From positions 1 through 56,611 of the IMG/VR virus record IMGVR_UViG_3300018063_000015: a DNA stretch of 56,611 nucleotides; one strand, given 5' to 3'. The position numbers and the translations under genes are program-made. Below the pieces are notes generated by a model. That model made no database searches, was not told the origin of the DNA, and worked only from the letters and a program-made list of their open reading frames with translations. Shown one piece after another: positions 1 to 56,611 of this stretch. The first letter of the stretch is position 1, and every line of letters begins with the position of its first letter. Source of the stretch: a virus.

Positions 1-884
1 ACGTGCATAACTTGCATACTGTTCTCGAGCCATATGTCATTGACTCTAAATGCATCACGTGCACTTACATATGCCTTCTTATGCTCAGGCGTAAAGTTAA
101 CTCTAACGAAGTTGTTGATTATCTTTGGTAGATACAGCCCAACTTCATCATAAGTACATCTACGTCCGTAGCGATCCATTAAGCGCTTTAGCAGTGTCCC
201 ACGTTGACCATATACTTCCGTGCCGTAGCGTGAGGTATACGTTTGACAATAGGTGTTGATGAATTGCCAATAGCTTGTAAATGTTAATGGATCTATGATA
301 CTAAGCTGCATGAATAGATCATCAGCTTCCTTCATAATAGGTGTACCTGTCAGCAAAAAGACACGCTCACTAGCATGTGCTAATGCTTTAGCTGCACGTG
401 CTTGCTGTGACGACCTATTACGAAAGTGGTGTGATTCATCATATATCAAAGTATCAAATTCAGGGAATTGAAACTTGAGATCCTTACGTGTTGGCACTTC
501 ACGTGGTCCTAAAACACGATTGAAGCGCAACATTTGATGATTGAAGATAGTCCACTTAGCACGTTCTGCTACGTTGAGTGCACCCTGACGGTTGTTTCGT
601 GTACCAGATGCTAGCACTACACTATCATCTGGGAATTGTGCACGGATTTCATCCCACCAATGTTCTACAAGGTATGAGGGACAGGCTATACCTATGCTAT
701 CACCGTCGGCGGCTGCCATCATGGCACTAAGCGTCTTCCCAAGCCCTGGAGGATGTGCTATGATTGCTTTCTTCTTGTCACGCAAAAACTCAGCATCTTC
801 CCACTGATAGGGTCTGGGAGTTTGGTTGAGCTTGTCTGAATCAAACTCTTGCTGAATCGTAAACGTAGGAGATTCAGCTATCAT
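1..884 (-). CDS. SNF2/DEAD-like superfamily 2 helicase, N-terminal part (cut by window edge)
   Basis: This leftward gene starts with ATG at 884 and runs off the left edge, so about 294 codons are visible. It reads as the first RecA-like domain of an SNF2-type ATPase: a Walker A loop PPGLGKT near residue 45, motif II DESH near residue 150, and a motif III-like LTGTP shortly after. Such proteins use ATP to translocate on or remodel DNA, and phage versions usually sit with replication and recombination genes. Its ATG overlaps the stop of the upstream gene as ATGA, which suggests coupled translation. The C-terminal helicase domain is not in the window. Family assignment is firm; the exact role is inferred. 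Confidence 0.85.
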   Translation of the reverse strand, partial: MIAESPTFTIQQEFDSDKLNQTPRPYQWEDAEFLRDKKKAIIAHPPGLGKTLSAMMAAADGDSIGIACPSYLVEHWWDEIRAQFPDDSVVLASGTRNNRQGALNVAERAKWTIFNHQMLRFNRVLGPREVPTRKDLKFQFPEFDTLIYDESHHFRNRSSQQARAAKALAHASERVFLLTGTPIMKEADDLFMQLSIIDPLTFTSYWQFINTYCQTYTSRYGTEVYGQRGTLLKRLMDRYGRRCTYDEVGLYLPKIINNFVRVNFTPEHKKAYVSARDAFRVNDIWLENSMQVMH

Positions 885-1192
885 TGTGTTCTATAGCTTC
901 TAGTAGCATACAATTCTATGGAATATGTTCCAGGCTCAAACTTCCATTTACTATCCCAAGATATCACTTGTGCATGTAACCTTAAATCGATTTTCCACAT
1001 CGTACGGCCAATTTCAGAGGTACGAATTGATACATAGCTTTCACTAGAGCTAACTTCAGCAACCCTGAATTTATCCTTGGCAGCAAGCGTTAGTGGACAG
1101 CATTGCGTAATTACGTAGGGCTCAACGTGCTCAGTGCGTATCCTATTTGCTTCTTCGATATGATCAAGTGTTACTGTTATTTGCTCAATCAT
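881..1192 (-). CDS. Small protein, divergent member of a three-copy phage family
   Basis: The 103-residue product starts at ATG 1192, chosen because AGAGGA lies just upstream; a longer reading from 1249 has no such signal. The N-terminus (ITVTLDHIEEANR, then CCPLTLAAKD) resembles two other genes in this window at 2643-2897 and 51516-51770, which carry VTQDHI or VTQEDI followed by ECPVALAI or QCPVALAI. The shared core is a VT-x-D/E-x-I stretch followed by C-P-x-x-L/A-A. The family is recognisable among phage small proteins but I know of no function. The start overlaps the upstream stop by 4 bases and the stop overlaps the helicase start. Confidence 0.75.
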   Translation of the reverse strand: MIEQITVTLDHIEEANRIRTEHVEPYVITQCCPLTLAAKDKFRVAEVSSSESYVSIRTSEIGRTMWKIDLRLHAQVISWDSKWKFEPGTYSIELYATRSYRTQ

Positions 1193-1338
1193 TGCATCCT
1201 CTGGTTGTCGTTGATTATTTGCTCTAAGCACTCTATAGCCTCTTTGCAACCCTGATGCTTGTCTATTTCATACAACGTTTGACAGACGCTTATGAATCTA
1301 GCTAGCTCTTTCTTTGAAAGTTTAGGAACTAAGTGCAC
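1189..1338 (-). CDS. Hypothetical 49-residue protein (GTG start)
   Basis: A short frame from GTG 1338 (beginning MHLVPKLSKKELARF) to TGA 1189 fills the gap between two neighbouring genes. A GAAG-type ribosome-binding sequence precedes the GTG. The stop overlaps the next ATG in an ATGA, the junction style used throughout this operon. The product is charged and probably helical with two cysteines. No family recognised. Confidence 0.55.
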   Translation of the reverse strand: MHLVPKLSKKELARFISVCQTLYEIDKHQGCKEAIECLEQIINDNQRMQ

Positions 1339-1529
1339 TTCACTTCTTCTAGACGCACCATTTTATCAGTATCCATATATAGTTCTAAAACTGTATCGTT
1401 AAACAATATACCTCGAGAATTCATGACATTTATCCACGAACTTGCCATAGCAATAGCTTTATCATATGTAATATCATCACTGTCTATTGTTAACCACACT
1501 TTTACAGAGAGTCCCATTTTAGCATACAC
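1329..1529 (-). CDS. Hypothetical 66-residue protein
   Basis: Starts at ATG 1529 with GGAAGG five bases upstream, overlapping the preceding SWIM-type gene by 28 bases. A second ATG at 1517 is possible. The product (VKVWLTIDSDDITYDKAIAMAS) looks like a small alternating strand/helix protein. The pattern of an early strand, an aspartate-rich turn and a helix is seen in many phage accessory proteins. No function can be assigned. Confidence 0.6.
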   Translation of the reverse strand: MYAKMGLSVKVWLTIDSDDITYDKAIAMASSWINVMNSRGILFNDTVLELYMDTDKMVRLEEVKCT

Positions 1530-1789
1530 CTTCCGTGCTTTTGTGACGGTACCTCGATTACACTCGTCAGCGGTTGGCTACACACTAAGCATAACGGCAT
1601 AGGTTCTACGTTCAACGTTGGCAAGGGCAATGGATTTAACTGCGCTATTACTGGTAGCAGCTTTAGTTCCTTCGCTATTTCCACATGTTTGCACGTGCGG
1701 CGGAAGTAGAATCCTGGACATGAACAGTTACCATTGTCATCTATTACGTAGTATTTGCCCTTCTTATTAAAACTAGGAACTGTTAGCAT
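1502..1789 (-). CDS. SWIM-type zinc finger protein
   Basis: The 95-residue product opens with a C-x-C-P-x-F-x5-C-x-H pattern (CSCPGFYFRRTCKHVE, about residues 22-37), the signature of SWIM zinc fingers, which bind nucleic acid or proteins. A second possible zinc pair follows: C-L-V-C near residue 70 and H-G-R-C near residue 86. Standalone SWIM proteins are common in phages and usually cluster with helicases, which fits the SNF2-type gene 600 bases downstream. The start overlaps the upstream 49-residue gene by 17 bases. A DNA-binding accessory role is inferred. Confidence 0.75.
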   Translation of the reverse strand: MLTVPSFNKKGKYYVIDDNGNCSCPGFYFRRTCKHVEIAKELKLLPVIAQLNPLPLPTLNVEPMPLCLVCSQPLTSVIEVPSQKHGRCMLKWDSL

Positions 1790-1922
1790 TTATTTCGTCC
1801 ATATCACTGTCTTCTATTGTGCGCTTTTCCCACTTAATCCACCAATAGTATCCCATTACTTGCATGTCTGTAGTAGATGGAGCCGCTATTGGCCATAATG
1901 GAACTGTGTTAGGAAATTTCAT
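1773..1922 (-). CDS. Hypothetical 49-residue protein
   Basis: An ATG at 1922 overlaps the upstream stop in TAATG, and the frame runs to TAG at 1773-1775. The product contains a central aromatic patch (GYYWWIKWEKR) and an acidic C-terminus. It fills an otherwise empty interval between two genes in the same direction. No homology recognised; the junction structure is the main support. Confidence 0.5.
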   Translation of the reverse strand: MKFPNTVPLWPIAAPSTTDMQVMGYYWWIKWEKRTIEDSDMDEINANSS

Positions 1923-2140
1923 TAGTTATGGTCTCCGTATGCTGATTCTATTTCCTTATCACAGCCGTCACAATACCTTGATGGACCTTCATAGAAGATA
2001 TCACAATCTTCTATCGGTGGCTCGGCGTCTTGACTAGCACAACCATTGCACCACTCACTACCATCATGGCTATAGTACAACACTGGATACCCTTCTACAT
2101 TAGAGGGAAATAGATTGTCTACTTTAGCTGGAAGTTTCAT
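1922..2140 (-). CDS. Small cysteine-rich protein (zinc-ribbon-like)
   Basis: The 72-residue product has C-N-G-C near residues 31-34, a single cysteine near residue 46, and C-D-G-C near residues 57-60. This arrangement could bind one or two zinc ions. It starts at ATG 2140, overlapping the upstream 53-residue gene by 17 bases, and ends in a TAATG junction. Small zinc-ribbon proteins are unusually frequent in this operon. Function unknown. Confidence 0.6.
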   Translation of the reverse strand: MKLPAKVDNLFPSNVEGYPVLYYSHDGSEWCNGCASQDAEPPIEDCDIFYEGPSRYCDGCDKEIESAYGDHN

Positions 2141-2285
2141 TTTTCATAGCCTCTCTTGTGAGATACACGTTTTGACGCGCATCGTTTAGACGGTTAACAC
2201 TAGCAGTCATACCTAGATTCTCGTGATGTTTTTTTGCAGCTTTTAATTCACGCAGCGCTTTACGGTAGAGTGTAGCTGGTTTCAT
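2124..2285 (-). CDS. Hypothetical 53-residue basic helical protein
   Basis: The start is set at ATG 2285 because GAAGGAAC precedes it and it forms a TAATG junction with the upstream gene; a longer reading to 2384 would overlap that gene extensively. The product (MKPATLYRKALRELKAAKKH at its start) is rich in lysine and alanine and predicted to be mostly helical. No family recognised. Confidence 0.6.
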   Translation of the reverse strand: MKPATLYRKALRELKAAKKHHENLGMTASVNRLNDARQNVYLTREAMKNETSS

Positions 2286-2446
2286 TATAGTTCCTTCATC
2301 ATCTCGTCTATACACACTTTGCATAGACAGCCACCACGCTGCATGTTCCATACTACTTCGTGGAAAGCACCACAACTTGAACACCGGACTGGTACGTTAT
2401 ACTTGTACCAACGTGCACTTAAATGCTCAGCGTGCAATTCAATCAT
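2285..2446 (-). CDS. Zinc-ribbon protein, 53 residues
   Basis: The frame from ATG 2446 to TAA 2285 encodes a compact zinc ribbon: C-S-S-C near residues 22-25 and C-L-C-x2-C near residues 40-45. A GGGGGGAG sequence lies about nine bases before the ATG. The stop overlaps the next ATG as TAATG. Zinc ribbons of this size usually bind nucleic acid or adapt RNA polymerase, but no specific role can be claimed. Confidence 0.65.
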   Translation of the reverse strand: MIELHAEHLSARWYKYNVPVRCSSCGAFHEVVWNMQRGGCLCKVCIDEMMKEL

Positions 2447-2450
2447 ACTA

Positions 2451-2630
2451 CTACTCCCCCCAGTAATAATATTTATCTGTTCTTGCGAGCCAGAAAACTA
2501 CTTTCCACTTCCACAGCAGAAGAACTACAGCTAGATCATTTAACTCAACATCGTGCAATAGAGCTAATTGAAGTCCTCTCTCATAATCTGGAACAGTTAC
2601 GCTTAGACGGTTTTTAATAGCTAATCTCAT
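2451..2630 (-). CDS. Hypothetical 59-residue protein with hydrophobic C-terminal half
   Basis: ATG 2630 is preceded by AGGTGGAG at good spacing, so it is preferred over an in-frame GTG at 2642. The N-terminal third is polar; the rest contains LAVVLLLWKWKVVFWLA, which could be a short membrane segment or a buried strand pair. It lies between a conserved small gene and a zinc-ribbon gene in the same direction. Function unknown. Confidence 0.5.
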   Translation of the reverse strand: MRLAIKNRLSVTVPDYERGLQLALLHDVELNDLAVVLLLWKWKVVFWLARTDKYYYWGE

Positions 2631-2642
2631 TTTGAGCTCCAC

Positions 2643-2897
2643 CTAAAGCAAACGTGTGGTATCAAGACGAAACTTGAATGGCTTTACTGCATGACGTGAA
2701 TCTAAGCGTCGTATAAACCGTTGTACACTGCGTGGTGGTAGAAATCCAATGGATTTTGCGTGAAGTTTTATTTCATAGCGACCCACTACAACGGCTGGTA
2801 CAGTAATGGCTTCCTTTATGGCTAAGGCTACTGGACATTCTGTGCTTGACTTACGATAGCCACGGTCGATGTGGTCTTGTGTTACACTAATTAGCAT
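2643..2897 (-). CDS. Small phage protein, VTQDHI/ECPVALAI family
   Basis: The 84-residue protein starts MLISVTQDHIDRG and carries ECPVALAIKEA near residues 20-30, followed by a predicted strand and a helix-rich C-terminus (RSVQRFIRRLDS). It matches 51516-51770 in length and in the C-terminal pattern of F/I-I-R-x-L/F-D-S and a final P-F-x-F-x-L, and 881-1192 more distantly. AAAGGTAG precedes the ATG. Three related copies far apart in one genome suggest ancient duplication or repeated acquisition. Function unknown. Confidence 0.75.
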   Translation of the reverse strand: MLISVTQDHIDRGYRKSSTECPVALAIKEAITVPAVVVGRYEIKLHAKSIGFLPPRSVQRFIRRLDSRHAVKPFKFRLDTTRLL

Positions 2898-2947
2898 TTT
2901 GTGCTACCTTTGTTTTTGATTGCGCACTGAAGAGCCGTAGCTGTACA

Positions 2948-3787
2948 TCAAACTTGTACCACGCTACCACCTAAATGCTCAGTTTGCGACTTTACTTTAG
3001 ATTGAGCCCTCAAGGCATCCATGAACGTATCGAAACTAGAGAATCCAGCTTGCAAGAACGCCTTACATAGAACGCTGAGGGAATGTACGCCACCGTACTG
3101 TTGCACGAACGACGCAAACTGCTGTTGATTTGCACGTCCAAAGCAATCTATTAGGAGCTTGATTGTGTCAGTATCGGTATCATATGCTTCAGCTATCACC
3201 TCATAATAATCTTGCTCGCTGTCAGTATATGACTTGACGTTTGATGACCCACACAAGACGCAATACGCTGGGGTTATGAACGATGATGGCACTAGGGTCG
3301 TTATTCTAAACGTTGCTAGGCAATCCTTACACGTAATTGTCAGTCGCAGATTGTACTTCTGCATGGTTGAGGCTACTTTCTTATTTGATTGGTTATAGTT
3401 GGCTGCACGGTGCACCAGCGTTGTTGGCTTCAAACCTTTATCTTTGATCGTTGCTAGGAACGTTGTAAAGCTCACATGGTCCGATCGCTGGAATGCAGTA
3501 TATAGAAAAGTAGCTACGTCATATGGGAGATCATATGATGTAGCTATTCGCTCTATTCGATCACGTTGTGGGTCTATGTGTGGTATTGTTGGAACGCCAC
3601 ATTGTGGACAATGTGTCGGAATTGGAGCACTATCAGGCTGAACACTCGATATTTGAAATTGGCTACAACAATCTAAGCGCACGGTATCACTAGATAGTGC
3701 TGAGTCTGAATACTTATACGCCGTGCCGTGCCTTACTAGTGATAGGGATTGTTGCGTGATATTCCTCCCAGTTTGATGGCTCGACAT
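2948..3787 (-). CDS. Protein with two tandem zinc-ribbon/helical modules
   Basis: The 279-residue frame starts at ATG 3787; an upstream ATG at 3826 lies inside the likely promoter and is disfavoured. The protein contains two similar halves. Each begins with a cysteine pair region (HCPQCG near residue 60; CKDC near 150 with CVLCG near 175), then a segment IERIATSYD or YEVIAEAYD, then a helical stretch ending in SFTTFL or QFASFV. This is an internal duplication of a module of about 110 residues. Zinc-binding helical repeats suggest DNA or protein binding. No known family recognised. Confidence 0.75.
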   Translation of the reverse strand: MSSHQTGRNITQQSLSLVRHGTAYKYSDSALSSDTVRLDCCSQFQISSVQPDSAPIPTHCPQCGVPTIPHIDPQRDRIERIATSYDLPYDVATFLYTAFQRSDHVSFTTFLATIKDKGLKPTTLVHRAANYNQSNKKVASTMQKYNLRLTITCKDCLATFRITTLVPSSFITPAYCVLCGSSNVKSYTDSEQDYYEVIAEAYDTDTDTIKLLIDCFGRANQQQFASFVQQYGGVHSLSVLCKAFLQAGFSSFDTFMDALRAQSKVKSQTEHLGGSVVQV

Positions 3788-3796
3788 GCCTGATAC

Positions 3797-3826
3797 ATTA
3801 TACCACGCCCTAAAAAAATTCCGCAA
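3797..3826 (-). promoter_or_regulatory. Sigma70-like promoter producing a nearly leaderless mRNA
   Basis: On the minus strand TTGCGG (3826-3821) and a perfect TATAAT (3802-3797) are separated by 18 bases, with a T-rich spacer. The gene start at 3787 is only nine bases beyond the -10 box. Transcription would therefore start at or within a few bases of the ATG, leaving little or no 5' leader. This is a sequence-based inference. Confidence 0.55.
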
Positions 3827-4008
3827 GTGTAAATGGCAGGTTCTTTAGAAATCTGCCATCTCCATTAACGACTTCATTGACAAGGGCTAGTGTCTTACGA
3901 TTGGGGCGCACTTGCACGCCTTCACTCGACGGCTGGGCCGTATCGACTACTTAATAGGGTCGGGCGTTGGTTTTAACTAGCAAGCAGTCTCCAGCCCTGG
4001 TCCTTTTA

Positions 4009-4941
4009 TTACAGTGTGGGGCCATGTTGTAGAGTCTTTGTTGGACGTGTTACTGGCTTCAAGAACTCCAATCCTATAGCTTCTAGAACAGAACTAGTTA
4101 TACTTGTCTCTGTGAAGTTTCGTTGTGGTACTATTTCAAACCTGTGGGCTAAAACTATATACCTTGCTCTTGTTTCAATTGACAGTCTGAGGGGATGTGA
4201 ACTTTTCTTGAAGTCACGATCCATCCATTGCCAACGCATTCCTACATAGTCTCCTGGCTCTTGTGGTGGTCTAACATCTACAAAGTCGGAGTATGATAGT
4301 GTTTCTAGGTAATTCGATATTCCATAGGCTGCGTAGGATATCTTGCGTCTTGTGCCATCGCCCATTGGCTCTATATATCCATCCTCTAGCCCCATTGATA
4401 TTAACCTATTATGGGCAGGGCGTGATAGAGTATATGACAAAGTGTCCGTTAGATCCATTGGCACTAGTCTGTCAGGATCTACGTTACGCAATACTTCTGG
4501 TACAACTACGCTGGGAAAGCCCTGTAGTTTGTTGGGCCATGCTCCAGGTTGAATGAAGCCAAGGGCTACTGCGTTTAAGAAGTTGCTGATCGTGAAATAG
4601 ATTGTTCTATCCGCGAGGCCGTGAATGGTAGCTAATTCTACATATCGTGTGGTAGATGCTGTGACTAGATTTAGCATTACACTGTACTGATATGGGCGTC
4701 GTGCTATAACTTCTTCAAGCGACGATATAGTATACTTCTGTGGAACGTATTTTGATATCAGTCCAAGCAGTTCTATTGTTGGTGGTGGTTGTACTAGGGT
4801 GAATGATCGTTGTGCTAAATCGTTAACGAAATCGCTTAGGCCGTGTGCCCTACTACCCAGTGGATTTACGTAGCCCCCTTCCATCGCGTGTTTCAGGAGT
4901 GTTGTTCTCGTTGGCTTTAGCAAGTATAGGTGCAACCCCAT
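4009..4941 (-). CDS. Probable DNA-binding regulator with repeated HTH-like segments
   Basis: The 310-residue product contains repeated segments. LLKHAMEGGYVNPLG followed by AHGLSDFVNDL (about residues 15-45) resembles LISMGLEDGYIEPMG followed by AYGISNYLETL (about residues 182-220). Two further segments share TRYVELA or ARYIVLA and end in LGFIQP or LEFLKP. The A/G-x-E-x-G-Y pattern followed by a helix pair is reminiscent of bacterio-opsin-activator-type helix-turn-helix units. It is the second gene of the leftward operon next to the control region, where phage regulators often lie. It overlaps the upstream gene by 89 bases, so a start downstream of 4941 is possible. The regulator role is inferred. 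Confidence 0.55.
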   Translation of the reverse strand: MGLHLYLLKPTRTTLLKHAMEGGYVNPLGSRAHGLSDFVNDLAQRSFTLVQPPPTIELLGLISKYVPQKYTISSLEEVIARRPYQYSVMLNLVTASTTRYVELATIHGLADRTIYFTISNFLNAVALGFIQPGAWPNKLQGFPSVVVPEVLRNVDPDRLVPMDLTDTLSYTLSRPAHNRLISMGLEDGYIEPMGDGTRRKISYAAYGISNYLETLSYSDFVDVRPPQEPGDYVGMRWQWMDRDFKKSSHPLRLSIETRARYIVLAHRFEIVPQRNFTETSITSSVLEAIGLEFLKPVTRPTKTLQHGPTL

Positions 4942-5248
4942 AGGTGTCCTTGCCCTCCTTAATTGTTAGCAGATTGTGCGTTAAGACTTCTACGATTGCA
5001 CTTTGTAGACTTTGTGTTGATGTAGCTGGAAAGATCATGGACATCCAAGGTTTAGCCCACGGCCAATCAATACCTTTTTTTGCTACCCTTGTCTTATGAT
5101 TTATTATTGGTGAGCGAATAGGACGTGGAGATGGTTCATATTCTGTATTAAGTAATATGTTGAGAGCTTGTGAAAGCGTACATTGATACTCTAACATGAT
5201 TAGGTTTAACACTCTCGACGCTGTAGCTGATATGTTAAGCATTGTCAT
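4853..5248 (-). CDS. First gene of the leftward operon, possible regulator
   Basis: The start is placed at ATG 5248 because GGGAGG lies about nine bases upstream and a TATACT promoter element lies just beyond that; the longer reading to 5374 would run through the promoter. The 131-residue product begins MTMLNISATASRVLNLIMLE and continues with a predicted helix (LSQALNILL), then a basic middle and a polar tail. The next gene begins inside its last 90 bases. Its position suggests an immediate-early or autoregulated protein. No family recognised. Confidence 0.6.
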   Translation of the reverse strand: MTMLNISATASRVLNLIMLEYQCTLSQALNILLNTEYEPSPRPIRSPIINHKTRVAKKGIDWPWAKPWMSMIFPATSTQSLQSAIVEVLTHNLLTIKEGKDTYGVAPILAKANENNTPETRDGRGLRKSTG

Positions 5249-5268
5249 TGGACTGACCTCCCAGCTAA

Positions 5269-5308
5269 AGTATACCACAGATGGTGGAACATTTTTCCGA
5301 AATGTTAC
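5269..5308 (-). promoter_or_regulatory. Promoter with overlapping inverted-repeat operator
   Basis: The -10 box TATACT lies at 5274-5269 on the minus strand. No good -35 hexamer exists 16-18 bases upstream. Instead, that region holds an inverted repeat at 5286-5308 on the plus strand, with arms GGAACATTT and AAATGTTAC around TTCCG, matching at 8 of 9 positions. A poor -35 overlapped by a dyad suggests control by an activator or repressor. Confidence 0.45.
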
Positions 5309-5336
5309 AACAAATTGGGTATTGGGGTATGGGTTT

Positions 5337-5457
5337 CGAATTTTTCGGTCCGAAATTCTACGGGGGTATCTCACATACCACTATTCTATAATTTATATAT
5401 TAATTGTATTAATCTTCCTAGTATGTTTTCCCTACAGATTTTCGGACCAAAAATTCA
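5337..5457. repeat. Inverted repeat pair flanking an AT-rich core
   Basis: A 22-base element at 5337-5358, centred on TTCGGTCCGAA and itself nearly palindromic, recurs in opposite orientation at 5437-5457, centred on TTCGGACC. About 18 of 22 positions agree. The 78 bases between them are very AT-rich around TATAATTTATATATTAATT (5386-5404). This looks like paired protein-binding sites around a melting or promoter region. Confidence 0.5.
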
Positions 5458-5673
5458 CCAAAACATAGCACAATACATATTGGCTATCAATACCGCCATC
5501 TTGTGCGGGTAATCGCGTGCAAGCGGGGCGACAATGGACTTTAACTATGTGCAAGGGTAACGACTATAACAAGGTGCTACGTTAAGCACTCAACTAAGGC
5601 CCTCTGCTTTGTACTCCGAAATATATCATCTTTGATACATTTTGTAGTAGGACATATGTTCTCTCATATCATC

Positions 5674-5740
5674 AATAAGACACGCCTAATAAGACACGCC
5701 TGTATTTGTATTAATAAGACACCCCTAATAAGACACCCGT
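5674..5740. repeat. Four tandem copies of a 14-base repeat
   Basis: The unit AATAAGACACGCCT occurs at 5674-5687 and 5688-5701. After an 11-base gap the variants AATAAGACACCCCT at 5713-5726 and AATAAGACACCC(GT) at 5727-5740 follow. Direct repeats of this size upstream of replication or early genes are typical of iterons or cooperative operator arrays. No gene covers the stretch. Confidence 0.7.
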
Positions 5741-5741
5741 A

Positions 5742-5982
5742 GGTTAGCTGGCTGGTTAGCTTAGGTAGCGCTGTACGCAAAGTTTCGTCTAAACTAACCC
5801 ATTAGCTTAGTCTATACTAACACATTAGTTTAGTCTAACCTAACCTCGGAGGTTAGACTATACTAACTTCAATGATTAGTCTATACTAATAGGTTAGTTT
5901 AGCCTGCACTAACTCGCGAGGTTAGTATAGGCTAACTCGTTAGTAGAGACTTTACTAATCCGTGAGGTTAGCCATGCTAACT
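5742..5982. repeat. Array of about nine imperfect palindromes (GTTAG...CTAAC)
   Basis: Imperfect dyads with arms (G/A)TTAG and CTAA(C/T) recur near 5804, 5827, 5851, 5874, 5893, 5920, 5940 and 5967, for example GTTAGACTATACTAAC and ATTAGTCTATACTAAT. Spacing is 19-27 bases, near two helical turns. Related half sites (GGTTAGC) begin at 5742. The sequences between arms vary, so this is not a simple tandem duplication. A multi-site binding region for a dimeric protein, or part of a replication origin, is the likely meaning. Confidence 0.7.
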
Positions 5983-6119
5983 TTACTATCAGCGATTGCT
6001 TATGATGCTATCAGAATAGTCTTATAGTAAATGAGCGGCTATGATAGGTTATGAGTAGATGAGTTTCTAGGCATACCTGCTAGGATGTGAGTGTAGGCAG
6101 TTAACTGAATAAGCGATCC

Positions 6120-6505
6120 ACAATCGAATATCCCCTTGAAGAGTCACCTGGGTCGGACGTGAGGCAGCTTTACTGCTAGGGCGCATACCAGGGTACGGAG
6201 GCTAGTAGGGGGGGAAAGCGTAACAGGTAGCCAGAGGCAGTGAGACTCCGCGCGCAGTGCAAGCGGGTAACTGGCTACCTTAGAGCACAAGTAAGGCTAC
6301 TCTACAGGCGGTATCAGACAGTAAGTCTGGGCGGATTGACGCTGACCGTTTCAACGCTGTACGTTGCTAGTCACTACACACAAGTACCACGGATTGCACC
6401 GTAGTCACGGGCAGGGAACGTTGACGTGCTAGGGCCACTACAAGCAATGGGCGCAATCACCTAAAGTATCTTCAGCGGTCTGATACCGCCTATCGAGTAG
6501 CTTTG
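6120..6505 (+). ncRNA. Candidate large structured RNA upstream of the rightward early genes
   Basis: About 390 bases with no plausible gene contain long perfect pairings. GGCGGTATCAGAC (6307-6319) pairs with GTCTGATACCGCC (6478-6490), and the stem is extended by GCTACTC (6296-6302) with GAGTAGC (6495-6501), closing a 206-base domain. Inside it lie CAACG/CGTTG (6352-6366) and CTAG-CAC/GTG-CTAG (6367-6431) stems. A 5' domain has GGTAGCCAG (6226-6234) pairing with CTGGCTACC (6271-6279). The 3' end abuts the ribosome-binding site of the next gene. It could be a trans-acting phage RNA or a regulatory leader. I cannot match it to GOLLD, ROOL or another named class by eye. Confidence 0.55.
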
Positions 6506-6523
6506 CTAACAGGAGAGGGAACA

Positions 6524-6574
6524 ATGGAAATCTTCGTCGTTCTACTCGCGATCGCGTTCCTGTTCACAACGTGA
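6524..6574 (+). CDS. 16-residue hydrophobic peptide, possible leader peptide
   Basis: A strong AGGAGAGGGA ribosome-binding sequence precedes ATG 6524, and the frame encodes MEIFVVLLAIAFLFTT before TGA 6572-6574. The peptide is almost entirely hydrophobic and could span a membrane. It follows directly on the large structured RNA candidate and ends five bases before the next start. It may be a small membrane peptide or a translated leader coupling the structured RNA to downstream expression. Confidence 0.45.
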   Translation: MEIFVVLLAIAFLFTT

Positions 6575-6578
6575 CGTG

Positions 6579-6788
6579 ATGTTCAATCAACATCCCACCA
6601 CGTTCGACGTTCCAGGTCCAGCATGGGATAACCCATATTGGGACAGTTACGATGCCACCATTAGAGTAGCTGACCTGCTTCTAGGATTGCCTGTACGTCT
6701 CGTCGAGGCGATGATCCTAGAGCAGGATGGCTACTCCGTGGATGACGTGCTAGCAATGATTAGCGTGGAAGGAGAACTAGCAAAATGA
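6579..6788 (+). CDS. Hypothetical 69-residue acidic protein
   Basis: Starts at ATG 6579, with an in-frame GTG at 6576 as alternative. The product has an aromatic, proline-rich N-terminus (FDVPGPAWDNPYWDSYD) and helices typical of a small binding domain (LVEAMILEQDGYSVDDVLAM). The stop overlaps the next ATG in ATGA. It belongs to a run of very small genes between the control region and the terminator at 7840. Function unknown. Confidence 0.65.
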   Translation: MFNQHPTTFDVPGPAWDNPYWDSYDATIRVADLLLGLPVRLVEAMILEQDGYSVDDVLAMISVEGELAK

Positions 6789-6943
6789 GTAAACGTCAAT
6801 GGCATCAATACCATTGGCTAGCCGAGCAGTTAGAACGTATTGAAGCCTTGCTACAAGCTGGTGATGTTGAGACTGCTAAGCGGGCGGTAATCAACGCCCT
6901 TGTGCAGGCACGCACTTATCGTGCAGCAGAACTAGAGCTATGA
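6785..6943 (+). CDS. Hypothetical 52-residue helical protein
   Basis: The ATG at 6785 overlaps the upstream stop in ATGA, and GGAGAACTAG lies upstream. The product begins MSKRQWHQYHWLAEQLERIE and continues with LLQAGDVETAKRAVINALV, two amphipathic helices. Such helical hairpins can dimerise. The stop overlaps the next start. No family recognised. Confidence 0.6.
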   Translation: MSKRQWHQYHWLAEQLERIEALLQAGDVETAKRAVINALVQARTYRAAELEL

Positions 6944-7074
6944 TGATTAGCGTCGGAGCATACCCAACGCGGTATGGTGGTCGCAAGGTGAGAATGTATG
7001 TCTTTGTGACCATCAAGCAAAGTAGCTTAGTCGGTAAGGTACTGACATGGCTATTCAGATGGGCAATGGAGTAA
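6940..7074 (+). CDS. Hypothetical 44-residue protein
   Basis: ATG 6940 overlaps the preceding stop. The product begins MMISVGAYPTRYGGRKVRMY and ends with a tryptophan-rich helix (VLTWLFRWAM). It is basic and hydrophobic and could be a small membrane-associated protein. Support comes mainly from junction structure and position in a tight gene run. Confidence 0.45.
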   Translation: MMISVGAYPTRYGGRKVRMYVFVTIKQSSLVGKVLTWLFRWAME

Positions 7075-7076
7075 CA

Positions 7077-7265
7077 ATGCGTGAACTATACAAGGGTATC
7101 AGGCGTGGTACGCTGGTAGAAATCGTTTCTGCTAACGCCTCGCGCGTAACGTTCTGCTGCGCGACTGTTCCCACCTCCGTCAAGCTATCCATGCCGCGCA
7201 AGCAATTCCTGTCGGCGTTTCGTGTCACAACCGTGGGAATTGTTCCACGGCGTATGGTAGACTAA
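7077..7265 (+). CDS. Hypothetical 62-residue basic protein
   Basis: ATG 7077 is chosen because GGAG lies six bases upstream and the preceding gene ends at 7074; a frame extension to 7047 overlaps that gene. The product begins MRELYKGIRRGTLVEIVSAN and continues with strands reminiscent of a small beta-barrel. It carries a CC pair and many basic residues. A nucleic-acid-binding role is possible but unproven. Confidence 0.55.
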   Translation: MRELYKGIRRGTLVEIVSANASRVTFCCATVPTSVKLSMPRKQFLSAFRVTTVGIVPRRMVD

Positions 7266-7319
7266 TAGTAGGCCAGGAGAATACGCCGCAAGCTGAATAG
7301 GGGTTAGCTACCCGTTATG

Positions 7320-7341
7320 AAGTGTCCAGTGTCCAGTGTCC
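7320..7341 (+). repeat. Triplicated 7-base tandem repeat before a gene start
   Basis: AGTGTCC is repeated three times in tandem upstream of the gene that starts at 7372. It could be a slippage-prone tract or a binding site. No other copies were noticed nearby. Confidence 0.6.
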
Positions 7342-7371
7342 AGCGACCACAAATTCGATAGGAGAATCCAA

Positions 7372-7830
7372 TTGTCAAAGACTGCTAACGTTCCCAGCGA
7401 GGCCGCTCCGTTTGACGGATCGTACGTACCGTTCAAGGACGGTAAGGTTGATACCGATGTCAAGTGGCGCGCCGATGACGGTACGCTTATGCACTACAAT
7501 AGTGAGGGCGTAGCCCTCGCCGTTGTGTTTAGCATAAGCGCCTCCTGTTCCGAGCCCATGAACGACCTAATCGACTCTGCTCTACGTGACTTCAACGACG
7601 GTAAGAAAAAGGAAGATCAGTCCAGTAGAGCCGAGTGGATACGTGTTGTAGTAGCCGACAAGATCGGCTATGATCTGTCGCAAGAGCCCGAACGCGAGCG
7701 CGGCAGTGGACTGGTAGTCTATCGCGAGAAGGTGGCGAAGGCTACAAAGACTCACGATGCACTAGTATCCGTGCTTGACAGTAATCCTGAACTGGCAGCT
7801 ACGCTGAAAGCTCTTGGCATCGAGCTCTAG
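7372..7830 (+). CDS. Hypothetical 152-residue protein (TTG start)
   Basis: A TTG at 7372 is favoured because AGGAGA lies seven bases upstream; an in-frame GTG at 7336 has no ribosome-binding sequence. The product (from MSKTANVPSEAAPFDGSYVP) is mixed charge. A middle segment SSRAEWIRVVVADKIGYDL looks like an extended helix, and a C-terminal helix ends LAATLKALGIEL. It is the largest gene in the rightward early cluster and is followed directly by a strong hairpin, suggesting high expression. It could be a small regulator or host-takeover factor, but no family is recognised. Confidence 0.65.
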   Translation: MSKTANVPSEAAPFDGSYVPFKDGKVDTDVKWRADDGTLMHYNSEGVALAVVFSISASCSEPMNDLIDSALRDFNDGKKKEDQSSRAEWIRVVVADKIGYDLSQEPERERGSGLVVYREKVAKATKTHDALVSVLDSNPELAATLKALGIEL

Positions 7831-7839
7831 AAGGGACTA

Positions 7840-7874
7840 GGCGAGGGGAGTAGCTAACCACTACTCCCCTCGCC
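7840..7874 (+). terminator. Perfect 14-bp hairpin after the early cluster
   Basis: GGCGAGGGGAGTAG pairs perfectly with CTACTCCCCTCGCC around a seven-base loop, ten bases after the stop of the preceding gene. No U-tract follows, so it may be a transcript-stabilising or attenuating hairpin rather than a classical intrinsic terminator. Confidence 0.6.
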
Positions 7875-7881
7875 GTCCTCC

Positions 7882-7968
7882 ATGGTAGTGTATCGTAACA
7901 GTCGAATGGGCGATGGTCGAGCAGTATGGCTACTGCGCCTAGCAAAGCTACTAGGATGGGTTAGCTAG
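7882..7968 (+). CDS. Hypothetical 28-residue basic peptide
   Basis: The frame from ATG 7882 encodes MVVYRNSRMGDGRAVWLLRL and a short tail, ending in TAG that overlaps the next GTG. It lies immediately after the hairpin at 7840-7874. It is basic and amphipathic. Reality rests on the overlap junction only. Confidence 0.35.
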   Translation: MVVYRNSRMGDGRAVWLLRLAKLLGWVS

Positions 7969-8141
7969 TGCCACGCAAGCGTAAGGCTAAGGCTTTCAGC
8001 CTATGGCGAGCGTACCGACTGCTAGGGATGCTCAATACGTTGAGCATTCTACTGTCGGGTAACCCCAAGAGGATAGCTCGCCATTTCCTTCGCAAGTATC
8101 TGGTCAAGCGTAGTGGTCGCCTATTCAAGAATGGGAGATAA
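7968..8141 (+). CDS. Small very basic protein, 57 residues
   Basis: The GTG at 7968 overlaps the upstream stop (TAGTG) and GGATGGG lies upstream. The product starts MPRKRKAKAFSLWRAYRLLG and contains LSGNPKRIARHFLRK, giving a strong positive charge. Small basic proteins with a similar SGNPKRIAR segment occur in actinobacterial mobile elements and phages, from memory. They probably bind nucleic acid. Function not established. Confidence 0.6.
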   Translation: MPRKRKAKAFSLWRAYRLLGMLNTLSILLSGNPKRIARHFLRKYLVKRSGRLFKNGR

Positions 8142-8144
8142 GTA

Positions 8145-8255
8145 ATGGCGCCTTACTTCGCACACATTCCGCTTAGGGCTACAGGCGGATGGTATCATCC
8201 TACAAGGCAAATGGGCTGGCTAATGTATTGGCCCGTCGTCTTGACCTCGCGCTAG
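8145..8255 (+). CDS. Hypothetical 36-residue peptide
   Basis: ATG 8145 follows a GGGAGA ribosome-binding sequence, three bases after the previous stop. The product begins MAPYFAHIPLRATGGWYHPT and ends with MGWLMYWPVVLTSR. It is rich in aromatic residues. The last small gene before an intrinsic terminator. Confidence 0.45.
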   Translation: MAPYFAHIPLRATGGWYHPTRQMGWLMYWPVVLTSR

Positions 8256-8263
8256 TGCTATAG

Positions 8264-8301
8264 GATGGCGTACTGTCTACGGATGGTGCGCCATTCTTTT
8301 T
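8264..8301 (+). terminator. Intrinsic terminator of the rightward early cluster
   Basis: GATGGCG (8264-8270) pairs with CGCCATTC (8289-8296), followed by TTTTT. It lies nine bases after the last small early gene and separates that cluster from the structural operon. Confidence 0.65.
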
Positions 8302-8314
8302 GTCCCTGAAATAT

Positions 8315-8384
8315 ACTTGCTTGTGCAAACAACTAAAATATTTGTTTGCACAAGCAAGTAACTTATTTGTTTGCGCACGCAAAT
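8315..8384. repeat. Perfect 18-bp inverted repeat plus a third related copy
   Basis: ACTTGCTTGTGCAAACAA (8315-8332) and its exact complement TTGTTTGCACAAGCAAGT (8342-8359) flank a nine-base AT loop. A third related element ATTTGTTTGCGCACGCAAAT (8365-8384) follows, itself a palindrome. The shared core is TTTGTTTGC-R-CA-M-GCAA. It may be a second transcription barrier or an operator cluster for the late operon. It lies in a gene-free stretch. Confidence 0.7.
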
Positions 8385-8698
8385 AAAAAATTTCTCATTT
8401 GTCTATTTTTTTGTGAAACGGACCTCCCTTTATAAAAAAAGCAAAATTCCCTAAACACACTATATCAACAATAATAAATCCCCTCTTTATAGAAAAAACG
8501 AATTTTGAAAAACTGACCATATTAACAACAAGCTAGTACCCCTGAAAAAGACACTCCTTCGGTTCCTCCCATAATATGGTATATTCAATGTAGGCGCTGG
8601 GAAGCTGCGTCCATAGCAAATTTGTGGCCAATAAAGCATAGGATAGTGTGTAATCGTTGTCACACCAGCGTGAACGGTAGGTTATATCATAACAGCCA
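8385..8698 (+). promoter_or_regulatory. Gene-free AT-rich leader of the structural operon
   Basis: This 314-base stretch has no credible gene. It begins with A/T runs, including two TTTATA-type elements near 8432 and 8486. Near its middle is a possible promoter with TTCGGT (8558-8563) and TATATT (8580-8585), spaced 16 bases apart. The remaining about 110 bases before the terminase gene may be an untranslated leader. The promoter call is weak because the -35 match is poor. Confidence 0.4.
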
Positions 8699-9142
8699 GT
8701 GGATTTGTGTAAAGTGCTTCAAGTTGTTGACGACCCACAAGAAATAGAAGAAGCAATCATCACGTTTGCTGCTGCTAAGGGCAACATCCCTCTAGCTGCA
8801 GAGCGACTACACATACCACAAACACTACTCGTATCGTTAATCAGCAAGGACCAGGAGCTACTACTTCAACACTTGAAAATAATGGCCATCATCAATACTT
8901 TTGAATCACTAGGCACAGCCCATAACAACTTAAAGGTAGCCATACCCAACATGGAACCTTATGAGCAGGCTAAGACATACACAGCACTGCTTCAAATAGC
9001 AGAATCATTGACTCATGCACCACCACCTGCTGCAAGCAGCCATGTAAATATTCTACAGATCATGCAAGCGCTGCCGGTTGATGCACGCGAAGCCCTTACC
9101 TTTCTATTGAAGGACGGCCATGACAACGGCCATTCAGAATAA
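8699..9142 (+). CDS. Probable terminase small subunit
   Basis: The 147-residue product (GTG start) lies immediately upstream of the large terminase and overlaps it by 23 bases. Its N-terminal part has a helix-turn-helix-like pattern KGNIPLAAERLHIPQTLLVS (about residues 28-47), typical of small terminase DNA-recognition domains. A helical middle region could mediate oligomerisation. The assignment rests on position, size and the HTH; sequence similarity alone is too weak to prove it. Confidence 0.65.
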   Translation: MDLCKVLQVVDDPQEIEEAIITFAAAKGNIPLAAERLHIPQTLLVSLISKDQELLLQHLKIMAIINTFESLGTAHNNLKVAIPNMEPYEQAKTYTALLQIAESLTHAPPPAASSHVNILQIMQALPVDAREALTFLLKDGHDNGHSE

Positions 9143-11606
9143 AGAAGAAGCACTAGCTGCTTTAGCACGTTACGTACGTGCTAATACTCCTACTCCTCCA
9201 CGTATTCCTAGCTTTAAAGATTGGGCAGAGTCTAGTTTCTGGATACCACCAGATAGTACAGGCTCTACTCCACACTTAATACCTCTTGTAGAGCATCAAC
9301 CTATTATTGTGAATTATGCCCTTAATCCTGAGAATGAAATAACAACCATTATCTATAGTGCACCAAAAAAATCAGGGAAGACAGCAATAGCAGCTGCAAT
9401 GGCTAGATACATAGCAGAGACTTTTGGTCCATACTCAGAAGTATTCTGCCTAGCTAATGATATGGAACAGGCGCGTGGTCGTGTGTATCAAGCTGCTGTG
9501 CGATCGTTAGAGTTAGATCCTAGATACAACGCTGCTAAGCGTGAAATTCCTGGTTATTGGAACGTTGTACAACGTGAAGCAATACATACTCCTTCTTCAT
9601 CTATACTTCGTGCAGTGTCATCGGACTATAAGGGCGAAGCTGGTTCAAATCCAACAGCTACAGTGTGGTGTGTGGCAGGCGAAACGGAAATTCTAACAAA
9701 GCATGGTTGGATTGTCGCAACAGAATTAACAGAGAATGATGAAGTTGCTACATTGTCATCACGTGACACAGTACAGTATCAAAAGCCTACTGCTGTTAAC
9801 AAACAAGTATACAGCGGTAATATGATTAGATTTAATCATCGAAGAGTAGAATTTTTGGTTACACCCAATCACAGAGTATATGGTAAGTTTCTAGGCAATA
9901 GCAGAGACAAAGCGAAAGCAAAATGGTCGTTTGAATATGCTGATGTATTACTAAAAAGATATTCATCTGGCTACATAAAATCTGATGCTGCAGCCTATGA
10001 ATCCACCGATTATACAATTGTAACTCCAGAATTAGCAGCATTTTGGGGATATTATCTGTCAGAAGGTTGCTATAATGAAAACGGCTTTGTAACAATAGCC
10101 CAGTCCAAAGCAGCAAATCCAAAAACGTATTTTACGATTAAAGCAGTCATGGCATCTGTATTTGGTGAAAATAATATAAGACCAGATGCTAGAGGGCAAA
10201 AAGTATCAGTTAAGGAAGAAGTATTTGGCAGTGCAATTAACATAATGCAAGGTAAGCAAAACGTACGGTATGTTCCTGATTTAATAATGAATGCTCCAAC
10301 GGATATGCAAAGAATATTTTTGGCTGCATATCTAGAAGGTGATGGTTGGTTTGCTGGTAAAGAAGGTTTTCAATTTGAGACAATCTCATTAAAGCTAGCA
10401 AATCAATTGATGCAAGTTGGCCTCCATTGTGGATATGTACCAAGATATATGGGTAATAGAAAACGTGGAGATAATTACCAAGTAATACACAGGTGCTCGC
10501 TATCTACTGGTCCAATTTATTGGCAGCGCAGCGGTGGACATGGTACTTTTGAAGAAGAACACTATGAAGGCACTGTGGTATGTCCATCATTGCCAAATGG
10601 AATATTTTTCATTAGATACAATGGAAAATGTTGTTGGACAGGAAATAGTGAATTGTGGGGCTACAGCCTTGAAAAAGACCTTAGATTGTGGGAGGAACTA
10701 ACTCCAGTACCAACTAGGCGCAGTTTACGCATTGTAGAGACATACGCTGGGTATTCCGACGAGCCAGGCCCTTTATGGGATTTGTGGCAATTAGCTAAGG
10801 AAGGACAACAACTAACTGTTGACGACATAGCCTGGCCATTCCCAGGCCCAGTGCCAATATGGCATAACAAACGTGCACACCTCTTTGCTTACATAGATCA
10901 AGGCCCACTTGCACGCAGGATGTCTTGGCAAGATGAAGCCTATTATGAAGAACAAGCTAACACACTCTCACCACAAGCTTACCAGCGCCTTCACTTTAAC
11001 TATTGGACAACAAGCACTACTCAGTTTGTACCTATAGAGTGGTATAAGGCTTGCTTCGATCCAGCAATGCCACTGTTGGATCGAAATAAGATGTGTGTAT
11101 TAGGTGTAGACGCCGCTGTCAGTAGTGACTGTTGTGCAGTGTCATTAGTTTCCCGCAATGACAAAAGTGATCGTGAAGTAGATCATCATTTTAGTTTAGT
11201 GTGGGCACCACCAGCAGGTGGCACGATAGACTATAGTGAAACTTTAGAACCAGCTATACGTGAAATTTGCAGCAAATATAACGTAGTTGAAATAGCCTAT
11301 GACGCTTTTCAATTACATTACATGATGACTAACTTTAGGAACGAGGGCTTGGCCTACGTTTACTCGTTTAGCCAAGGTAACGATAGAGCTAAAGCAGACA
11401 AGCAGCTCTACGACATGATGAGAGACAGACGATACCACCACAACAACGACCCAAACATGGAGGAACACCTAAAGAACTGTGCAGCAAAGCAGAGCAAAGA
11501 TGAAGATACCAAAATGAGAATAGTTAAGAAAGCTAACGATCGTAAGATTGATGTCGTAGTGGCTGATTCAATGGCAGTTAGTGAATGCCTCCGTTTGCTT
11601 GTATAA
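9120..11606 (+). CDS. Terminase large subunit interrupted by an intein
   Basis: This ATPase/nuclease packages DNA into the prohead. The 828-residue precursor has a Walker A-type loop SAPKKSGKT (about residues 80-88). The Walker B region is split: residues TATVW (179-183) are followed by an intein and then SELWGY (from 510), so splicing restores VWSELWGY with the catalytic glutamate. The C-terminal nuclease domain shows LGVDAAVSSD, VEIAYDAF and VVVADSMAV, with acidic residues of an RNase H-like fold. The spliced protein would be 502 residues, normal for this family. The function is well supported. Confidence 0.95.
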   Translation: MTTAIQNKEEALAALARYVRANTPTPPRIPSFKDWAESSFWIPPDSTGSTPHLIPLVEHQPIIVNYALNPENEITTIIYSAPKKSGKTAIAAAMARYIAETFGPYSEVFCLANDMEQARGRVYQAAVRSLELDPRYNAAKREIPGYWNVVQREAIHTPSSSILRAVSSDYKGEAGSNPTATVWCVAGETEILTKHGWIVATELTENDEVATLSSRDTVQYQKPTAVNKQVYSGNMIRFNHRRVEFLVTPNHRVYGKFLGNSRDKAKAKWSFEYADVLLKRYSSGYIKSDAAAYESTDYTIVTPELAAFWGYYLSEGCYNENGFVTIAQSKAANPKTYFTIKAVMASVFGENNIRPDARGQKVSVKEEVFGSAINIMQGKQNVRYVPDLIMNAPTDMQRIFLAAYLEGDGWFAGKEGFQFETISLKLANQLMQVGLHCGYVPRYMGNRKRGDNYQVIHRCSLSTGPIYWQRSGGHGTFEEEHYEGTVVCPSLPNGIFFIRYNGKCCWTGNSELWGYSLEKDLRLWEELTPVPTRRSLRIVETYAGYSDEPGPLWDLWQLAKEGQQLTVDDIAWPFPGPVPIWHNKRAHLFAYIDQGPLARRMSWQDEAYYEEQANTLSPQAYQRLHFNYWTTSTTQFVPIEWYKACFDPAMPLLDRNKMCVLGVDAAVSSDCCAVSLVSRNDKSDREVDHHFSLVWAPPAGGTIDYSETLEPAIREICSKYNVVEIAYDAFQLHYMMTNFRNEGLAYVYSFSQGNDRAKADKQLYDMMRDRRYHHNNDPNMEEHLKNCAAKQSKDEDTKMRIVKKANDRKIDVVVADSMAVSECLRLLV
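9669..10646 (+). mobile_element. Intein with LAGLIDADG homing endonuclease in TerL
   Basis: Residues 184-509 of the precursor form a 326-residue intein. It begins with Cys in CVAGETEILTKHGW (block A) and has block B-like VTPNHRVYG. It contains two LAGLIDADG-type motifs, LAAFWGYYLSEGC and FLAAYLEGDGWF. It ends GKCCWTGN before Ser+1. The penultimate residue is Gly instead of the usual His, a variation seen in some active phage inteins. Insertion in the Walker B motif is a classical site, since loss by imprecise deletion would kill the host protein. Activity is inferred. Confidence 0.93.
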
Positions 11607-11620
11607 AGAAAGGTGGTCTT

Positions 11621-11908
11621 ATGATGAAAGTCTATGTGCTAGAGACGGGAGATGTTAGTGGTGTATATATGTCCCCAGAACTAGCAATGGGTACACTTCC
11701 TAATTTGGAATTTATTGCACAACTAAATAAAGATAAAAATAGAGTATGTAGCTGGTCCACATATAGTGGAAGTGCTCAAATACGTGAGTATACTATAGTG
11801 GAGGACGGCCCAACGGCGAGCCCTACAAAAGCGGCATTTTATAGTAAAGAGGCACCCACGTATCATGAAATTCCATATTTCGAGGCAGAGGCTCTGGTTG
11901 CTAGTTAA
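11621..11908 (+). CDS. Small phage protein, possibly DUF7336-like
   Basis: Start at ATG 11621 (or ATG 11624), with AAAGGTGG upstream; a reading from 11585 overlaps the terminase. The product starts MMKVYVLETGDVSGVYMSPE, a strand-turn-strand-helix pattern known from small phage proteins annotated as DUF7336-like. The remainder is strand-rich with a polar tail. It lies between terminase and portal. No biochemical role is known. Confidence 0.6.
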   Translation: MMKVYVLETGDVSGVYMSPELAMGTLPNLEFIAQLNKDKNRVCSWSTYSGSAQIREYTIVEDGPTASPTKAAFYSKEAPTYHEIPYFEAEALVAS

Positions 11909-11957
11909 AATTTAACGCCGCGCCCAGTAGAAGCAGTCTCAAGCGCCATATAGGCGC

Positions 11958-12176
11958 GTGCAAGTCGCGAAGCGACTGGATGGCAAAGTGGAAGATCTAG
12001 GAATAATAGTAGATATTAAATTAGAAAATGAAACGGTAATTGGTACCATATTGGATTGTAAGCATTGTGAAATGTTAACTGTACAAATATTTAAGAAAGC
12101 AGTGTATGGTGACACTGCATTATTTGAGTGTAGTCTTTGCCATAAAGTGAAATTAGAGCAATGCAGCCTCCAGTAA
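11958..12176 (+). CDS. Zinc-ribbon-like small protein
   Basis: The frame carries C-K-H-C near residue 33 and C-S-L-C near residue 58, a typical zinc ribbon spacing. The start is uncertain: GTG 11958 is the longest option, and an in-frame GTG near 11991 has GGATGG upstream. The leader contains two hairpins, GCGCC/GGCGC around ATATA and GTCGC/GCGAC around GAA. The 3' end overlaps the portal start by 16 bases. Function unknown. Confidence 0.5.
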   Translation: MQVAKRLDGKVEDLGIIVDIKLENETVIGTILDCKHCEMLTVQIFKKAVYGDTALFECSLCHKVKLEQCSLQ

Positions 12177-13420
12177 ATAATGGTTCAGTTATTGTTCATC
12201 CTTCTGATACTGGTATTGTGCCCAGTGAGTTTATTATTAACCTTGCACAAACTAGTGATGAATTTCTACCATGGGGTGCTCCTGGTAGAGATAGACAGTT
12301 ACGTGAATTTTGGCCAACTGAACCAGTATTAGCTGGCGCACTATTTACAACAATAGCTAAGTATGTGGCATTTGGTTATCAGTTTACAGGACCAGAATCT
12401 ACAATAAAGCGTGTACAAGAAGTATTTGCTAGTGCAAATAATGGTGCTGGTTTTGAAGATTTTGAGACAAAATTATTGCTTGATGCATTTACTCAAGACA
12501 ATGCTGCTTGGATTGAACTAATTAGAATAGATCGTAATGATCCAGCTAGTCCAGTAATTTCACTTAATAATTTGGATTCAGCTAGATGTTTTAGAACTGG
12601 TAATCCTTTAGCACCTGCACGTTACATAGATTTGAATGGTAGTATACATGAGCTTAAGTGGTTTCAGGCAATGTCTTACACGGAGTTTCCAAGTCCAATA
12701 GAGCATATGAGAGGGCTTCAATACTGTGCACTGACTAGATTACTGCGTGCTGCACAGATAATGCGTGATATTACAGTATATGAGCAAGAAAAGATTTCGG
12801 GTAGATTCTTGCGCGCCATACATATAGTAGGTGGAATTCTTACAAGAACTATTGATAGTGCTATAGAACGACATATGGCAAGTGCTAACAGTAGTGTGCT
12901 AACACGATACATTCAGCCTGCTATTGTTGGAGCAGTTGATCCTAATGCACGTGTAAGTCATGAAGTAATTGAGCTAGCATCATTGCCCGATCACTTTGAC
13001 AAAGAACAATTCATGCGTTGGTACATAAATGAGTTTGCACTAGCATTTGGTGCTGATTACCAGGACTACGCACCACTACCTGGTGGTAATCTAGGTACCG
13101 CGTCACAATCAACTGTTTTGCACGCTAAGGGTCGTGGTAAAGGCCCTGCGTTATTTATGTCAAAAATGGAAAACTTGTTCAATAGACATGGTATTATTCC
13201 TAAGAATGTTAAATTAGAGTTCTTGAAGCAGGATGTACAGCAGGAAACAGAAGAAGCTAAGTTGCGGCTAATTCGTGCACAAGAGCGTAAGGTAAGATTA
13301 GATAGCTTAGAAATAACACCTGATATTGCACGCCAGTTGGCCTTAGATCATGGTGATATCGAGGAAGCTTATCTAAAGTTGATAGGTGAGTCTAATGCTA
13401 CTTCAGACGTGACTATATGA
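12161..13420 (+). CDS. Portal protein
   Basis: The 419-residue product follows the terminase and precedes the head morphogenesis genes. It has the pattern of phage portals: an N-terminal region with EFLPWGAPGRDRQLREFWPT, a membrane-like helix set in the middle, and a stretch resembling the portal active core (FGADYQDYAPLPGGNLGTAS, about residues 295-315), where bound chains and the clip region often show G-x3-S/G-x2-A. The C-terminal part is a charged helix (QETEEAKLRLIRAQERKVRL), as in the stem/wing of many portals. It forms the ring through which DNA enters. Confidence comes from size, order and motif together. Confidence 0.85.
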   Translation: MQPPVNNGSVIVHPSDTGIVPSEFIINLAQTSDEFLPWGAPGRDRQLREFWPTEPVLAGALFTTIAKYVAFGYQFTGPESTIKRVQEVFASANNGAGFEDFETKLLLDAFTQDNAAWIELIRIDRNDPASPVISLNNLDSARCFRTGNPLAPARYIDLNGSIHELKWFQAMSYTEFPSPIEHMRGLQYCALTRLLRAAQIMRDITVYEQEKISGRFLRAIHIVGGILTRTIDSAIERHMASANSSVLTRYIQPAIVGAVDPNARVSHEVIELASLPDHFDKEQFMRWYINEFALAFGADYQDYAPLPGGNLGTASQSTVLHAKGRGKGPALFMSKMENLFNRHGIIPKNVKLEFLKQDVQQETEEAKLRLIRAQERKVRLDSLEITPDIARQLALDHGDIEEAYLKLIGESNATSDVTI

Positions 13421-13587
13421 GGTGGCCACACCCAGTACGTTCTAGTATAATGTATTGCCCATTGTGTGATCAGCAAAGAGTGACGTACATAGATCATCAA
13501 GATTCTACTGACGACAAAGTACGTTGTTGTACTACTTGTAGTTATGTATTAGAGAGATTTGGTCCAGATGACGGCAAAAGATTATGA
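13417..13587 (+). CDS. Zinc-ribbon protein, 56 residues
   Basis: ATG 13417 overlaps the portal stop in ATGA. The product has C-P-L-C (near residue 14) and C-C-T-T-C (near residue 38), a four-cysteine ribbon. The stop overlaps the next start by 4 bases. It is one of several ribbons in this genome. Function unknown. Confidence 0.6.
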   Translation: MRWPHPVRSSIMYCPLCDQQRVTYIDHQDSTDDKVRCCTTCSYVLERFGPDDGKRL

Positions 13588-13823
13588 AATTATTTGTATG
13601 GAGTTCCGACTTCTTCCAAGGTTTAGCTGTAGCTGTTGCTGAAACAGTAGAGGAAGCTAGACAGTTGATTATAACTCATATGGAGGTTGGTGATGGTTGG
13701 CGTTCTGAACGCGAAAGGAATTATGCCATAAGCGAGTGCAAGCTCGCTTTAGATAATAATTCACCTGATAGTATACTAGACTTACCGACGGCCGTATATT
13801 TTAAGCATTATTATGATTATTAA
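13584..13823 (+). CDS. Small protein, VAVAETVEEAR family (copy 1)
   Basis: The 79-residue product begins MKLFVWSSDFFQGLAVAVAE and ends with ILDLPTAVYFKHYYDY. A second gene in this window (48189-48455) shares MKMFIWDQEF, VAVAETVEEAR and ILDLPAAV. The conserved parts are an N-terminal strand, an acidic helix and a C-terminal LDLP-x-A-V. The two copies lie 34 kb apart in opposite operons. Family function unknown. Confidence 0.7.
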   Translation: MKLFVWSSDFFQGLAVAVAETVEEARQLIITHMEVGDGWRSERERNYAISECKLALDNNSPDSILDLPTAVYFKHYYDY

Positions 13824-14252
13824 ATGGAAATAAGTTTCAAGCCTACTATCCCTAATATGGCCGAAGTAGATAGCGGTTTGTTAAGAGCAGGTGCTCAAAA
13901 AGCAGTAGAAGATCACATGAAGAAGCTACAAGAGGATGTTGCTAAATATCCACCTCCTGGACCTGCCTATGCCAGAACTAATATATTGTTCACAGCATGG
14001 CATCAAGTTACAGAGCATGTAGGTGACTCAATAGTTGTGACTATATGGAATGATGCTATAGATAAGTATGGAAAATTGTATCCTAGGTTTGTACATGGTG
14101 ATAGTGAGGGATTAGGTCAGCGTGCTTATCATGCACAACAAGGATGGCTAAATCTATATCAAACACACAAGCAGAGAGAGCAGGAATTGGTTGATGCTAC
14201 TCAAAACGTGATAGTACGCTTTCTGAAAGGTATATTTAAGGTGTTAGGATAA
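13824..14252 (+). CDS. Probable neck / tail-completion protein (gp10-like)
   Basis: The 142-residue product begins directly after the previous stop. It has a helical N-terminus and a segment PPPGPAYARTNILFTAWHQV followed by strand-rich sequence (DSIVVTIWNDA), the usual pattern of HK97 gp10-like tail-completion proteins. These cap the connector or tail end during assembly. The location between portal and protease is unusual for that family, so this is a moderate-confidence call. Confidence 0.5.
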   Translation: MEISFKPTIPNMAEVDSGLLRAGAQKAVEDHMKKLQEDVAKYPPPGPAYARTNILFTAWHQVTEHVGDSIVVTIWNDAIDKYGKLYPRFVHGDSEGLGQRAYHAQQGWLNLYQTHKQREQELVDATQNVIVRFLKGIFKVLG

Positions 14253-14255
14253 ATT

Positions 14256-15632
14256 ATGCCATACGATAGTAATAAAGACGTTCCAAGTGCAGTCAAAAAG
14301 CTTCCAGCTAAGAAGCAATCACAATGGAGACACGTTTGGAACTCTACTTTTAAGAAAACTGGTGATGAATCACGTGCATTTGCTGCTGCTAATAGTGTAG
14401 CAGGTAAGAAAAAAGAGTATGGTACAATTGAAATAGATTTTACAGCTAAGGGCTACTTAGAAAGTATTTGGGATGTTGAAAAGCGTCAAATAGAGCAAGA
14501 TGACGCTGGCTATCAACCATTTGGTGGTACACCAGAAAAGTCTTGTTTGAATTGTCATTGGTATATTTTGCGTGATGATGCTTGTGTAATAGTTCACGGT
14601 GATATAGTACATACTGGTATATCTGACTATTGGATGGCTATTGAGGAACCAGAAATAGTGCCAATGCCAGTCTTTATTGTAAAGGATGAGAATAACAATG
14701 TGGTTTCTAAAATTGGTGATTGGATAACAAGAACCTTTACTTTTGCTCCTGAGTCGTCTGAGTCGAACTTTGTTCTTACAAAGCAAGCTAACGGTAGCTG
14801 GCGGTGGTTTAGTCGCTATAGTAATATGTTCAAAGACAGAGAAGGAGAGATACTAACTAACGCATCGCATAAGGAGTTTGCGGAATGGTGTACTAGCACG
14901 AATAATTATCCAGAGCTATGGTTATGGCATGCTAAAGGTAGTCGTATAGGCAAAGCGGATTTCATGGCATGTGTTGATGGATTTGCGTGCGCGTCGGGTT
15001 TGATTGATGAGAAGTCTCTTAGTATAGCTGAGAAACTCTCTGCTGGTAAGGCTGGAAGATTAGGTGCATCACATGGCTTCTTACCGCTTGCCCCTATGCA
15101 AAAGGGTGTATATTCACGGTATCGTAGCTTTGAGATAACAGTGTTGCCTTATGATAGAGCAGCAAATGGATACACAGACTATAATTTCCTAAAAGTAAAA
15201 GGAGAGGATATGCCATTCACAGATGCACACAAAGCGTTCTTTAAGAATGCTGGTGTACCAGACGAGCAAGTAACAGCATGGGAGGCGTCAACTGCACAGT
15301 TTGCTAAGTCATTGCAGGAAATGGGACTAGAGTATAAAGAAGATCCAACTACTGGTGATAATCCAATAGGTACACTACTAGGACAGCAGTCAGCAATGAC
15401 AAAGGCCATCACTGATCTTACTACAGTGGTAGCTGATCTGAAGAAAGCCGACAAAGAGAAGGTAGATGCTGCTGTAGCCAATGCGTTTACACCTATTGTA
15501 GCACCGACTGACGCGGTGCCAGCGTCCAAGGCAGACGATAACATAGTGGGTACAGCTGAAGTAAGCACTAGTCTAGAAAAAGAGCAAAAGGAGTTCTTTG
15601 AGAACGCTTTTGGAGTGAAGGTGACATGGTAG
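14256..15632 (+). CDS. ChaB-like domain fused to a prohead protease/scaffold-like protein
   Basis: The first ~50 residues (MPYDSNKDVPSAVKKLPAKK, with RHVWNSTFKKTGDESRAFA) match the ChaB domain. The remainder resembles XkdF/prohead protease-type proteins: a GSWRWFSRYSNMFKDREGE segment (about residues 180-200), then EFAEWC and LWLWHAKGSRIGKADFMA, and a C-terminal charged, coiled-coil and low-complexity region (about residues 360-430) like a scaffolding domain. Four bases separate it from the upstream gene and it overlaps the capsid gene by 7 bases. It probably directs capsid assembly. The catalytic residues are not identified with certainty. Confidence 0.65.
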   Translation: MPYDSNKDVPSAVKKLPAKKQSQWRHVWNSTFKKTGDESRAFAAANSVAGKKKEYGTIEIDFTAKGYLESIWDVEKRQIEQDDAGYQPFGGTPEKSCLNCHWYILRDDACVIVHGDIVHTGISDYWMAIEEPEIVPMPVFIVKDENNNVVSKIGDWITRTFTFAPESSESNFVLTKQANGSWRWFSRYSNMFKDREGEILTNASHKEFAEWCTSTNNYPELWLWHAKGSRIGKADFMACVDGFACASGLIDEKSLSIAEKLSAGKAGRLGASHGFLPLAPMQKGVYSRYRSFEITVLPYDRAANGYTDYNFLKVKGEDMPFTDAHKAFFKNAGVPDEQVTAWEASTAQFAKSLQEMGLEYKEDPTTGDNPIGTLLGQQSAMTKAITDLTTVVADLKKADKEKVDAAVANAFTPIVAPTDAVPASKADDNIVGTAEVSTSLEKEQKEFFENAFGVKVTW

Positions 15633-17101
15633 TAGCACAGGCGGACCTTAAAAATAGCATCTTGCAGGTTCTTGCTGGACTTGCTGGTGACGCAACCAAA
15701 CAAAAGGCAGTAGGTGCTATATCAGGGCCATATATGTATGGCCCAGGTGGTCTATTTGGCACACCTGGCCTGAGCCGTGACGTAATTAGCACACGTATTC
15801 AGCCAGTTGGTCTAGCAGGCGCTTTGCCTGCACGTGGTACTAATCTAACTGATCCACTGTTTCCGTATATTACTGGTTTCTTGGCAGAAACTGGCACCAA
15901 TCCTAGTGGTGTGTGTGATGATCCAGTAACTGCTGGTGCTATCAAGAACTGTATTCAGACAGCACAGTTTGGTAGGTATTCAGCACAGACGCGCACGTTC
16001 GAGCTAAATAGGTTGGGCCAACAGACTAATAGAGGTGAATTCCAAGACCTAGTGCTTATGAATCCACCGTTGTATCAGCCTAATAGCACTACACCTAACA
16101 GTGCAGCCGCAGCTATGCTTGGCAATGAAGCTATGATGCGCTTCATGGAAGTAGGTGTATACTTCCAGCAGAAGCTAGCACAACAAGTATATGTCGGTAA
16201 CCCCGCTAACAATAGCGGTGGTGGCGGTTATGAGGAATTTCCTGGACTAGATATTCTAATTGGTACCACTAAGGTAGACGCTCTTACTGGTACACCGTGC
16301 CCAACGCTTCGTTCAGATATCAAAGACTTCAACTATAATGCAGTGACTTCGTCTCACGCTGGTGGTATTGTCAACGTAGTTACTTATATGATGCGCTTCT
16401 TGATGCACAACGCATCACGTATGAATTTTGGCGAGACACGTTGGGCTATTGTTATGCGTCAGGATTTGTTCTACGAGCTAACTGCTGTCTGGCCATGCTC
16501 TTATCTCACATATCGTTGTACGACTGGTGTGACAGCTAACACTAACATCGAGACATTCGATGCTAATGATGCCATTCAGATGCGTGATGATATGCGTAAT
16601 GGTTCGTATCTACTCATTGATGGCGTGCGAGTGCCTGTTATTGTAGACGACGCTATTATAGAAGAGTCTAGTGGTGATACTAACCGTGTACCACTAGCTA
16701 GCTTCGCCTCCGACATTTACTTCCTCCCGCTTTCAGTGCGTGGCGGTATTGCTACTACGTTCTGGGAGTATTTCGATTATAGTGGAAACAACGCTGCAAT
16801 GTCAGCGTTGCGTGATACTGCGTTTGGTGGTATGGATACATCGTTCTGGACAGATGGTGGTAAGTTCTTGTGGGGTCGTAAGCCAATGAACAACTGGTGT
16901 CTACAGTGGTTATCTAAAACTGAACCTAGACTTATATTATTGACGCCACATCTAGCAGGCCGTCTGCTTAATGTAGTTTATACTCCGCTTCAGCACACGC
17001 GTGATCCATTCACCAACGACGACTACTTTGTCGATGGTGGGGTTACTAGTCGTGGTGCTCCGCTACACTATAGTGACTGGGCATCTACAACTCCTGCGTA
17101 G
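15626..17101 (+). CDS. Major capsid protein candidate
   Basis: The 491-residue product lies where the major capsid protein is expected, right after the protease/scaffold gene, and is followed by a hairpin. It has an N-terminal helix, a long central region rich in N, T and G, and strand-rich segments (LYQPNSTTPNSAAAAMLGNE, then FFYELTAVWP-type sequence). The overall size and glycine/asparagine-rich composition fit an HK97-like fold with extra loops. No diagnostic motif is conserved enough to prove it. High expression is suggested by position and by the following hairpin. Confidence 0.7.
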   Translation: MVVAQADLKNSILQVLAGLAGDATKQKAVGAISGPYMYGPGGLFGTPGLSRDVISTRIQPVGLAGALPARGTNLTDPLFPYITGFLAETGTNPSGVCDDPVTAGAIKNCIQTAQFGRYSAQTRTFELNRLGQQTNRGEFQDLVLMNPPLYQPNSTTPNSAAAAMLGNEAMMRFMEVGVYFQQKLAQQVYVGNPANNSGGGGYEEFPGLDILIGTTKVDALTGTPCPTLRSDIKDFNYNAVTSSHAGGIVNVVTYMMRFLMHNASRMNFGETRWAIVMRQDLFYELTAVWPCSYLTYRCTTGVTANTNIETFDANDAIQMRDDMRNGSYLLIDGVRVPVIVDDAIIEESSGDTNRVPLASFASDIYFLPLSVRGGIATTFWEYFDYSGNNAAMSALRDTAFGGMDTSFWTDGGKFLWGRKPMNNWCLQWLSKTEPRLILLTPHLAGRLLNVVYTPLQHTRDPFTNDDYFVDGGVTSRGAPLHYSDWASTTPA

Positions 17102-17114
17102 GAGTCATAGTAGT

Positions 17115-17143
17115 GGGGTAGGGAGCAATGGACTCCCTACCCC
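17115..17143 (+). terminator. Perfect 11-bp hairpin after the capsid gene
   Basis: GGGGTAGGGAG pairs perfectly with CTCCCTACCCC around a seven-base loop. No U-tract follows. Such hairpins after capsid genes often stabilise the upstream mRNA or reduce downstream transcription. Confidence 0.6.
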
Positions 17144-17155
17144 AGAGGGTAATAA

Positions 17156-17590
17156 ATGCCATTAACTGGTCAACCTGTCATTTCTACAAACGTAGACCCA
17201 CTTGCTAATGCTTTTGCTGTACCAGTAAGACAAATAGGTGGGGCATCTGCATCTAGTAGTGGGCCTGCTGTTAGTAGTGGAGTTGGCAAGCGTAATCCTG
17301 TAACAGCTAACATATCTGCTGCTGGTCAGACTGTAATACCAGCACAAGGTGTGGGACGGCGTATAGTTATACGTAAACTATCGGTACATGATCGTGGTGT
17401 TGAACAGGTAGTTAGTCTACGTGATGGTGTAGGTGGTTATATAGGTTGGACTGCTGATCTTGCACCTGATGGTGGTGGTTCATTGGGAGATTTTGGTTCT
17501 GGTTGGTATCTAACCGATAATGGTGCATTTGCTGCTGATGCTACGGCAGCTAGTGTAGATATAAACGTAACTGATTGGGGCGTTGAATAA
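17156..17590 (+). CDS. Virion-associated beta-structured protein
   Basis: The 144-residue product has a proline/serine-rich N-terminus (IGGASASSSGPAVSSG) and then a strand-rich region IPAQGVGRRIVIRKLSVHD, VVSLRDGVGGYIGWTADL, GSGWYLTDNGAFAA. The pattern of a small jelly-roll or decoration domain with a final VDINVTDWG is common in phage proteins beside the capsid gene. Head decoration or fibre-attachment are possible roles. No catalytic features. Confidence 0.5.
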   Translation: MPLTGQPVISTNVDPLANAFAVPVRQIGGASASSSGPAVSSGVGKRNPVTANISAAGQTVIPAQGVGRRIVIRKLSVHDRGVEQVVSLRDGVGGYIGWTADLAPDGGGSLGDFGSGWYLTDNGAFAADATAASVDINVTDWGVE

Positions 17591-17640
17591 ATAGTGTGGC
17601 AGTAATCGGCGTTGATGTTAGTATTACACTTGGAGTATAG

Positions 17641-18369
17641 ATGCCTAATCTTCTTACGTTGGGTGTAGGTGGAGCTATACTTATACCACCTACGGGTTTG
17701 TCTGGACTGCAATATTGGTTTCAAGGTGATCAAATTGTAGGTTTAAGTGATGGTGATCTTGTTGCAACGTGGCCAGATGGAAGTGGTTTTGGTCTAAATG
17801 CAACTCAATCTTCGGATATAAAAAAGGCAACGTGGCAAACTAATGAAGTTAATGGTTTGTCAATTGTACGTTTTGATGGTGTAGACGATTCTATGGTTTC
17901 GCCTGCGTCTGCTGCTATGAAGCCATGTACATTATTTTCGTTAGTTAAATTTGTATCTGGTGGAATAACGGCTCAGACCATACATGGTGGTACTATTGTT
18001 GTTGGTCCACTACAATGGAGAGCAGATAATAGTGCTGGTACTAGATTTCAGCGAATAATTAAACAAGTAACATCGGTTATTGGTGATGGACCAGTAAACA
18101 TCTTGCATGATGCATATAATGTTTTGATTATTACATATAGTAGCATTGGCGAGTGGGCAATTTACAAAAATGGAGCACTTGATGCTAGTGGTACTAACAA
18201 TGTCGCACTTACAGCCTCTACACTGCAAATTGGTGCAAATGCAGGACTCGCGGAATTTGCAAAGATGGATCTAGAAGAATTGGGTGGTTACAATAGAGTC
18301 CTTAATGATACAGAACGTAGACAACTTGTTACATATTTAGGTACTCGTGGAGGCATAGCTGTCGTATGA
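17641..18369 (+). CDS. LamG/concanavalin A-like lectin domain protein
   Basis: The 242-residue product contains the typical pattern of laminin G / ConA-like carbohydrate-binding domains: GLQYWFQGDQIVGLSDGDLV with ATWPDGSG (residues 20-52), VNGLSIVRFDGVDDSMV, and the C-terminal EELGGYNRVLNDTERRQLVTYL found in these domains when used by phages. It may bind host or environmental polysaccharides on the virion surface. It sits just before the spike gene. Confidence 0.75.
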   Translation: MPNLLTLGVGGAILIPPTGLSGLQYWFQGDQIVGLSDGDLVATWPDGSGFGLNATQSSDIKKATWQTNEVNGLSIVRFDGVDDSMVSPASAAMKPCTLFSLVKFVSGGITAQTIHGGTIVVGPLQWRADNSAGTRFQRIIKQVTSVIGDGPVNILHDAYNVLIITYSSIGEWAIYKNGALDASGTNNVALTASTLQIGANAGLAEFAKMDLEELGGYNRVLNDTERRQLVTYLGTRGGIAVV

Positions 18370-18378
18370 GATATAACT

Positions 18379-18831
18379 GTGGCTAATAGCTACGTAGAAG
18401 TACAAGAGCCAACAATAGTAACTACTCGTTTGGCATCACAGGCATTCGTGCGTGATGCTGTAACTGTAGAGCGTGAAGAAGTAATACAAGCCGATCCTAC
18501 TGATCCTAATGCTCTTGCTAGAGTAGTCAATACTTCACCAGGGGCTACTGATTATGGTGCTGTTACTCGTACTCCTGGTGGTGCTCCTACTGATGGAACA
18601 TTAGCCGCGGCTGTTGGGGCTGCTGCGTTAAGTGCTGGATTAGCATGTAGATGGTTAATTGCACAAGCTGATCCTGATAATGTTGCTGATTGTTTCATAG
18701 GTGATTCTGCTAATCAACGTTTTCAATTAGTACCTGGGCAAGGAGTTGGATTGCCAGTTAGTAATGTTGGTTTGGTGTTTGGTCGTATGGCATCTGGTAC
18801 TGGTAGTATTAACTGGGTGGCGTTTGCGTAA
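18379..18831 (+). CDS. Virion accessory protein, 150 residues
   Basis: The GTG at 18379 starts a product with an N-terminal segment NSYVEVQEPTIVTTRLASQA followed by an alanine/glycine-rich region (LAAAVGAAALSAGLACRWLI) and a strand-rich end. The composition resembles phage virion surface proteins. Its stop overlaps the spike start at one base. It may be an adaptor linking the spike. Function inferred from position only. Confidence 0.45.
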   Translation: MANSYVEVQEPTIVTTRLASQAFVRDAVTVEREEVIQADPTDPNALARVVNTSPGATDYGAVTRTPGGAPTDGTLAAAVGAAALSAGLACRWLIAQADPDNVADCFIGDSANQRFQLVPGQGVGLPVSNVGLVFGRMASGTGSINWVAFA

Positions 18832-20438
18832 TGTATCCTAGTGTAGCTAATCCACTTGATAGAATACAACGCGGCGGTGGTCGTGTTAAAGTAGAATCTG
18901 ATGGTGATACTACTGTTAGTAAATCACTTGAAATAACTGGACCACGGCCGTGGATTGACGTACGGGCCTATGGTGCGACTGGAGATGGCGTTACTGATGA
19001 TACCGCCGCAATTCAAGCGGCTATTACAGCATTGCCGAATGGTGGTCGTATACGCTTTCCAGCTGGTACTTATGCTCTTACCGATGAATTAAACTTTCGC
19101 GACAAGCTAAACATTATTTGTGATTGTGATTTAAACGCGAGATTCATTCCACGTACAGGCTCCAACTTTACGGGCAAGGCACTTGTAGACTTTGCGGGTA
19201 CACGTCGCTCTGTGTGGAATGGTGGTTATTTCTCTGGCACTTTGGCTGTAAATGTTCCATCTGCTGCTATGGTCATTAGCAGAACTGCCAATGATGGGGC
19301 CTATAACAGGTTCCAAGACATCTATACAGATGGCAACTGGACTGTGGCTGCTGTGTACAACGCGGGTGGTGAGATAGAATACTTCATTAACTGTGCATTC
19401 CAGAATGCGCTGGGTCCTGGTTATTACGACACTCATGATGATTCAGTACGTCAGTTGGGCGGCGGCGGGTCGTACTCTAATACTCGTAAGTATTTCTGGG
19501 GTTGCCAATTCGGTAACTTTGCGCTTACTGGCCAGCAAGATGTTGTGACGTTAGCAGGCAACACACAGGAAGTAGTCTTCCGCGACTGCTACTTCGCGAA
19601 AACCAGCACAGGTATCACGAGGATCATAGCGCTGGTGGACGAAGTGGCTGGGACAGGAGTCACACACCGGCTGACAGTAGATAACTGTAGGGTGGAAGGG
19701 AATCTAGCAACCAATATCGGTAATCTTTTCATCTATAGTAGCAAAACCTCTGGTATGACTACTTTAAACCTACGGACACTGAACTGGACACAAACGGACA
19801 ATACCTATCTCATTGACCTCCTGACAAGTGCGTCTGAACTAGATATTGTCCAAGACAGCCAGCCTGGTGGAGTTAAGTTATTTCAGGTGCGCAGCCCAGC
19901 CATCTTGCGTCTCTGTAGGATACGTGGACAGTTAGGTGGCATGATTCAAATGGATGTTGGAGCGACAGCCACGGAGAATATCCTCCAATCCACAAATGGG
20001 TATCCATTTGTGGGCGCAGGTCTATATAGAGTTAGCGGGCAAGAAGTTAATGTAATCAATGGTAATATGGCTACTGGCTTGATTTTTGATTATTTTGGTA
20101 CTGGTTCACCTGAAGGGGTTGTTACAGCAGGTGTTGGTAATATATATCGTGATATAGCAGGTAGCGGTACTTATCGTAAGAATACTGGAATAGGAAGTAC
20201 GGGATGGATAGGTGGAGAAGTAGCTGATATAGGTGCACTTGTTGATAATACTGGGGGAGTAGTAGACAATACATTACAAGCGATAATTGATCCTACTGAC
20301 GCACCTGGTACGGCAGATATTCTACGTGATGATTTAGTACTTAATACGTTGCCAGCAATACGTAACGATCTTGCTGATCTTGCAGAACAATGTAATGCTT
20401 TACGCACAGCAATGCGTAATCATGGAGATATGTTATAA
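18831..20438 (+). CDS. Tail spike with pectate-lyase-like beta-helix
   Basis: The 535-residue product contains the Pectate_lyase_3 entry pattern: WIDVRAYGATGDGVTDDTAA (about residues 42-61) followed by AIQAAITALPNGGRIRFPAG and a right-handed beta-helix made of strand repeats. Phage spikes of this type bind and cleave surface polysaccharides. The C-terminal part (about residues 420-535) is different, with VDNTGGVVDNTLQ and a helical end, possibly a trimerisation region. The catalytic residues cannot be assigned. Placement upstream of glycan genes suggests a link to carbohydrate metabolism. Confidence 0.85.
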   Translation: MYPSVANPLDRIQRGGGRVKVESDGDTTVSKSLEITGPRPWIDVRAYGATGDGVTDDTAAIQAAITALPNGGRIRFPAGTYALTDELNFRDKLNIICDCDLNARFIPRTGSNFTGKALVDFAGTRRSVWNGGYFSGTLAVNVPSAAMVISRTANDGAYNRFQDIYTDGNWTVAAVYNAGGEIEYFINCAFQNALGPGYYDTHDDSVRQLGGGGSYSNTRKYFWGCQFGNFALTGQQDVVTLAGNTQEVVFRDCYFAKTSTGITRIIALVDEVAGTGVTHRLTVDNCRVEGNLATNIGNLFIYSSKTSGMTTLNLRTLNWTQTDNTYLIDLLTSASELDIVQDSQPGGVKLFQVRSPAILRLCRIRGQLGGMIQMDVGATATENILQSTNGYPFVGAGLYRVSGQEVNVINGNMATGLIFDYFGTGSPEGVVTAGVGNIYRDIAGSGTYRKNTGIGSTGWIGGEVADIGALVDNTGGVVDNTLQAIIDPTDAPGTADILRDDLVLNTLPAIRNDLADLAEQCNALRTAMRNHGDML

Positions 20439-21367
20439 TGCACGGTCGTATTCTTATTACTGGTGGGTCTGGCTTCTTGGGTCGTGGTATATTGCATATA
20501 GCCAAACGTGATAATTGGAATGCTGATTTTACTTGTTTGAGCAGAGATGAACATAAACAAGATTTGTTAAAACGTAGATATCCTGGCGTAAGACGCATAC
20601 TAGGTGATGTAACCGATCCAGAGCGTCTACGAAGTGCGTTTCAGCATCAGGATACTATAATTCATGCAGCAGCAGTTAAATATATACCAGAAGCTGAATT
20701 TAACGTAGATGAAACCATTAAAATAAACATGGTAGGTTCTAAAAATGTTTTAGAGGCAGCATCGCACGCTAATGCCAATGTCATATGCATTAGCACTGAT
20801 AAAGCAGCTAGTCCTGTGAATGTATATGGCATGACTAAGGCGCTTATGGAGCGTCTATGTGGAGAATTTGCTAGGTTACATGACGCAGGACCAAGGTTTA
20901 CGTGCGTTCGCTATGGTAACGTTGTGGGTAGCACTGGCAGCGTTATACCTTTATTTGAGAGACAGGTAGCAGAGCAAGGACATTTGACTATAACTGATCC
21001 AGATATGACAAGGTTTTGGATTAGTATAGAACAAGCTGTATCTCTAATAGAATTAGCAAGCGAGACTGGAAACGGTAATACAGTAATACCTATGGCTTCC
21101 AGTATGAACCTTTTAGACCTGGCTAATACTATAGCAGATGGACATAAGGTTAAAGTATTGGGTATGAGACCTGGTGAAAAGAGACATGAGACTCTTATAA
21201 ACTATGAAGAATCCGTGCGTGCTGTACGTTGTGGTAGTTTCTATCAACTAGCACCAGCTACTAGTTTACCAACTTGTGATCCATTTGTAGTTACTAGTAA
21301 TACACCATCTTCATTTATAACGAAAGATGAAATGCGTGAAATGATCGAGATGAGCAAATGTATATAG
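20438..21367 (+). CDS. NAD(P)-dependent sugar-nucleotide dehydratase/epimerase (PseB/CapD-like)
   Basis: The 309-residue product is an extended short-chain dehydrogenase. It has a Rossmann GGSGFLG (9-15), a cofactor/active-site segment STDKA (119-123), and Y-x3-K (Y130, K134). The pattern STDKA-x-x-P-x-N-x-Y-G matches UDP-GlcNAc 4,6-dehydratase/5-inverting enzymes such as PseB and CapD-like proteins. It would make a 4-keto-6-deoxy sugar nucleotide, which the next gene might reduce. The ATG overlaps the spike stop. Substrate inferred only from family. Confidence 0.85.
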   Translation: MHGRILITGGSGFLGRGILHIAKRDNWNADFTCLSRDEHKQDLLKRRYPGVRRILGDVTDPERLRSAFQHQDTIIHAAAVKYIPEAEFNVDETIKINMVGSKNVLEAASHANANVICISTDKAASPVNVYGMTKALMERLCGEFARLHDAGPRFTCVRYGNVVGSTGSVIPLFERQVAEQGHLTITDPDMTRFWISIEQAVSLIELASETGNGNTVIPMASSMNLLDLANTIADGHKVKVLGMRPGEKRHETLINYEESVRAVRCGSFYQLAPATSLPTCDPFVVTSNTPSSFITKDEMREMIEMSKCI

Positions 21368-22140
21368 GTGTATTAGGCACTGGTGGCATGCTAGGCAAAG
21401 CAGTAGTAGAGGCGTGTATCGAAAAAGGAATGGTATGTCATGGATATGATCGAGAACAAATAGATATATGCGACGCGAATCTAATAGTTACACTTAACGC
21501 TGATGTTGTTATAAATTGTGCTGGTGTTATTGATAAGGCTAATACCTTGGGTATGGTAAAGACCAATGCTTTGGGGCCACACGTTCTTGCTACATGGTTT
21601 AGTGGACCGATTATTCATGTATCTACTGATTGTGTATTCAGTGGTATATATGACGATCCTTATCCAGTACATTTCAACCCCGATCCTGTTGACTTATATG
21701 GTCGTACTAAATTGGTTGGTGAAGTTAAGGCAGACCACGTGCTTAATGTACGCACTAGTTTTATTGGCTTCGATCATGGATTCTTGCGATGGCTTATAGA
21801 TAATCGTAATGGCCAAATAGAAGGCTGGGCTAATGCAATGTGGTCAGGTTCAACTGTATATGCAGTTGCACGCGGCTTAGTGGACATGGCTGTAAACTTT
21901 AAGAATGGTGGTATAGCTCACTTAGCTACGTTAAAGGGTGTGGATAAATGTATGTTGGCTTTTGGACTTGGTAACTTACTTGACTTGCATTTATCTATCA
22001 CAAGGTCAATGATGCCCGTTATTGACAGAACGTTAGAACCTACTCACATACTACCTGATGTATCAGAAGTATCAGATGAACTCCGCAGCAAGTTCGTGGC
22101 TGCTGGTTTGCATGAAAGGCATGTCAACGTTGGCAACTGA
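21358..22140 (+). CDS. RmlD-like dTDP-4-dehydrorhamnose reductase family protein
   Basis: The 260-residue product shows GTGGMLG (7-13), STDCVFSG (89-96) and YGRTK (114-118). This is the RmlD pattern of S-T-D-x-V-F-x-G and Y-x-x-x-K. RmlD reduces a 4-keto-6-deoxy sugar nucleotide. It overlaps the dehydratase gene by 10 bases, so the two probably act in sequence to make an activated deoxysugar. The enzyme is shorter than typical RmlD and the C-terminal substrate-binding part looks divergent. Confidence 0.85.
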   Translation: MYIGVLGTGGMLGKAVVEACIEKGMVCHGYDREQIDICDANLIVTLNADVVINCAGVIDKANTLGMVKTNALGPHVLATWFSGPIIHVSTDCVFSGIYDDPYPVHFNPDPVDLYGRTKLVGEVKADHVLNVRTSFIGFDHGFLRWLIDNRNGQIEGWANAMWSGSTVYAVARGLVDMAVNFKNGGIAHLATLKGVDKCMLAFGLGNLLDLHLSITRSMMPVIDRTLEPTHILPDVSEVSDELRSKFVAAGLHERHVNVGN

Positions 22141-22822
22141 AATTAGTGTAGTTATTCCAGTAGGGCCTTATCCAGGTAACGTGCAATGGTTAGATGAGTG
22201 CATAAATAGTGCGCTGGATCAAACTCATCAACCAGCACAACTTATTATCATAGATGATGGTGCTGATCTTAAAAGAGAAGATTTACCACATGGTACTAAA
22301 TTGTGGCATTCACCGTGGCAATTAGGAGTAGCTGCTGCTTTTAATGTTGGAATAGGACTAAGTTCGACTAATTGTGTATTCATGCTTGGATCAGATGATA
22401 CATTAGAACAACAATGCTTAGCAGCTTGTGCTGATAAGTATGAGCGAACTGATCGACGTGATTTAGCTTACTTCTGGACTGGTGTTAGATATAGTGATGG
22501 GCGAGAAGATCAATATTTACCATGTCATGCTGCTATGGTAACGCAAACATTATGGCATCATTGTGGTGGCTTCCCGCCTGAGTCTGCTTCTGGTGCTCCT
22601 GATGCAGCACTAATAAGTATTCTACTCGGCAATAAAGATGCTGGTGATTTAGTATGTGTTAATCCACATATGCCATTATATAACTACCGCGTGCACGATG
22701 ATACCGATACAGCAAGGCGTGCAGAGTGGCAGGGCGTTATTCTCAGTACTAGAGATATATTAACAAGGACGTGGAATGCTAAGCATTATACTTTTAACCT
22801 ACAACCGTCCAATGTACGCTGA
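22121..22822 (+). CDS. Family 2 glycosyltransferase
   Basis: The start at ATG 22121 is chosen since the longer reading would overlap the reductase by 83 bases. The product opens MSTLATEISVVIPVGPYPG, the GT-A nucleotide-sugar binding start, with IIDDGAD (first acidic motif) and a DXD-like LGSDDTLEQ. The HHCGGFP and later NYRVHDDT segments resemble acceptor-binding ends of GT2 enzymes. It probably transfers a sugar from a nucleotide donor. Acceptor unknown. Confidence 0.85.
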   Translation: MSTLATEISVVIPVGPYPGNVQWLDECINSALDQTHQPAQLIIIDDGADLKREDLPHGTKLWHSPWQLGVAAAFNVGIGLSSTNCVFMLGSDDTLEQQCLAACADKYERTDRRDLAYFWTGVRYSDGREDQYLPCHAAMVTQTLWHHCGGFPPESASGAPDAALISILLGNKDAGDLVCVNPHMPLYNYRVHDDTDTARRAEWQGVILSTRDILTRTWNAKHYTFNLQPSNVR

Positions 22823-23432
22823 GAAAACTCTTAAGAGCGTATTGAGGAACTTAAAGTATAGCGGTGAACGACACGTACATATAGCAGATGATGGTACACC
22901 AATGCCTAATTACATACAATGGTTATGTGATATAGCACAGGATTGTGGTGCAGATCATGTAACATGGTCAAATGCTGAACGTTCAGGCTATGGTGGTAAC
23001 TATAACCTAGCCTGTCAGACAGCACATAGAGGCGCAACAGCAGTATTGCCACTTGAAGATGACTGGGAATTAACAAGGGAATTTAACATTGATCCAATTG
23101 TTGCGGCGCTTGACGTGTTCGGTTGCATTAGGTGTGGTTATGTGGGTTATACACAGCAGTTACGAGGAGAATTTGTATCGCATGGTGGTTATCATTGGCT
23201 TAAGTTTGATCCCGATAGTCCTGAGCCACACATTTTCGCTGGTCATCCAAGAATCGAAACAGTAGAATGGGCACGTAGTGTAGGACCGTGGCCAGTTGGT
23301 ATGGACCCTGGTGCTACTGAATTTGCAGTGGCACACAGGCCAGCAGCACGACAGAACGTAGCATGGCCAGTCGATTTGATACCACCAAGTGGTGGATTGT
23401 TTGCCCACGTTGGAACAATAAGAAGTTATTAA
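22776..23432 (+). CDS. Family 2-like glycosyltransferase
   Basis: The 218-residue product begins MLSIILLTYNRPMYAEKTLK, a classical GT2 N-terminus. It has IADDGTP and LEDDWELT, the two acidic motifs, and a C-terminal region with AHRPAARQNVAWPVDLI. It overlaps the preceding transferase by 47 bases. It is short, so the acceptor domain may be reduced. Enzyme class is clear; specificity is not. Confidence 0.8.
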   Translation: MLSIILLTYNRPMYAEKTLKSVLRNLKYSGERHVHIADDGTPMPNYIQWLCDIAQDCGADHVTWSNAERSGYGGNYNLACQTAHRGATAVLPLEDDWELTREFNIDPIVAALDVFGCIRCGYVGYTQQLRGEFVSHGGYHWLKFDPDSPEPHIFAGHPRIETVEWARSVGPWPVGMDPGATEFAVAHRPAARQNVAWPVDLIPPSGGLFAHVGTIRSY

Positions 23433-23927
23433 ATGACTGCCTTAGCTTGTGAAATTACTAATGCTGAATTAGTACAAGTACGTGTATTGACCAGTTTATT
23501 ACCAGTAGATCGTAAGGTGTTTGTGGCTGACACACGTGGGCCAGACTTCTCTGATACTGCTGTGTTAGCTGTATTATATGAACGACAACAAATGTTTCCT
23601 AAGCGAACGGCACTAGTCAACGTTCACACGATTAGCTTGGACAATGATGATGTAAAGTGGACTAGTGTAGCAGTAAAGGGAGCTAACTTTAGTCATTATT
23701 GGTCTGGTATAGTGCGTGATCCTTGTGAGTCAGCATTTAGAGTAGATATGTTGCTTATAAGTGCTATGTCAGATGAAGCTACCTTGAATGTATTAAAAGC
23801 ATGGGTACCTCATATGCGTACAAATGCTCCAGTGTGGATTCACAATTCAGATGCGTATACACAATATCCTCATATTAGGTTAATTGGTTGTATAGAGAAG
23901 GGGGCAGCATGTCTAGTAACGGATTAA
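23433..23927 (+). CDS. Possible methyltransferase-like protein
   Basis: The ATG follows the previous stop directly. The 164-residue product resembles the second half of a class I SAM-dependent methyltransferase: VDMLLISAMSDEATLNVLKA followed by WVPHMRTNAPVWIHNSDAY, which parallels the D-x-x-x-I-D-G-x-H and late strand pattern of Methyltransf_24-type proteins. The glycine-rich SAM loop is not evident, so it may be degenerate. Sugar O-methylation would fit the cassette. Low-moderate confidence. Confidence 0.4.
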   Translation: MTALACEITNAELVQVRVLTSLLPVDRKVFVADTRGPDFSDTAVLAVLYERQQMFPKRTALVNVHTISLDNDDVKWTSVAVKGANFSHYWSGIVRDPCESAFRVDMLLISAMSDEATLNVLKAWVPHMRTNAPVWIHNSDAYTQYPHIRLIGCIEKGAACLVTD

Positions 23928-24586
23928 CTGTAGTAATGACTACTTATCTTCCAGATGGTCCAGTGGGCGAAGCACGATTAGGATATGCAAAGCACACAAT
24001 TGACGCTCTATATGATGTAGTCGATCACGGATTAGGATTGTTAGTTGTTACGCATGACGGGCCGCAAAATAATTGGCTGCATAACTTGTCCAGACATATG
24101 GATGCAATTAGGCTTAATTCTGTAATATACTACGGACCTCGTAATGGAATTGGTGCCAGCTTGAATCGTGCTATGCATGCTATTACTGGTAATTGGATGT
24201 ACATTACAGACGATTGGTTGCTACAGAAACCGATTGACTTCGGTAAAGCAATAGCTTTGCTCAAAGATTATGACTATGTTAGACTTGGGCCCCTACATCC
24301 GAACCTAGCGTGCACAACTAAATTCAACAAAGAACTTGGATGGTGGTTAGAATTGCATACTGGCAGCGGTTTTACATTTGCTACTAGGCCATTTGTAGCC
24401 ACCAAGACTTTTTACAATTACATAGGTCCATTTGATGAAGGCTTAGACGCATACGAGACAGAACGTTTATATAATAAACGTGTTAGCATGTTTAGTCCTA
24501 AGATGGCTGCATTGTTATCTGACGGTACTGAGTGGGAACACATTGGAGCCGTAGAGGTCGGGCGTGAAGCTATTTATACTACCTAA
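23909..24586 (+). CDS. Glycosyltransferase family 2-like protein
   Basis: ATG 23909 is preceded by AAGGGGG. The product begins MSSNGLTVVMTTYLPDGPVG and contains YGPRNGIGASLNRAM and YITDDWLLQKP, matching the GT-A donor-binding pattern with a TDD acidic motif in place of DXD. A C-terminal aromatic segment (FTFATRPFVATKTFYNYIG) follows. It probably transfers a sugar to an unknown acceptor. Confidence 0.7.
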   Translation: MSSNGLTVVMTTYLPDGPVGEARLGYAKHTIDALYDVVDHGLGLLVVTHDGPQNNWLHNLSRHMDAIRLNSVIYYGPRNGIGASLNRAMHAITGNWMYITDDWLLQKPIDFGKAIALLKDYDYVRLGPLHPNLACTTKFNKELGWWLELHTGSGFTFATRPFVATKTFYNYIGPFDEGLDAYETERLYNKRVSMFSPKMAALLSDGTEWEHIGAVEVGREAIYTT

Positions 24587-27131
24587 TTTTCGCGGTGAAG
24601 ATAGCGGTGATGGTGGGATTAGACGTGTAGTTGAGGCTCAACGTCAACACTTACCAACATACGGTATAGAATGTGTTAATACACCCGAGGAAGCTGATGT
24701 AATTGCTGTTCATGCAGGATTATGGACTGATACTGACAAACCTGTAGTAACACATTGTCATGGTTTATATTGGAATGAATATCAATGGATGAATTGGGCC
24801 ATTGGTATGAATAAACAAGTAATAGATGCTATGCACAAGGCTGACATGGTTACGGCGCCGTCAGAATGGATAGCCAACATACTAAGACGTGGAATGTGGC
24901 TTAATCCTATTATACTCGGTCACGGTGTGGATATAAATGATTGGGTACCAGGTTCTAATGAAGGCTACGTTCTATGGAATAAGACACGTACTGATCCAGT
25001 ATGTGATCCAGTTCATTTAGATGAATTAGCTAATAGAGCACTTGATACTAAATTTGTTACTACATTTGGTCAGGTTGGGCCTAATGTTAACGTCACTGGT
25101 AAATTGCCATTTTGGGAAGCTAAACAGCACATTCAGAATGCTGGTGTTTATCTATGTACTTCCAGAGAAACGTTTGGGATCGGTACACTTGAGGCAATGG
25201 CGTGTGGAGTGCCAATACTAGCATTCAACTGGGGTGGACAGCGAGAATTTGTTAAGCATAAAGTACACGGATATCTTGCTGCTCCGTACAATTATGACGA
25301 TTTGCTACAAGGTTTATATTACTGCATAGAGCATCGTACTGAATTAGGACAAGCTGCACGAGCCTGTGTGCAAAACGAACATACGTGGCAAAAAGTTATG
25401 GGTAAATACGCTTCTATGTATAGAGCTTTGGCCATGCGACCTAATTATACGCCAAAAGTAAGTATAGTAATACCATGCTACAAACTTGAACAATATCTGC
25501 CTGATGCAGTAAACAGTATATTGAATCAGGAAGATTTTGATGACCTTGAAATAATAATAGTGGATGATGCATCGCCTACATGGAATGAAGCTAAATTGCC
25601 AGGTGACGCTAGAATACATGTAATTCATAACGAAACAAATCAGTATTTAGCTGGCTCTCTTAATACTGGCGTAGCAACCGCTAAGGGCAAATATATATTG
25701 CCACTCGACGCCGATAACATGATAGGACCGCGCACCTTGCGTGTATTGAGTGAAGCGTTGGATAAAGATAGAAACCTAGACATTACATATGGTAAAATAC
25801 TATTTGTCCATGAAGATGGTCACACACCAGATGGTACTGTTAGTCCAGATGGTATATCAACATGGCCACCAGCTAAATTCGATTTCAGATATCAAATGAT
25901 GCATCGTAATCAGGTACCAAGCACTAGCATGTATAGACGACAAGTGTGGCAGCGTGCAGGTGGATATCGAAAGCGTTGTCTTACTGCTGAAGATGCTGAC
26001 TTCTGGTGTCGTACTACACGATTAGGATTTAGGCCAGCACAAGTTACTGATGCAGTTACATTTATATATAGACAACGCCAAGGCTCAATGAGCCGCGTGC
26101 AAAGTGATTGGGCATGGAACGACTGGTATCCAGAAGCACACAATACACAGGCTACACCATTCGGTGTAGAAGGCATGCATAATAACGTACCAACGTATGA
26201 GCCTACACTTGTTAGTGTGGTCATACCTTGTGGACCTGGTCATCAGGAATATGTGTTAGATGCTGTAGATAGTGTTGTGTCACAGTCGTTTCAGCAATGG
26301 GAGTGCATAGTTGTTAATGACACTGGCGCGCCATTACCTTGGATACATCCTTTTGTTAGGCTTGTTAACACTAGTGGTGGGACAGGGCCTGCGAATGCTA
26401 GGAATGAAGGTATCAAAGAGGCGAGAGCAAAAGCTGTCATCCTATTGGATGCAGATGACTACCTACAACCTAACGCCATAGAACTGTTGTATGATACCTA
26501 TAAACGAAATGGTGGATATGTTTATAGTGACTTCTTTGCTCAAGGAGAAATTAAGCATACTCCAGACTACAGTTGTGAATCAGTATTGCGTAACATGCCA
26601 CATCCTATAATAGGATTGTATCCACGCGACGCTGCTAAATTTGACGCTACAATAGATGCTTGGGAGGATTGGGACTACTTAATTTCACTTAATGTCGCTG
26701 GTTATTGTGGCACTCGCGTGCCAGTACCACTATTTCATTACAGATTTAATACAGGTAATAGGCGAGAAGCATTTTATGCACGACAAGATGATATTAAAGA
26801 AGCTGTGCGTGCAAAATGGTATGATTACATACATGGAGGTAGGCAACTAATGGCCTGTAGTAGTTGTCCTGGTGGCGGTGGTGGACAGTGGGCTGGAAGT
26901 TCTAGTAGTATAGTAGCTCCAGATGGTGATGCAGTAATGTTAGAGTTCGTTGGTGCTCACAATGAACCACGTAGCTATAGAGGAAGTTCTGGACGTACAT
27001 ATAGATTTGGTGGTGATTCTGGGCATAAGATGAAGTTCGTTCTTAAAGGTGATATAGAAGGTTTAGTACAGAAAGGTATATTCAAAGTATATGAGACAGC
27101 TCAATCTATGCAACCGCTTGTTGCTAACTAG
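24564..27131 (+). CDS. Three-domain glycosyltransferase (GT4 + two GT2) with a small C-terminal add-on
   Basis: The 855-residue product starts with a GT-B/GT4 domain (residues 1-295) containing ETFGIGTLEAMACGVP, the donor-binding E-x7-E motif. It is followed by two GT-A/GT2 domains beginning at VSIVIPCYKLEQY (about 297) and VSVVIPCGPGHQEY (about 551), each with acidic motifs (VDDASPT, LPLDADN; LLDADDYLQ). After GGGGGQW comes a ~70-residue domain with EFVGAHNEPRSYRGSSG and YRFGGDSG, like small phage domains. Three catalytic units in one chain could build a multi-sugar structure in one step. Confidence 0.85.
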   Translation: MKLFILPNFRGEDSGDGGIRRVVEAQRQHLPTYGIECVNTPEEADVIAVHAGLWTDTDKPVVTHCHGLYWNEYQWMNWAIGMNKQVIDAMHKADMVTAPSEWIANILRRGMWLNPIILGHGVDINDWVPGSNEGYVLWNKTRTDPVCDPVHLDELANRALDTKFVTTFGQVGPNVNVTGKLPFWEAKQHIQNAGVYLCTSRETFGIGTLEAMACGVPILAFNWGGQREFVKHKVHGYLAAPYNYDDLLQGLYYCIEHRTELGQAARACVQNEHTWQKVMGKYASMYRALAMRPNYTPKVSIVIPCYKLEQYLPDAVNSILNQEDFDDLEIIIVDDASPTWNEAKLPGDARIHVIHNETNQYLAGSLNTGVATAKGKYILPLDADNMIGPRTLRVLSEALDKDRNLDITYGKILFVHEDGHTPDGTVSPDGISTWPPAKFDFRYQMMHRNQVPSTSMYRRQVWQRAGGYRKRCLTAEDADFWCRTTRLGFRPAQVTDAVTFIYRQRQGSMSRVQSDWAWNDWYPEAHNTQATPFGVEGMHNNVPTYEPTLVSVVIPCGPGHQEYVLDAVDSVVSQSFQQWECIVVNDTGAPLPWIHPFVRLVNTSGGTGPANARNEGIKEARAKAVILLDADDYLQPNAIELLYDTYKRNGGYVYSDFFAQGEIKHTPDYSCESVLRNMPHPIIGLYPRDAAKFDATIDAWEDWDYLISLNVAGYCGTRVPVPLFHYRFNTGNRREAFYARQDDIKEAVRAKWYDYIHGGRQLMACSSCPGGGGGQWAGSSSSIVAPDGDAVMLEFVGAHNEPRSYRGSSGRTYRFGGDSGHKMKFVLKGDIEGLVQKGIFKVYETAQSMQPLVAN

Positions 27132-27375
27132 TCTTGCAACATGGCGTATATCGTATATGTTAGTTCACGAGGAAGGTCCGTTTGGTATATTTGAAAGGAT
27201 GCGCGGAGATAGCTTTGCAATTGGTAATCCATTAGTATGTGTATGGTGTACGAGTGTGTGGGTGGCACTAGCCTTGTTAGTATTGCCACAATGGGTAAGT
27301 AGATGGTTTGCAATAAGTGCTTTGGCGGTAATTTTAGATGGCAAGATCAGCAGTAAGAACCCTTTTACCTCTTGA
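27091..27375 (+). CDS. DUF1360 family membrane protein
   Basis: The 94-residue product has TWRISYMLVHEEGPFGIFERMR followed by CVWCTSVWVALALLVL, the DUF1360 signature with a C-x2-C-x3-V membrane segment. A second hydrophobic helix (WFAISALAVIL) follows. The start may be ATG 27091 or a TTG at 27118, since it overlaps the glycosyltransferase by 41 bases. DUF1360 proteins are common in phages and sporulating bacteria; function unknown. Confidence 0.8.
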   Translation: MRQLNLCNRLLLTSLATWRISYMLVHEEGPFGIFERMRGDSFAIGNPLVCVWCTSVWVALALLVLPQWVSRWFAISALAVILDGKISSKNPFTS

Positions 27376-28549
27376 TAGGTTTGCTCGTATAGTGGGATTG
27401 AATCCACTACACTTTAATCAAGTGGCTGTAACTGCATCGGAGGCAGCCACTTGTGGTGCTATATTGTTTCAGGAATCGTGGCAAAATGCTGACCATATGG
27501 GACGTGATGAAGTAGCACATGCTATAGCCGAAGCAGAAGGTAATTTAGCTAGACAATTAGGCTATAAACTATTACCTACATGGGAAGTAGCAGAATCTCT
27601 AAACTTTAAGTCTAATAAGCCATATCGTAATCCGATGTGGATGGCTCCTGATTACGGATTAAATTGGGGCAACATAATAAGTGGCGGTGTAGAAGCAAAG
27701 TTGGTTATACAGGCTGGTGCAGCCATTGTATACACTGACGTAGATAGTGACGGTTATTCTGAAACTGCTACTATTATTGTGGCTACTACTGTTACTGATG
27801 CAGAAGAAATAGCTATTTATTATCCAAGTCAATCTGGATCTGATGACTGGGAGATACGACCAATAACTGTAAGTATAAGTGGTGGTACGGCTACCATAAT
27901 AGCTCGTCGAGAGCAATTTGTACTAGCTAACTTGCTTACTAGATTGGCACCAGAAGAAGTAGAAGGTACTGATAATGCTAGTTTTCTGACTACTGTTGAC
28001 GTTTATAGACACTATAACGATCCTCAGACGCAAATACAGTTCATGTGGGAGGGAGGTTGTAACTGCGGAGACAGTTCGTGTTATGCATGTACATACGAGG
28101 TACAGACTGGTTGTCTAACAGTGCGCAATCACAGAGAAGGTATAATAGCTGCACATCCTGCTAATTGGAATGCTACCGTGTCAGCGTTTGATAGCACAGT
28201 ATTCACCGCGTGCAGAACGCCTGATAAATCACGCGTGTGGTATCGTGCAGGATTACGCCATAGAGAATCTGTCCTAGTAATGGACTCAAATTGGGAGCGT
28301 ATAGTAGCTTACTATGCACTTACAATGATGGATCGCCCAATCTGTCAGTGTAATTCTATTGAAAATGTTACTGCACATTATAAAACTGATTTTGCACTGC
28401 GTAGCTCGACTCAAGCGGCCAGCACGCAATTTAGAATAACTGATCGATTATTGGACAATCCATTTGGTACAACATTAGGTGCCGTGAATGCTTGGCGTGC
28501 AGTACAACGTGAAGCACTTGGTGAAGCAGTAGTAAACGTACATGCGTGA
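27338..28549 (+). CDS. Virion protein, probable head-tail connector region
   Basis: The 403-residue product begins MARSAVRTLLPLDRFARIVG and is followed by an N-terminal helical part, a strand-rich central section (IVYTDVDSDGYSETATIIVA) and a cysteine-rich insert (EGGCNCGDSSCYACTYEVQT, about residues 231-250). The N-terminal half resembles a large phage head-tail adaptor, and the position after the transferase cassette and before tail genes fits. The cysteine-rich insert is odd. Assignment is by position and pattern only. Confidence 0.5.
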   Translation: MARSAVRTLLPLDRFARIVGLNPLHFNQVAVTASEAATCGAILFQESWQNADHMGRDEVAHAIAEAEGNLARQLGYKLLPTWEVAESLNFKSNKPYRNPMWMAPDYGLNWGNIISGGVEAKLVIQAGAAIVYTDVDSDGYSETATIIVATTVTDAEEIAIYYPSQSGSDDWEIRPITVSISGGTATIIARREQFVLANLLTRLAPEEVEGTDNASFLTTVDVYRHYNDPQTQIQFMWEGGCNCGDSSCYACTYEVQTGCLTVRNHREGIIAAHPANWNATVSAFDSTVFTACRTPDKSRVWYRAGLRHRESVLVMDSNWERIVAYYALTMMDRPICQCNSIENVTAHYKTDFALRSSTQAASTQFRITDRLLDNPFGTTLGAVNAWRAVQREALGEAVVNVHA

Positions 28550-28832
28550 AGTAACTTATACAGATTCTCGCGGTCGTATGTTCAAGGTAGAGATACCAAA
28601 CGACGAGCCTGACGATATGGCCCAATTTGGAATACTAATTGGACCACCAGATTGTTTAGACTTACTGGACTATCCAGAACAGTTTACGACAAGACTGCAC
28701 AATGAACTATTTCACAGACGTTTGTATACGTTAGAAGATATCAACCACAGGCGTGTAGATGCACAAGCGGCTATACAATCAGCATTGAGGGTAGACACTG
28801 AGAACATAATTAGAGCATATGGAGCACAATAG
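28542..28832 (+). CDS. Small structural protein, possible tail terminator
   Basis: The 96-residue product begins MREVTYTDSRGRMFKVEIPN and is mixed strand and helix, with many charged residues. It sits between the connector-like protein and the tail tube gene. Tail terminators of siphoviruses have this position and size. No motif proves it. Confidence 0.4.
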   Translation: MREVTYTDSRGRMFKVEIPNDEPDDMAQFGILIGPPDCLDLLDYPEQFTTRLHNELFHRRLYTLEDINHRRVDAQAAIQSALRVDTENIIRAYGAQ

Positions 28833-30418
28833 TGCCCCTACTAGATGTACTGTTCAATACAACGACGTTACTATCGAACGTGTTACCATTTTTAGCAGAT
28901 TGGAGAATAACAGACATGAGTAGGCGACCACAGCAAACAGGTTTTTCAAGAGTGTTTGTCATACAGAATTCGGCAGGACCAGCTTATGTACCTGTGTATC
29001 AGGGACTATGGATGGCTGGTCCACTAACATGGCCACAGGGTGACATTACTACTATCAAGGTACCGTCTGAAACGCAATACGACCGATTCGACGTAGTGGA
29101 CAAGGTAGCTGGCGATCAAGGTGATCCTAGTATGCCAATTACTGCACGATATACAATGGATCGTAGTGAATTGCTGCGACTGACTAAGATCGGTTGTGAT
29201 AACGATCTACAAGTACATATGGGCCAGTGTGGTGATCCACGTGACTTCAATGCTGGCTGGGAAAAGATAGTAGTTCTAGAAAAAGCACGTATCACAAACT
29301 ATAGTACTGGTGCTCTAGGTGCATTGCAGCCAGCAGATCGTGCAATGATAAATGAAGAAGTACCATTTACTGGTGAGCGTGCATTTGAGATTTTACGTCA
29401 AACTGTAGCACAGCAAGCAGCAGCTCAAGTCGTGCAAGAGGTCTTGGATATAACTGTATGCGATGCTGTTACTTGTGGTGCTTGTGGTATTGCGAGCGAT
29501 GGCTGTCAAATCGTATTTGCACTTACTATTAGCGCAGGTGGTTCTCCTGGATTGCCTGCTGAAATAGTGTTTACGCGTAACGGTGGCTCTACGTGGTCTG
29601 ATACTCTAATTGATACACTAGCACCATCCGAGGATCCTGTTAGACTGGCATGTGTAGGTTCACGGTTGGTGGTTACCAATCAGACACCTGGTGGCATTCA
29701 CTATGCACCAATAGCTGATATACTAGCTGGTACAGAAGTATGGGTCGAGTCTACTGCTGGTCTTACTATTCCAACTGGTGGCCCGCGTGCAATTCTAAGT
29801 GTATCGCCAGCACATACATGGGTATTCGGTGCTGGTGGATATATCTACTTCTATTCCGATATCACAGGTACTGCTGCAACACAAAGTCCTGGCGATGTTA
29901 CCACTCAGCAATTCAACGCTGCACACGCAACTGACGTACTTAATCTAGTAGCGGTGGGTAACTCAAATGCTGTTGTCTACACACGTAATGGGGGTTCTAC
30001 TTGGGTTAGCGTTACTGGACCTGCACCAGCAGTCAACCTGAATGCTGTATGGATGAAGTCTCGTACTGAGTGGTTGGTTGGTACTGCTGGCGGTAGACTA
30101 TTCTACACTCAGAATAGTGGAACTACGTGGACTGAAAAAGCGTTTCCTGGTAGTGGTGCTGGTGTGGTGCGTGATCTTAGCTTCACTAACAACACTGTTG
30201 GTTATATGACGCATGACACTGCTGCTGTATTGGGTAGAGTTCTTCGTACTATAGATGGAGGTAATAGTTGGTATATCGCACCTGAGTCAGGTCAAGGCAC
30301 AACTCCAGATAACGATAGACTTAATGCTGTATCAGCTTGTAAAGATGATCCTAATGTGGCGTTCGTTGGTGGTCTAGGTGCAAATGCAATAGACGGAATA
30401 ATTCTAAAGGCGGCATAA
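28832..30418 (+). CDS. Tail tube-like protein with Asp-box beta-propeller (copy 1)
   Basis: The 528-residue product has an N-terminal ~190-residue tube-like module (PQQTGFSRVFVIQNSAGPAY, ITARYTMDRSELL) and a long C-terminal propeller with Asp-box repeats: RNGGSTWSDTL, RNGGSTWVSV, QNSGTTWTEK and IDGGNSWYIA. Asp boxes define sialidase/BNR and YCF48-like propellers. It starts at GTG 28832, though the homologous core in the next gene begins near 28916. It probably forms the tail tube, with propellers on the outside. The tube role follows from order before chaperones and tape measure. Confidence 0.7.
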   Translation: MPLLDVLFNTTTLLSNVLPFLADWRITDMSRRPQQTGFSRVFVIQNSAGPAYVPVYQGLWMAGPLTWPQGDITTIKVPSETQYDRFDVVDKVAGDQGDPSMPITARYTMDRSELLRLTKIGCDNDLQVHMGQCGDPRDFNAGWEKIVVLEKARITNYSTGALGALQPADRAMINEEVPFTGERAFEILRQTVAQQAAAQVVQEVLDITVCDAVTCGACGIASDGCQIVFALTISAGGSPGLPAEIVFTRNGGSTWSDTLIDTLAPSEDPVRLACVGSRLVVTNQTPGGIHYAPIADILAGTEVWVESTAGLTIPTGGPRAILSVSPAHTWVFGAGGYIYFYSDITGTAATQSPGDVTTQQFNAAHATDVLNLVAVGNSNAVVYTRNGGSTWVSVTGPAPAVNLNAVWMKSRTEWLVGTAGGRLFYTQNSGTTWTEKAFPGSGAGVVRDLSFTNNTVGYMTHDTAAVLGRVLRTIDGGNSWYIAPESGQGTTPDNDRLNAVSACKDDPNVAFVGGLGANAIDGIILKAA

Positions 30419-30419
30419 A

Positions 30420-31919
30420 GTGATTCAGCAAACTGGGTATAGTAGAGTATTTCTAATAGAAAATCGTGCTGGTCCTATTAATATACCTTCTTATGAAGGG
30501 TTCTGGATGGCTGGATCAATTTCATGGCCACAGGGCGATATAATTCCAACGTTGTCTCCAGTGGAGAATAGTGAAAACGAATTTATTATTACAGGCATAG
30601 AACGTGGTGCAAAAGGACTGCCATCTATTCCAATAACAGCTAGATATACACAAGACAGAAGTAAACTATTACAATTGGCACGAACTGGATGTCCATTTGA
30701 TCTACAAATACATATGGGGAACTGTAATAATCCTAGCGACTTTAACGGTGGCTGGGAAAAGATAGTAGTTCTAGAAAATGCTTTTATAGAATCATATACC
30801 ACTGGTGATCTTGGTACTCTTTCTCCGAGTGGACGTGCTACAGTAGACGAAGTGGTACCTATGGTTGGAGAAAACCTATTCGAAATTCTAAAACAGTCAT
30901 TTGAGATAAAAGCAGCCTCGCAAATTGTGCAAGAAATAAGAAGTGTAGTAATATGTGATGCTATTACGTGTGCAGCGTGTGGTCTTTCTAGTAGTGGTTG
31001 CGATATAGTGTTTGCTGTTACTGTTTCAGCGGGCGGCTCTCCTGGACTGCCAGGAGAAATTATTTTTACTAGCGATGGAGGAGAAACATGGCGTGATACT
31101 CTAATAGATACTCTAGCTCCTTCTGAAGATGCTTCTGGTTCTCCATCATTGGCATGTGTTGGACAACGTCTAGTTGTCGTAAGCCAAACTGCGGGCAGTA
31201 TTCATTATGCACCAATAGCAGGCATATTGGCTGGTACAGAAGTATGGACTGAAAATGCGTCAGGTCTTACTGTACCAACTGGTAGTCCAAGACGTATTTT
31301 TAGTTTAAGTCCTGCTCATACGTGGGTATTTGGCGCTGGTGGATATATCTATTTCTATGAAAATATCACTGGCTCTCCCGTTACACAAAGTGCTGGAACA
31401 GTTACTACACAATTATTTAGTGGTGTACATGGAATAGACATACTCAATCTAGTGGCAGTAGGTACTAGTAATGCTGTAGTCTATACACGAGACGGTGGCC
31501 AAACATGGACTGCTATAGTTGGACCAACTCCTGGCTTTAATTTAAATACAATATGGATGCAAAGCAGAGACGTATGGTTTGTTGGTTCTGAGAATGGTAG
31601 ATTGTATTATACCTACAATGCTGGAATAACATGGACGGAAAAACTGGTTCCCAATAATGGTATTGGTGGAATTATATATATAGTGTTTGCTAATAGAACA
31701 ATCGGTTATATGGCAAGAAATACTGGAACGATTAGTATGTTGTATAGAACCATTGATGGAGGTAATAGTTGGTATATCGCACCTGAAATGGGTACAATGC
31801 CTGCATCAGCTTTACTACGCTCAATAGCAGTTTGTGAACGAAATTCAAATGTTGTATATTTGGGTGGTCTTGCTATAGGTAGTGTAGATGGTATTCTAAT
31901 TAAAGGAGATGTACTGTAA
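30420..31919 (+). CDS. Tail tube-like protein with Asp-box beta-propeller (copy 2)
   Basis: The 499-residue product is a paralogue of the preceding gene. It has MIQQTGYSRVFLIENRAGPI at the start, ITARYTQDRSKLL, and matching Asp boxes (SDGGETWRDTL, RDGGQTWTAI, IDGGNSWYIAPE). The copy was created by tandem duplication and has diverged strongly. It ends one base before the chaperone ATG. Both may be major tail proteins, or one may be a minor variant. Confidence 0.7.
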   Translation: MIQQTGYSRVFLIENRAGPINIPSYEGFWMAGSISWPQGDIIPTLSPVENSENEFIITGIERGAKGLPSIPITARYTQDRSKLLQLARTGCPFDLQIHMGNCNNPSDFNGGWEKIVVLENAFIESYTTGDLGTLSPSGRATVDEVVPMVGENLFEILKQSFEIKAASQIVQEIRSVVICDAITCAACGLSSSGCDIVFAVTVSAGGSPGLPGEIIFTSDGGETWRDTLIDTLAPSEDASGSPSLACVGQRLVVVSQTAGSIHYAPIAGILAGTEVWTENASGLTVPTGSPRRIFSLSPAHTWVFGAGGYIYFYENITGSPVTQSAGTVTTQLFSGVHGIDILNLVAVGTSNAVVYTRDGGQTWTAIVGPTPGFNLNTIWMQSRDVWFVGSENGRLYYTYNAGITWTEKLVPNNGIGGIIYIVFANRTIGYMARNTGTISMLYRTIDGGNSWYIAPEMGTMPASALLRSIAVCERNSNVVYLGGLAIGSVDGILIKGDVL

Positions 31920-32539
31920 TGGAAGACAGGACTTATTATAAAGCACAAAACGGTGTTGAGCTTAGGCTAAAACAAGTACCAGATCAGTTTGTATTCGATG
32001 CACAAGCTAGGCTTAAGCCACCGAAGGTACCGTCTGTTTATATATCAGAGAAAGACCGTGTAGAAGAAAATCCTAATCATCCAGATTATAAGAATGCACT
32101 AGACGAATATAGAACTAAGCAGAATCAGGTAGTATTCAACACATATTTTGTGTTGGGTATAACTGTGATATCACTGCCTGATGACGTACCACCACTAGAG
32201 AGTAGCGATTGGGTAGATACATTACAGGGTAGTTTATATGGCTTGGATGGCGTTCAAGTAGACATACCAGATAACGGTCCAGGCCGTAAACTAGCTTGGG
32301 TCAAATACGTATTGCTACCAACTATGGAAGAACAAGGTATTATTATACCCAAAATAGCTGCTCTCAGTGGTGGTACTGTTGCTGCTGAAGTGGAGCTAGC
32401 AGTAGATTCCTTTCGGGGTGACGAGAGCGGGTCTACTACTGAGCGAGTGGACGCTACCGCACAAGCTCCAGTTAGAGATAATGATGGAGCCACTATGCAA
32501 CTTCCTAATTCCAGAGTACGAAGCACGAGAAGCAGCTAG
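31919..32539 (+). CDS. Tail assembly chaperone (first frame)
   Basis: This 206-residue product lies where siphoviruses keep the gpG-like chaperone, directly before the tape measure. It has QNGVELRLKQVPDQFVFDAQ at the start and a polar, unstructured end (STTERVDATAQAPVRDN). A second, overlapping frame follows, the usual G/GT arrangement. Its role would be to assist tape measure folding and tail tube assembly. Assigned by order and paired-frame structure. Confidence 0.7.
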   Translation: MEDRTYYKAQNGVELRLKQVPDQFVFDAQARLKPPKVPSVYISEKDRVEENPNHPDYKNALDEYRTKQNQVVFNTYFVLGITVISLPDDVPPLESSDWVDTLQGSLYGLDGVQVDIPDNGPGRKLAWVKYVLLPTMEEQGIIIPKIAALSGGTVAAEVELAVDSFRGDESGSTTERVDATAQAPVRDNDGATMQLPNSRVRSTRSS

Positions 32540-32675
32540 ATTTAATCTATATAAATGGAGTGAATGGATAGAGCTAGATGGCATGGATCGTGCTAGGTGT
32601 GTAGCATACTATAGAATACACCTTTCAATAGAGGAGCACATTAGTCATGAAGCGTCAAAACCAACGGTAGAATAG
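32481..32675 (+). CDS. Second tail assembly chaperone reading frame
   Basis: The frame begins in the overlap with the previous gene and is in the +1 register relative to it. The product (from MMEPLCNFLIPEYEAREAAR to EEHISHEASKPTVE) is helical and charged, like gpT halves. ATG 32481 has only a weak GAGA signal, so it may be made as a fusion by a +1 (or -2) frameshift between about 32418 and 32539. No classical slippery heptamer is visible. Confidence 0.6.
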   Translation: MMEPLCNFLIPEYEAREAARFNLYKWSEWIELDGMDRARCVAYYRIHLSIEEHISHEASKPTVE

Positions 32676-35600
32676 ATGGCGTTACCAGCGGTAGGTGCAG
32701 CAGCAGTATTAACAGGTGTTACAGCCTTTGCTGCTGGTGCACGTACAGTAGTAGCAGCTACAACAGGAATAAGTGCAGGACTACACGCACTAGGCGGTGT
32801 TGGACATATAGCCAGTGCTGCGCTGGGTGTACTAGGCCACGGTGTAGGTATATTAGGCACCGTAATGAAGGTTGCCGTTGCACCTATCGCAATACTTACT
32901 ACAGCTATTGTAGCATTACAAGCAGTAGCTGCTACAGCACTAGCTACCATCATCGTTCATTCAGTTAAGATAGCTAGTGAATTTCAGACTAACATGCAAT
33001 CGGTGGCTGCTGTTACTGATTCCACACGTGAACAATTAGAATTACTGCGTGATGAAGTAGAGAAGGTTTCTATAGTTACAGGTACAAATTTACGTGAAGT
33101 AAGCGCTGCCGCCTTTGAGCTTGCCAAAGGCGGCGTAGAAATAGAAACACAACTAGGTGGTGCGCTTAAAAGCGTAGTCGATCTTACTATTGCGTCTGGT
33201 GGTGAATTAGGGTTAGGCAACGCGGTTAAATTTGTTGCTGCTGGAATTAAGGCGTTTAACTTAGACGCTTCACAAGCTCATATAGTAGCTGATGCATTAA
33301 CGAATGCCGCACAACGTAGCTTGTCATCGTTTACAGATTTAGGTGTTGCATTTACCTATGCAGCTTCAACTGCTGTTACTCTTGGCATAGACATAGACCA
33401 GCTTTCTGCTCTACTTGGTGTATTAGCTAATGCTAACATTCGCGGTAGCATCGCTGGTACTGGTCTGCGCCAAGCGTTTGTATCGCTAATCAATCCATCC
33501 GGTGAAGCTAGTAAGGCGCTAGCTAAATATAATATCAATCTTTATGATTCCGATAAAGCAACACGACCCGTACTAGATGTATTAAAAGACTTGGAAGATA
33601 GGTTTGGTACTGCTGCTATTGCATCAAAAAAGATAACGGAGCAAGAACGTAATCGCGCTATTCAGGATATATTTACTTCACGTGGTGCTAATGTTGTATT
33701 GGCGATCTTGGGCCAGACTGTAGCAGCATATGAAGAATTTCTTGATGTTCAACAGAGACTAACTGCTTCTGAAGTAGCTACAAGAATGCTACTTCCTCTA
33801 GCAAAGCAGTTTGAGATACTCAAAAACACTGTAGATGTTGCTGCTAATAGATTCGGTGAAGGCTTTATACCAGCATTAAGTGAGGCCACTAGAGCTGGCC
33901 TTAGATTCATGAGTGAGGCTGGCGAGCCCCTACGTAAGAGTTTAACCGCTATAGCATTAGCAATAACTGATGTAGTAGCAGGTAGGGGCTTAGGCGAAGT
34001 ATTCCAGCTACTTGGTAAAGCTGGTGTAGAAGCTGGCAGTTCTGTCGAAAAAGCTATACGTGCTGTGCTCAATATAATGTTAGCGATGCGCGATGCTATC
34101 ACTAAGGATATAGCTCCTGCTCTAGGTACACTAGGTGAAGCATTAGCAAGTACATTGCCAACAGATGAAGCCGAAGACCGTTGGACAAGTTTCGGCACGG
34201 TAGTATCTACAGTAATTAGAACTATAAGTACGTGGATTGCTAATGCTATTATTCAAGTAGCTGGACTTATAACTATAACCCAAATAATGGGAGAAGCATT
34301 TGGTGCTACTGGAACAATAATTGGTGCCTTCTTCCAAGCTGTAGGAGCATCTTTCCAAGCTATTGGTAGCTTTGCTGTGGACATGGCTGAAGCAGTTATT
34401 GGTGGACTTAGAGCAATAGTTGATGGACTTGGCTTCTTAGTAAGTGCCTCTGACGAAGCAATTACCAATATAATACCAGGATTTGGCAGTTTCCGTGAAG
34501 CTGCACGCTTGGCAGCAACAGGTATACTACAATCACTTGCTACTATTGCTACTGGTACTGGTGCTACTGCTGATGCTTCTGCTGATGCTGCTGATCGTTG
34601 GAGTATAAACTGGTCTGAAATACAACGTATTACTGTTGAAATAGCTAACGCTACATTACGTGCTATAGGTAATTTCTTACGTGGTGTTGGCAATGCTATA
34701 GCTAATGCTGCCGATGCTGATATACCAGTGCTTAGTGGCATAGCTAGAGGCTTTCAAGCTGGTGCTAATGCAGCCGCTGGATTTGCTGGTGCAGTAGTAA
34801 GTATGCGTGCTAACGTGCAGCGTGGTATAGGTGACGCGGGCGCACGCATACAAGCATTGATTGGTGACGTTGGTGGTGCGTGGGAAGAATTTGGCACTAC
34901 TACGCGTAGAGTAGTGGATAATACTGGTGCTAAATTTGATGAACTAAATGCACGATTAGATAGACTACGTGCATTGATGTCTAAACCAATAGATTTATCT
35001 GATACATTCCAGTTTCCTGAACGTGGATTCAATTTAGATAATTTAATTCAAGGCTTTGGTGATGCAAAGAAGAGTGCCGAGGAACTAAATGAGGAAGTAG
35101 AACGTACTGATCCTGGTCCTATTGATGATTTAGGAAAAGCAGGTAAGGAAGCTGCTGATAAGTTAAGTGACGCTGTTGGTGATGTAGAACAGGCTCTTAA
35201 TAAGCTACTTCAAGACTTCTTAGAATTACACCGTAATATGATAAGCAAGTTTGAAGAAATAGCTATTAAGGCTGAGACACGTGTAGCTGAGGCTATAGCT
35301 GATGCAGCTAAGTCTATAGAAGAAGCTAACAGAAAAGCCTCAGATTCTATTAGAGATTTAAATGAACAGTATAGCTTAGAGCGAGTTATACAAGAACGTA
35401 AAGATACTTTAGAATATGCATTAGAACAAGAAGCATTAACTTACAGACGCTATTTAGATGCTTTAGAGTACGCTGAACGTCAACACGCCGATCGTATAGC
35501 TTTGATGCGAAAACGTATTGCAGAGGATACAGAGACAGCTATCTCGCGTGCACAGGACGCTGCGGCACAAACTAGTCGTGATGCACTAGACGACGAGAAA

Positions 35601-36722
35601 CAAGCAAGGCGTGATGCACTAGATGATGAACGTGAACGGCGTAAGCGACAGGAAGATTTAATAGTTGGTCAATTTAAGGATCGACAAGAAGCCGAATTAC
35701 TCACACTTAAAGAGAGCGGGGCAGACCAGAAAACACAAGATGCCCTAAAGCGTAAGCAAGAATTAGAGTTTACAGCATTTAAGCAGCAATTAGACGATCA
35801 AGAAAAGCAACGTAAGCGCGCAGAGGATAAAGCTACACGTGATCGTGAGCGTGCAGAAGCAGCAGCGGAACGTACATTTAGGCAAAAACAAGAGGATGAA
35901 GAAAGAAAGCGTAAGCGTGGACTAGAAGACATTGAGATCAAGTACAAGCAATCACAAGATGCTGCTGCAATGGTCAAGAAACAGCAGATGGAAGAACAAG
36001 ATAGACAGTTTACTGAGCAGCAAAACATAAAGAAGCGTACTTTAGACTTCCAGCTAGAGCACGAAGCACTAGAACGCCGCCTACAAAGCATAGAAGAAGA
36101 ACGTAAGGCACGTGTTAAGGCTATTAACGACGCGCTAGAAGAAAAGAAGAGAGAGATAGCTAAAGATGCTGAAGATGAAGTGCGCAAATATAAGAAAGTT
36201 ATAGAAGAACGTTTAGCCGACTTGTTGGATGCTCTTACAATCAAAGCACCACAGATATATGAAAAGGGTGGAGAGGCTGTACAACCGTTCATAGACGCTT
36301 TGTTTGATCGCTTTAACAGTGAAGCTGAATTTACACTCAATCTATATCGTAGGCTGACAGACGAGCTACAAAATATAACTAATCTACAGACTAGGGTAGC
36401 CCAAACTACACCATATGGTGCACCACGACAAGCTGCTCCACGTGCTTTTCAACAAGGTGGTATAGTACCTGGACCGTGGGGTCAACCACAACTAATACAA
36501 GCACACGGGCAAGAGATAATCTCGGGGTTAAATAACGAATTTATTAACATGGTTGCATCAAAGCTAATACCAATTTTAATGCCATATATTCATGTACCAA
36601 CTAATCGTGGTACAGTAGTGAATAATACTAACTTCACTGTAAATGCTGATTATGCAGAGACGCAAAGTCCAGTAACGTTACGTCAAGATATGCAAGCACT
36701 TATTATGTTGAGTTCTCGATAA
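32676..36722 (+). CDS. Tape measure protein
   Basis: The 1348-residue product is the longest in the window. It has a hydrophobic N-terminus (residues 1-90) and the TP901-type tape measure domain near residues 110-290 (EFQTNMQSVAAVTDSTREQL, SIVTGTNLREVSAAAFELAK). Further alanine-rich and membrane-like helices follow. A ~350-residue charged coiled coil (about 850-1230) is rich in K, E, R. The C-terminus has GGIVPGPWGQPQLIQAHGQE. It sets tail length; at about 0.15 nm per residue it suggests a tail near 200 nm, a rule-of-thumb inference. Confidence 0.95.
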   Translation: MALPAVGAAAVLTGVTAFAAGARTVVAATTGISAGLHALGGVGHIASAALGVLGHGVGILGTVMKVAVAPIAILTTAIVALQAVAATALATIIVHSVKIASEFQTNMQSVAAVTDSTREQLELLRDEVEKVSIVTGTNLREVSAAAFELAKGGVEIETQLGGALKSVVDLTIASGGELGLGNAVKFVAAGIKAFNLDASQAHIVADALTNAAQRSLSSFTDLGVAFTYAASTAVTLGIDIDQLSALLGVLANANIRGSIAGTGLRQAFVSLINPSGEASKALAKYNINLYDSDKATRPVLDVLKDLEDRFGTAAIASKKITEQERNRAIQDIFTSRGANVVLAILGQTVAAYEEFLDVQQRLTASEVATRMLLPLAKQFEILKNTVDVAANRFGEGFIPALSEATRAGLRFMSEAGEPLRKSLTAIALAITDVVAGRGLGEVFQLLGKAGVEAGSSVEKAIRAVLNIMLAMRDAITKDIAPALGTLGEALASTLPTDEAEDRWTSFGTVVSTVIRTISTWIANAIIQVAGLITITQIMGEAFGATGTIIGAFFQAVGASFQAIGSFAVDMAEAVIGGLRAIVDGLGFLVSASDEAITNIIPGFGSFREAARLAATGILQSLATIATGTGATADASADAADRWSINWSEIQRITVEIANATLRAIGNFLRGVGNAIANAADADIPVLSGIARGFQAGANAAAGFAGAVVSMRANVQRGIGDAGARIQALIGDVGGAWEEFGTTTRRVVDNTGAKFDELNARLDRLRALMSKPIDLSDTFQFPERGFNLDNLIQGFGDAKKSAEELNEEVERTDPGPIDDLGKAGKEAADKLSDAVGDVEQALNKLLQDFLELHRNMISKFEEIAIKAETRVAEAIADAAKSIEEANRKASDSIRDLNEQYSLERVIQERKDTLEYALEQEALTYRRYLDALEYAERQHADRIALMRKRIAEDTETAISRAQDAAAQTSRDALDDEKQARRDALDDERERRKRQEDLIVGQFKDRQEAELLTLKESGADQKTQDALKRKQELEFTAFKQQLDDQEKQRKRAEDKATRDRERAEAAAERTFRQKQEDEERKRKRGLEDIEIKYKQSQDAAAMVKKQQMEEQDRQFTEQQNIKKRTLDFQLEHEALERRLQSIEEERKARVKAINDALEEKKREIAKDAEDEVRKYKKVIEERLADLLDALTIKAPQIYEKGGEAVQPFIDALFDRFNSEAEFTLNLYRRLTDELQNITNLQTRVAQTTPYGAPRQAAPRAFQQGGIVPGPWGQPQLIQAHGQEIISGLNNEFINMVASKLIPILMPYIHVPTNRGTVVNNTNFTVNADYAETQSPVTLRQDMQALIMLSSR

Positions 36723-37642
36723 TGCCGCAAGTAGAATCGTTAACATACATAACTCCAGGTGGCACCATTGTTCCTGTTAACTACGACTTGCACGCGCCTG
36801 GTGTGCGTACCGTATTGAGTTACGAAGGTACAGGTATGCCACCTATAGAGTACGTTACACAGCGCGGTCCAGCACAGCATGGTGAATCACTAATAGATTT
36901 CTTCTTGAAACCACGTATTATACAATTGTTAATTCGTGGCAAGAATTGCAGCAGAACCGATTATTGGGCCAGCCGTGCTGAGTTACTAGAGCGCATTAGA
37001 CCTAATAGACAGGGTTTAAACTCGTTAAACATGGGTACTTTAAGATGGTGCCAAAGCGATGGTACGTTTAGAAGTATAGATTGCCTTATACAGGATGGTC
37101 CTGCGTTTGTAGCACGCAATCCACGTCAGTGGGCTGAGTGGTCGTGGCAAGAAGTGCTACGATTCATTGCGTTTAACCCCATATTCTATAATCCTACATT
37201 GAATCAATTTACATATGTTGCAACAGCGTCACAACTTCTTTTTCCTATTACATTTCCAATTCAGTTTAGTGCAACCAATTCGAGTAGCAACTTTACATAT
37301 AATGGCACTTGGCCTGAATACCCACAATTTATAGTTAGTGGCCCATTTGATAGTTTTACTGTAACAAACAATACTACTGGTGAACACTTAACGCTTGCCT
37401 GTCAAGTTTTAGCTGGTGAAAACATAACTATAACTCTTACATATGGTGCTAAGACCGTAATACTGGGTGCTGATACCAATAAAATTGGATGCCTAACACT
37501 AGACAGCGATCTAGACACATTTCACTTGGAACCGCATCCAGGCGCAAATAATGGAGTTAATAATTTAACATTTACATTTGCTGGTGCTGGCGGTAGCACA
37601 AGTGTATTCATGTTTTGGCGCGATCGCTACATAGGAATGTGA
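36722..37642 (+). CDS. Distal tail protein-like (Dit family pattern)
   Basis: The 306-residue product follows the tape measure by overlap of one base. It has IIQLLIRGKNCSRTDYWASR and ELLERIRPNRQG, an arrangement of the siphovirus distal tail proteins, followed by a C-terminal strand-rich domain (SSSNFTYNGTWPEYPQFIVS). Such proteins form the hub connecting tube and fibres. Confidence 0.75.
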   Translation: MPQVESLTYITPGGTIVPVNYDLHAPGVRTVLSYEGTGMPPIEYVTQRGPAQHGESLIDFFLKPRIIQLLIRGKNCSRTDYWASRAELLERIRPNRQGLNSLNMGTLRWCQSDGTFRSIDCLIQDGPAFVARNPRQWAEWSWQEVLRFIAFNPIFYNPTLNQFTYVATASQLLFPITFPIQFSATNSSSNFTYNGTWPEYPQFIVSGPFDSFTVTNNTTGEHLTLACQVLAGENITITLTYGAKTVILGADTNKIGCLTLDSDLDTFHLEPHPGANNGVNNLTFTFAGAGGSTSVFMFWRDRYIGM

Positions 37643-37643
37643 A

Positions 37644-38564
37644 ATGACGGAACGCAGTCGCTTCTGGGATGGTACAGCTACAGGCGATGCTACAATAGCA
37701 CCGTATGATGCTGGTACAGAATTTGCACAAGTATTAATGTCAATTAGTCAAGCTAATGGTATACCGACAGATCGCAGTTATGTATTTACTGATGAATTAA
37801 ATGAATTGGTGCCTACGGGGGCAGCTAGCCCAGTTAGTATAGGTACTGGTCGTGCGTTAGTATATGGTAACTGGTACGAAAACGACTCTGCTGTATCAGT
37901 AGTTATTCCTACACCTGCTGCATCTACAAGAATAGATAGAATAGTTGCACGTAAAGGATGGGCGGCACAAACTGTACGTATTACACGTATAGCTGGTACA
38001 GAAGGTGGCGGTGCACCAGCTATAACACAAACTGCTGGCACAACGTGGGATATGCCAATTTGTCAAGCTAGTATTACAACTGGTGGTGTGATAACAATAA
38101 CGGATGAACGCGATTTTTTAACCACTAGTCGTGAAATAGTGCCGTGTGCAAGGGCATATCATAATGTCTCCCAATCTATTGCAAATAGTACGATTACCGT
38201 ATTAGCACTTAATTCAGAAGATTTTGATACAAATGGATTTCATAGTACTACTAGTCGAATGACTATTCCATCAGATATGGCTGGTGTCTATTTGATAATT
38301 GCAAATATGCAGTGGGCTGCAAATACAACTGGTCTGCGGCAATGTTTTATATTATTAAATGGTGCAAATCAAATTGCTAAATCCGAAATGGAACCAGCCA
38401 CAACTGGCTTTACAACACACGCATTAAGTACAATTTATAATGCTGCCGTTGGAGATTATTTTGAAATACAAGTTCAACAAGCTAGTGGTGGTCCATTAGA
38501 TGCAAGAGGTGACGCTCCCGCAGCACCAATGCTACAGATTGTACGATTGGGGACATTATCATAA
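37644..38564 (+). CDS. Tail fibre/baseplate protein with C1q-like end domain
   Basis: The 306-residue product starts MTERSRFWDGTATGDATIAP, the motif of phage baseplate or upper fibre proteins, with DEFNELVPTG-type N-terminal strands. The C-terminal half (SREIVPCARAYHNVSQSIAN onward) resembles the C1q/TNF-like fold found at phage fibre tips. It may bind receptors. ATG follows one base after the previous stop. Confidence 0.65.
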   Translation: MTERSRFWDGTATGDATIAPYDAGTEFAQVLMSISQANGIPTDRSYVFTDELNELVPTGAASPVSIGTGRALVYGNWYENDSAVSVVIPTPAASTRIDRIVARKGWAAQTVRITRIAGTEGGGAPAITQTAGTTWDMPICQASITTGGVITITDERDFLTTSREIVPCARAYHNVSQSIANSTITVLALNSEDFDTNGFHSTTSRMTIPSDMAGVYLIIANMQWAANTTGLRQCFILLNGANQIAKSEMEPATTGFTTHALSTIYNAAVGDYFEIQVQQASGGPLDARGDAPAAPMLQIVRLGTLS

Positions 38565-39226
38565 TGCCTGAATTTGGTAGACTAGAAGCAATTGATCAAC
38601 GTGATCGACTACATGCAATGCCATCGTTAATAGCTACTAGAACTAAGATGTTCTGGATAACTGGTCCTGTGCTTAATCAAGGTAGCTATCCGCACTGCGT
38701 TGGATACGCTTGGAAACAGTTTCTACAGACTACACCACGTCGCACACTAGTGGGGCCTAATGGCACCGATATATACAGAGAAGCACAATACATAGATGAA
38801 TGGCCTGGTGAGAGTTATGACGGCACTAGCGTGCGTGCTGGAGCTAAAGTCTTAAATAATCGTAGTTATTTGAGCGAATACGTTTGGGGCTATAGCGTAG
38901 ATGTTATACGTGACTTTGTGCTAATGCGTGGACCCGCCGTATTAGGCTCAGCGTGGCATCAAGGTATGATGAATCCAGACGTAAATGGTTGGGTGTATCC
39001 AGTTGGTCCTATAATGGGTGGTCATGCTTACGTGGCATGTGGTTATTCTGCGGTACGCAACGCATTTAGATGTATAAATAGTTGGGGCCTACAATGGGGG
39101 CAGAAAGGTAAGTTCTGGTTGCATAGAGATGACTTACAGGTACTATTAAATTCAGGCGGAGAAGCGTGCTCCGCAATAGAGAAGAAAAGTGCTTTGCCTA
39201 GCTTTAGCAATGTTAATGCTGGTTAA
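38564..39226 (+). CDS. Papain-like cysteine peptidase (C1 family fold)
   Basis: The 220-residue product has the papain triad pattern: Q39-G-S-Y-P-H-C45 (oxyanion Q and catalytic Cys), H154 in MGGHAYVACGY and N172 in INSWGLQWGQKG. No signal peptide or propeptide is visible. It overlaps the fibre gene by 1 base and precedes a CAP-domain-like gene and the holin region. It may be a virion- or lysis-associated peptidase acting on host surface proteins or peptidoglycan crosslinks. Substrate not known. Confidence 0.85.
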   Translation: MPEFGRLEAIDQRDRLHAMPSLIATRTKMFWITGPVLNQGSYPHCVGYAWKQFLQTTPRRTLVGPNGTDIYREAQYIDEWPGESYDGTSVRAGAKVLNNRSYLSEYVWGYSVDVIRDFVLMRGPAVLGSAWHQGMMNPDVNGWVYPVGPIMGGHAYVACGYSAVRNAFRCINSWGLQWGQKGKFWLHRDDLQVLLNSGGEACSAIEKKSALPSFSNVNAG

Positions 39227-39500
39227 TAGCATACGTGAAGAGCCGTTACAGTTTGATTACAGTATGCTAGACTACGCAAATGCTAGAGCAGAAGCACAAT
39301 CAGGTCCACTCTTTTCACACGAAGGCGCTTTATATGCTGAAACTATAGTTGGCTCTATGACTGTAGAAGGTGCATTTGAGGCCCTAACTAACAGCCCAGA
39401 ACACCACAATATCCTTGTAGACAATCGGTTCACAAGAATAGCAATAGGAGTAGCACAACGTGATGGTTATATTGTGTTCGTACAGGTACTACTAGAGTGA
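39210..39500 (+). CDS. CAP/SCP-like domain protein
   Basis: The product has LVNSIREEPLQFDYSMLDYA (start of a CAP-like helix), FSHEGALYAETI and a C-terminal NSPEHHNILVDNRFTRIAIG with YIVFVQVLLE. This matches the compact CAP superfamily pattern of H-x-N-I-L and F-x-R-I/V-G-I-G-V. The start may be ATG 39210 or 39216, or an upstream GTG 39189 with a hydrophobic start. CAP proteins vary in function, often binding lipids or walls. It is short for the family. Confidence 0.65.
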   Translation: MLMLVNSIREEPLQFDYSMLDYANARAEAQSGPLFSHEGALYAETIVGSMTVEGAFEALTNSPEHHNILVDNRFTRIAIGVAQRDGYIVFVQVLLE

Positions 39501-39841
39501 CACCAGAATTTATGAGTACAGTTCTAGCTCCATTACTTAACTTTGGTGCAATAGGTATTCTTGCCATATTGTTATGGTTTCAACTTGGACAGGCAAGAGA
39601 AGAACGTATAAAAATACAAGAGCAACATAATATTACAATGGAAAAGCAGTCTAATACTTATGCCGATATGGTAAAAGAAGGCACTAAAGCAACTATGGAA
39701 GCAGCTATGTCAACACGCGAAGCTGCAACTGCTATGCACGAACTTGCAGCAAGCGTAAAGGAGTTGTCAACCACTCAAGTACAAGAACGCAAGGAAGTTT
39801 TAGAAGAAATAAGACGAGCAGTGAAAGGAAACGGAAGATGA
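39497..39841 (+). CDS. Membrane protein with coiled coil, possible holin-like or spanin-like
   Basis: A GTG start at 39497 overlaps the CAP-like stop. The 114-residue product has one N-terminal transmembrane segment (VLAPLLNFGAIGILAILLWF) followed by a long charged coiled coil (QAREERIKIQEQHNITMEKQ). Phage proteins with this form include holin partners and XhlA-like haemolysin-type proteins. It lies next to a two-helix holin candidate. Role inferred. Confidence 0.65.
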   Translation: MTPEFMSTVLAPLLNFGAIGILAILLWFQLGQAREERIKIQEQHNITMEKQSNTYADMVKEGTKATMEAAMSTREAATAMHELAASVKELSTTQVQERKEVLEEIRRAVKGNGR

Positions 39842-40050
39842 CCTATTCAATACAGTATGGACTAGCTGTAGGAGTCTCACTAGCAAGCGTAGCAGTGGGT
39901 GTTATCTTGAATACACCTGCCGCTAATTTAGGGATAAGCCCAATTGTGGCAGAATGGTTTAAGGTAATACTGCCTGTATTGTCTGTACTAGCTGGTATTT
40001 TACCATCAGTACGTCGCCCCCCAGAAGAAGCACGTAGAGGCAAAGATTAG
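39838..40050 (+). CDS. Holin candidate
   Basis: The 70-residue product has two hydrophobic helices (YGLAVGVSLASVAVGVIL and WFKVILPVLSVLAGILP) with a basic C-terminus (RRPPEEARRGKD). This is the size and topology of class II holins. It lies between the coiled-coil membrane protein and the lysins. Holins make membrane pores to release lysins at the end of infection. Confidence 0.7.
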   Translation: MTYSIQYGLAVGVSLASVAVGVILNTPAANLGISPIVAEWFKVILPVLSVLAGILPSVRRPPEEARRGKD

Positions 40051-40920
40051 TTGTTAGGAACTAATGTAGATCATAGGCATTGGACTAACATGCGTGCACT
40101 TGCACGCGATGTAGCTGCTAGCGGTGCTAAAGTAGTACGCACTGTGCTAAAGCCTGACGACCATTTAATAATACCCTGGATAACTGCGTGCCGTAGCCGT
40201 GATATTAAAGTATTAGGTGTACTTGCTCGTGAAAGTGGTGACTTCAATCAATATATACATTTACCATTGGACTACTGGCAGATTGGTAACGAGACTGACA
40301 ATCCTGATGGTGAGGCGTCGTGGTACCAGACTCATGACGAGATAAACGATCTAATACGCGCTGTGCGGCTCGCTTTGCCTCACGCCTACCTAATCGGTCC
40401 AGGACTCGTGACAGGCGCCCCAGCGTGGCTAAATGGCCTTGATCTGACGGTACTGGACGCAATCGCGGCGCACTTCTACGGCGACATCCTGATAGATGTC
40501 TACAAAGACGCGGCGCCGCATTTAGACTTATGGGTAACTGAGTTTCCATGGGCTGAAACAGCGTATGATATAGCAAGTCATCCTAGCGTTAAAGGTGCCT
40601 GTCACTTTTGTTGGTCAAACGTAATGCACCCTGATTATGGACTTATTGAGCGACCAGAAGCATATAGTGTGTTCAAGCAAGCGACTTACAAGCTAATGGA
40701 GGGCAAAATGGCTGGATTAAACGTCGGACAAGGTTTGTGGGATTATGTACTAAGTAAGGGTGATCAGGCTAATCGTGATAGTAGATTTACAACTAATCAA
40801 AATGGTACTACGCTAGAAGAAGTGTGGGGTTCGTTAGGCTACTATTATTGTAGTAACGCTACTGGTAGCGATGGTGAACTTGGTGACTTGGAGTATTACG
40901 GCCCTTTTGGGGGACAGTAG
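40051..40920 (+). CDS. Clan GH-A-type glycosidase-like lysin
   Basis: The 289-residue product shows a TIM-barrel glycosidase pattern with WQIGNETDN (catalytic N80-E81 on strand 4) and LWVTEFPW (E164 on strand 7), as in clan GH-A families. It lies right after the holin, so it probably hydrolyses a cell-wall or capsule glycan. The last ~75 residues (MAGLNVGQGLWDYVLSKGDQ onward) form a separate module. TTG at 40051 is the likely start. The reading frame may have continued into the amidase (see findings). Confidence 0.7.
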   Translation: MLGTNVDHRHWTNMRALARDVAASGAKVVRTVLKPDDHLIIPWITACRSRDIKVLGVLARESGDFNQYIHLPLDYWQIGNETDNPDGEASWYQTHDEINDLIRAVRLALPHAYLIGPGLVTGAPAWLNGLDLTVLDAIAAHFYGDILIDVYKDAAPHLDLWVTEFPWAETAYDIASHPSVKGACHFCWSNVMHPDYGLIERPEAYSVFKQATYKLMEGKMAGLNVGQGLWDYVLSKGDQANRDSRFTTNQNGTTLEEVWGSLGYYYCSNATGSDGELGDLEYYGPFGGQ

Positions 40921-40955
40921 GAATTACGCCTACTGTATTATACGTACCTGGTAAC

Positions 40956-41393
40956 GTGTTGCACACGTTTGCACACCCACCTCAAGGTATTATATTTCAT
41001 TCTACACGTAGTGGCCAATCATGGGATGTAAATAAAGAATTTGAAGTTACTGTTAATTATGTTAAGAATGGTGCGGCAGGATTAGGATGGAATGCAACTA
41101 TAGGCAACAATGTAGTTGCGATACATGGTCCATCTGACAAATGGGGTTGGAATGCACGAATGCATAGCCGAGACTATCTAGCTATAGAGTTTGCTCAAGC
41201 TAAACTGGGCGATACAATTACCGATGCACAAATAGAAGCGGCAGCTTATTACATTAAGAATTACTGCCAAGGTGTTCCATATTACTTCCCAGAACATAGA
41301 GAATTGCCAGCAGGTATAGCTGACGGTAAATCAGACATAGGTGCAGATCAACACGTACCGGAACGTGTTAAGCTAAAGCTACTGCAAACATAA
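40956..41393 (+). CDS. N-acetylmuramoyl-L-alanine amidase (amidase_2 type)
   Basis: The 145-residue product has GIIFHSTRSG with the zinc ligand H15, HSRDYLAIEFAQ, and FPEHRELPAG with the second histidine region near residue 119, as in zinc-dependent amidase_2 enzymes. It cuts the bond between muramic acid and the stem peptide. The reading frame is open upstream of the GTG start to at least 40911, in the -1 register of the glycosidase. It overlaps the convergent gene end by 26 bases. Confidence 0.85.
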   Translation: MLHTFAHPPQGIIFHSTRSGQSWDVNKEFEVTVNYVKNGAAGLGWNATIGNNVVAIHGPSDKWGWNARMHSRDYLAIEFAQAKLGDTITDAQIEAAAYYIKNYCQGVPYYFPEHRELPAGIADGKSDIGADQHVPERVKLKLLQT

Positions 41394-41655
41394 GTCTACA
41401 AAACGCATGCCCTAAATGGTCATCTTCTTTATTGCCAGATAAGTAAGCGAATATATGTGTCATAGCATGGTCTAAGTGGTCATCCACTGATATCTTACGC
41501 CAGTTGCCTTTGCCATACTTTTCACGTCCTGTATATAAGATATTAGCCAATCGAAACATAGCACTTGCGTCTAGTTCCGTAAATGCAAAGTGCAATTCAG
41601 ATTGAGAGCCACCCTGTTCATTAATGACTATTGATGTATCTGGGCCTAAATTCAT
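41368..41655 (-). CDS. dATP/dGTP diphosphohydrolase-like protein (DUF5664)
   Basis: The 95-residue product has REKYGKGNWRKISVDDHLDH and EDDHLGHAFCRLMFAVAL, the DUF5664 pattern from the phage dNTP pyrophosphohydrolase family. It may tune nucleotide pools. It is the last gene of the leftward operon and ends inside the amidase gene. Its start overlaps the preceding regulator gene by 4 bases. Confidence 0.8.
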   Translation of the reverse strand: MNLGPDTSIVINEQGGSQSELHFAFTELDASAMFRLANILYTGREKYGKGNWRKISVDDHLDHAMTHIFAYLSGNKEDDHLGHAFCRLMFAVALA

Positions 41656-41966
41656 CCGTTATATACCAATCTGTAGTTGCCCTTTGGCACGTTGTGTATG
41701 GTAAATCCCTTTGGTAATACCTTTCGCAATATCCATACCCTTTTCAACATAATAGTATAATCTATGTCTATATCCTCAAACGATATACAAGCTGGATATT
41801 TGAAGATTAAGGCAACAAGCAGCCTCCTTATTCTTGATTCTAAATGTATTTGTTCGTTTATATACCATATATCACCGTATATGTCACTGTATAATGGACC
41901 TACACTCCAACAGCCACGTGTGGCAGCAAGTAGCTGTCTATTAGTTGGTTCAAAGCTGGACGACAC
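41652..41966 (-). CDS. Winged-helix DNA-binding protein (OmpR/PhoB C-terminal type)
   Basis: The 104-residue product has ESRIRRLLVALIFKYPACIS, IDYTIMLKRVWILRKVLPKG and FTIHNVPKGNYRLVYNG. This is the winged helix-turn-helix order of Trans_reg_C, with the recognition helix before the R-K-x-L and a wing ending G-x-Y-R-L. No receiver domain is present, so it would be a standalone regulator. It overlaps the upstream gene by 17 bases. Confidence 0.75.
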   Translation of the reverse strand: MSSSFEPTNRQLLAATRGCWSVGPLYSDIYGDIWYINEQIHLESRIRRLLVALIFKYPACISFEDIDIDYTIMLKRVWILRKVLPKGFTIHNVPKGNYRLVYNG

Positions 41967-42213
41967 CTAAAAATGTCCAATCTTCATTCTTGTTTCCAAT
42001 TGGATTCAACCCTTCTTTAACACGTTCAATATTCATTTTTATTGCATCAATCCAAGTTTCACCGTGTATGTCTGCATACTTTTGTGACTTTTCTAGTAGA
42101 TTTAGCGCAGCTTCCTTAGTACCTAGTAAAGCCCATGCTTGTAGTGCTAGTGTTTCTAGCTGAACAGCCAGCTCAAGAGAATTGTAGTCTCTTAAATCTA
42201 ATATGTTATCCAC
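41950..42213 (-). CDS. Hypothetical 87-residue helical protein
   Basis: A GTG at 42213 starts a helix-rich product (LDLRDYNSLELAVQLETLAL, then AALNLLEKSQKYADIHG). Its structure might resemble a helical-hairpin protein. It overlaps both neighbours. Function unknown. Confidence 0.6.
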   Translation of the reverse strand: MDNILDLRDYNSLELAVQLETLALQAWALLGTKEAALNLLEKSQKYADIHGETWIDAIKMNIERVKEGLNPIGNKNEDWTFLGVVQL

Positions 42214-42316
42214 AAATCACTGGCCTCGTTAGCATTATCACCTTTTCTATCACGAATGCAATGCCCAGAACCACAAATCCTACTATACCTATTGCATACC
42301 CTTGTGTCTTTGTCAT
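42206..42316 (-). CDS. 36-residue single-pass membrane peptide
   Basis: ATG 42316 overlaps the upstream stop in ATGA. The product begins MTKTQGYAIGIVGFVVLGIA and continues FVIEKVIMLTRPVICG, one transmembrane segment with a short positive end. Role unknown. Confidence 0.55.
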   Translation of the reverse strand: MTKTQGYAIGIVGFVVLGIAFVIEKVIMLTRPVICG

Positions 42317-42648
42317 AATTGCCCCCTATTGGCTACAGACAAAGTGTTCAATTCATCAAGCAGGTTTAATACTACTTCTGGAGTCTCTTTATCCTCTGAA
42401 TACGGATGCTCTATTGGATCAACTAATCCTAATATTATCATGGCTAGCCACCGCCAGTGATTTGCTGTACCTTCTATTTGACATGACTCGTCTTTCCCGT
42501 ATCCTGTCCACCACCAGTCATAGTCAGTTCGCTGCAAATGTACACGTTTAGCAGCATTTATGTGTTCTGGCATTTGTTCTTTAGCTTTTATATAACGTTC
42601 TCGTATTGCCTCTCGCTCTCTTGGGCTCATTGAAGTTACTCCGATCAT
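42313..42648 (-). CDS. Hypothetical 111-residue protein
   Basis: The first ATG (42648) overlaps the tail gene stop; an alternative at 42630 has GGAG at good spacing. The product begins with a charged helix (SPREREAIRERYIKAKEQM) and a middle part with DYDWWWTGYGKDESCQIEGT. A later NHWRWLAMIILGL may be a hydrophobic helix. Family not recognised. Confidence 0.6.
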   Translation of the reverse strand: MIGVTSMSPREREAIRERYIKAKEQMPEHINAAKRVHLQRTDYDWWWTGYGKDESCQIEGTANHWRWLAMIILGLVDPIEHPYSEDKETPEVVLNLLDELNTLSVANRGQL

Positions 42649-43844
42649 GGTGGAGATAAATCCTGTCTTACTTCTATAGATCTTAGCCTGCTATTGATAT
42701 TCATGAGTATTTGACGCAACGAATCTGGGTCTGTTGATGTATCACTATGTTGGAAAGTGATTTTCTCTTTACCTTCTGCTACGTGTACTGAGGCTTCAAC
42801 TAGTCTCTTATTATGATCCTCCCTTTCATCAAATTTAAATGTTGTTATATCGCCAAAGAAGTAATCACGTCCATAACGAGAACCACCAGTTTGTAACACC
42901 TCAAATGAGCAATTATCCTTAGCTGCTAATGTAATTAGCTCTGAATCTCCTTCTAATTGTAATGCTGTTACTGTACTACTATTGCGTGCATCGTGCGTTT
43001 TCTCTATTTTATTCCAAGGACTTAATCCTTGTGCTGTCAAATTATCACGTATTTCAACTGCACGAGCTAAGTCTTGTCCTTGACCCAATACTATTATGCT
43101 ATTGACTTCCTCCGTGCGACTTACGATGAAGTTTGGATTAACCATGTTACCAAAACCTGTACTAAATATTACAGGTGGTAATACTGATTGTTGAGTTGAT
43201 CTGTCGGATGCAAACGTGCTACTACATTGAAATGTGAATATTATACCATCTTTAGTTATCCAAAAGAATACACCAGTAGCTTCTGTAATCTTTCTAAGCA
43301 CGTCAAGTAAGTTTTGATAAGACACGGAACCATTCCATGTGTCTCCTGTGCCAACGTCTGGTGAAATAACTAGCCCTGGCGTTATACCATCTTGTAATCT
43401 ACCTCCACTTACTAATGCATTTGGACCAGCATTCTCGTCTACAAATGACTTTATTACAGTTTCTGCTGGTCCTGACTTTGTGGCACGTGCATGGGTGACT
43501 TTATATAGAATAGATCGTCTATTTAATAAATCTTCATAAGTCCTACCATAGCTAGTATATAGCTTTAATCCTCGTGCAGATATTGTACGTTGTAATGTGC
43601 GATGGAAGCCACTATAATCTAAGTATTCAGCTATACCAGCAGCAAGATCACTACGATGTACTTCAATAAAGTTGTCTGGTGCCAATGTTATTTCTGGATC
43701 AGGCATGGAATTAGCATGAAAGCTAATTGTATGTGACCCAAAGCCGTTGATGGTTCTACTATAGTTTAAGGCATTGAAATCATTGGTTTCAAAGAGCAGA
43801 GTGTTAGCAGTATTTAGTATGCGTACCTTATATCTAACAGGCAT
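42645..43844 (-). CDS. Siphovirus tail hub protein (ReqiPepy6 Gp37-like), on the early strand
   Basis: The 399-residue product begins MPVRYKVRILNTANTLLFET, with NYSRTINGFGSHTISFHANS and GRTYEDLLNRRSILYKVTHA. This is the domain order of phage tail proteins resembling ReqiPepy6 Gp37/tail-associated hub proteins. The distal tail hub gene is expected near 37 kb on the plus strand, but this copy lies in the leftward nucleic-acid operon. AAGGA lies seven bases before the ATG. A relocated structural gene or a virion part expressed early is inferred. Confidence 0.75.
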   Translation of the reverse strand: MPVRYKVRILNTANTLLFETNDFNALNYSRTINGFGSHTISFHANSMPDPEITLAPDNFIEVHRSDLAAGIAEYLDYSGFHRTLQRTISARGLKLYTSYGRTYEDLLNRRSILYKVTHARATKSGPAETVIKSFVDENAGPNALVSGGRLQDGITPGLVISPDVGTGDTWNGSVSYQNLLDVLRKITEATGVFFWITKDGIIFTFQCSSTFASDRSTQQSVLPPVIFSTGFGNMVNPNFIVSRTEEVNSIIVLGQGQDLARAVEIRDNLTAQGLSPWNKIEKTHDARNSSTVTALQLEGDSELITLAAKDNCSFEVLQTGGSRYGRDYFFGDITTFKFDEREDHNKRLVEASVHVAEGKEKITFQHSDTSTDPDSLRQILMNINSRLRSIEVRQDLSPP

Positions 43845-43845
43845 T

Positions 43846-44058
43846 TCATTTCCTTATAATTGCTATTACAGATATCCCTCTTTTTATTTCCAACAGAGTT
43901 GCGTTATGATTGGCCTCAAATACCACCAGAGCTGCAAATCTGCATTGTGCTATACCAGAATAATCCCCACCAGCAGCAACTGTCATGCCATAATAATTAG
44001 TCATTCTAAAGTTAAACTCTTGCGGGAGTGATTCCAGTTGTGGATTGATATTTTCCAT
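43846..44058 (-). CDS. Hypothetical 70-residue protein
   Basis: Start at ATG 44058 is favoured, though the ribosome-binding AGGAG is 14 bases upstream; a reading from 44139 would overlap dCTP deaminase extensively. The product is mixed (FRMTNYYGMTVAAGGDYSGI), with a strand-rich middle and basic end. Function unknown. Confidence 0.5.
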   Translation of the reverse strand: MENINPQLESLPQEFNFRMTNYYGMTVAAGGDYSGIAQCRFAALVVFEANHNATLLEIKRGISVIAIIRK

Positions 44059-44581
44059 GTTTATCAGCGTAGCTCCTTTCACATACACTATCAGACTCAA
44101 AAAAGCAAAGTGATATAATACCCTCGTTGGCATAAACACGTGCGGGTAGTTGTGTAGTATTTGTAATTTCTATTGTTATTACACCCTCCCATTCTGGTTC
44201 TAGTGGAGTAACATTTGCTATGATTGCACAGCGTGCATATGTACTCTTTCCAATACACAGTACACGCACGCTTCTAGGAATGCGAAAATATTCCACACTA
44301 CGAGCAAGTACAAATGCATGTGGTGGAATTAAGCATATCTCTCCAACAAATGACGCTGTATATCTATATCCATTGTTTTTAGGATCAATCTCTGAAGTGT
44401 GGATATAATCAGGCTGAAATATTTCAAATGTATTACCTAATCTAACATCATATCCATAGCTATCTAAACCATAACTAATGACACCTTTTGGACACTCATC
44501 GTAATCCACAAAAGGACTAATCATGCGATTAGTGAGAACTTGTTCTCGTATCCAAGTATCATTCTTAATCACGTACTGCAA
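44012..44581 (-). CDS. dcd: dCTP deaminase
   Basis: The 189-residue product has SYGLDSYGYDVRLG and GKSTYARCAIIANVTPLEPE with WEGVITIEI, the core of dCTP deaminase, including the catalytic Glu in the E-x-W-E-G region. It converts dCTP to dUTP, feeding dTMP synthesis. In this genome it may work with the uracil-DNA glycosylase/polymerase fusion to control uracil content. It overlaps both neighbours. Confidence 0.93.
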   Translation of the reverse strand: MQYVIKNDTWIREQVLTNRMISPFVDYDECPKGVISYGLDSYGYDVRLGNTFEIFQPDYIHTSEIDPKNNGYRYTASFVGEICLIPPHAFVLARSVEYFRIPRSVRVLCIGKSTYARCAIIANVTPLEPEWEGVITIEITNTTQLPARVYANEGIISLCFFESDSVCERSYADKHGKYQSTTGITPARV

Positions 44582-44798
44582 CCTCGATTATGTGATACCA
44601 AACGTCAGATGTACCATTATCAAAATGGCATACAACATCCATAAATCTATCCCCCATAGCAGGAAGTGGTGTCAAGACCTCTATACGTTCAATCGTATGC
44701 CATTTGTTGCTGCGTGTAAGTTTTACTTTATCTCCAACCTTAATTGACTGTCGATTCATTCCGTCTGTTTCACGACCTATAAGTGCTTGTGCTTTCAT
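44565..44798 (-). CDS. Small SH3-like protein
   Basis: The 77-residue product has SIKVGDKVKLTRSNKWHTIE, then RIEVLTPLPAMGDRFMDVVC and WYHIIEVAVRD. This is the strand order of a small SH3-like barrel. It overlaps dCTP deaminase by 17 bases. Function unknown. Confidence 0.6.
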   Translation of the reverse strand: MKAQALIGRETDGMNRQSIKVGDKVKLTRSNKWHTIERIEVLTPLPAMGDRFMDVVCHFDNGTSDVWYHIIEVAVRD

Positions 44799-45178
44799 TT
44801 TCCTGTAGCCTCGTAATAAAATAAATGAGCCAAGGCATCAACTTCATGGACCATAAACTTAGTTTTCAAACCTTTAAGATGATCGTGTGCTCTTTGTTGC
44901 ATAGGCTTTCTATCTCCTGGCATATGTCTAATACACTTTACTCCAAAGTAGTGTGCAAGTGCACATATAGCTCCCACCAGCTCTACAGTATATAGACCGT
45001 ATTTGTCGATTGTAGTTCCGAAAGGCTTGAACTGTTCCACAACGATTACATCGGCAAATCTTATATTATCAGCCAACCACTGATGCTGGTGTTCCTTGAC
45101 CACGCACGTATGTATATCACCATTGTCATTCTTTGCAGCACCCATCGTAAGTCCAGGGTCGAGGGCTAAAACAACCAT
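44795..45178 (-). CDS. RuvC-like Holliday junction resolvase
   Basis: The 127-residue product has the RNase H-like fold of phage RuvC proteins: LALDPGLTMG (first D), VIVVEQF (E), then VGAICALAHYFGV and HEVDALAHLFYY (last D). It cleaves branched DNA at the end of replication or packaging. It overlaps the HNH gene by 13 bases. Confidence 0.85.
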   Translation of the reverse strand: MVVLALDPGLTMGAAKNDNGDIHTCVVKEHQHQWLADNIRFADVIVVEQFKPFGTTIDKYGLYTVELVGAICALAHYFGVKCIRHMPGDRKPMQQRAHDHLKGLKTKFMVHEVDALAHLFYYEATGK

Positions 45179-45657
45179 GATCTGTTTTTCACTATATTAA
45201 ACATGGTACTTTCACTTACATTGTATAGCCTTGATAATGGTAGGACTCCATATTGTCGATGTCCAGCTATATATATGGATCGTATCTTCTTTATTTCTTC
45301 CTTTGAAAATTTGCCTCTTGGGTACCACCATCCTTTATTTGCTATTCTTGCATCTGTGGTGTTCTCTTTAGCTGTTCCTACATACACATGTTGCTCGTCA
45401 ATTCTAACACAATTCTCGGTATTGCATTTATGGTTTAACTGTTTTCCTATTGGAATTGGGCCATAATCTAATTCATAGGCAAGAATATGAGCAGATATCC
45501 ATTTTCTTTTTACATATAGTCTCCCATATCCTTCTCGCATAGAACCATGATATAACCAACATAAATCAGTTTTTGTTACATGCCAATAAAACCTTTCTCT
45601 AAGTAAATTTAACTCTTTAGCAGTTAAATCCAGAGCTAGAATCATCCAAATAGCCAT
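45166..45657 (-). CDS. HNH homing endonuclease
   Basis: The product has LNHKCNTENCVRIDEQHVYV with GTAKENTTDA, the HNH_3 pattern with zinc-like cysteines. The C-terminal part is a DNA-binding helix pair (LSRLYNVSESTMFNIV) as in free-standing homing enzymes. The start could be ATG 45657, ATG 45645 or GTG 45717. It sits between the resolvase and an Arc-like gene, an insertion typical of mobile endonucleases. Confidence 0.8.
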   Translation of the reverse strand: MAIWMILALDLTAKELNLLRERFYWHVTKTDLCWLYHGSMREGYGRLYVKRKWISAHILAYELDYGPIPIGKQLNHKCNTENCVRIDEQHVYVGTAKENTTDARIANKGWWYPRGKFSKEEIKKIRSIYIAGHRQYGVLPLSRLYNVSESTMFNIVKNRSWLF

Positions 45658-45721
45658 GAAATATAAAATGCCATAAATATCACAATTCCAATCATGGTTA
45701 ATAAAACACACCCACACCCTT

Positions 45722-45889
45722 TCATAAATGTAAATTATAAGTAAAAGACAAATTTCTCACTATCCAATCCTCAATTGCTACTGTAATTTCTTTATTCATA
45801 CTTCTTCTATTTTTCTCAGCCAAATCTCTTAGTTGTCTAGCTAGATCGCTAGGCACTCGTAATGCATACCTGTATGTAGATTTACTCAC
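45722..45889 (-). CDS. Arc-like ribbon-helix-helix regulator
   Basis: A GTG at 45889 overlaps the polymerase stop in GTGA. The 55-residue product has YRYALRVPSDLARQLRDLAE then RRSMNKEITVAIEDWIV, the Arc pattern of strand, helix, S/M-x-N-x-E-I helix. It probably represses nearby genes as a dimer. Confidence 0.8.
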   Translation of the reverse strand: MSKSTYRYALRVPSDLARQLRDLAEKNRRSMNKEITVAIEDWIVRNLSFTYNLHL

Positions 45890-48189
45890 GCTATAAGCTC
45901 CAAATCTCCTTCGGTCGGAGAATGTGCTTCATACCAGTTGCTTCCAACTTTCATGTCTACTTTGATACTAGGAATCCAAGATATCCATTGCGTTTCCATA
46001 ACCTCTCTTGTTAGATCCATCACTTGCTGTAGATATTTCCTATTAACCTCCATCAAAATACTATCATGAATAAGGAGTAAAATATGGCTGTTAAAATTAC
46101 CCAACAAATTATGGATGCGTAAAGCACTAGAAAGTGTATAATCAGACGCCGTGGACTGGATCGGAAAATTGACCGCTTGACGCAATTGTCTATGAGACAT
46201 AACGATAGGAAACCTACGTTTGCGGTCGAACGGCGAAACCAATTCTCCATTAGCCATAACCTCTTTGTCTATTTTCTTCTGCCACTCTATGAACTCTCTA
46301 TTATGCACATCCCATCTAGCACTAAATGCGGCTGCTTCCGCTTTTGTGCATCCTATACCAACACGCTTTTTCGATAGCTTATCTATACCTTCACGATACA
46401 TCTTGCCAAATGTAATCTTCTTAGCATTAATACGTTTATCTTCCCAATCATTATCAGTAGGGCTTGCTCCTAACACATCCATAGCAATTACACTGTGATA
46501 GTTGTTGGCTAAATCGGCAAACATAGTTGGACATTCTGAAAAGGTCGCACCAATCCAAATTTCTATCTGTTGATAATCAGCCTCAAGTAAAACATAATCA
46601 TCATTAGTCGGGACAAAAATTTTACGCACTAAACCAATTGGATGGCCTTTAACTTTATCTCGCGGAATTTGGTGCATAGGTGGATTTTTAAACGACCATC
46701 TACCTGTTCTAGTGCTGTGCAATACTGGTATTGCATGGAGTCGTTTATCATCCTTAATATCATCCCATACACCAGTAATATACGTGCCAATAGCCTTGTT
46801 TAACTCACGATGATCCAATACAAGATCAACAAATTCTATGTCAAAAGTATCTAACACTTCACGATCAACGGAATTACCTGTTTTTGTTTTCTTTACTGGT
46901 TTATATTTCATCAAGTCAAATAGTACGTTTGCTGTTTGTTGATTACTAGCTGGATTATATATACCTTTGAAGCCAACCTCATTTGCTAACTCTTGTAGGC
47001 GTTCCTCCATACGCTTCTTACGTGGCAACCAGTCTACTAGTAGTTCTCCCATTGCTTTAGTATCAACTGCCATTCCATACCACTGTGCTTCTGCTGCCAT
47101 TTTAGCACCTGGAATCATTAACTTATTGTAGACATCATAAACATTATCATCTATTTGCTTTTGTTTTAGGGTGTGATGCAATTCATGAGTAAATACTACA
47201 TCGTATGCACAACGTTTATAGTTAGCTTCGCGTGGTGGAGTTTTATGATGCTTATAGAATTCTCTCGTCTCATCTTTGTACTGTCCAGCTCCACAATATT
47301 CTGCTGATAAACTCTCCAACCTATGTATGCCTGTTTGCTCGTTTAGGGTATAAGATTGGTACATCGTGTCGTGCTTAAAAGTTAAATCAACTCCAATGTA
47401 CTTTCTTAGACCATTACGATCAAACAAGCAAGCGTTATGACCAAGCCATTCTACGTTAGTTGGCCAGTTAAGCTCCATTGCATACTCTACTGGGACGATG
47501 CACGCGGGGCCACGGCCGTCGTAAAGTCCAATGCAAATTAGTCTATCAGTCCAAATGTCAGTTTCATCTTCGTCTGCTGGTTTGTTTGTAGTCTCTATAT
47601 CTAATGAGACCAAACCCTGTAGGCTATCCAACATAGTTTGAGCTTCATCTATAGATCGTGCAACACGCCAATCAATTGGGGGATGCTCTTGCCAATTTAG
47701 TAAAGATGGTATTTTTTGTAAATCACGTACTATTAGTGCTGGTATTCGTTCATTAGTAGTATCGTGCAAGATAGCAGCGGGATGATACGTTGGCATAGTG
47801 ATCCAGTTACCAGTTTTAATTGGCAGGCCCCTTACATCCTTAAGTTGTTTATGTAATAAAGCCTGACATGGAATATCTCCGAGAGTAATCACAAGTTTAG
47901 GTTGAATTTCATCTAACTCACGCTGAAACCTAGGCCAACAAACTTCTATTTCAGAAGCTTCTGGGCTATCGTTCCATTGACAACAGACATTAGTAGCGTA
48001 ACACTTATCACGAGGCCAGTCAACAGCAGCCAAAATATTATCCAATAGTTTACCTGCTGGCCCTGTAAATGGCTTACCAGAAGTATTATATTCGTCCCTG
48101 CCAGGAGCAATACCAACGAAAACAATTCCATTATCAGTATTACCATAACCGCGAACACCTCCAGGACAACATTGTGGGCCTTGATACAT
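45886..48189 (-). CDS. Uracil-DNA glycosylase fused to family A DNA polymerase
   Basis: The 767-residue product has an N-terminal glycosylase of family 4/5 type: GIAPGRDE (27-34), CCPGG, CYATNVCCQW, KLVITLGDIP and TYHPAAIL (134-141), with cysteines at 7, 8, 70 and 84 as possible Fe-S ligands. A 3'-5' exonuclease domain starts near SLDIETT (195-201), and the polymerase domain has EADYQQIEIW (motif A), KKITFGKMYREG and IHDSILMEV (motif C, H708-D709). It replicates DNA and may remove or sense uracil ahead of the active site. The fusion is uncommon. Confidence 0.92.
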   Translation of the reverse strand: MYQGPQCCPGGVRGYGNTDNGIVFVGIAPGRDEYNTSGKPFTGPAGKLLDNILAAVDWPRDKCYATNVCCQWNDSPEASEIEVCWPRFQRELDEIQPKLVITLGDIPCQALLHKQLKDVRGLPIKTGNWITMPTYHPAAILHDTTNERIPALIVRDLQKIPSLLNWQEHPPIDWRVARSIDEAQTMLDSLQGLVSLDIETTNKPADEDETDIWTDRLICIGLYDGRGPACIVPVEYAMELNWPTNVEWLGHNACLFDRNGLRKYIGVDLTFKHDTMYQSYTLNEQTGIHRLESLSAEYCGAGQYKDETREFYKHHKTPPREANYKRCAYDVVFTHELHHTLKQKQIDDNVYDVYNKLMIPGAKMAAEAQWYGMAVDTKAMGELLVDWLPRKKRMEERLQELANEVGFKGIYNPASNQQTANVLFDLMKYKPVKKTKTGNSVDREVLDTFDIEFVDLVLDHRELNKAIGTYITGVWDDIKDDKRLHAIPVLHSTRTGRWSFKNPPMHQIPRDKVKGHPIGLVRKIFVPTNDDYVLLEADYQQIEIWIGATFSECPTMFADLANNYHSVIAMDVLGASPTDNDWEDKRINAKKITFGKMYREGIDKLSKKRVGIGCTKAEAAAFSARWDVHNREFIEWQKKIDKEVMANGELVSPFDRKRRFPIVMSHRQLRQAVNFPIQSTASDYTLSSALRIHNLLGNFNSHILLLIHDSILMEVNRKYLQQVMDLTREVMETQWISWIPSIKVDMKVGSNWYEAHSPTEGDLELIA

Positions 48190-48455
48190 TAAGCACCACC
48201 GAATTTATGGACTGCTGCTGGTAAATCTAATATCTTATCTGGTGGGGCAACTAGATCTATTTGTGCTTGGTAGTGTCTACTATAGGTACATTCATAATCT
48301 AAATTAGAAAAATCTATTCCAAGTATTTCTTCATCGTAAACCTTACAGGATTCTAGTATTAAATCTCTAGCTTCTTCCACTGTTTCAGCAACAGCCACGC
48401 CTATACCTGACGAATAATCACGCAAGAATTCTTGATCCCATATAAACATTTTCAT
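48189..48455 (-). CDS. Small protein, VAVAETVEEAR family (copy 2)
   Basis: ATG 48455 overlaps the upstream stop as ATGA, so a longer reading to 48515 is rejected. The product has MKMFIWDQEFLRDYSSGIGV, AETVEEARDLI and ILDLPAAVHKFGG, matching 13584-13823. It includes an extra acidic insertion (DEEILGIDFSNLD). Function unknown. Confidence 0.7.
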   Translation of the reverse strand: MKMFIWDQEFLRDYSSGIGVAVAETVEEARDLILESCKVYDEEILGIDFSNLDYECTYSRHYQAQIDLVAPPDKILDLPAAVHKFGGA

Positions 48456-48694
48456 TTTGCACTTATCATTCGCGATATTGTCATGTGAGACACACCATAC
48501 TTCTTTGCAATCCATCGAGCACTATAATTTCTCTCATGATAATTCAACACTTCCTCAAGTGGAGCTTTATGACGTTTGCAAACACACATCAGTTGTTCGG
48601 CTAGTTCTCTTGCTTCTCTCTTTGTTAAAATTAACACAAGTTCATCATTGCCATCATATATTCTTATCAAATTAGACTGTTGTCGCACTTTCAT
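48452..48694 (-). CDS. HTH-type DNA-binding protein
   Basis: The 80-residue product has a helical N-terminus (ILTKREARELAEQLMCVCKR) and a C-terminal HTH (NYSARWIAKKYGVSHMTISR). GGAGAT is upstream of the ATG. It could regulate this operon. Confidence 0.75.
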   Translation of the reverse strand: MKVRQQSNLIRIYDGNDELVLILTKREARELAEQLMCVCKRHKAPLEEVLNYHERNYSARWIAKKYGVSHMTISRMISAK

Positions 48695-48869
48695 GTAGAC
48701 CGTATATCTCCTTGAAGACCTTTTCTGTTATAAGACCGCGACTAGCTAGATCAGTCACTATTAGATCACGGACATACTGGGCAGTATTACCTTTGTCCAC
48801 TCTACGAACCAAGTCAAAGAATGCTGGTTCTATTCCAATAACAAGCTGCTTTTCTTTTTTCTGAGCCAT
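48672..48869 (-). CDS. Small ribbon-helix-helix-like protein
   Basis: The 65-residue product starts MAQKKEKQLVIGIEPAFFDL, continues VRRVDKGNTAQYVRDLIVTD and ends with a helical tail. The strand-helix-helix pattern fits a small dimeric DNA-binding protein. It overlaps the HTH gene by 23 bases. Confidence 0.6.
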   Translation of the reverse strand: MAQKKEKQLVIGIEPAFFDLVRRVDKGNTAQYVRDLIVTDLASRGLITEKVFKEIYGLHESATTV

Positions 48870-48876
48870 TTTCTAT

Positions 48877-51213
48877 CTACTCCTTACTTCCTATCCACCA
48901 TAATCGTCTGTCATCGCTATCTTGCCATCTTACCTCGAACACTGTATTTAGTGCATCCTGCAAAGTGTGTAACTTGCGCGCTAATATAGTCGCGTTTCTA
49001 TACTTCTTCGAGAAACCCATTGGGTCTTGTGAAATTAACTCTAATTCAGACCATATATCTGTTATACTACTCCATTCATTGGTGACTTTGTTGCGTGCCA
49101 TCGCACGATGCAGAGCATCAACTAACAACGCTTCATCTTCTAAAATAAAAGCTTTTTGCTCGTGTCTTATTGAAGTGATGCTAGATCTAAATTGAGCCTC
49201 TATATTCAGGGCACGCGATATCCATAGACCAATTGTTGCAAAGTCTTGAATTCTAAATTGAAGACTATTGTCAACGAATCGCGGAGTCTTTACTATTGTT
49301 AGTATATCATCTATTATTGCTCCCCAGATATAGTTTCTTTTCTCTAGAACTTCACGGTACATAGATGCTTCATCTTTGAACTCAGGAATACGAGTTAAGC
49401 TAAGTATCAATAATCTATCTACTACATCTGCACGTCCGAACTTTGGATCGTGGGCAGTAAGTGCAACCATCGCTTGCCGTTTAACACTGTAAATTTCGTT
49501 GTCGGTATAAAGCTTTCGTCTGTCAATGTCAGTATTATTGACGACTTGAGCGAGTCTATCTGGAAGCCATCCTTCCCAAGTATCCACATTATCAAATACC
49601 ACAAAAGGAAAATTAGATGTTTGCGTATCAAAATCATTAGAACTACTTATACCTCCTATCTTCTTTTCTGTGCCATAAAATACAGCAAATACACGTCTCA
49701 GCATAGCACTCTTACCACTACCTGGCTGGCCAAATATAGCAAGGATTGGGCGTGCTTCGGCTAAATCTCTAAACAGAATGAATAGCAACCACACGCGCAG
49801 GAGAGCTAGTGATTCTTCATAGCTTAAACCTATCACGTCTGATAGTGAATCTCCAAACAGGGCTTGGGCCCAGTTAATATCACTGGCAAGAGGCACGAAA
49901 GGCTCAAACGATAAATGCCAAGGAAAAATCAGTCCATTAGAACCATTTAATACATGACTTATTCCTTTAGCACTTATCTGTAGCACTTGTTTCCTGCCAG
50001 TATGCAAGTAAAGGGTATTGGTTGCTATGTCATAATGAGATAGCGCCCCTATCGTGGCTACTGGTGGCAATGCTGCTGCATAGCTTATTAGTCCACTCAA
50101 TACATAGTGCTGTTCTGGTTCTGTGTAATTAAGGCCAAGAGTGTTTTCTAAGAATGCAGTCAATTCACTACTCTTTGGTGCTATTGGTATTGGCTTACCT
50201 TGATGTACATACCAGCCAACTGTATCTTTTCCACGTGCAAAAGTTCCACTAGCCTTCATGATGGCTATTGATGTATCCTTTATTGCTAACTTCTTTTCTA
50301 CTACACCTAGCTTCATTTGTCTAATGGCGGTTATTGCACTCTTTGGATCATATACTCCAGCACGTTCAGCACGTAGTACGTCTTTAGCTAGCTCTCGACT
50401 TGCGTTGATCTTAAGTGATGCAAACTTGTTGTTTGCACAATTCTTGGCTAAATAATAGACCTCGTATTTATTGAGCCCAGCCCTAAATAATGCACATTCC
50501 AACGCCCATAATGCCGCACTTCTATCCTCTGCAACAACATTGTATTGAGCTACCACCTTGGGTGGTAAGTTATCTCTTACGTTTTCTAGAAACTCTTGTG
50601 GTCCTACTGTAAATTCTTGGTCTGGATAGTATATAAATTCTTCATCACCTATCTCGCCGTTAACTTCTACTTCATTTGTTATAAATCCTAGTTCTAATTC
50701 ACCTCTCGTATATATTTTGTCAGACACGTGAGCTACAGTTACACGCTGCTTGTCACCATATTTACAATTGTTCGTATTTGGTAAACGTACCTTTCTACCA
50801 ACTGCCCAACCGCTATGGTCACATTCTGGAATTCCATATGTTATCTTTTTACTAAGTCTTTCGTGCGCCTCCAAGTCAAGTGATTCACCCAATAACCAAT
50901 ATCCTTGGTGTCTAGCCCTAGAGGTTTGTACCAATATAGATGGACTAAGTTCGAGTGTGAGTATGTCAGCGTTATCAAGATCAGCTTGAATCGTCTTGGA
51001 AGGAAGTGTGTTAGCTTTAAGCGACCTAGGAGAGTCAAAGAGATACGAGCTAAAGTAGCAATCACATTCAACAATTGCTGCCTCATTGATAATTGAGGGA
51101 ACGTCTTTTGGCCACTCATACCATTGTTCCTTCCAATTACCGTCATAGGTTGCTAATACAAAATAGCCTTGTGGGGTCGTTACTACCTTGTTTAGAAAGT
51201 CGATTGTTTCCAT
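48877..51213 (-). CDS. Primase-helicase (RepB-like primase domain and D5-like helicase)
   Basis: The 778-residue product has an N-terminal AEP-type primase segment (IQADLDNADIL, SRARHQGYWLLGESLDLEAH, GRKVRLPNTNN) and a C-terminal helicase with Walker A FGQPGSGKSAMLRR and Walker B VVFDNVDTWEG. This domain order is typical of phage and plasmid primase-helicases. It synthesises primers and unwinds DNA for the polymerase encoded next to it. Confidence 0.85.
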   Translation of the reverse strand: METIDFLNKVVTTPQGYFVLATYDGNWKEQWYEWPKDVPSIINEAAIVECDCYFSSYLFDSPRSLKANTLPSKTIQADLDNADILTLELSPSILVQTSRARHQGYWLLGESLDLEAHERLSKKITYGIPECDHSGWAVGRKVRLPNTNNCKYGDKQRVTVAHVSDKIYTRGELELGFITNEVEVNGEIGDEEFIYYPDQEFTVGPQEFLENVRDNLPPKVVAQYNVVAEDRSAALWALECALFRAGLNKYEVYYLAKNCANNKFASLKINASRELAKDVLRAERAGVYDPKSAITAIRQMKLGVVEKKLAIKDTSIAIMKASGTFARGKDTVGWYVHQGKPIPIAPKSSELTAFLENTLGLNYTEPEQHYVLSGLISYAAALPPVATIGALSHYDIATNTLYLHTGRKQVLQISAKGISHVLNGSNGLIFPWHLSFEPFVPLASDINWAQALFGDSLSDVIGLSYEESLALLRVWLLFILFRDLAEARPILAIFGQPGSGKSAMLRRVFAVFYGTEKKIGGISSSNDFDTQTSNFPFVVFDNVDTWEGWLPDRLAQVVNNTDIDRRKLYTDNEIYSVKRQAMVALTAHDPKFGRADVVDRLLILSLTRIPEFKDEASMYREVLEKRNYIWGAIIDDILTIVKTPRFVDNSLQFRIQDFATIGLWISRALNIEAQFRSSITSIRHEQKAFILEDEALLVDALHRAMARNKVTNEWSSITDIWSELELISQDPMGFSKKYRNATILARKLHTLQDALNTVFEVRWQDSDDRRLWWIGSKE

Positions 51214-51225
51214 GATTAGCGCGCA

Positions 51226-51378
51226 TCATAAAGCACCGCAATAATCCCACGCTTCTTTAATTTCATGGCGACTCCAATAATCTAGTGGTCGCTCATCGTA
51301 TCTACGTTCTCTAGTGATCCTACTACTAGCACAAATTGGACAGTATAGTTCATAAATAAAATACCAATATTTATGCAT
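51226..51378 (-). CDS. Hypothetical 50-residue protein
   Basis: ATG 51378 overlaps the stop of the preceding frame. The product (MHKYWYFIYELYCPICASSR) carries one CPIC pair and another later cysteine. It may be a partial zinc ribbon. Function unknown. Confidence 0.5.
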   Translation of the reverse strand: MHKYWYFIYELYCPICASSRITRERRYDERPLDYWSRHEIKEAWDYCGAL

Positions 51379-51523
51379 AATCATGCTTATTAATGTTGAA
51401 TTTTAGAAACATTTGGACTATTTCTTTATCTGATTTATTCGGGTCTTTTATTGAAATTCTTACAACTTGCGCTACAGCAAACTGTGATGGTGTAATTAAA
51501 GGCCACTGTGTTCTATTAGACAA
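51371..51523 (-). CDS. Hypothetical 50-residue protein (TTG start)
   Basis: The likely TTG at 51523 overlaps the upstream gene end; a longer ATG at 51568 is possible. The product is helical and polar (LSNRTQWPLITPSQFAVAQ, DPNKSDKEIVQMFLKF). The start is uncertain. No family recognised. Confidence 0.45.
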   Translation of the reverse strand: MSNRTQWPLITPSQFAVAQVVRISIKDPNKSDKEIVQMFLKFNINKHDYA

Positions 51524-51770
51524 GATCAAACTCAAATGGTTCACCTTTACCAGTAGAATCAAATTCACGAATGAAATGTGTTACCTCTAGTGGAAGATGC
51601 CAATTACGCTTTAGGGCTGTAACTAAATAAGCAGTGGTATGTGCTAGTGTAGTATCTAATGCACGAGCTATTGCTAAAGCTACTGGACATTGGCATTCAT
51701 AATCTTTGTTACCAGGCCCACGTGCGTTACGTCCAGCGATAATGTCTTCTTGTGTAACTTGTACTCTCAT
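51516..51770 (-). CDS. Small phage protein, VTQDHI/ECPVALAI family (third copy)
   Basis: The 84-residue product begins MRVQVTQEDIIAGRNARGPG and has CQCPVALAIARALD then HLPLEVTHFIREFDS. It aligns with 2643-2897 across its full length, down to the final PFEFDL. Position in the recombination operon does not reveal its role. Confidence 0.75.
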   Translation of the reverse strand: MRVQVTQEDIIAGRNARGPGNKDYECQCPVALAIARALDTTLAHTTAYLVTALKRNWHLPLEVTHFIREFDSTGKGEPFEFDLV

Positions 51771-51952
51771 CCTTTTATAATCCTTGCATCTTTAACTGCG
51801 TGTCTACCAACATGCGAAACTATTGACATCGGATAACTGCTACGCTTGCGTATCTTCTTTGGTGTAGGACCACCCCTAATTGCAGTGTGTGGATCATCCA
51901 TTCCTCTTGTTGAGTTGCTAAAAAATGCACTTAGCAATCCAGCTAAATTCAT
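51767..51952 (-). CDS. Hypothetical 61-residue basic protein
   Basis: ATG 51952 has GGGAGAACGA upstream and overlaps the previous stop (ATGA). The product (MNLAGLLSAFFSNSTRGMDD, then PTPKKIRKRSSYPMS) is basic and partly disordered. It may bind nucleic acid. Function unknown. Confidence 0.55.
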   Translation of the reverse strand: MNLAGLLSAFFSNSTRGMDDPHTAIRGGPTPKKIRKRSSYPMSIVSHVGRHAVKDARIIKG

Positions 51953-52254
51953 TCGTTCTCCCACTTATGCTTATGTGTACATTTACTATTAGGCAATAAA
52001 TCTGCTATTTGATTAAGAAGCACAAAAACGTCTTCTTCAGTAAGGTTCCCCTCTACATCATGTGTTACTGATGTTGCATAACATAGTTGTCCATCGTGAA
52101 GAACTGCTAATTCGTACAATCCTTCTTTACCACCATACGACCATGGATTGCATATAACGCTCGCCCCATAGCTATTAGGAAACTCATGTATGGCTTGTGA
52201 ACCTTCACCCACTGGATGTACACCAGCTTTTATTGGAATCATGCCTTCACGCAT
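51949..52254 (-). CDS. Hypothetical 101-residue protein downstream of a structured RNA
   Basis: The gene begins 25 bases after the pseudoknotted RNA candidate. The product has GSQAIHEFPNSYGASVICNP, YELAVLHDGQLCYATSVTHD and TEEDVFVLLNQIADLLP, a small alpha/beta pattern. GGGGAAAG precedes the ATG. It is a candidate target of regulation by the RNA. Confidence 0.65.
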   Translation of the reverse strand: MREGMIPIKAGVHPVGEGSQAIHEFPNSYGASVICNPWSYGGKEGLYELAVLHDGQLCYATSVTHDVEGNLTEEDVFVLLNQIADLLPNSKCTHKHKWENE

Positions 52255-52278
52255 TATATAAGCTTTCCCCTTTTAATT

Positions 52279-52381
52279 TAACCAGGCCAGTGTGCGCTAC
52301 CTAGTTTGCAAGCGTCTAGTCACCAGGGCCAGAAGGGAGCCCTGTAGCTCACACTCGTTACTGCTTGCTACAGCCTGGTTA
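52279..52381 (-). ncRNA. Compact pseudoknotted RNA candidate in the leftward operon
   Basis: All of this 103-base gap can pair. TAACCAGGC (52279-52287) pairs with GCCTGGTTA (52373-52381). AGTGTGCGCTAC (52289-52300) pairs with GTAGCTCACACT (52344-52355), with one mismatch. AGGGC (52325-52329) pairs with GCCCT (52339-52343), and CTAG with CTAG (52301-52319). The loop of the last hairpin holds GCAAGC (52308-52313), complementary to GCTTGC (52363-52368) outside, a likely pseudoknot. It may be a riboswitch-like or processing element. Not matched by eye to a known class. Confidence 0.55.
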
Positions 52382-52387
52382 TCTATC

Positions 52388-52819
52388 TTACCAGCTTCCA
52401 CCTTTCTTGGCTTTACCTGTTGCTGCTACGCTGTCACGTGACCTTACTGCTTTCACATCATCCTGTGTTTCACCTTCATAATCACGATGTCGCACAAGAA
52501 TCCTGCACTTCGTTCCATACAACGGTGGAAACAAGTCGTCGGTGTCCCATGGTCCCTCTAGTACAGTTGGATCGGCACCTAGCTCTACCGCTGCACCCTT
52601 GATGTACGGCAGTGCTTTAGCACTAAGGCTATAGAATCTCCAACACTTGTGGCCGTCCTCGCGTGGGTCTTCGATAGTGAATTCTAGTGTAGCACCAGCT
52701 TCGCCCTTTTTACCAGCACTATCGACTGATTTACAACCAGTTAGTACTGCATCATACCAATCGGGTTCTGCTACTGGCTTAAAACCTGTCGCTACGCCTT
52801 GTGTATTTACAGTAACCAT
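52388..52819 (-). CDS. Single-stranded DNA-binding-like protein (DUF669 type)
   Basis: The 143-residue product has a small OB-like strand pattern (VAEPDWYDAVLTGCKSVDSA, ATLEFTIEDPREDGHKCWRF) followed by helix LSAKALPYIKGAAVELGADP and a charged C-terminal tail ending GSW. DUF669 proteins act as phage ssDNA-binding partners of recombinases. It lies next to the Sak4-like gene region, which supports this. Assignment is moderate. Confidence 0.65.
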   Translation of the reverse strand: MVTVNTQGVATGFKPVAEPDWYDAVLTGCKSVDSAGKKGEAGATLEFTIEDPREDGHKCWRFYSLSAKALPYIKGAAVELGADPTVLEGPWDTDDLFPPLYGTKCRILVRHRDYEGETQDDVKAVRSRDSVAATGKAKKGGSW

Positions 52820-52849
52820 GGTTCTTGTTATCCTTTCTTGTTTTACGTC

Positions 52850-52882
52850 AGAGTTAGAGTTAGAGTTAGAGTTAGAGCTCTG
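52850..52882 (-). repeat. Tandem hexamer tract with end palindrome
   Basis: Four GAGTTA units (plus strand) are followed by GAGCTCTG, so the ends CAGAG and CTCTG can pair. It lies in the 83-base gap between two genes, just upstream of the SSB-like gene. The tract could slip during replication and change promoter or leader spacing. Confidence 0.6.
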
Positions 52883-52902
52883 GCCTCACACAAGCAACTA
52901 TA

Positions 52903-53067
52903 TCACCCCCCTTCCGCAAACTTATTATGAAACGCCTGTTCTTGTTCTAATCGCTTTATTCCATCTGGTATATCACGAAGTCTCATGACAAAATCTATAT
53001 TCGATGATTCACCATATTTATATACAAGTCTGTCTGCCATCCAATTTAAGAATTCATAATCTAACAT
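52903..53067 (-). CDS. Hypothetical 54-residue phage protein
   Basis: The frame from ATG 53067 encodes MLDYEFLNWMADRLVYKYGE and continues NIDFVMRLRDIPDGIKRLEQ. Small proteins with the start pattern E-F-L-x-W-M/I-A-D-R-L-V-Y-x-Y-G-E occur in many phages. Function unknown. It is helical and acidic. Confidence 0.65.
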   Translation of the reverse strand: MLDYEFLNWMADRLVYKYGESSNIDFVMRLRDIPDGIKRLEQEQAFHNKFAEGG

Positions 53068-53071
53068 TGTG

Positions 53072-53272
53072 TTACGTAGGCCAAGGCTTACTCCTTTCTA
53101 TCATTTCTGTTCTGTTAAACGTCCAATAATCACGATATTCTGCTGGACAAGCATTACATATCCAAAGTCTTAAGAATCCTACGTCTGGTGAATACTGCAA
53201 GCCTCTCCAATTATCTGTGTCATAGCTGCCACACACTGGACAGCGAGACTCAGCAGGCTTTACTTCGGCCAT
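53072..53272 (-). CDS. Zinc-finger protein, 66 residues
   Basis: Start at ATG 53272 is favoured because a longer frame would overlap the Sak4-like gene by 127 bases. The product has C-P-V-C near residue 11 and C-N-A-C near residue 39, a zinc pair pattern. It overlaps the upstream gene end by 13 bases. Possibly binds DNA near recombination complexes. Confidence 0.65.
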   Translation of the reverse strand: MAEVKPAESRCPVCGSYDTDNWRGLQYSPDVGFLRLWICNACPAEYRDYWTFNRTEMIERSKPWPT

Positions 53273-54066
53273 TTTTTGTCTCCCCTTACAACGTCTATCA
53301 CGGTACCCAAGTGTGGGCCATTTGCTATATCTATTACGAAAGTAAGAGGTACAGTGGCAGCAGCGTCTGATGGGCTGCATTGCCACTTGCTGACATGCTT
53401 GTTACTATACTCAAAATGCAAAACTCTAGACTGATCTTTTTCATCGGTCTCAATATAACCTATAAATGGCAAAATTCCTGGTATTTTGTCGTAGAGTGCT
53501 GGATTTGCTTGGATCGTAGCGTAGTAAGGCTTCTTTTTATCGGCCATATCCCACGCCGTGAATATGATGTTTATACCATCACGACGAGATACGTTTCTTA
53601 GGTCACGTATTTTAGCTAAAACATCACGAGTGACTCTATTCCATTGAGGCCATGATACTTGTTCTTCTATATCTAATTTGTCTGTACCAAATACATCACG
53701 AATTTTAATGTCTATCAATTCACTAATGTTATCTACAGTAATTGTATGATAATGACCGCGTGTTTCACCAGCTATTACTGCATCGACTACTACTTCAAAC
53801 TTGTCCCAATCTGCTATTGGTACAAACTCACAATCTGTACGATGTCTGATTGATTGTATATTACCTTCTATATCTAAATAGAGGTTCTTTTGATCATGTG
53901 GTACAAATTCACTATCACATACTGTAGCTGCTAACGTAGTCTTTCCACCACCGCCTCGTGACACAAGTAATAGACAAGTACCTTGGACCTGTGACGCACT
54001 GACTGGAAATACATCAATACCGCCCAATTTACGCACTGACTGAGGGGTTAATACCATCGGTTTCAT
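53260..54066 (-). CDS. Sak4-like recombination ATPase (AAA_24)
   Basis: The 268-residue product has LLVSRGGGGKTTLAATVCDS (Walker A) and ITVDNISELID near residue 110 (Walker B). GINIIFTAWDMADKKKPYYA lies near the C-terminal half. This matches phage AAA_24 / Sak4-like proteins, which act as ATP-dependent single-strand annealing or RecA-like recombinases. It precedes an SSB-like gene and follows small genes and a nuclease, a classic recombination module. Confidence 0.85.
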   Translation of the reverse strand: MKPMVLTPQSVRKLGGIDVFPVSASQVQGTCLLLVSRGGGGKTTLAATVCDSEFVPHDQKNLYLDIEGNIQSIRHRTDCEFVPIADWDKFEVVVDAVIAGETRGHYHTITVDNISELIDIKIRDVFGTDKLDIEEQVSWPQWNRVTRDVLAKIRDLRNVSRRDGINIIFTAWDMADKKKPYYATIQANPALYDKIPGILPFIGYIETDEKDQSRVLHFEYSNKHVSKWQCSPSDAAATVPLTFVIDIANGPHLGTVIDVVRGDKKWPK

Positions 54067-54302
54067 CGAGTAAATACGTCAGGAATAGGATTAGCTAGCT
54101 CTTTAAGAACTTCTGTCAGAAGGCTACTAAACTCGTCAAATGGCATTTTAACATCAAAACCTTCCACTCTACAATCACACAATGTAATTGCAGCTTCTAA
54201 TGCTACTGGTGTTACTTTGTTGCCATTGCTTGTAGCTTCACTGACCATGATAGCTATTAGCAAGGCTTCTTCTACAGTTTTTGGGCCAGTTTTTATTTTC
54301 AT
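54063..54302 (-). CDS. Hypothetical 79-residue protein
   Basis: The product (KTVEEALLIAIMVSEATSNG, then CDCRVEGFDVKMPFDEFSSL) is helical and overlaps the Sak4-like gene start by 4 bases. It could be a small partner protein. Function unknown. Confidence 0.6.
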   Translation of the reverse strand: MKIKTGPKTVEEALLIAIMVSEATSNGNKVTPVALEAAITLCDCRVEGFDVKMPFDEFSSLLTEVLKELANPIPDVFTR

Positions 54303-54307
54303 TTACT

Positions 54308-54562
54308 TTAATTCCTTGAGAAATTCATCCAGACTTTACTCTCATTTATACTTTCAAACAACTGAACTAACACTTCCTGTTGTTCCTCGTTTGACATAGC
54401 TGCCACTACTTGGTAGTCATCTTTGTTTACTAACCTGTTAAAGAGTAGATAAGCCACTGCGATCTTCTGTACTCCAAAATTGGGAGCTATCTGAAACGCA
54501 GTTATATTCATTTCATCTGACGTATCTGTAGGGTCTAGCCTAAACTTAAATTTAATCACCAT
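54308..54562 (-). CDS. Hypothetical 84-residue protein
   Basis: The product begins MVIKFKFRLDPTDTSDEMNI and continues with helices (FGVQKIAVAYLLFNRLV). The ATG overlaps the upstream membrane gene end. Function unknown. Confidence 0.6.
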   Translation of the reverse strand: MVIKFKFRLDPTDTSDEMNITAFQIAPNFGVQKIAVAYLLFNRLVNKDDYQVVAAMSNEEQQEVLVQLFESINESKVWMNFSRN

Positions 54563-54696
54563 TTGTGTGGTCTATTGAGCATGAAATCAAATATTCGGGT
54601 TGCTGTTTCTACAGCTGTAAGCAATAATACTGTAAGTACTACCAATGCAATCCATGCACTAACAATCAACAAAGGTACATGATACCATTCAATCAC
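54556..54696 (-). CDS. 46-residue single-pass membrane protein (GTG start)
   Basis: The GTG at 54696 overlaps the nuclease stop (TAGTG). The product begins MIEWYHVPLLIVSAWIALVV and continues into LTVLLLTAVETATRIF, one membrane span with a basic end. Role unknown. Confidence 0.55.
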   Translation of the reverse strand: MIEWYHVPLLIVSAWIALVVLTVLLLTAVETATRIFDFMLNRPHKW

Positions 54697-55676
54697 TATG
54701 ATACCTCAGTCTCAAAAGCTGGAGTCCTTTCTCGTTTCTTATACTTGGTTGACAGGATAAAATCATAGTCTTCTCCGAAACTGTCGCTCTCACACAAATC
54801 ATATACTCCACAATTTGGGCAGGTCCAATCTATAGACTTAGTTATTGCTGGAAGAGACGCTGCTTCATTTACATCTTGTGCTAGATATTCTCCTGTTTGA
54901 TCTATAAAATGCTGATTAACTGTGATTAGTCTGCGTAAGAACAAGTCCTCAAATTTCTTACCGGTTGGTACAGTTGCACGACTCCACAAACCATCATAAG
55001 CAATTCCTTGTGGATTTAATCCCAATTGCTGTCCTATCCACATATAGCGGGCAAATTGTGGATTCCTATATAATTGTCGCATATCAGGGTGTCTGTCCCA
55101 CGTTTTATGTTCTAGAATCCATATGTCACCACGCTCGTTAGCTACAAGGCCATCTAGCGTGCCCTCTAGCTGATGCCAACAACAACAAACACAGTCTTCA
55201 CTCTCACAGTCCAGACCAAGCTCGTGAGTGTAACACTTACTGCACAAACAAGGCCCTATACAATTATGATAAGTACCTGGTATTTTAACTAGACATGGCT
55301 GCTCCGCACTGATTAGTGTCCATCCTGGTGAGAGTGGTGTGGTGTACATGGCCTGATAATTAGCCATCATAGCTGCACCAATACGTACTGCTTCGCCGTA
55401 TGGTATCAATTCTTCACGTGACATTCCAGCACCTACAGCTTCTTTATAAGCTGTAGCCATTTCAACTAAACGTATCTGTGCACGCTTATTGAAGAATTCA
55501 ACTGGATCACCGTCTGGTTGTGTAATCCAATCAAATAATGCTTGATGCATTAAAGAACCTAAGTCAAGTGGACGCTTTGTAACTATAGCAGTTAGTCCCT
55601 CACGGCTGAAGGACATCTTATCCCACTTCCATCTACAACGTTTTAGGATTTCTAATTCTGTAACACTCATTATCAC
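54696..55676 (-). CDS. Cas4/RecB-like PD-(D/E)XK nuclease with cysteine-rich insert
   Basis: The 326-residue product has QLEGTLDGLV (D175) and IWILEHKTW (E189-K191), the PD-(D/E)XK core, plus QFARYMW. Four cysteines fit the Fe-S cluster of Cas4/AddB: C14 and a C-terminal C-x2-C-x5-C in DWTCPNCGVYDLCES. Between the two halves is an insert (139-166) with nine cysteines (C-x3-C-x-C-x2-C, then C-x4-C-x-CCC), which may bind further metal. It probably resects DNA ends for the annealing module. Confidence 0.85.
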   Translation of the reverse strand: MIMSVTELEILKRCRWKWDKMSFSREGLTAIVTKRPLDLGSLMHQALFDWITQPDGDPVEFFNKRAQIRLVEMATAYKEAVGAGMSREELIPYGEAVRIGAAMMANYQAMYTTPLSPGWTLISAEQPCLVKIPGTYHNCIGPCLCSKCYTHELGLDCESEDCVCCCWHQLEGTLDGLVANERGDIWILEHKTWDRHPDMRQLYRNPQFARYMWIGQQLGLNPQGIAYDGLWSRATVPTGKKFEDLFLRRLITVNQHFIDQTGEYLAQDVNEAASLPAITKSIDWTCPNCGVYDLCESDSFGEDYDFILSTKYKKRERTPAFETEVS

Positions 55677-55867
55677 GGTTCGTTAGCCCTAATATATCTA
55701 CCATGACGAAACACTCCTACTGAGTAGCCATGCTTATCGCGAAATTCCTCTACTTGATCCATTACTTCATGTCTCTCATTGCCATCATCAAGTGCTAGAA
55801 TTGTTGCCATACACCACTCCAATGGATCGTCTAAGTTACCTTTGTTCAGATAATCCTGGAACTTCAT
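55673..55867 (-). CDS. Hypothetical 64-residue protein
   Basis: ATG 55867 is preceded by GGGAGG, so a frame extension to 55882 is rejected. The product starts MKFQDYLNKGNLDDPLEWCM and is acidic, then basic (VGVFRHGRYIRANEP). It overlaps the nuclease start by 4 bases. Function unknown. Confidence 0.6.
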   Translation of the reverse strand: MKFQDYLNKGNLDDPLEWCMATILALDDGNERHEVMDQVEEFRDKHGYSVGVFRHGRYIRANEP

Positions 55868-55994
55868 TATACGACCTCCCACACATTAAACAATAGCAAT
55901 TGTTGTTCTCGTCCAATATTATGTTACCTTTACATATTGGACATCTTGGTTCTGTTAGCAGTACTTCACCGCGCCGCTGTTTCAGCTTTAACAT
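55836..55994 (-). CDS. Zinc-ribbon protein, 52 residues
   Basis: The frame from ATG 55994 has C-P-I-C near residue 18 and C-Y-C-L-M-C near residue 33, a zinc-ribbon arrangement. It overlaps the next gene by 32 bases and the preceding by 29. Role unknown; it belongs to a group of small metal-binding proteins here. Confidence 0.55.
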   Translation of the reverse strand: MLKLKQRRGEVLLTEPRCPICKGNIILDENNNCYCLMCGRSYNEVPGLSEQR

Positions 55995-56130
55995 TTAGCA
56001 ATGATTCCATACATTCATCACAAATTGAAAAACTATTTATTTTACCTTGAATTGCATACTTTCCTTCTCTATGGCCGCAAAACTCACACCACATCCTATC
56101 GCCGTCGTCTCTATCTTTTATCTTAATCAT
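55966..56130 (-). CDS. Zinc-finger protein, 54 residues
   Basis: The frame from ATG 56130 encodes MIKIKDRDDGDRMWCEFCGH then SFSICDECMES, a C-x2-C and C-x2-C pair. It begins right next to the transglycosylase stop. Function unknown. Confidence 0.6.
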   Translation of the reverse strand: MIKIKDRDDGDRMWCEFCGHREGKYAIQGKINSFSICDECMESLLNVKAETAAR

Positions 56131-56514
56131 CTAAAAACAACTCCATTGGTGTCTTAATCGTAGTGGTGCTTCTCTACCAAACGCCCACGCAAACATATCT
56201 ATATCATAATAGACGGCGTGCTCGTGGCGTTCGACGTATACTTGTATTATATTTATACCCTGTTCTCTGTATGCTGGTGTGCTAAACCATGCTCCACGTG
56301 GGTGCCATTGTGCTACACCACGCTCACCAGAAGCACCTATTAGATTAGGATTGAATCCTGACTCGCATCGTGCTACTCGTAATAAAAGCTGTGGGTTAGC
56401 ACCATGTATTATTGCTCGATCAACTATTAGCTGTTCTATATCCATCCTTTCTTGTTGTGCATAACTGCTACTGCTGCCTGCAAAGATTAACAGCAGTATT
56501 GTGAACCATATCAA
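56131..56514 (-). CDS. Secreted lytic transglycosylase-like protein
   Basis: The TTG start at 56514 overlaps the upstream stop and has GGAAG upstream. The 127-residue product has a signal peptide-like start (MIWFTILLLIFAGSSSSYAQ). It then shows VARCESGFNPN with catalytic-type Glu and GASGERGVAQWHPRGAW, matching the SLT fold. It cleaves the glycan chain of peptidoglycan. It lies in the replication operon, not the lysis cassette, so it may act at DNA entry or as a virion part. Confidence 0.8.
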   Translation of the reverse strand: MIWFTILLLIFAGSSSSYAQQERMDIEQLIVDRAIIHGANPQLLLRVARCESGFNPNLIGASGERGVAQWHPRGAWFSTPAYREQGINIIQVYVERHEHAVYYDIDMFAWAFGREAPLRLRHQWSCF

Positions 56515-56611
56515 CTACTTCCTACAAAGTAATCACAGGTTAGCATACCACACACGCTGCACGTTCCGTCTGGTAACTTATGTACTGCTTCCTGTTTGCA
56601 ATTAGGATTTA
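56511..56611 (-). CDS. Zinc-ribbon-like protein, C-terminal fragment (cut by window edge)
   Basis: The last 32 codons before the stop are visible; the reading starts beyond the right edge. The visible part has a cysteine, then C-S-V-C-G and a fourth cysteine (PDGTCSVCGMLTCDYFVG), a ribbon. The stop overlaps the TTG of the transglycosylase gene. Product unknown. Confidence 0.55.
   Translation of the reverse strand, partial: NPNCKQEAVHKLPDGTCSVCGMLTCDYFVGSS

What the first reader, a model, noticed from the sequence alone, without database searches (positions are those of the whole stretch)
6120..6505. Candidate large structured RNA between divergent operons
Two long perfect stems (13 bp plus 7 bp closing a 206-base domain, and a 9 bp stem), with nested smaller stems, fill a stretch without a gene. 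Its 3' end is ten bases from a strong ribosome-binding site. Large structured RNAs occur in phages (GOLLD, ROOL), but I see no match by eye. It could be a new trans-acting phage RNA or an early-gene leader.
Basis: partly seen in the sequence, partly recalled or inferred. Interest (0 to 1): 0.75.

Follow-up and report, generated by a model that had tools for sequence, protein, structure and literature searches.

The report
Long-range leader clamp in phage operon
Just upstream of a small-gene operon, this uncultured phage carries two 30-base stretches that can zip into one long RNA helix around about 160 otherwise unremarkable bases; its three closest relatives have similar helices, unrelated in sequence, beside their own small genes, so it looks like a recurring mRNA-processing or protecting clamp rather than an elaborate new phage RNA.

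Summary
The stems are real. Arms 6290-6319 and 6478-6507 pair over 30 positions without a gap (26 Watson-Crick, 2 G-U, 2 mismatches). Helix score is 52; the best of 300 shuffles of the intergenic region is 33. But that helix is the only unusual thing: the enclosed 158 bases fold worse than shuffles (z +2.0), and 6120-6289 is ordinary (z -0.6). There is no Rfam match and no sequence relative of the RNA, so covariation could not be tested. An ornate GOLLD/ROOL-like RNA is not supported.

A survey of 74 capsid relatives showed that the three nearest relatives (sharing the small-terminase-like gene) carry five more such helices. Arms are 20-33 bp, interiors 80-516 nt, sequences unrelated, all lying between small genes of the operon next to the same divergent control region. 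In four of the six, a Shine-Dalgarno and start codon follow the 3' arm within 13 nt. In one, the 5' arm starts at a predicted promoter. In two relatives the helix encloses homologous genes although the arms share no sequence.

Best reading: a long-range mRNA leader helix, cut by host RNase III (like pre-rRNA processing stems) or protecting the downstream message. RNA-level function is inferred, not shown.

The parts
6290..6319 (+). 5' arm of the long-range helix
   Evidence: Pairs with 6478-6507: 26 WC + 2 GU of 30; duplex -45.7 kcal/mol; mean pair probability 0.91 in context
6478..6507 (+). 3' arm of the long-range helix, ending 3 nt before the Shine-Dalgarno
6320..6477 (+). Enclosed 158 nt, no gene, folds worse than shuffled sequence
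   Evidence: z +2.0, 197 of 200 shuffles fold at least as well; no ORF beyond short frames
6225..6280 (+). Smaller hairpin with 10-bp perfect stem AGGTAGCCAG/CTGGCTACCT
   Evidence: the region 6120-6289 as a whole is not more stable than chance
6120..6224 (+). Presumed upstream part of the leader; no significant structure
6511..6515 (+). Shine-Dalgarno AGGAG
   Evidence: sequence
6524..6574 (+). 16-codon ORF MEIFVVLLAIAFLFTT, first start after the helix; stop 1 nt before the GTG (6576) of the next ORF
   Evidence: sequence
6576..7830 (+). Small-gene operon downstream (ORFs 6576-6788, 6785-6943, 7047-7265, 7336-7830), no known families
5781..5964 (.). Array of TTAG-N6-CTAA palindromes at 23-bp spacing in the divergent control region (likely protein-binding sites)

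Best explanation
The feature is a long-range RNA helix in the 5' leader of the rightward small-gene operon. Shown: two arms of 30 nt that pair almost perfectly, a weakly structured interior, a 3' arm that stops just short of a ribosome-binding site, and five similar helices (unrelated sequence) in the operon gaps of the three closest relatives. Inferred: the helix forms in the transcript and acts as a processing/stability clamp. Host RNase III (present in the two Chloroflexota MAGs that carry capsid relatives) would cut the long double strand, releasing the enclosed segment and leaving the downstream message with a defined 5' end a few nucleotides from its Shine-Dalgarno, as long-range stems do around 16S and 23S rRNA precursors. 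If it is not cut, the same helix would shield the message from 5'-end-dependent decay. In relatives the enclosed segment can itself carry a pair of small genes, so what is conserved is the clamp, not its contents.
For: Helix far beyond chance. Four helices score >=50 in about 0.7 Mb, none in shuffles: the window, G006 17981-18009/18488-18516, and G007 15066-15093/15492-15519 and 15559-15591/16108-16140; G005 33307-33326/33427-33446 and G006 19895-19914/19995-20014 follow at 46-48. All lie in gaps between small genes. SD plus start begins 3, 2, 13 and 12 nt after the 3' arm in four of six; background 5% of operon positions, binomial 8e-5 (post hoc). G006 and G007 helices enclose homologous genes (73% aa identity over aligned columns), yet the arms are unrelated. 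In G006 19895 the 5' arm starts 7 nt after a TTTGCA-18-TATAAT promoter-like site, so it would be the transcript's 5' end. Only the helix, not the interior, is unusual. Helices of 20-33 bp suit RNase III; both MAGs carrying capsid relatives encode it. Pre-rRNA precedent: PMC8708148.
Against: No transcript data. No alignable homologue, so no covariation test. The window's helix sits in the rightward unit whereas the relatives' helices sit in the leftward early operon, so positions are similar but not strictly syntenic. No promoter-like site lies just upstream of the window's 5' arm. RBS accessibility hardly changes in silico when the 5' arm is blocked, so translational switching is not supported. 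G-U versus A-C mismatches on the operon strand are 7 versus 4, no real strand signal. 95 other loci from wider kin lack the arrangement.
Confidence: 0.45

Rival explanations
1. A DNA element: an invertible segment (inverton-like switch) or relic of a transposable element (MITE) whose terminal inverted repeats are the two arms.
For: Inverted repeats of about 30 bp flanking about 160 bp directly upstream of an operon resemble invertible promoters. A MITE-like element with 52-nt inverted ends exists in wider kin L065/L072.
Against: No serine or tyrosine recombinase in the window or G005-G007, with controls ringing. Each helix has a different arm sequence, two different ones in the same genome. 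Homologous gene pairs keep the same orientation between unrelated arms. No target-site duplication visible. Arms are 87% identical as DNA, with four non-Watson-Crick positions, where inversion would homogenise them.
Confidence: 0.2
2. A discrete trans-acting or structural phage RNA of a new family, spanning roughly 6120-6507.
For: Gene-free stretch, higher G+C than the genome (0.51 against about 0.42), terminal helix closing a domain, additional 10-bp stem.
Against: Interior folds worse than chance and the 5' part is ordinary. No Rfam match. No relative anywhere searched. No terminator before the SD on the + strand.
Confidence: 0.15
3. The interior is the decayed remnant of a gene pair of the G006/G007 type; the helix is only a leftover of that layout.
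For: A 14-base identity TGCTAGGGCCACTA in the same orientation inside both the window's and G006's helix, reached by 1 of 1000 shuffles; it encodes LGPL of gene B in G006.
Against: One short match found post hoc; G007 and others give nothing convincing. The helix itself is intact, which a leftover would not be.
Confidence: 0.08
4. Part of the phage replication origin or control region: an inverted repeat acting on DNA through protein binding, together with the 23-bp array.
For: Lies in the divergent, skew-switching region next to a palindrome array.
Against: Arms 158 nt apart next to a Shine-Dalgarno; in relatives such helices lie deep in operons and enclose genes.
Confidence: 0.1

Closest known systems
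RNase III processing stems of bacterial pre-16S/pre-23S rRNA
   Same: Complementary sequences far apart in one transcript form a long double strand enclosing a segment (PMC8708148).
   Different: Here the enclosed segment is non-coding leader or small genes, not rRNA; cleavage not shown.
RNase III sites of T7 early mRNA (R1.1 and others)
   Same: Phage operon, double-stranded element between small genes that would set mRNA ends (PMC8708148).
   Different: T7 sites are local hairpins (own knowledge); these close over 80-516 nt.
5' leader stem-loops that stabilise mRNA (ompA type)
   Same: Helix at or near the 5' end, Shine-Dalgarno left just downstream (stem-loop protection reviewed in PMC7509114).
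   Different: Far longer helix with a distant partner; stability effect untested.
GOLLD and ROOL RNAs
   Same: Phage-encoded, non-coding, long terminal stem.
   Different: No Rfam match, no extensive conserved secondary structure, no tRNA near by.
Invertible DNA switches (invertons)
   Same: Inverted repeats of about 30 bp around a short segment upstream of an operon.
   Different: No recombinase in the four phages, different repeats in each case, fixed gene orientation.

Membership tests
GOLLD / ROOL / other Rfam large RNAs | Score at or above the covariance-model gathering threshold | tested here: not met
   No family at gathering score in the window; only microRNA-model noise at relaxed E-value
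GOLLD / ROOL / other Rfam large RNAs | Extensive structure throughout the RNA | tested here: not met
   Interior z +2.0, 5' part z -0.6
New conserved structured RNA family | Covarying base pairs across homologues | not testable with these tools
   No alignable homologue found
RNase III processing stem | Long-range double strand of about 20 bp or more in one transcript | tested here: met
   30 positions, 28 paired, -45.7 kcal/mol, pair probability 0.91; that both arms lie in one transcript is assumed, not shown
RNase III processing stem | Likely host encodes RNase III | tested here: met
   Both MAGs with capsid relatives match PF14622 above cut-off; the host of this phage itself is not known
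RNase III processing stem | Cleavage within the helix in vivo | not testable with these tools
   Needs RNA-seq 5'-end mapping
Invertible DNA switch | Recombinase encoded by the element or genome | tested here: not met
   PF00239 and PF00589 absent from the window and G005-G007; a host enzyme is not excluded
Invertible DNA switch | Both orientations seen in reads or relatives | not testable with these tools
   No reads available; no close relative
MITE | Target-site duplication outside the inverted ends | tested here: not met
   None visible at 6283-6289 and 6508-6514

The most novel reading that the evidence does not exclude
A sub-clade of phages, by kinship probably of Chloroflexota, organises its small-gene operons into segments each clamped by its own long-range RNA helix of 20-33 bp. 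The enclosed content varies (non-coding or a gene pair) and the arms are replaced over time with pairing kept: a pre-rRNA-like cutting or insulation scheme applied to phage mRNA.
Probability: 0.3. Interest if true: 0.65.

Novelty: new variant of a known kind. Interest (0 to 1): 0.42.

Why it matters
If the clamps are cut, they would be an mRNA counterpart of rRNA processing stems in phages of a little-studied bacterial phylum. They would also be a case of RNA structure kept without sequence conservation, which sequence- and covariance-based searches miss.

Tried and rejected
Rfam at gathering and relaxed thresholds: nothing credible. tRNA/tmRNA: none. DNA and protein matches in INPHARED: none. 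First terminase scan with the intein-bearing protein: none. Stem-pattern scan of viral contigs: none. Scans with the 164-aa operon protein and with gene B gave no new kin; the small-terminase scan gave one further, irrelevant locus. A first gapped helix scan was too permissive in G+C-rich DNA and was replaced by a strict one. Helices in G011 (27137), G008 (18653) and L121 lie inside coding frames and were discarded. An apparent homology of the motif TAGTGGCCCTAGCA turned out to be the coding sequence of gene B in G006/G007. Translational switching through RBS accessibility was not supported.

Full report
What is there. The window is a 56.6-kb virus record with leftward genes at 1-5374, rightward genes from 6524 to 41393 and leftward genes again to the end. 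The stretch 5375-6523 between the divergent units is gene-free. AGGAG begins 3 nt after the 3' arm and is followed by ATG at 6524, a 16-codon ORF and a chain of small ORFs.

Is it more than chance? Yes for the helix. Its score of 52 compares with a maximum of 33 in 300 shuffles of the intergenic region. The 218-base domain has z -4.2 with none of 200 shuffles as stable. But all of that comes from the helix. The 158 enclosed bases fold worse than 197 of 200 shuffles and 6120-6289 is ordinary. The strongest folding signals near by lie elsewhere: the repeat array at about 5801-6000 and the coding stretch 6601-6800. So 'large ornate RNA' is not the right picture.

Relatives. Neither Rfam nor phage genomes, viral contigs or kin contain a sequence relative of the RNA. 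The capsid protein led to 74 related viral loci and two Chloroflexota MAG contigs, Anaerolineae and Ardenticatenales. Three of these phages, G005, G006 and G007, also share the small-terminase-like gene next to the control region, and their replication genes are largely collinear with the window's.

A shared layout without shared sequence. A scan for long-range helices over the window and eleven related contigs found four with score 50 or more and none in three shuffled copies: the window, one in G006 and two in G007. G005 and a second one in G006 follow at 46-48. Inspection puts all six in gaps between small genes; others of similar score were inside coding frames or low-complexity DNA. In four of the six the Shine-Dalgarno begins 2, 3, 12 or 13 nt after the 3' arm, where 5% of operon positions would do so. 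This test was framed after seeing the cases, so its P value of 8e-5 is a guide only. G006 (17981) and G007 (15066) enclose homologous genes (73% identity over aligned columns) while their arms are unrelated: pairing kept, sequence not. In G006 (19895) a strong terminator is followed by a TTTGCA-18-TATAAT promoter-like site and then, 7 nt later, by the 5' arm, so that arm should be the transcript's 5' end. In G007 a further 12-bp stem (15008-15019/15545-15556) encloses the first helix. 95 other loci of wider kin do not show the SD-adjacent arrangement convincingly.

How it most likely works. Shown: complementary arms, their position, their recurrence. Inferred: the arms pair in the mRNA and the helix is cut by host RNase III, as complementary flanks of pre-rRNA are (review PMC8708148, which cites complementary sequences 1700 nt apart), or it protects the message when not cut (stem-loop protection, PMC7509114). 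Both MAGs with capsid relatives encode RNase III; the four phages searched do not. Folding does not suggest an RBS switch.

Rivals. A DNA switch or transposon relic would also give inverted repeats. Against it: no recombinase in the four phages, different arm sequences each time, conserved gene orientation and no target-site duplication. A discrete trans-acting RNA is not excluded but has no positive evidence beyond the gene-free stretch. A 14-base identity between the window's interior and gene B of G006 could hint at a decayed gene pair but is weak.

Limits. No expression data, no alignable homologue, hence no covariation test. The window's helix is in the rightward unit and the relatives' in the leftward early operon, so the positions match in type but not strictly in synteny. 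Searches (the two MAGs; first four kin) found no DNA match, but as their outputs warn, an empty answer there shows little.

Noticed in passing
window 5781-5964: Seven to eight TTAG-N6-CTAA palindromes at 23-bp spacing (consensus TTAGTCTATACTAA); folding z -8.6 on +. Probably an operator or origin array; only two more such sites elsewhere in the window.
   Followed up: partly
window 5671-5736: Paired 27-nt direct repeats ATCAATAAGACACGCCTAATAAGACAC beside the palindrome array.
   Followed up: no
window 9120-11606: Large terminase interrupted by what looks like an in-frame intein with a LAGLIDADG-like domain; terminase nuclease domain at residues 700-822.
   Followed up: partly
window 6001-8000: G+C 0.51-0.53 against about 0.42 for the rest; coding stretch 6601-6800 is unusually foldable on both strands, z about -6.
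   Followed up: no
window 8326-8393: 25-nt tandem repeat (CAAGCAAATAAAATATTTGTTTGCA) in a gap of about 870 bp upstream of the small-terminase-like gene.
   Followed up: no
window 45166-45717: HNH endonuclease ORF (HNH_3) next to the polymerase gene.
   Followed up: no
L072 4655-4923 and L065 4483-4751: Non-coding element with 52-nt imperfect inverted ends and possible AAAT flanks, MITE-like, downstream of the portal gene of a related phage.
   Followed up: partly
L012 3958-3980 and L013 1694-1716: TTATATGGTATACTGRGCC directly before an ATG in two related phages: a TATACT box a few bases from the start codon suggests leaderless transcripts.
   Followed up: no
L114, L115: Capsid relatives on contigs binned with Anaerolineae and Ardenticatenales MAGs, suggesting Chloroflexota hosts for this phage group.
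   Followed up: partly
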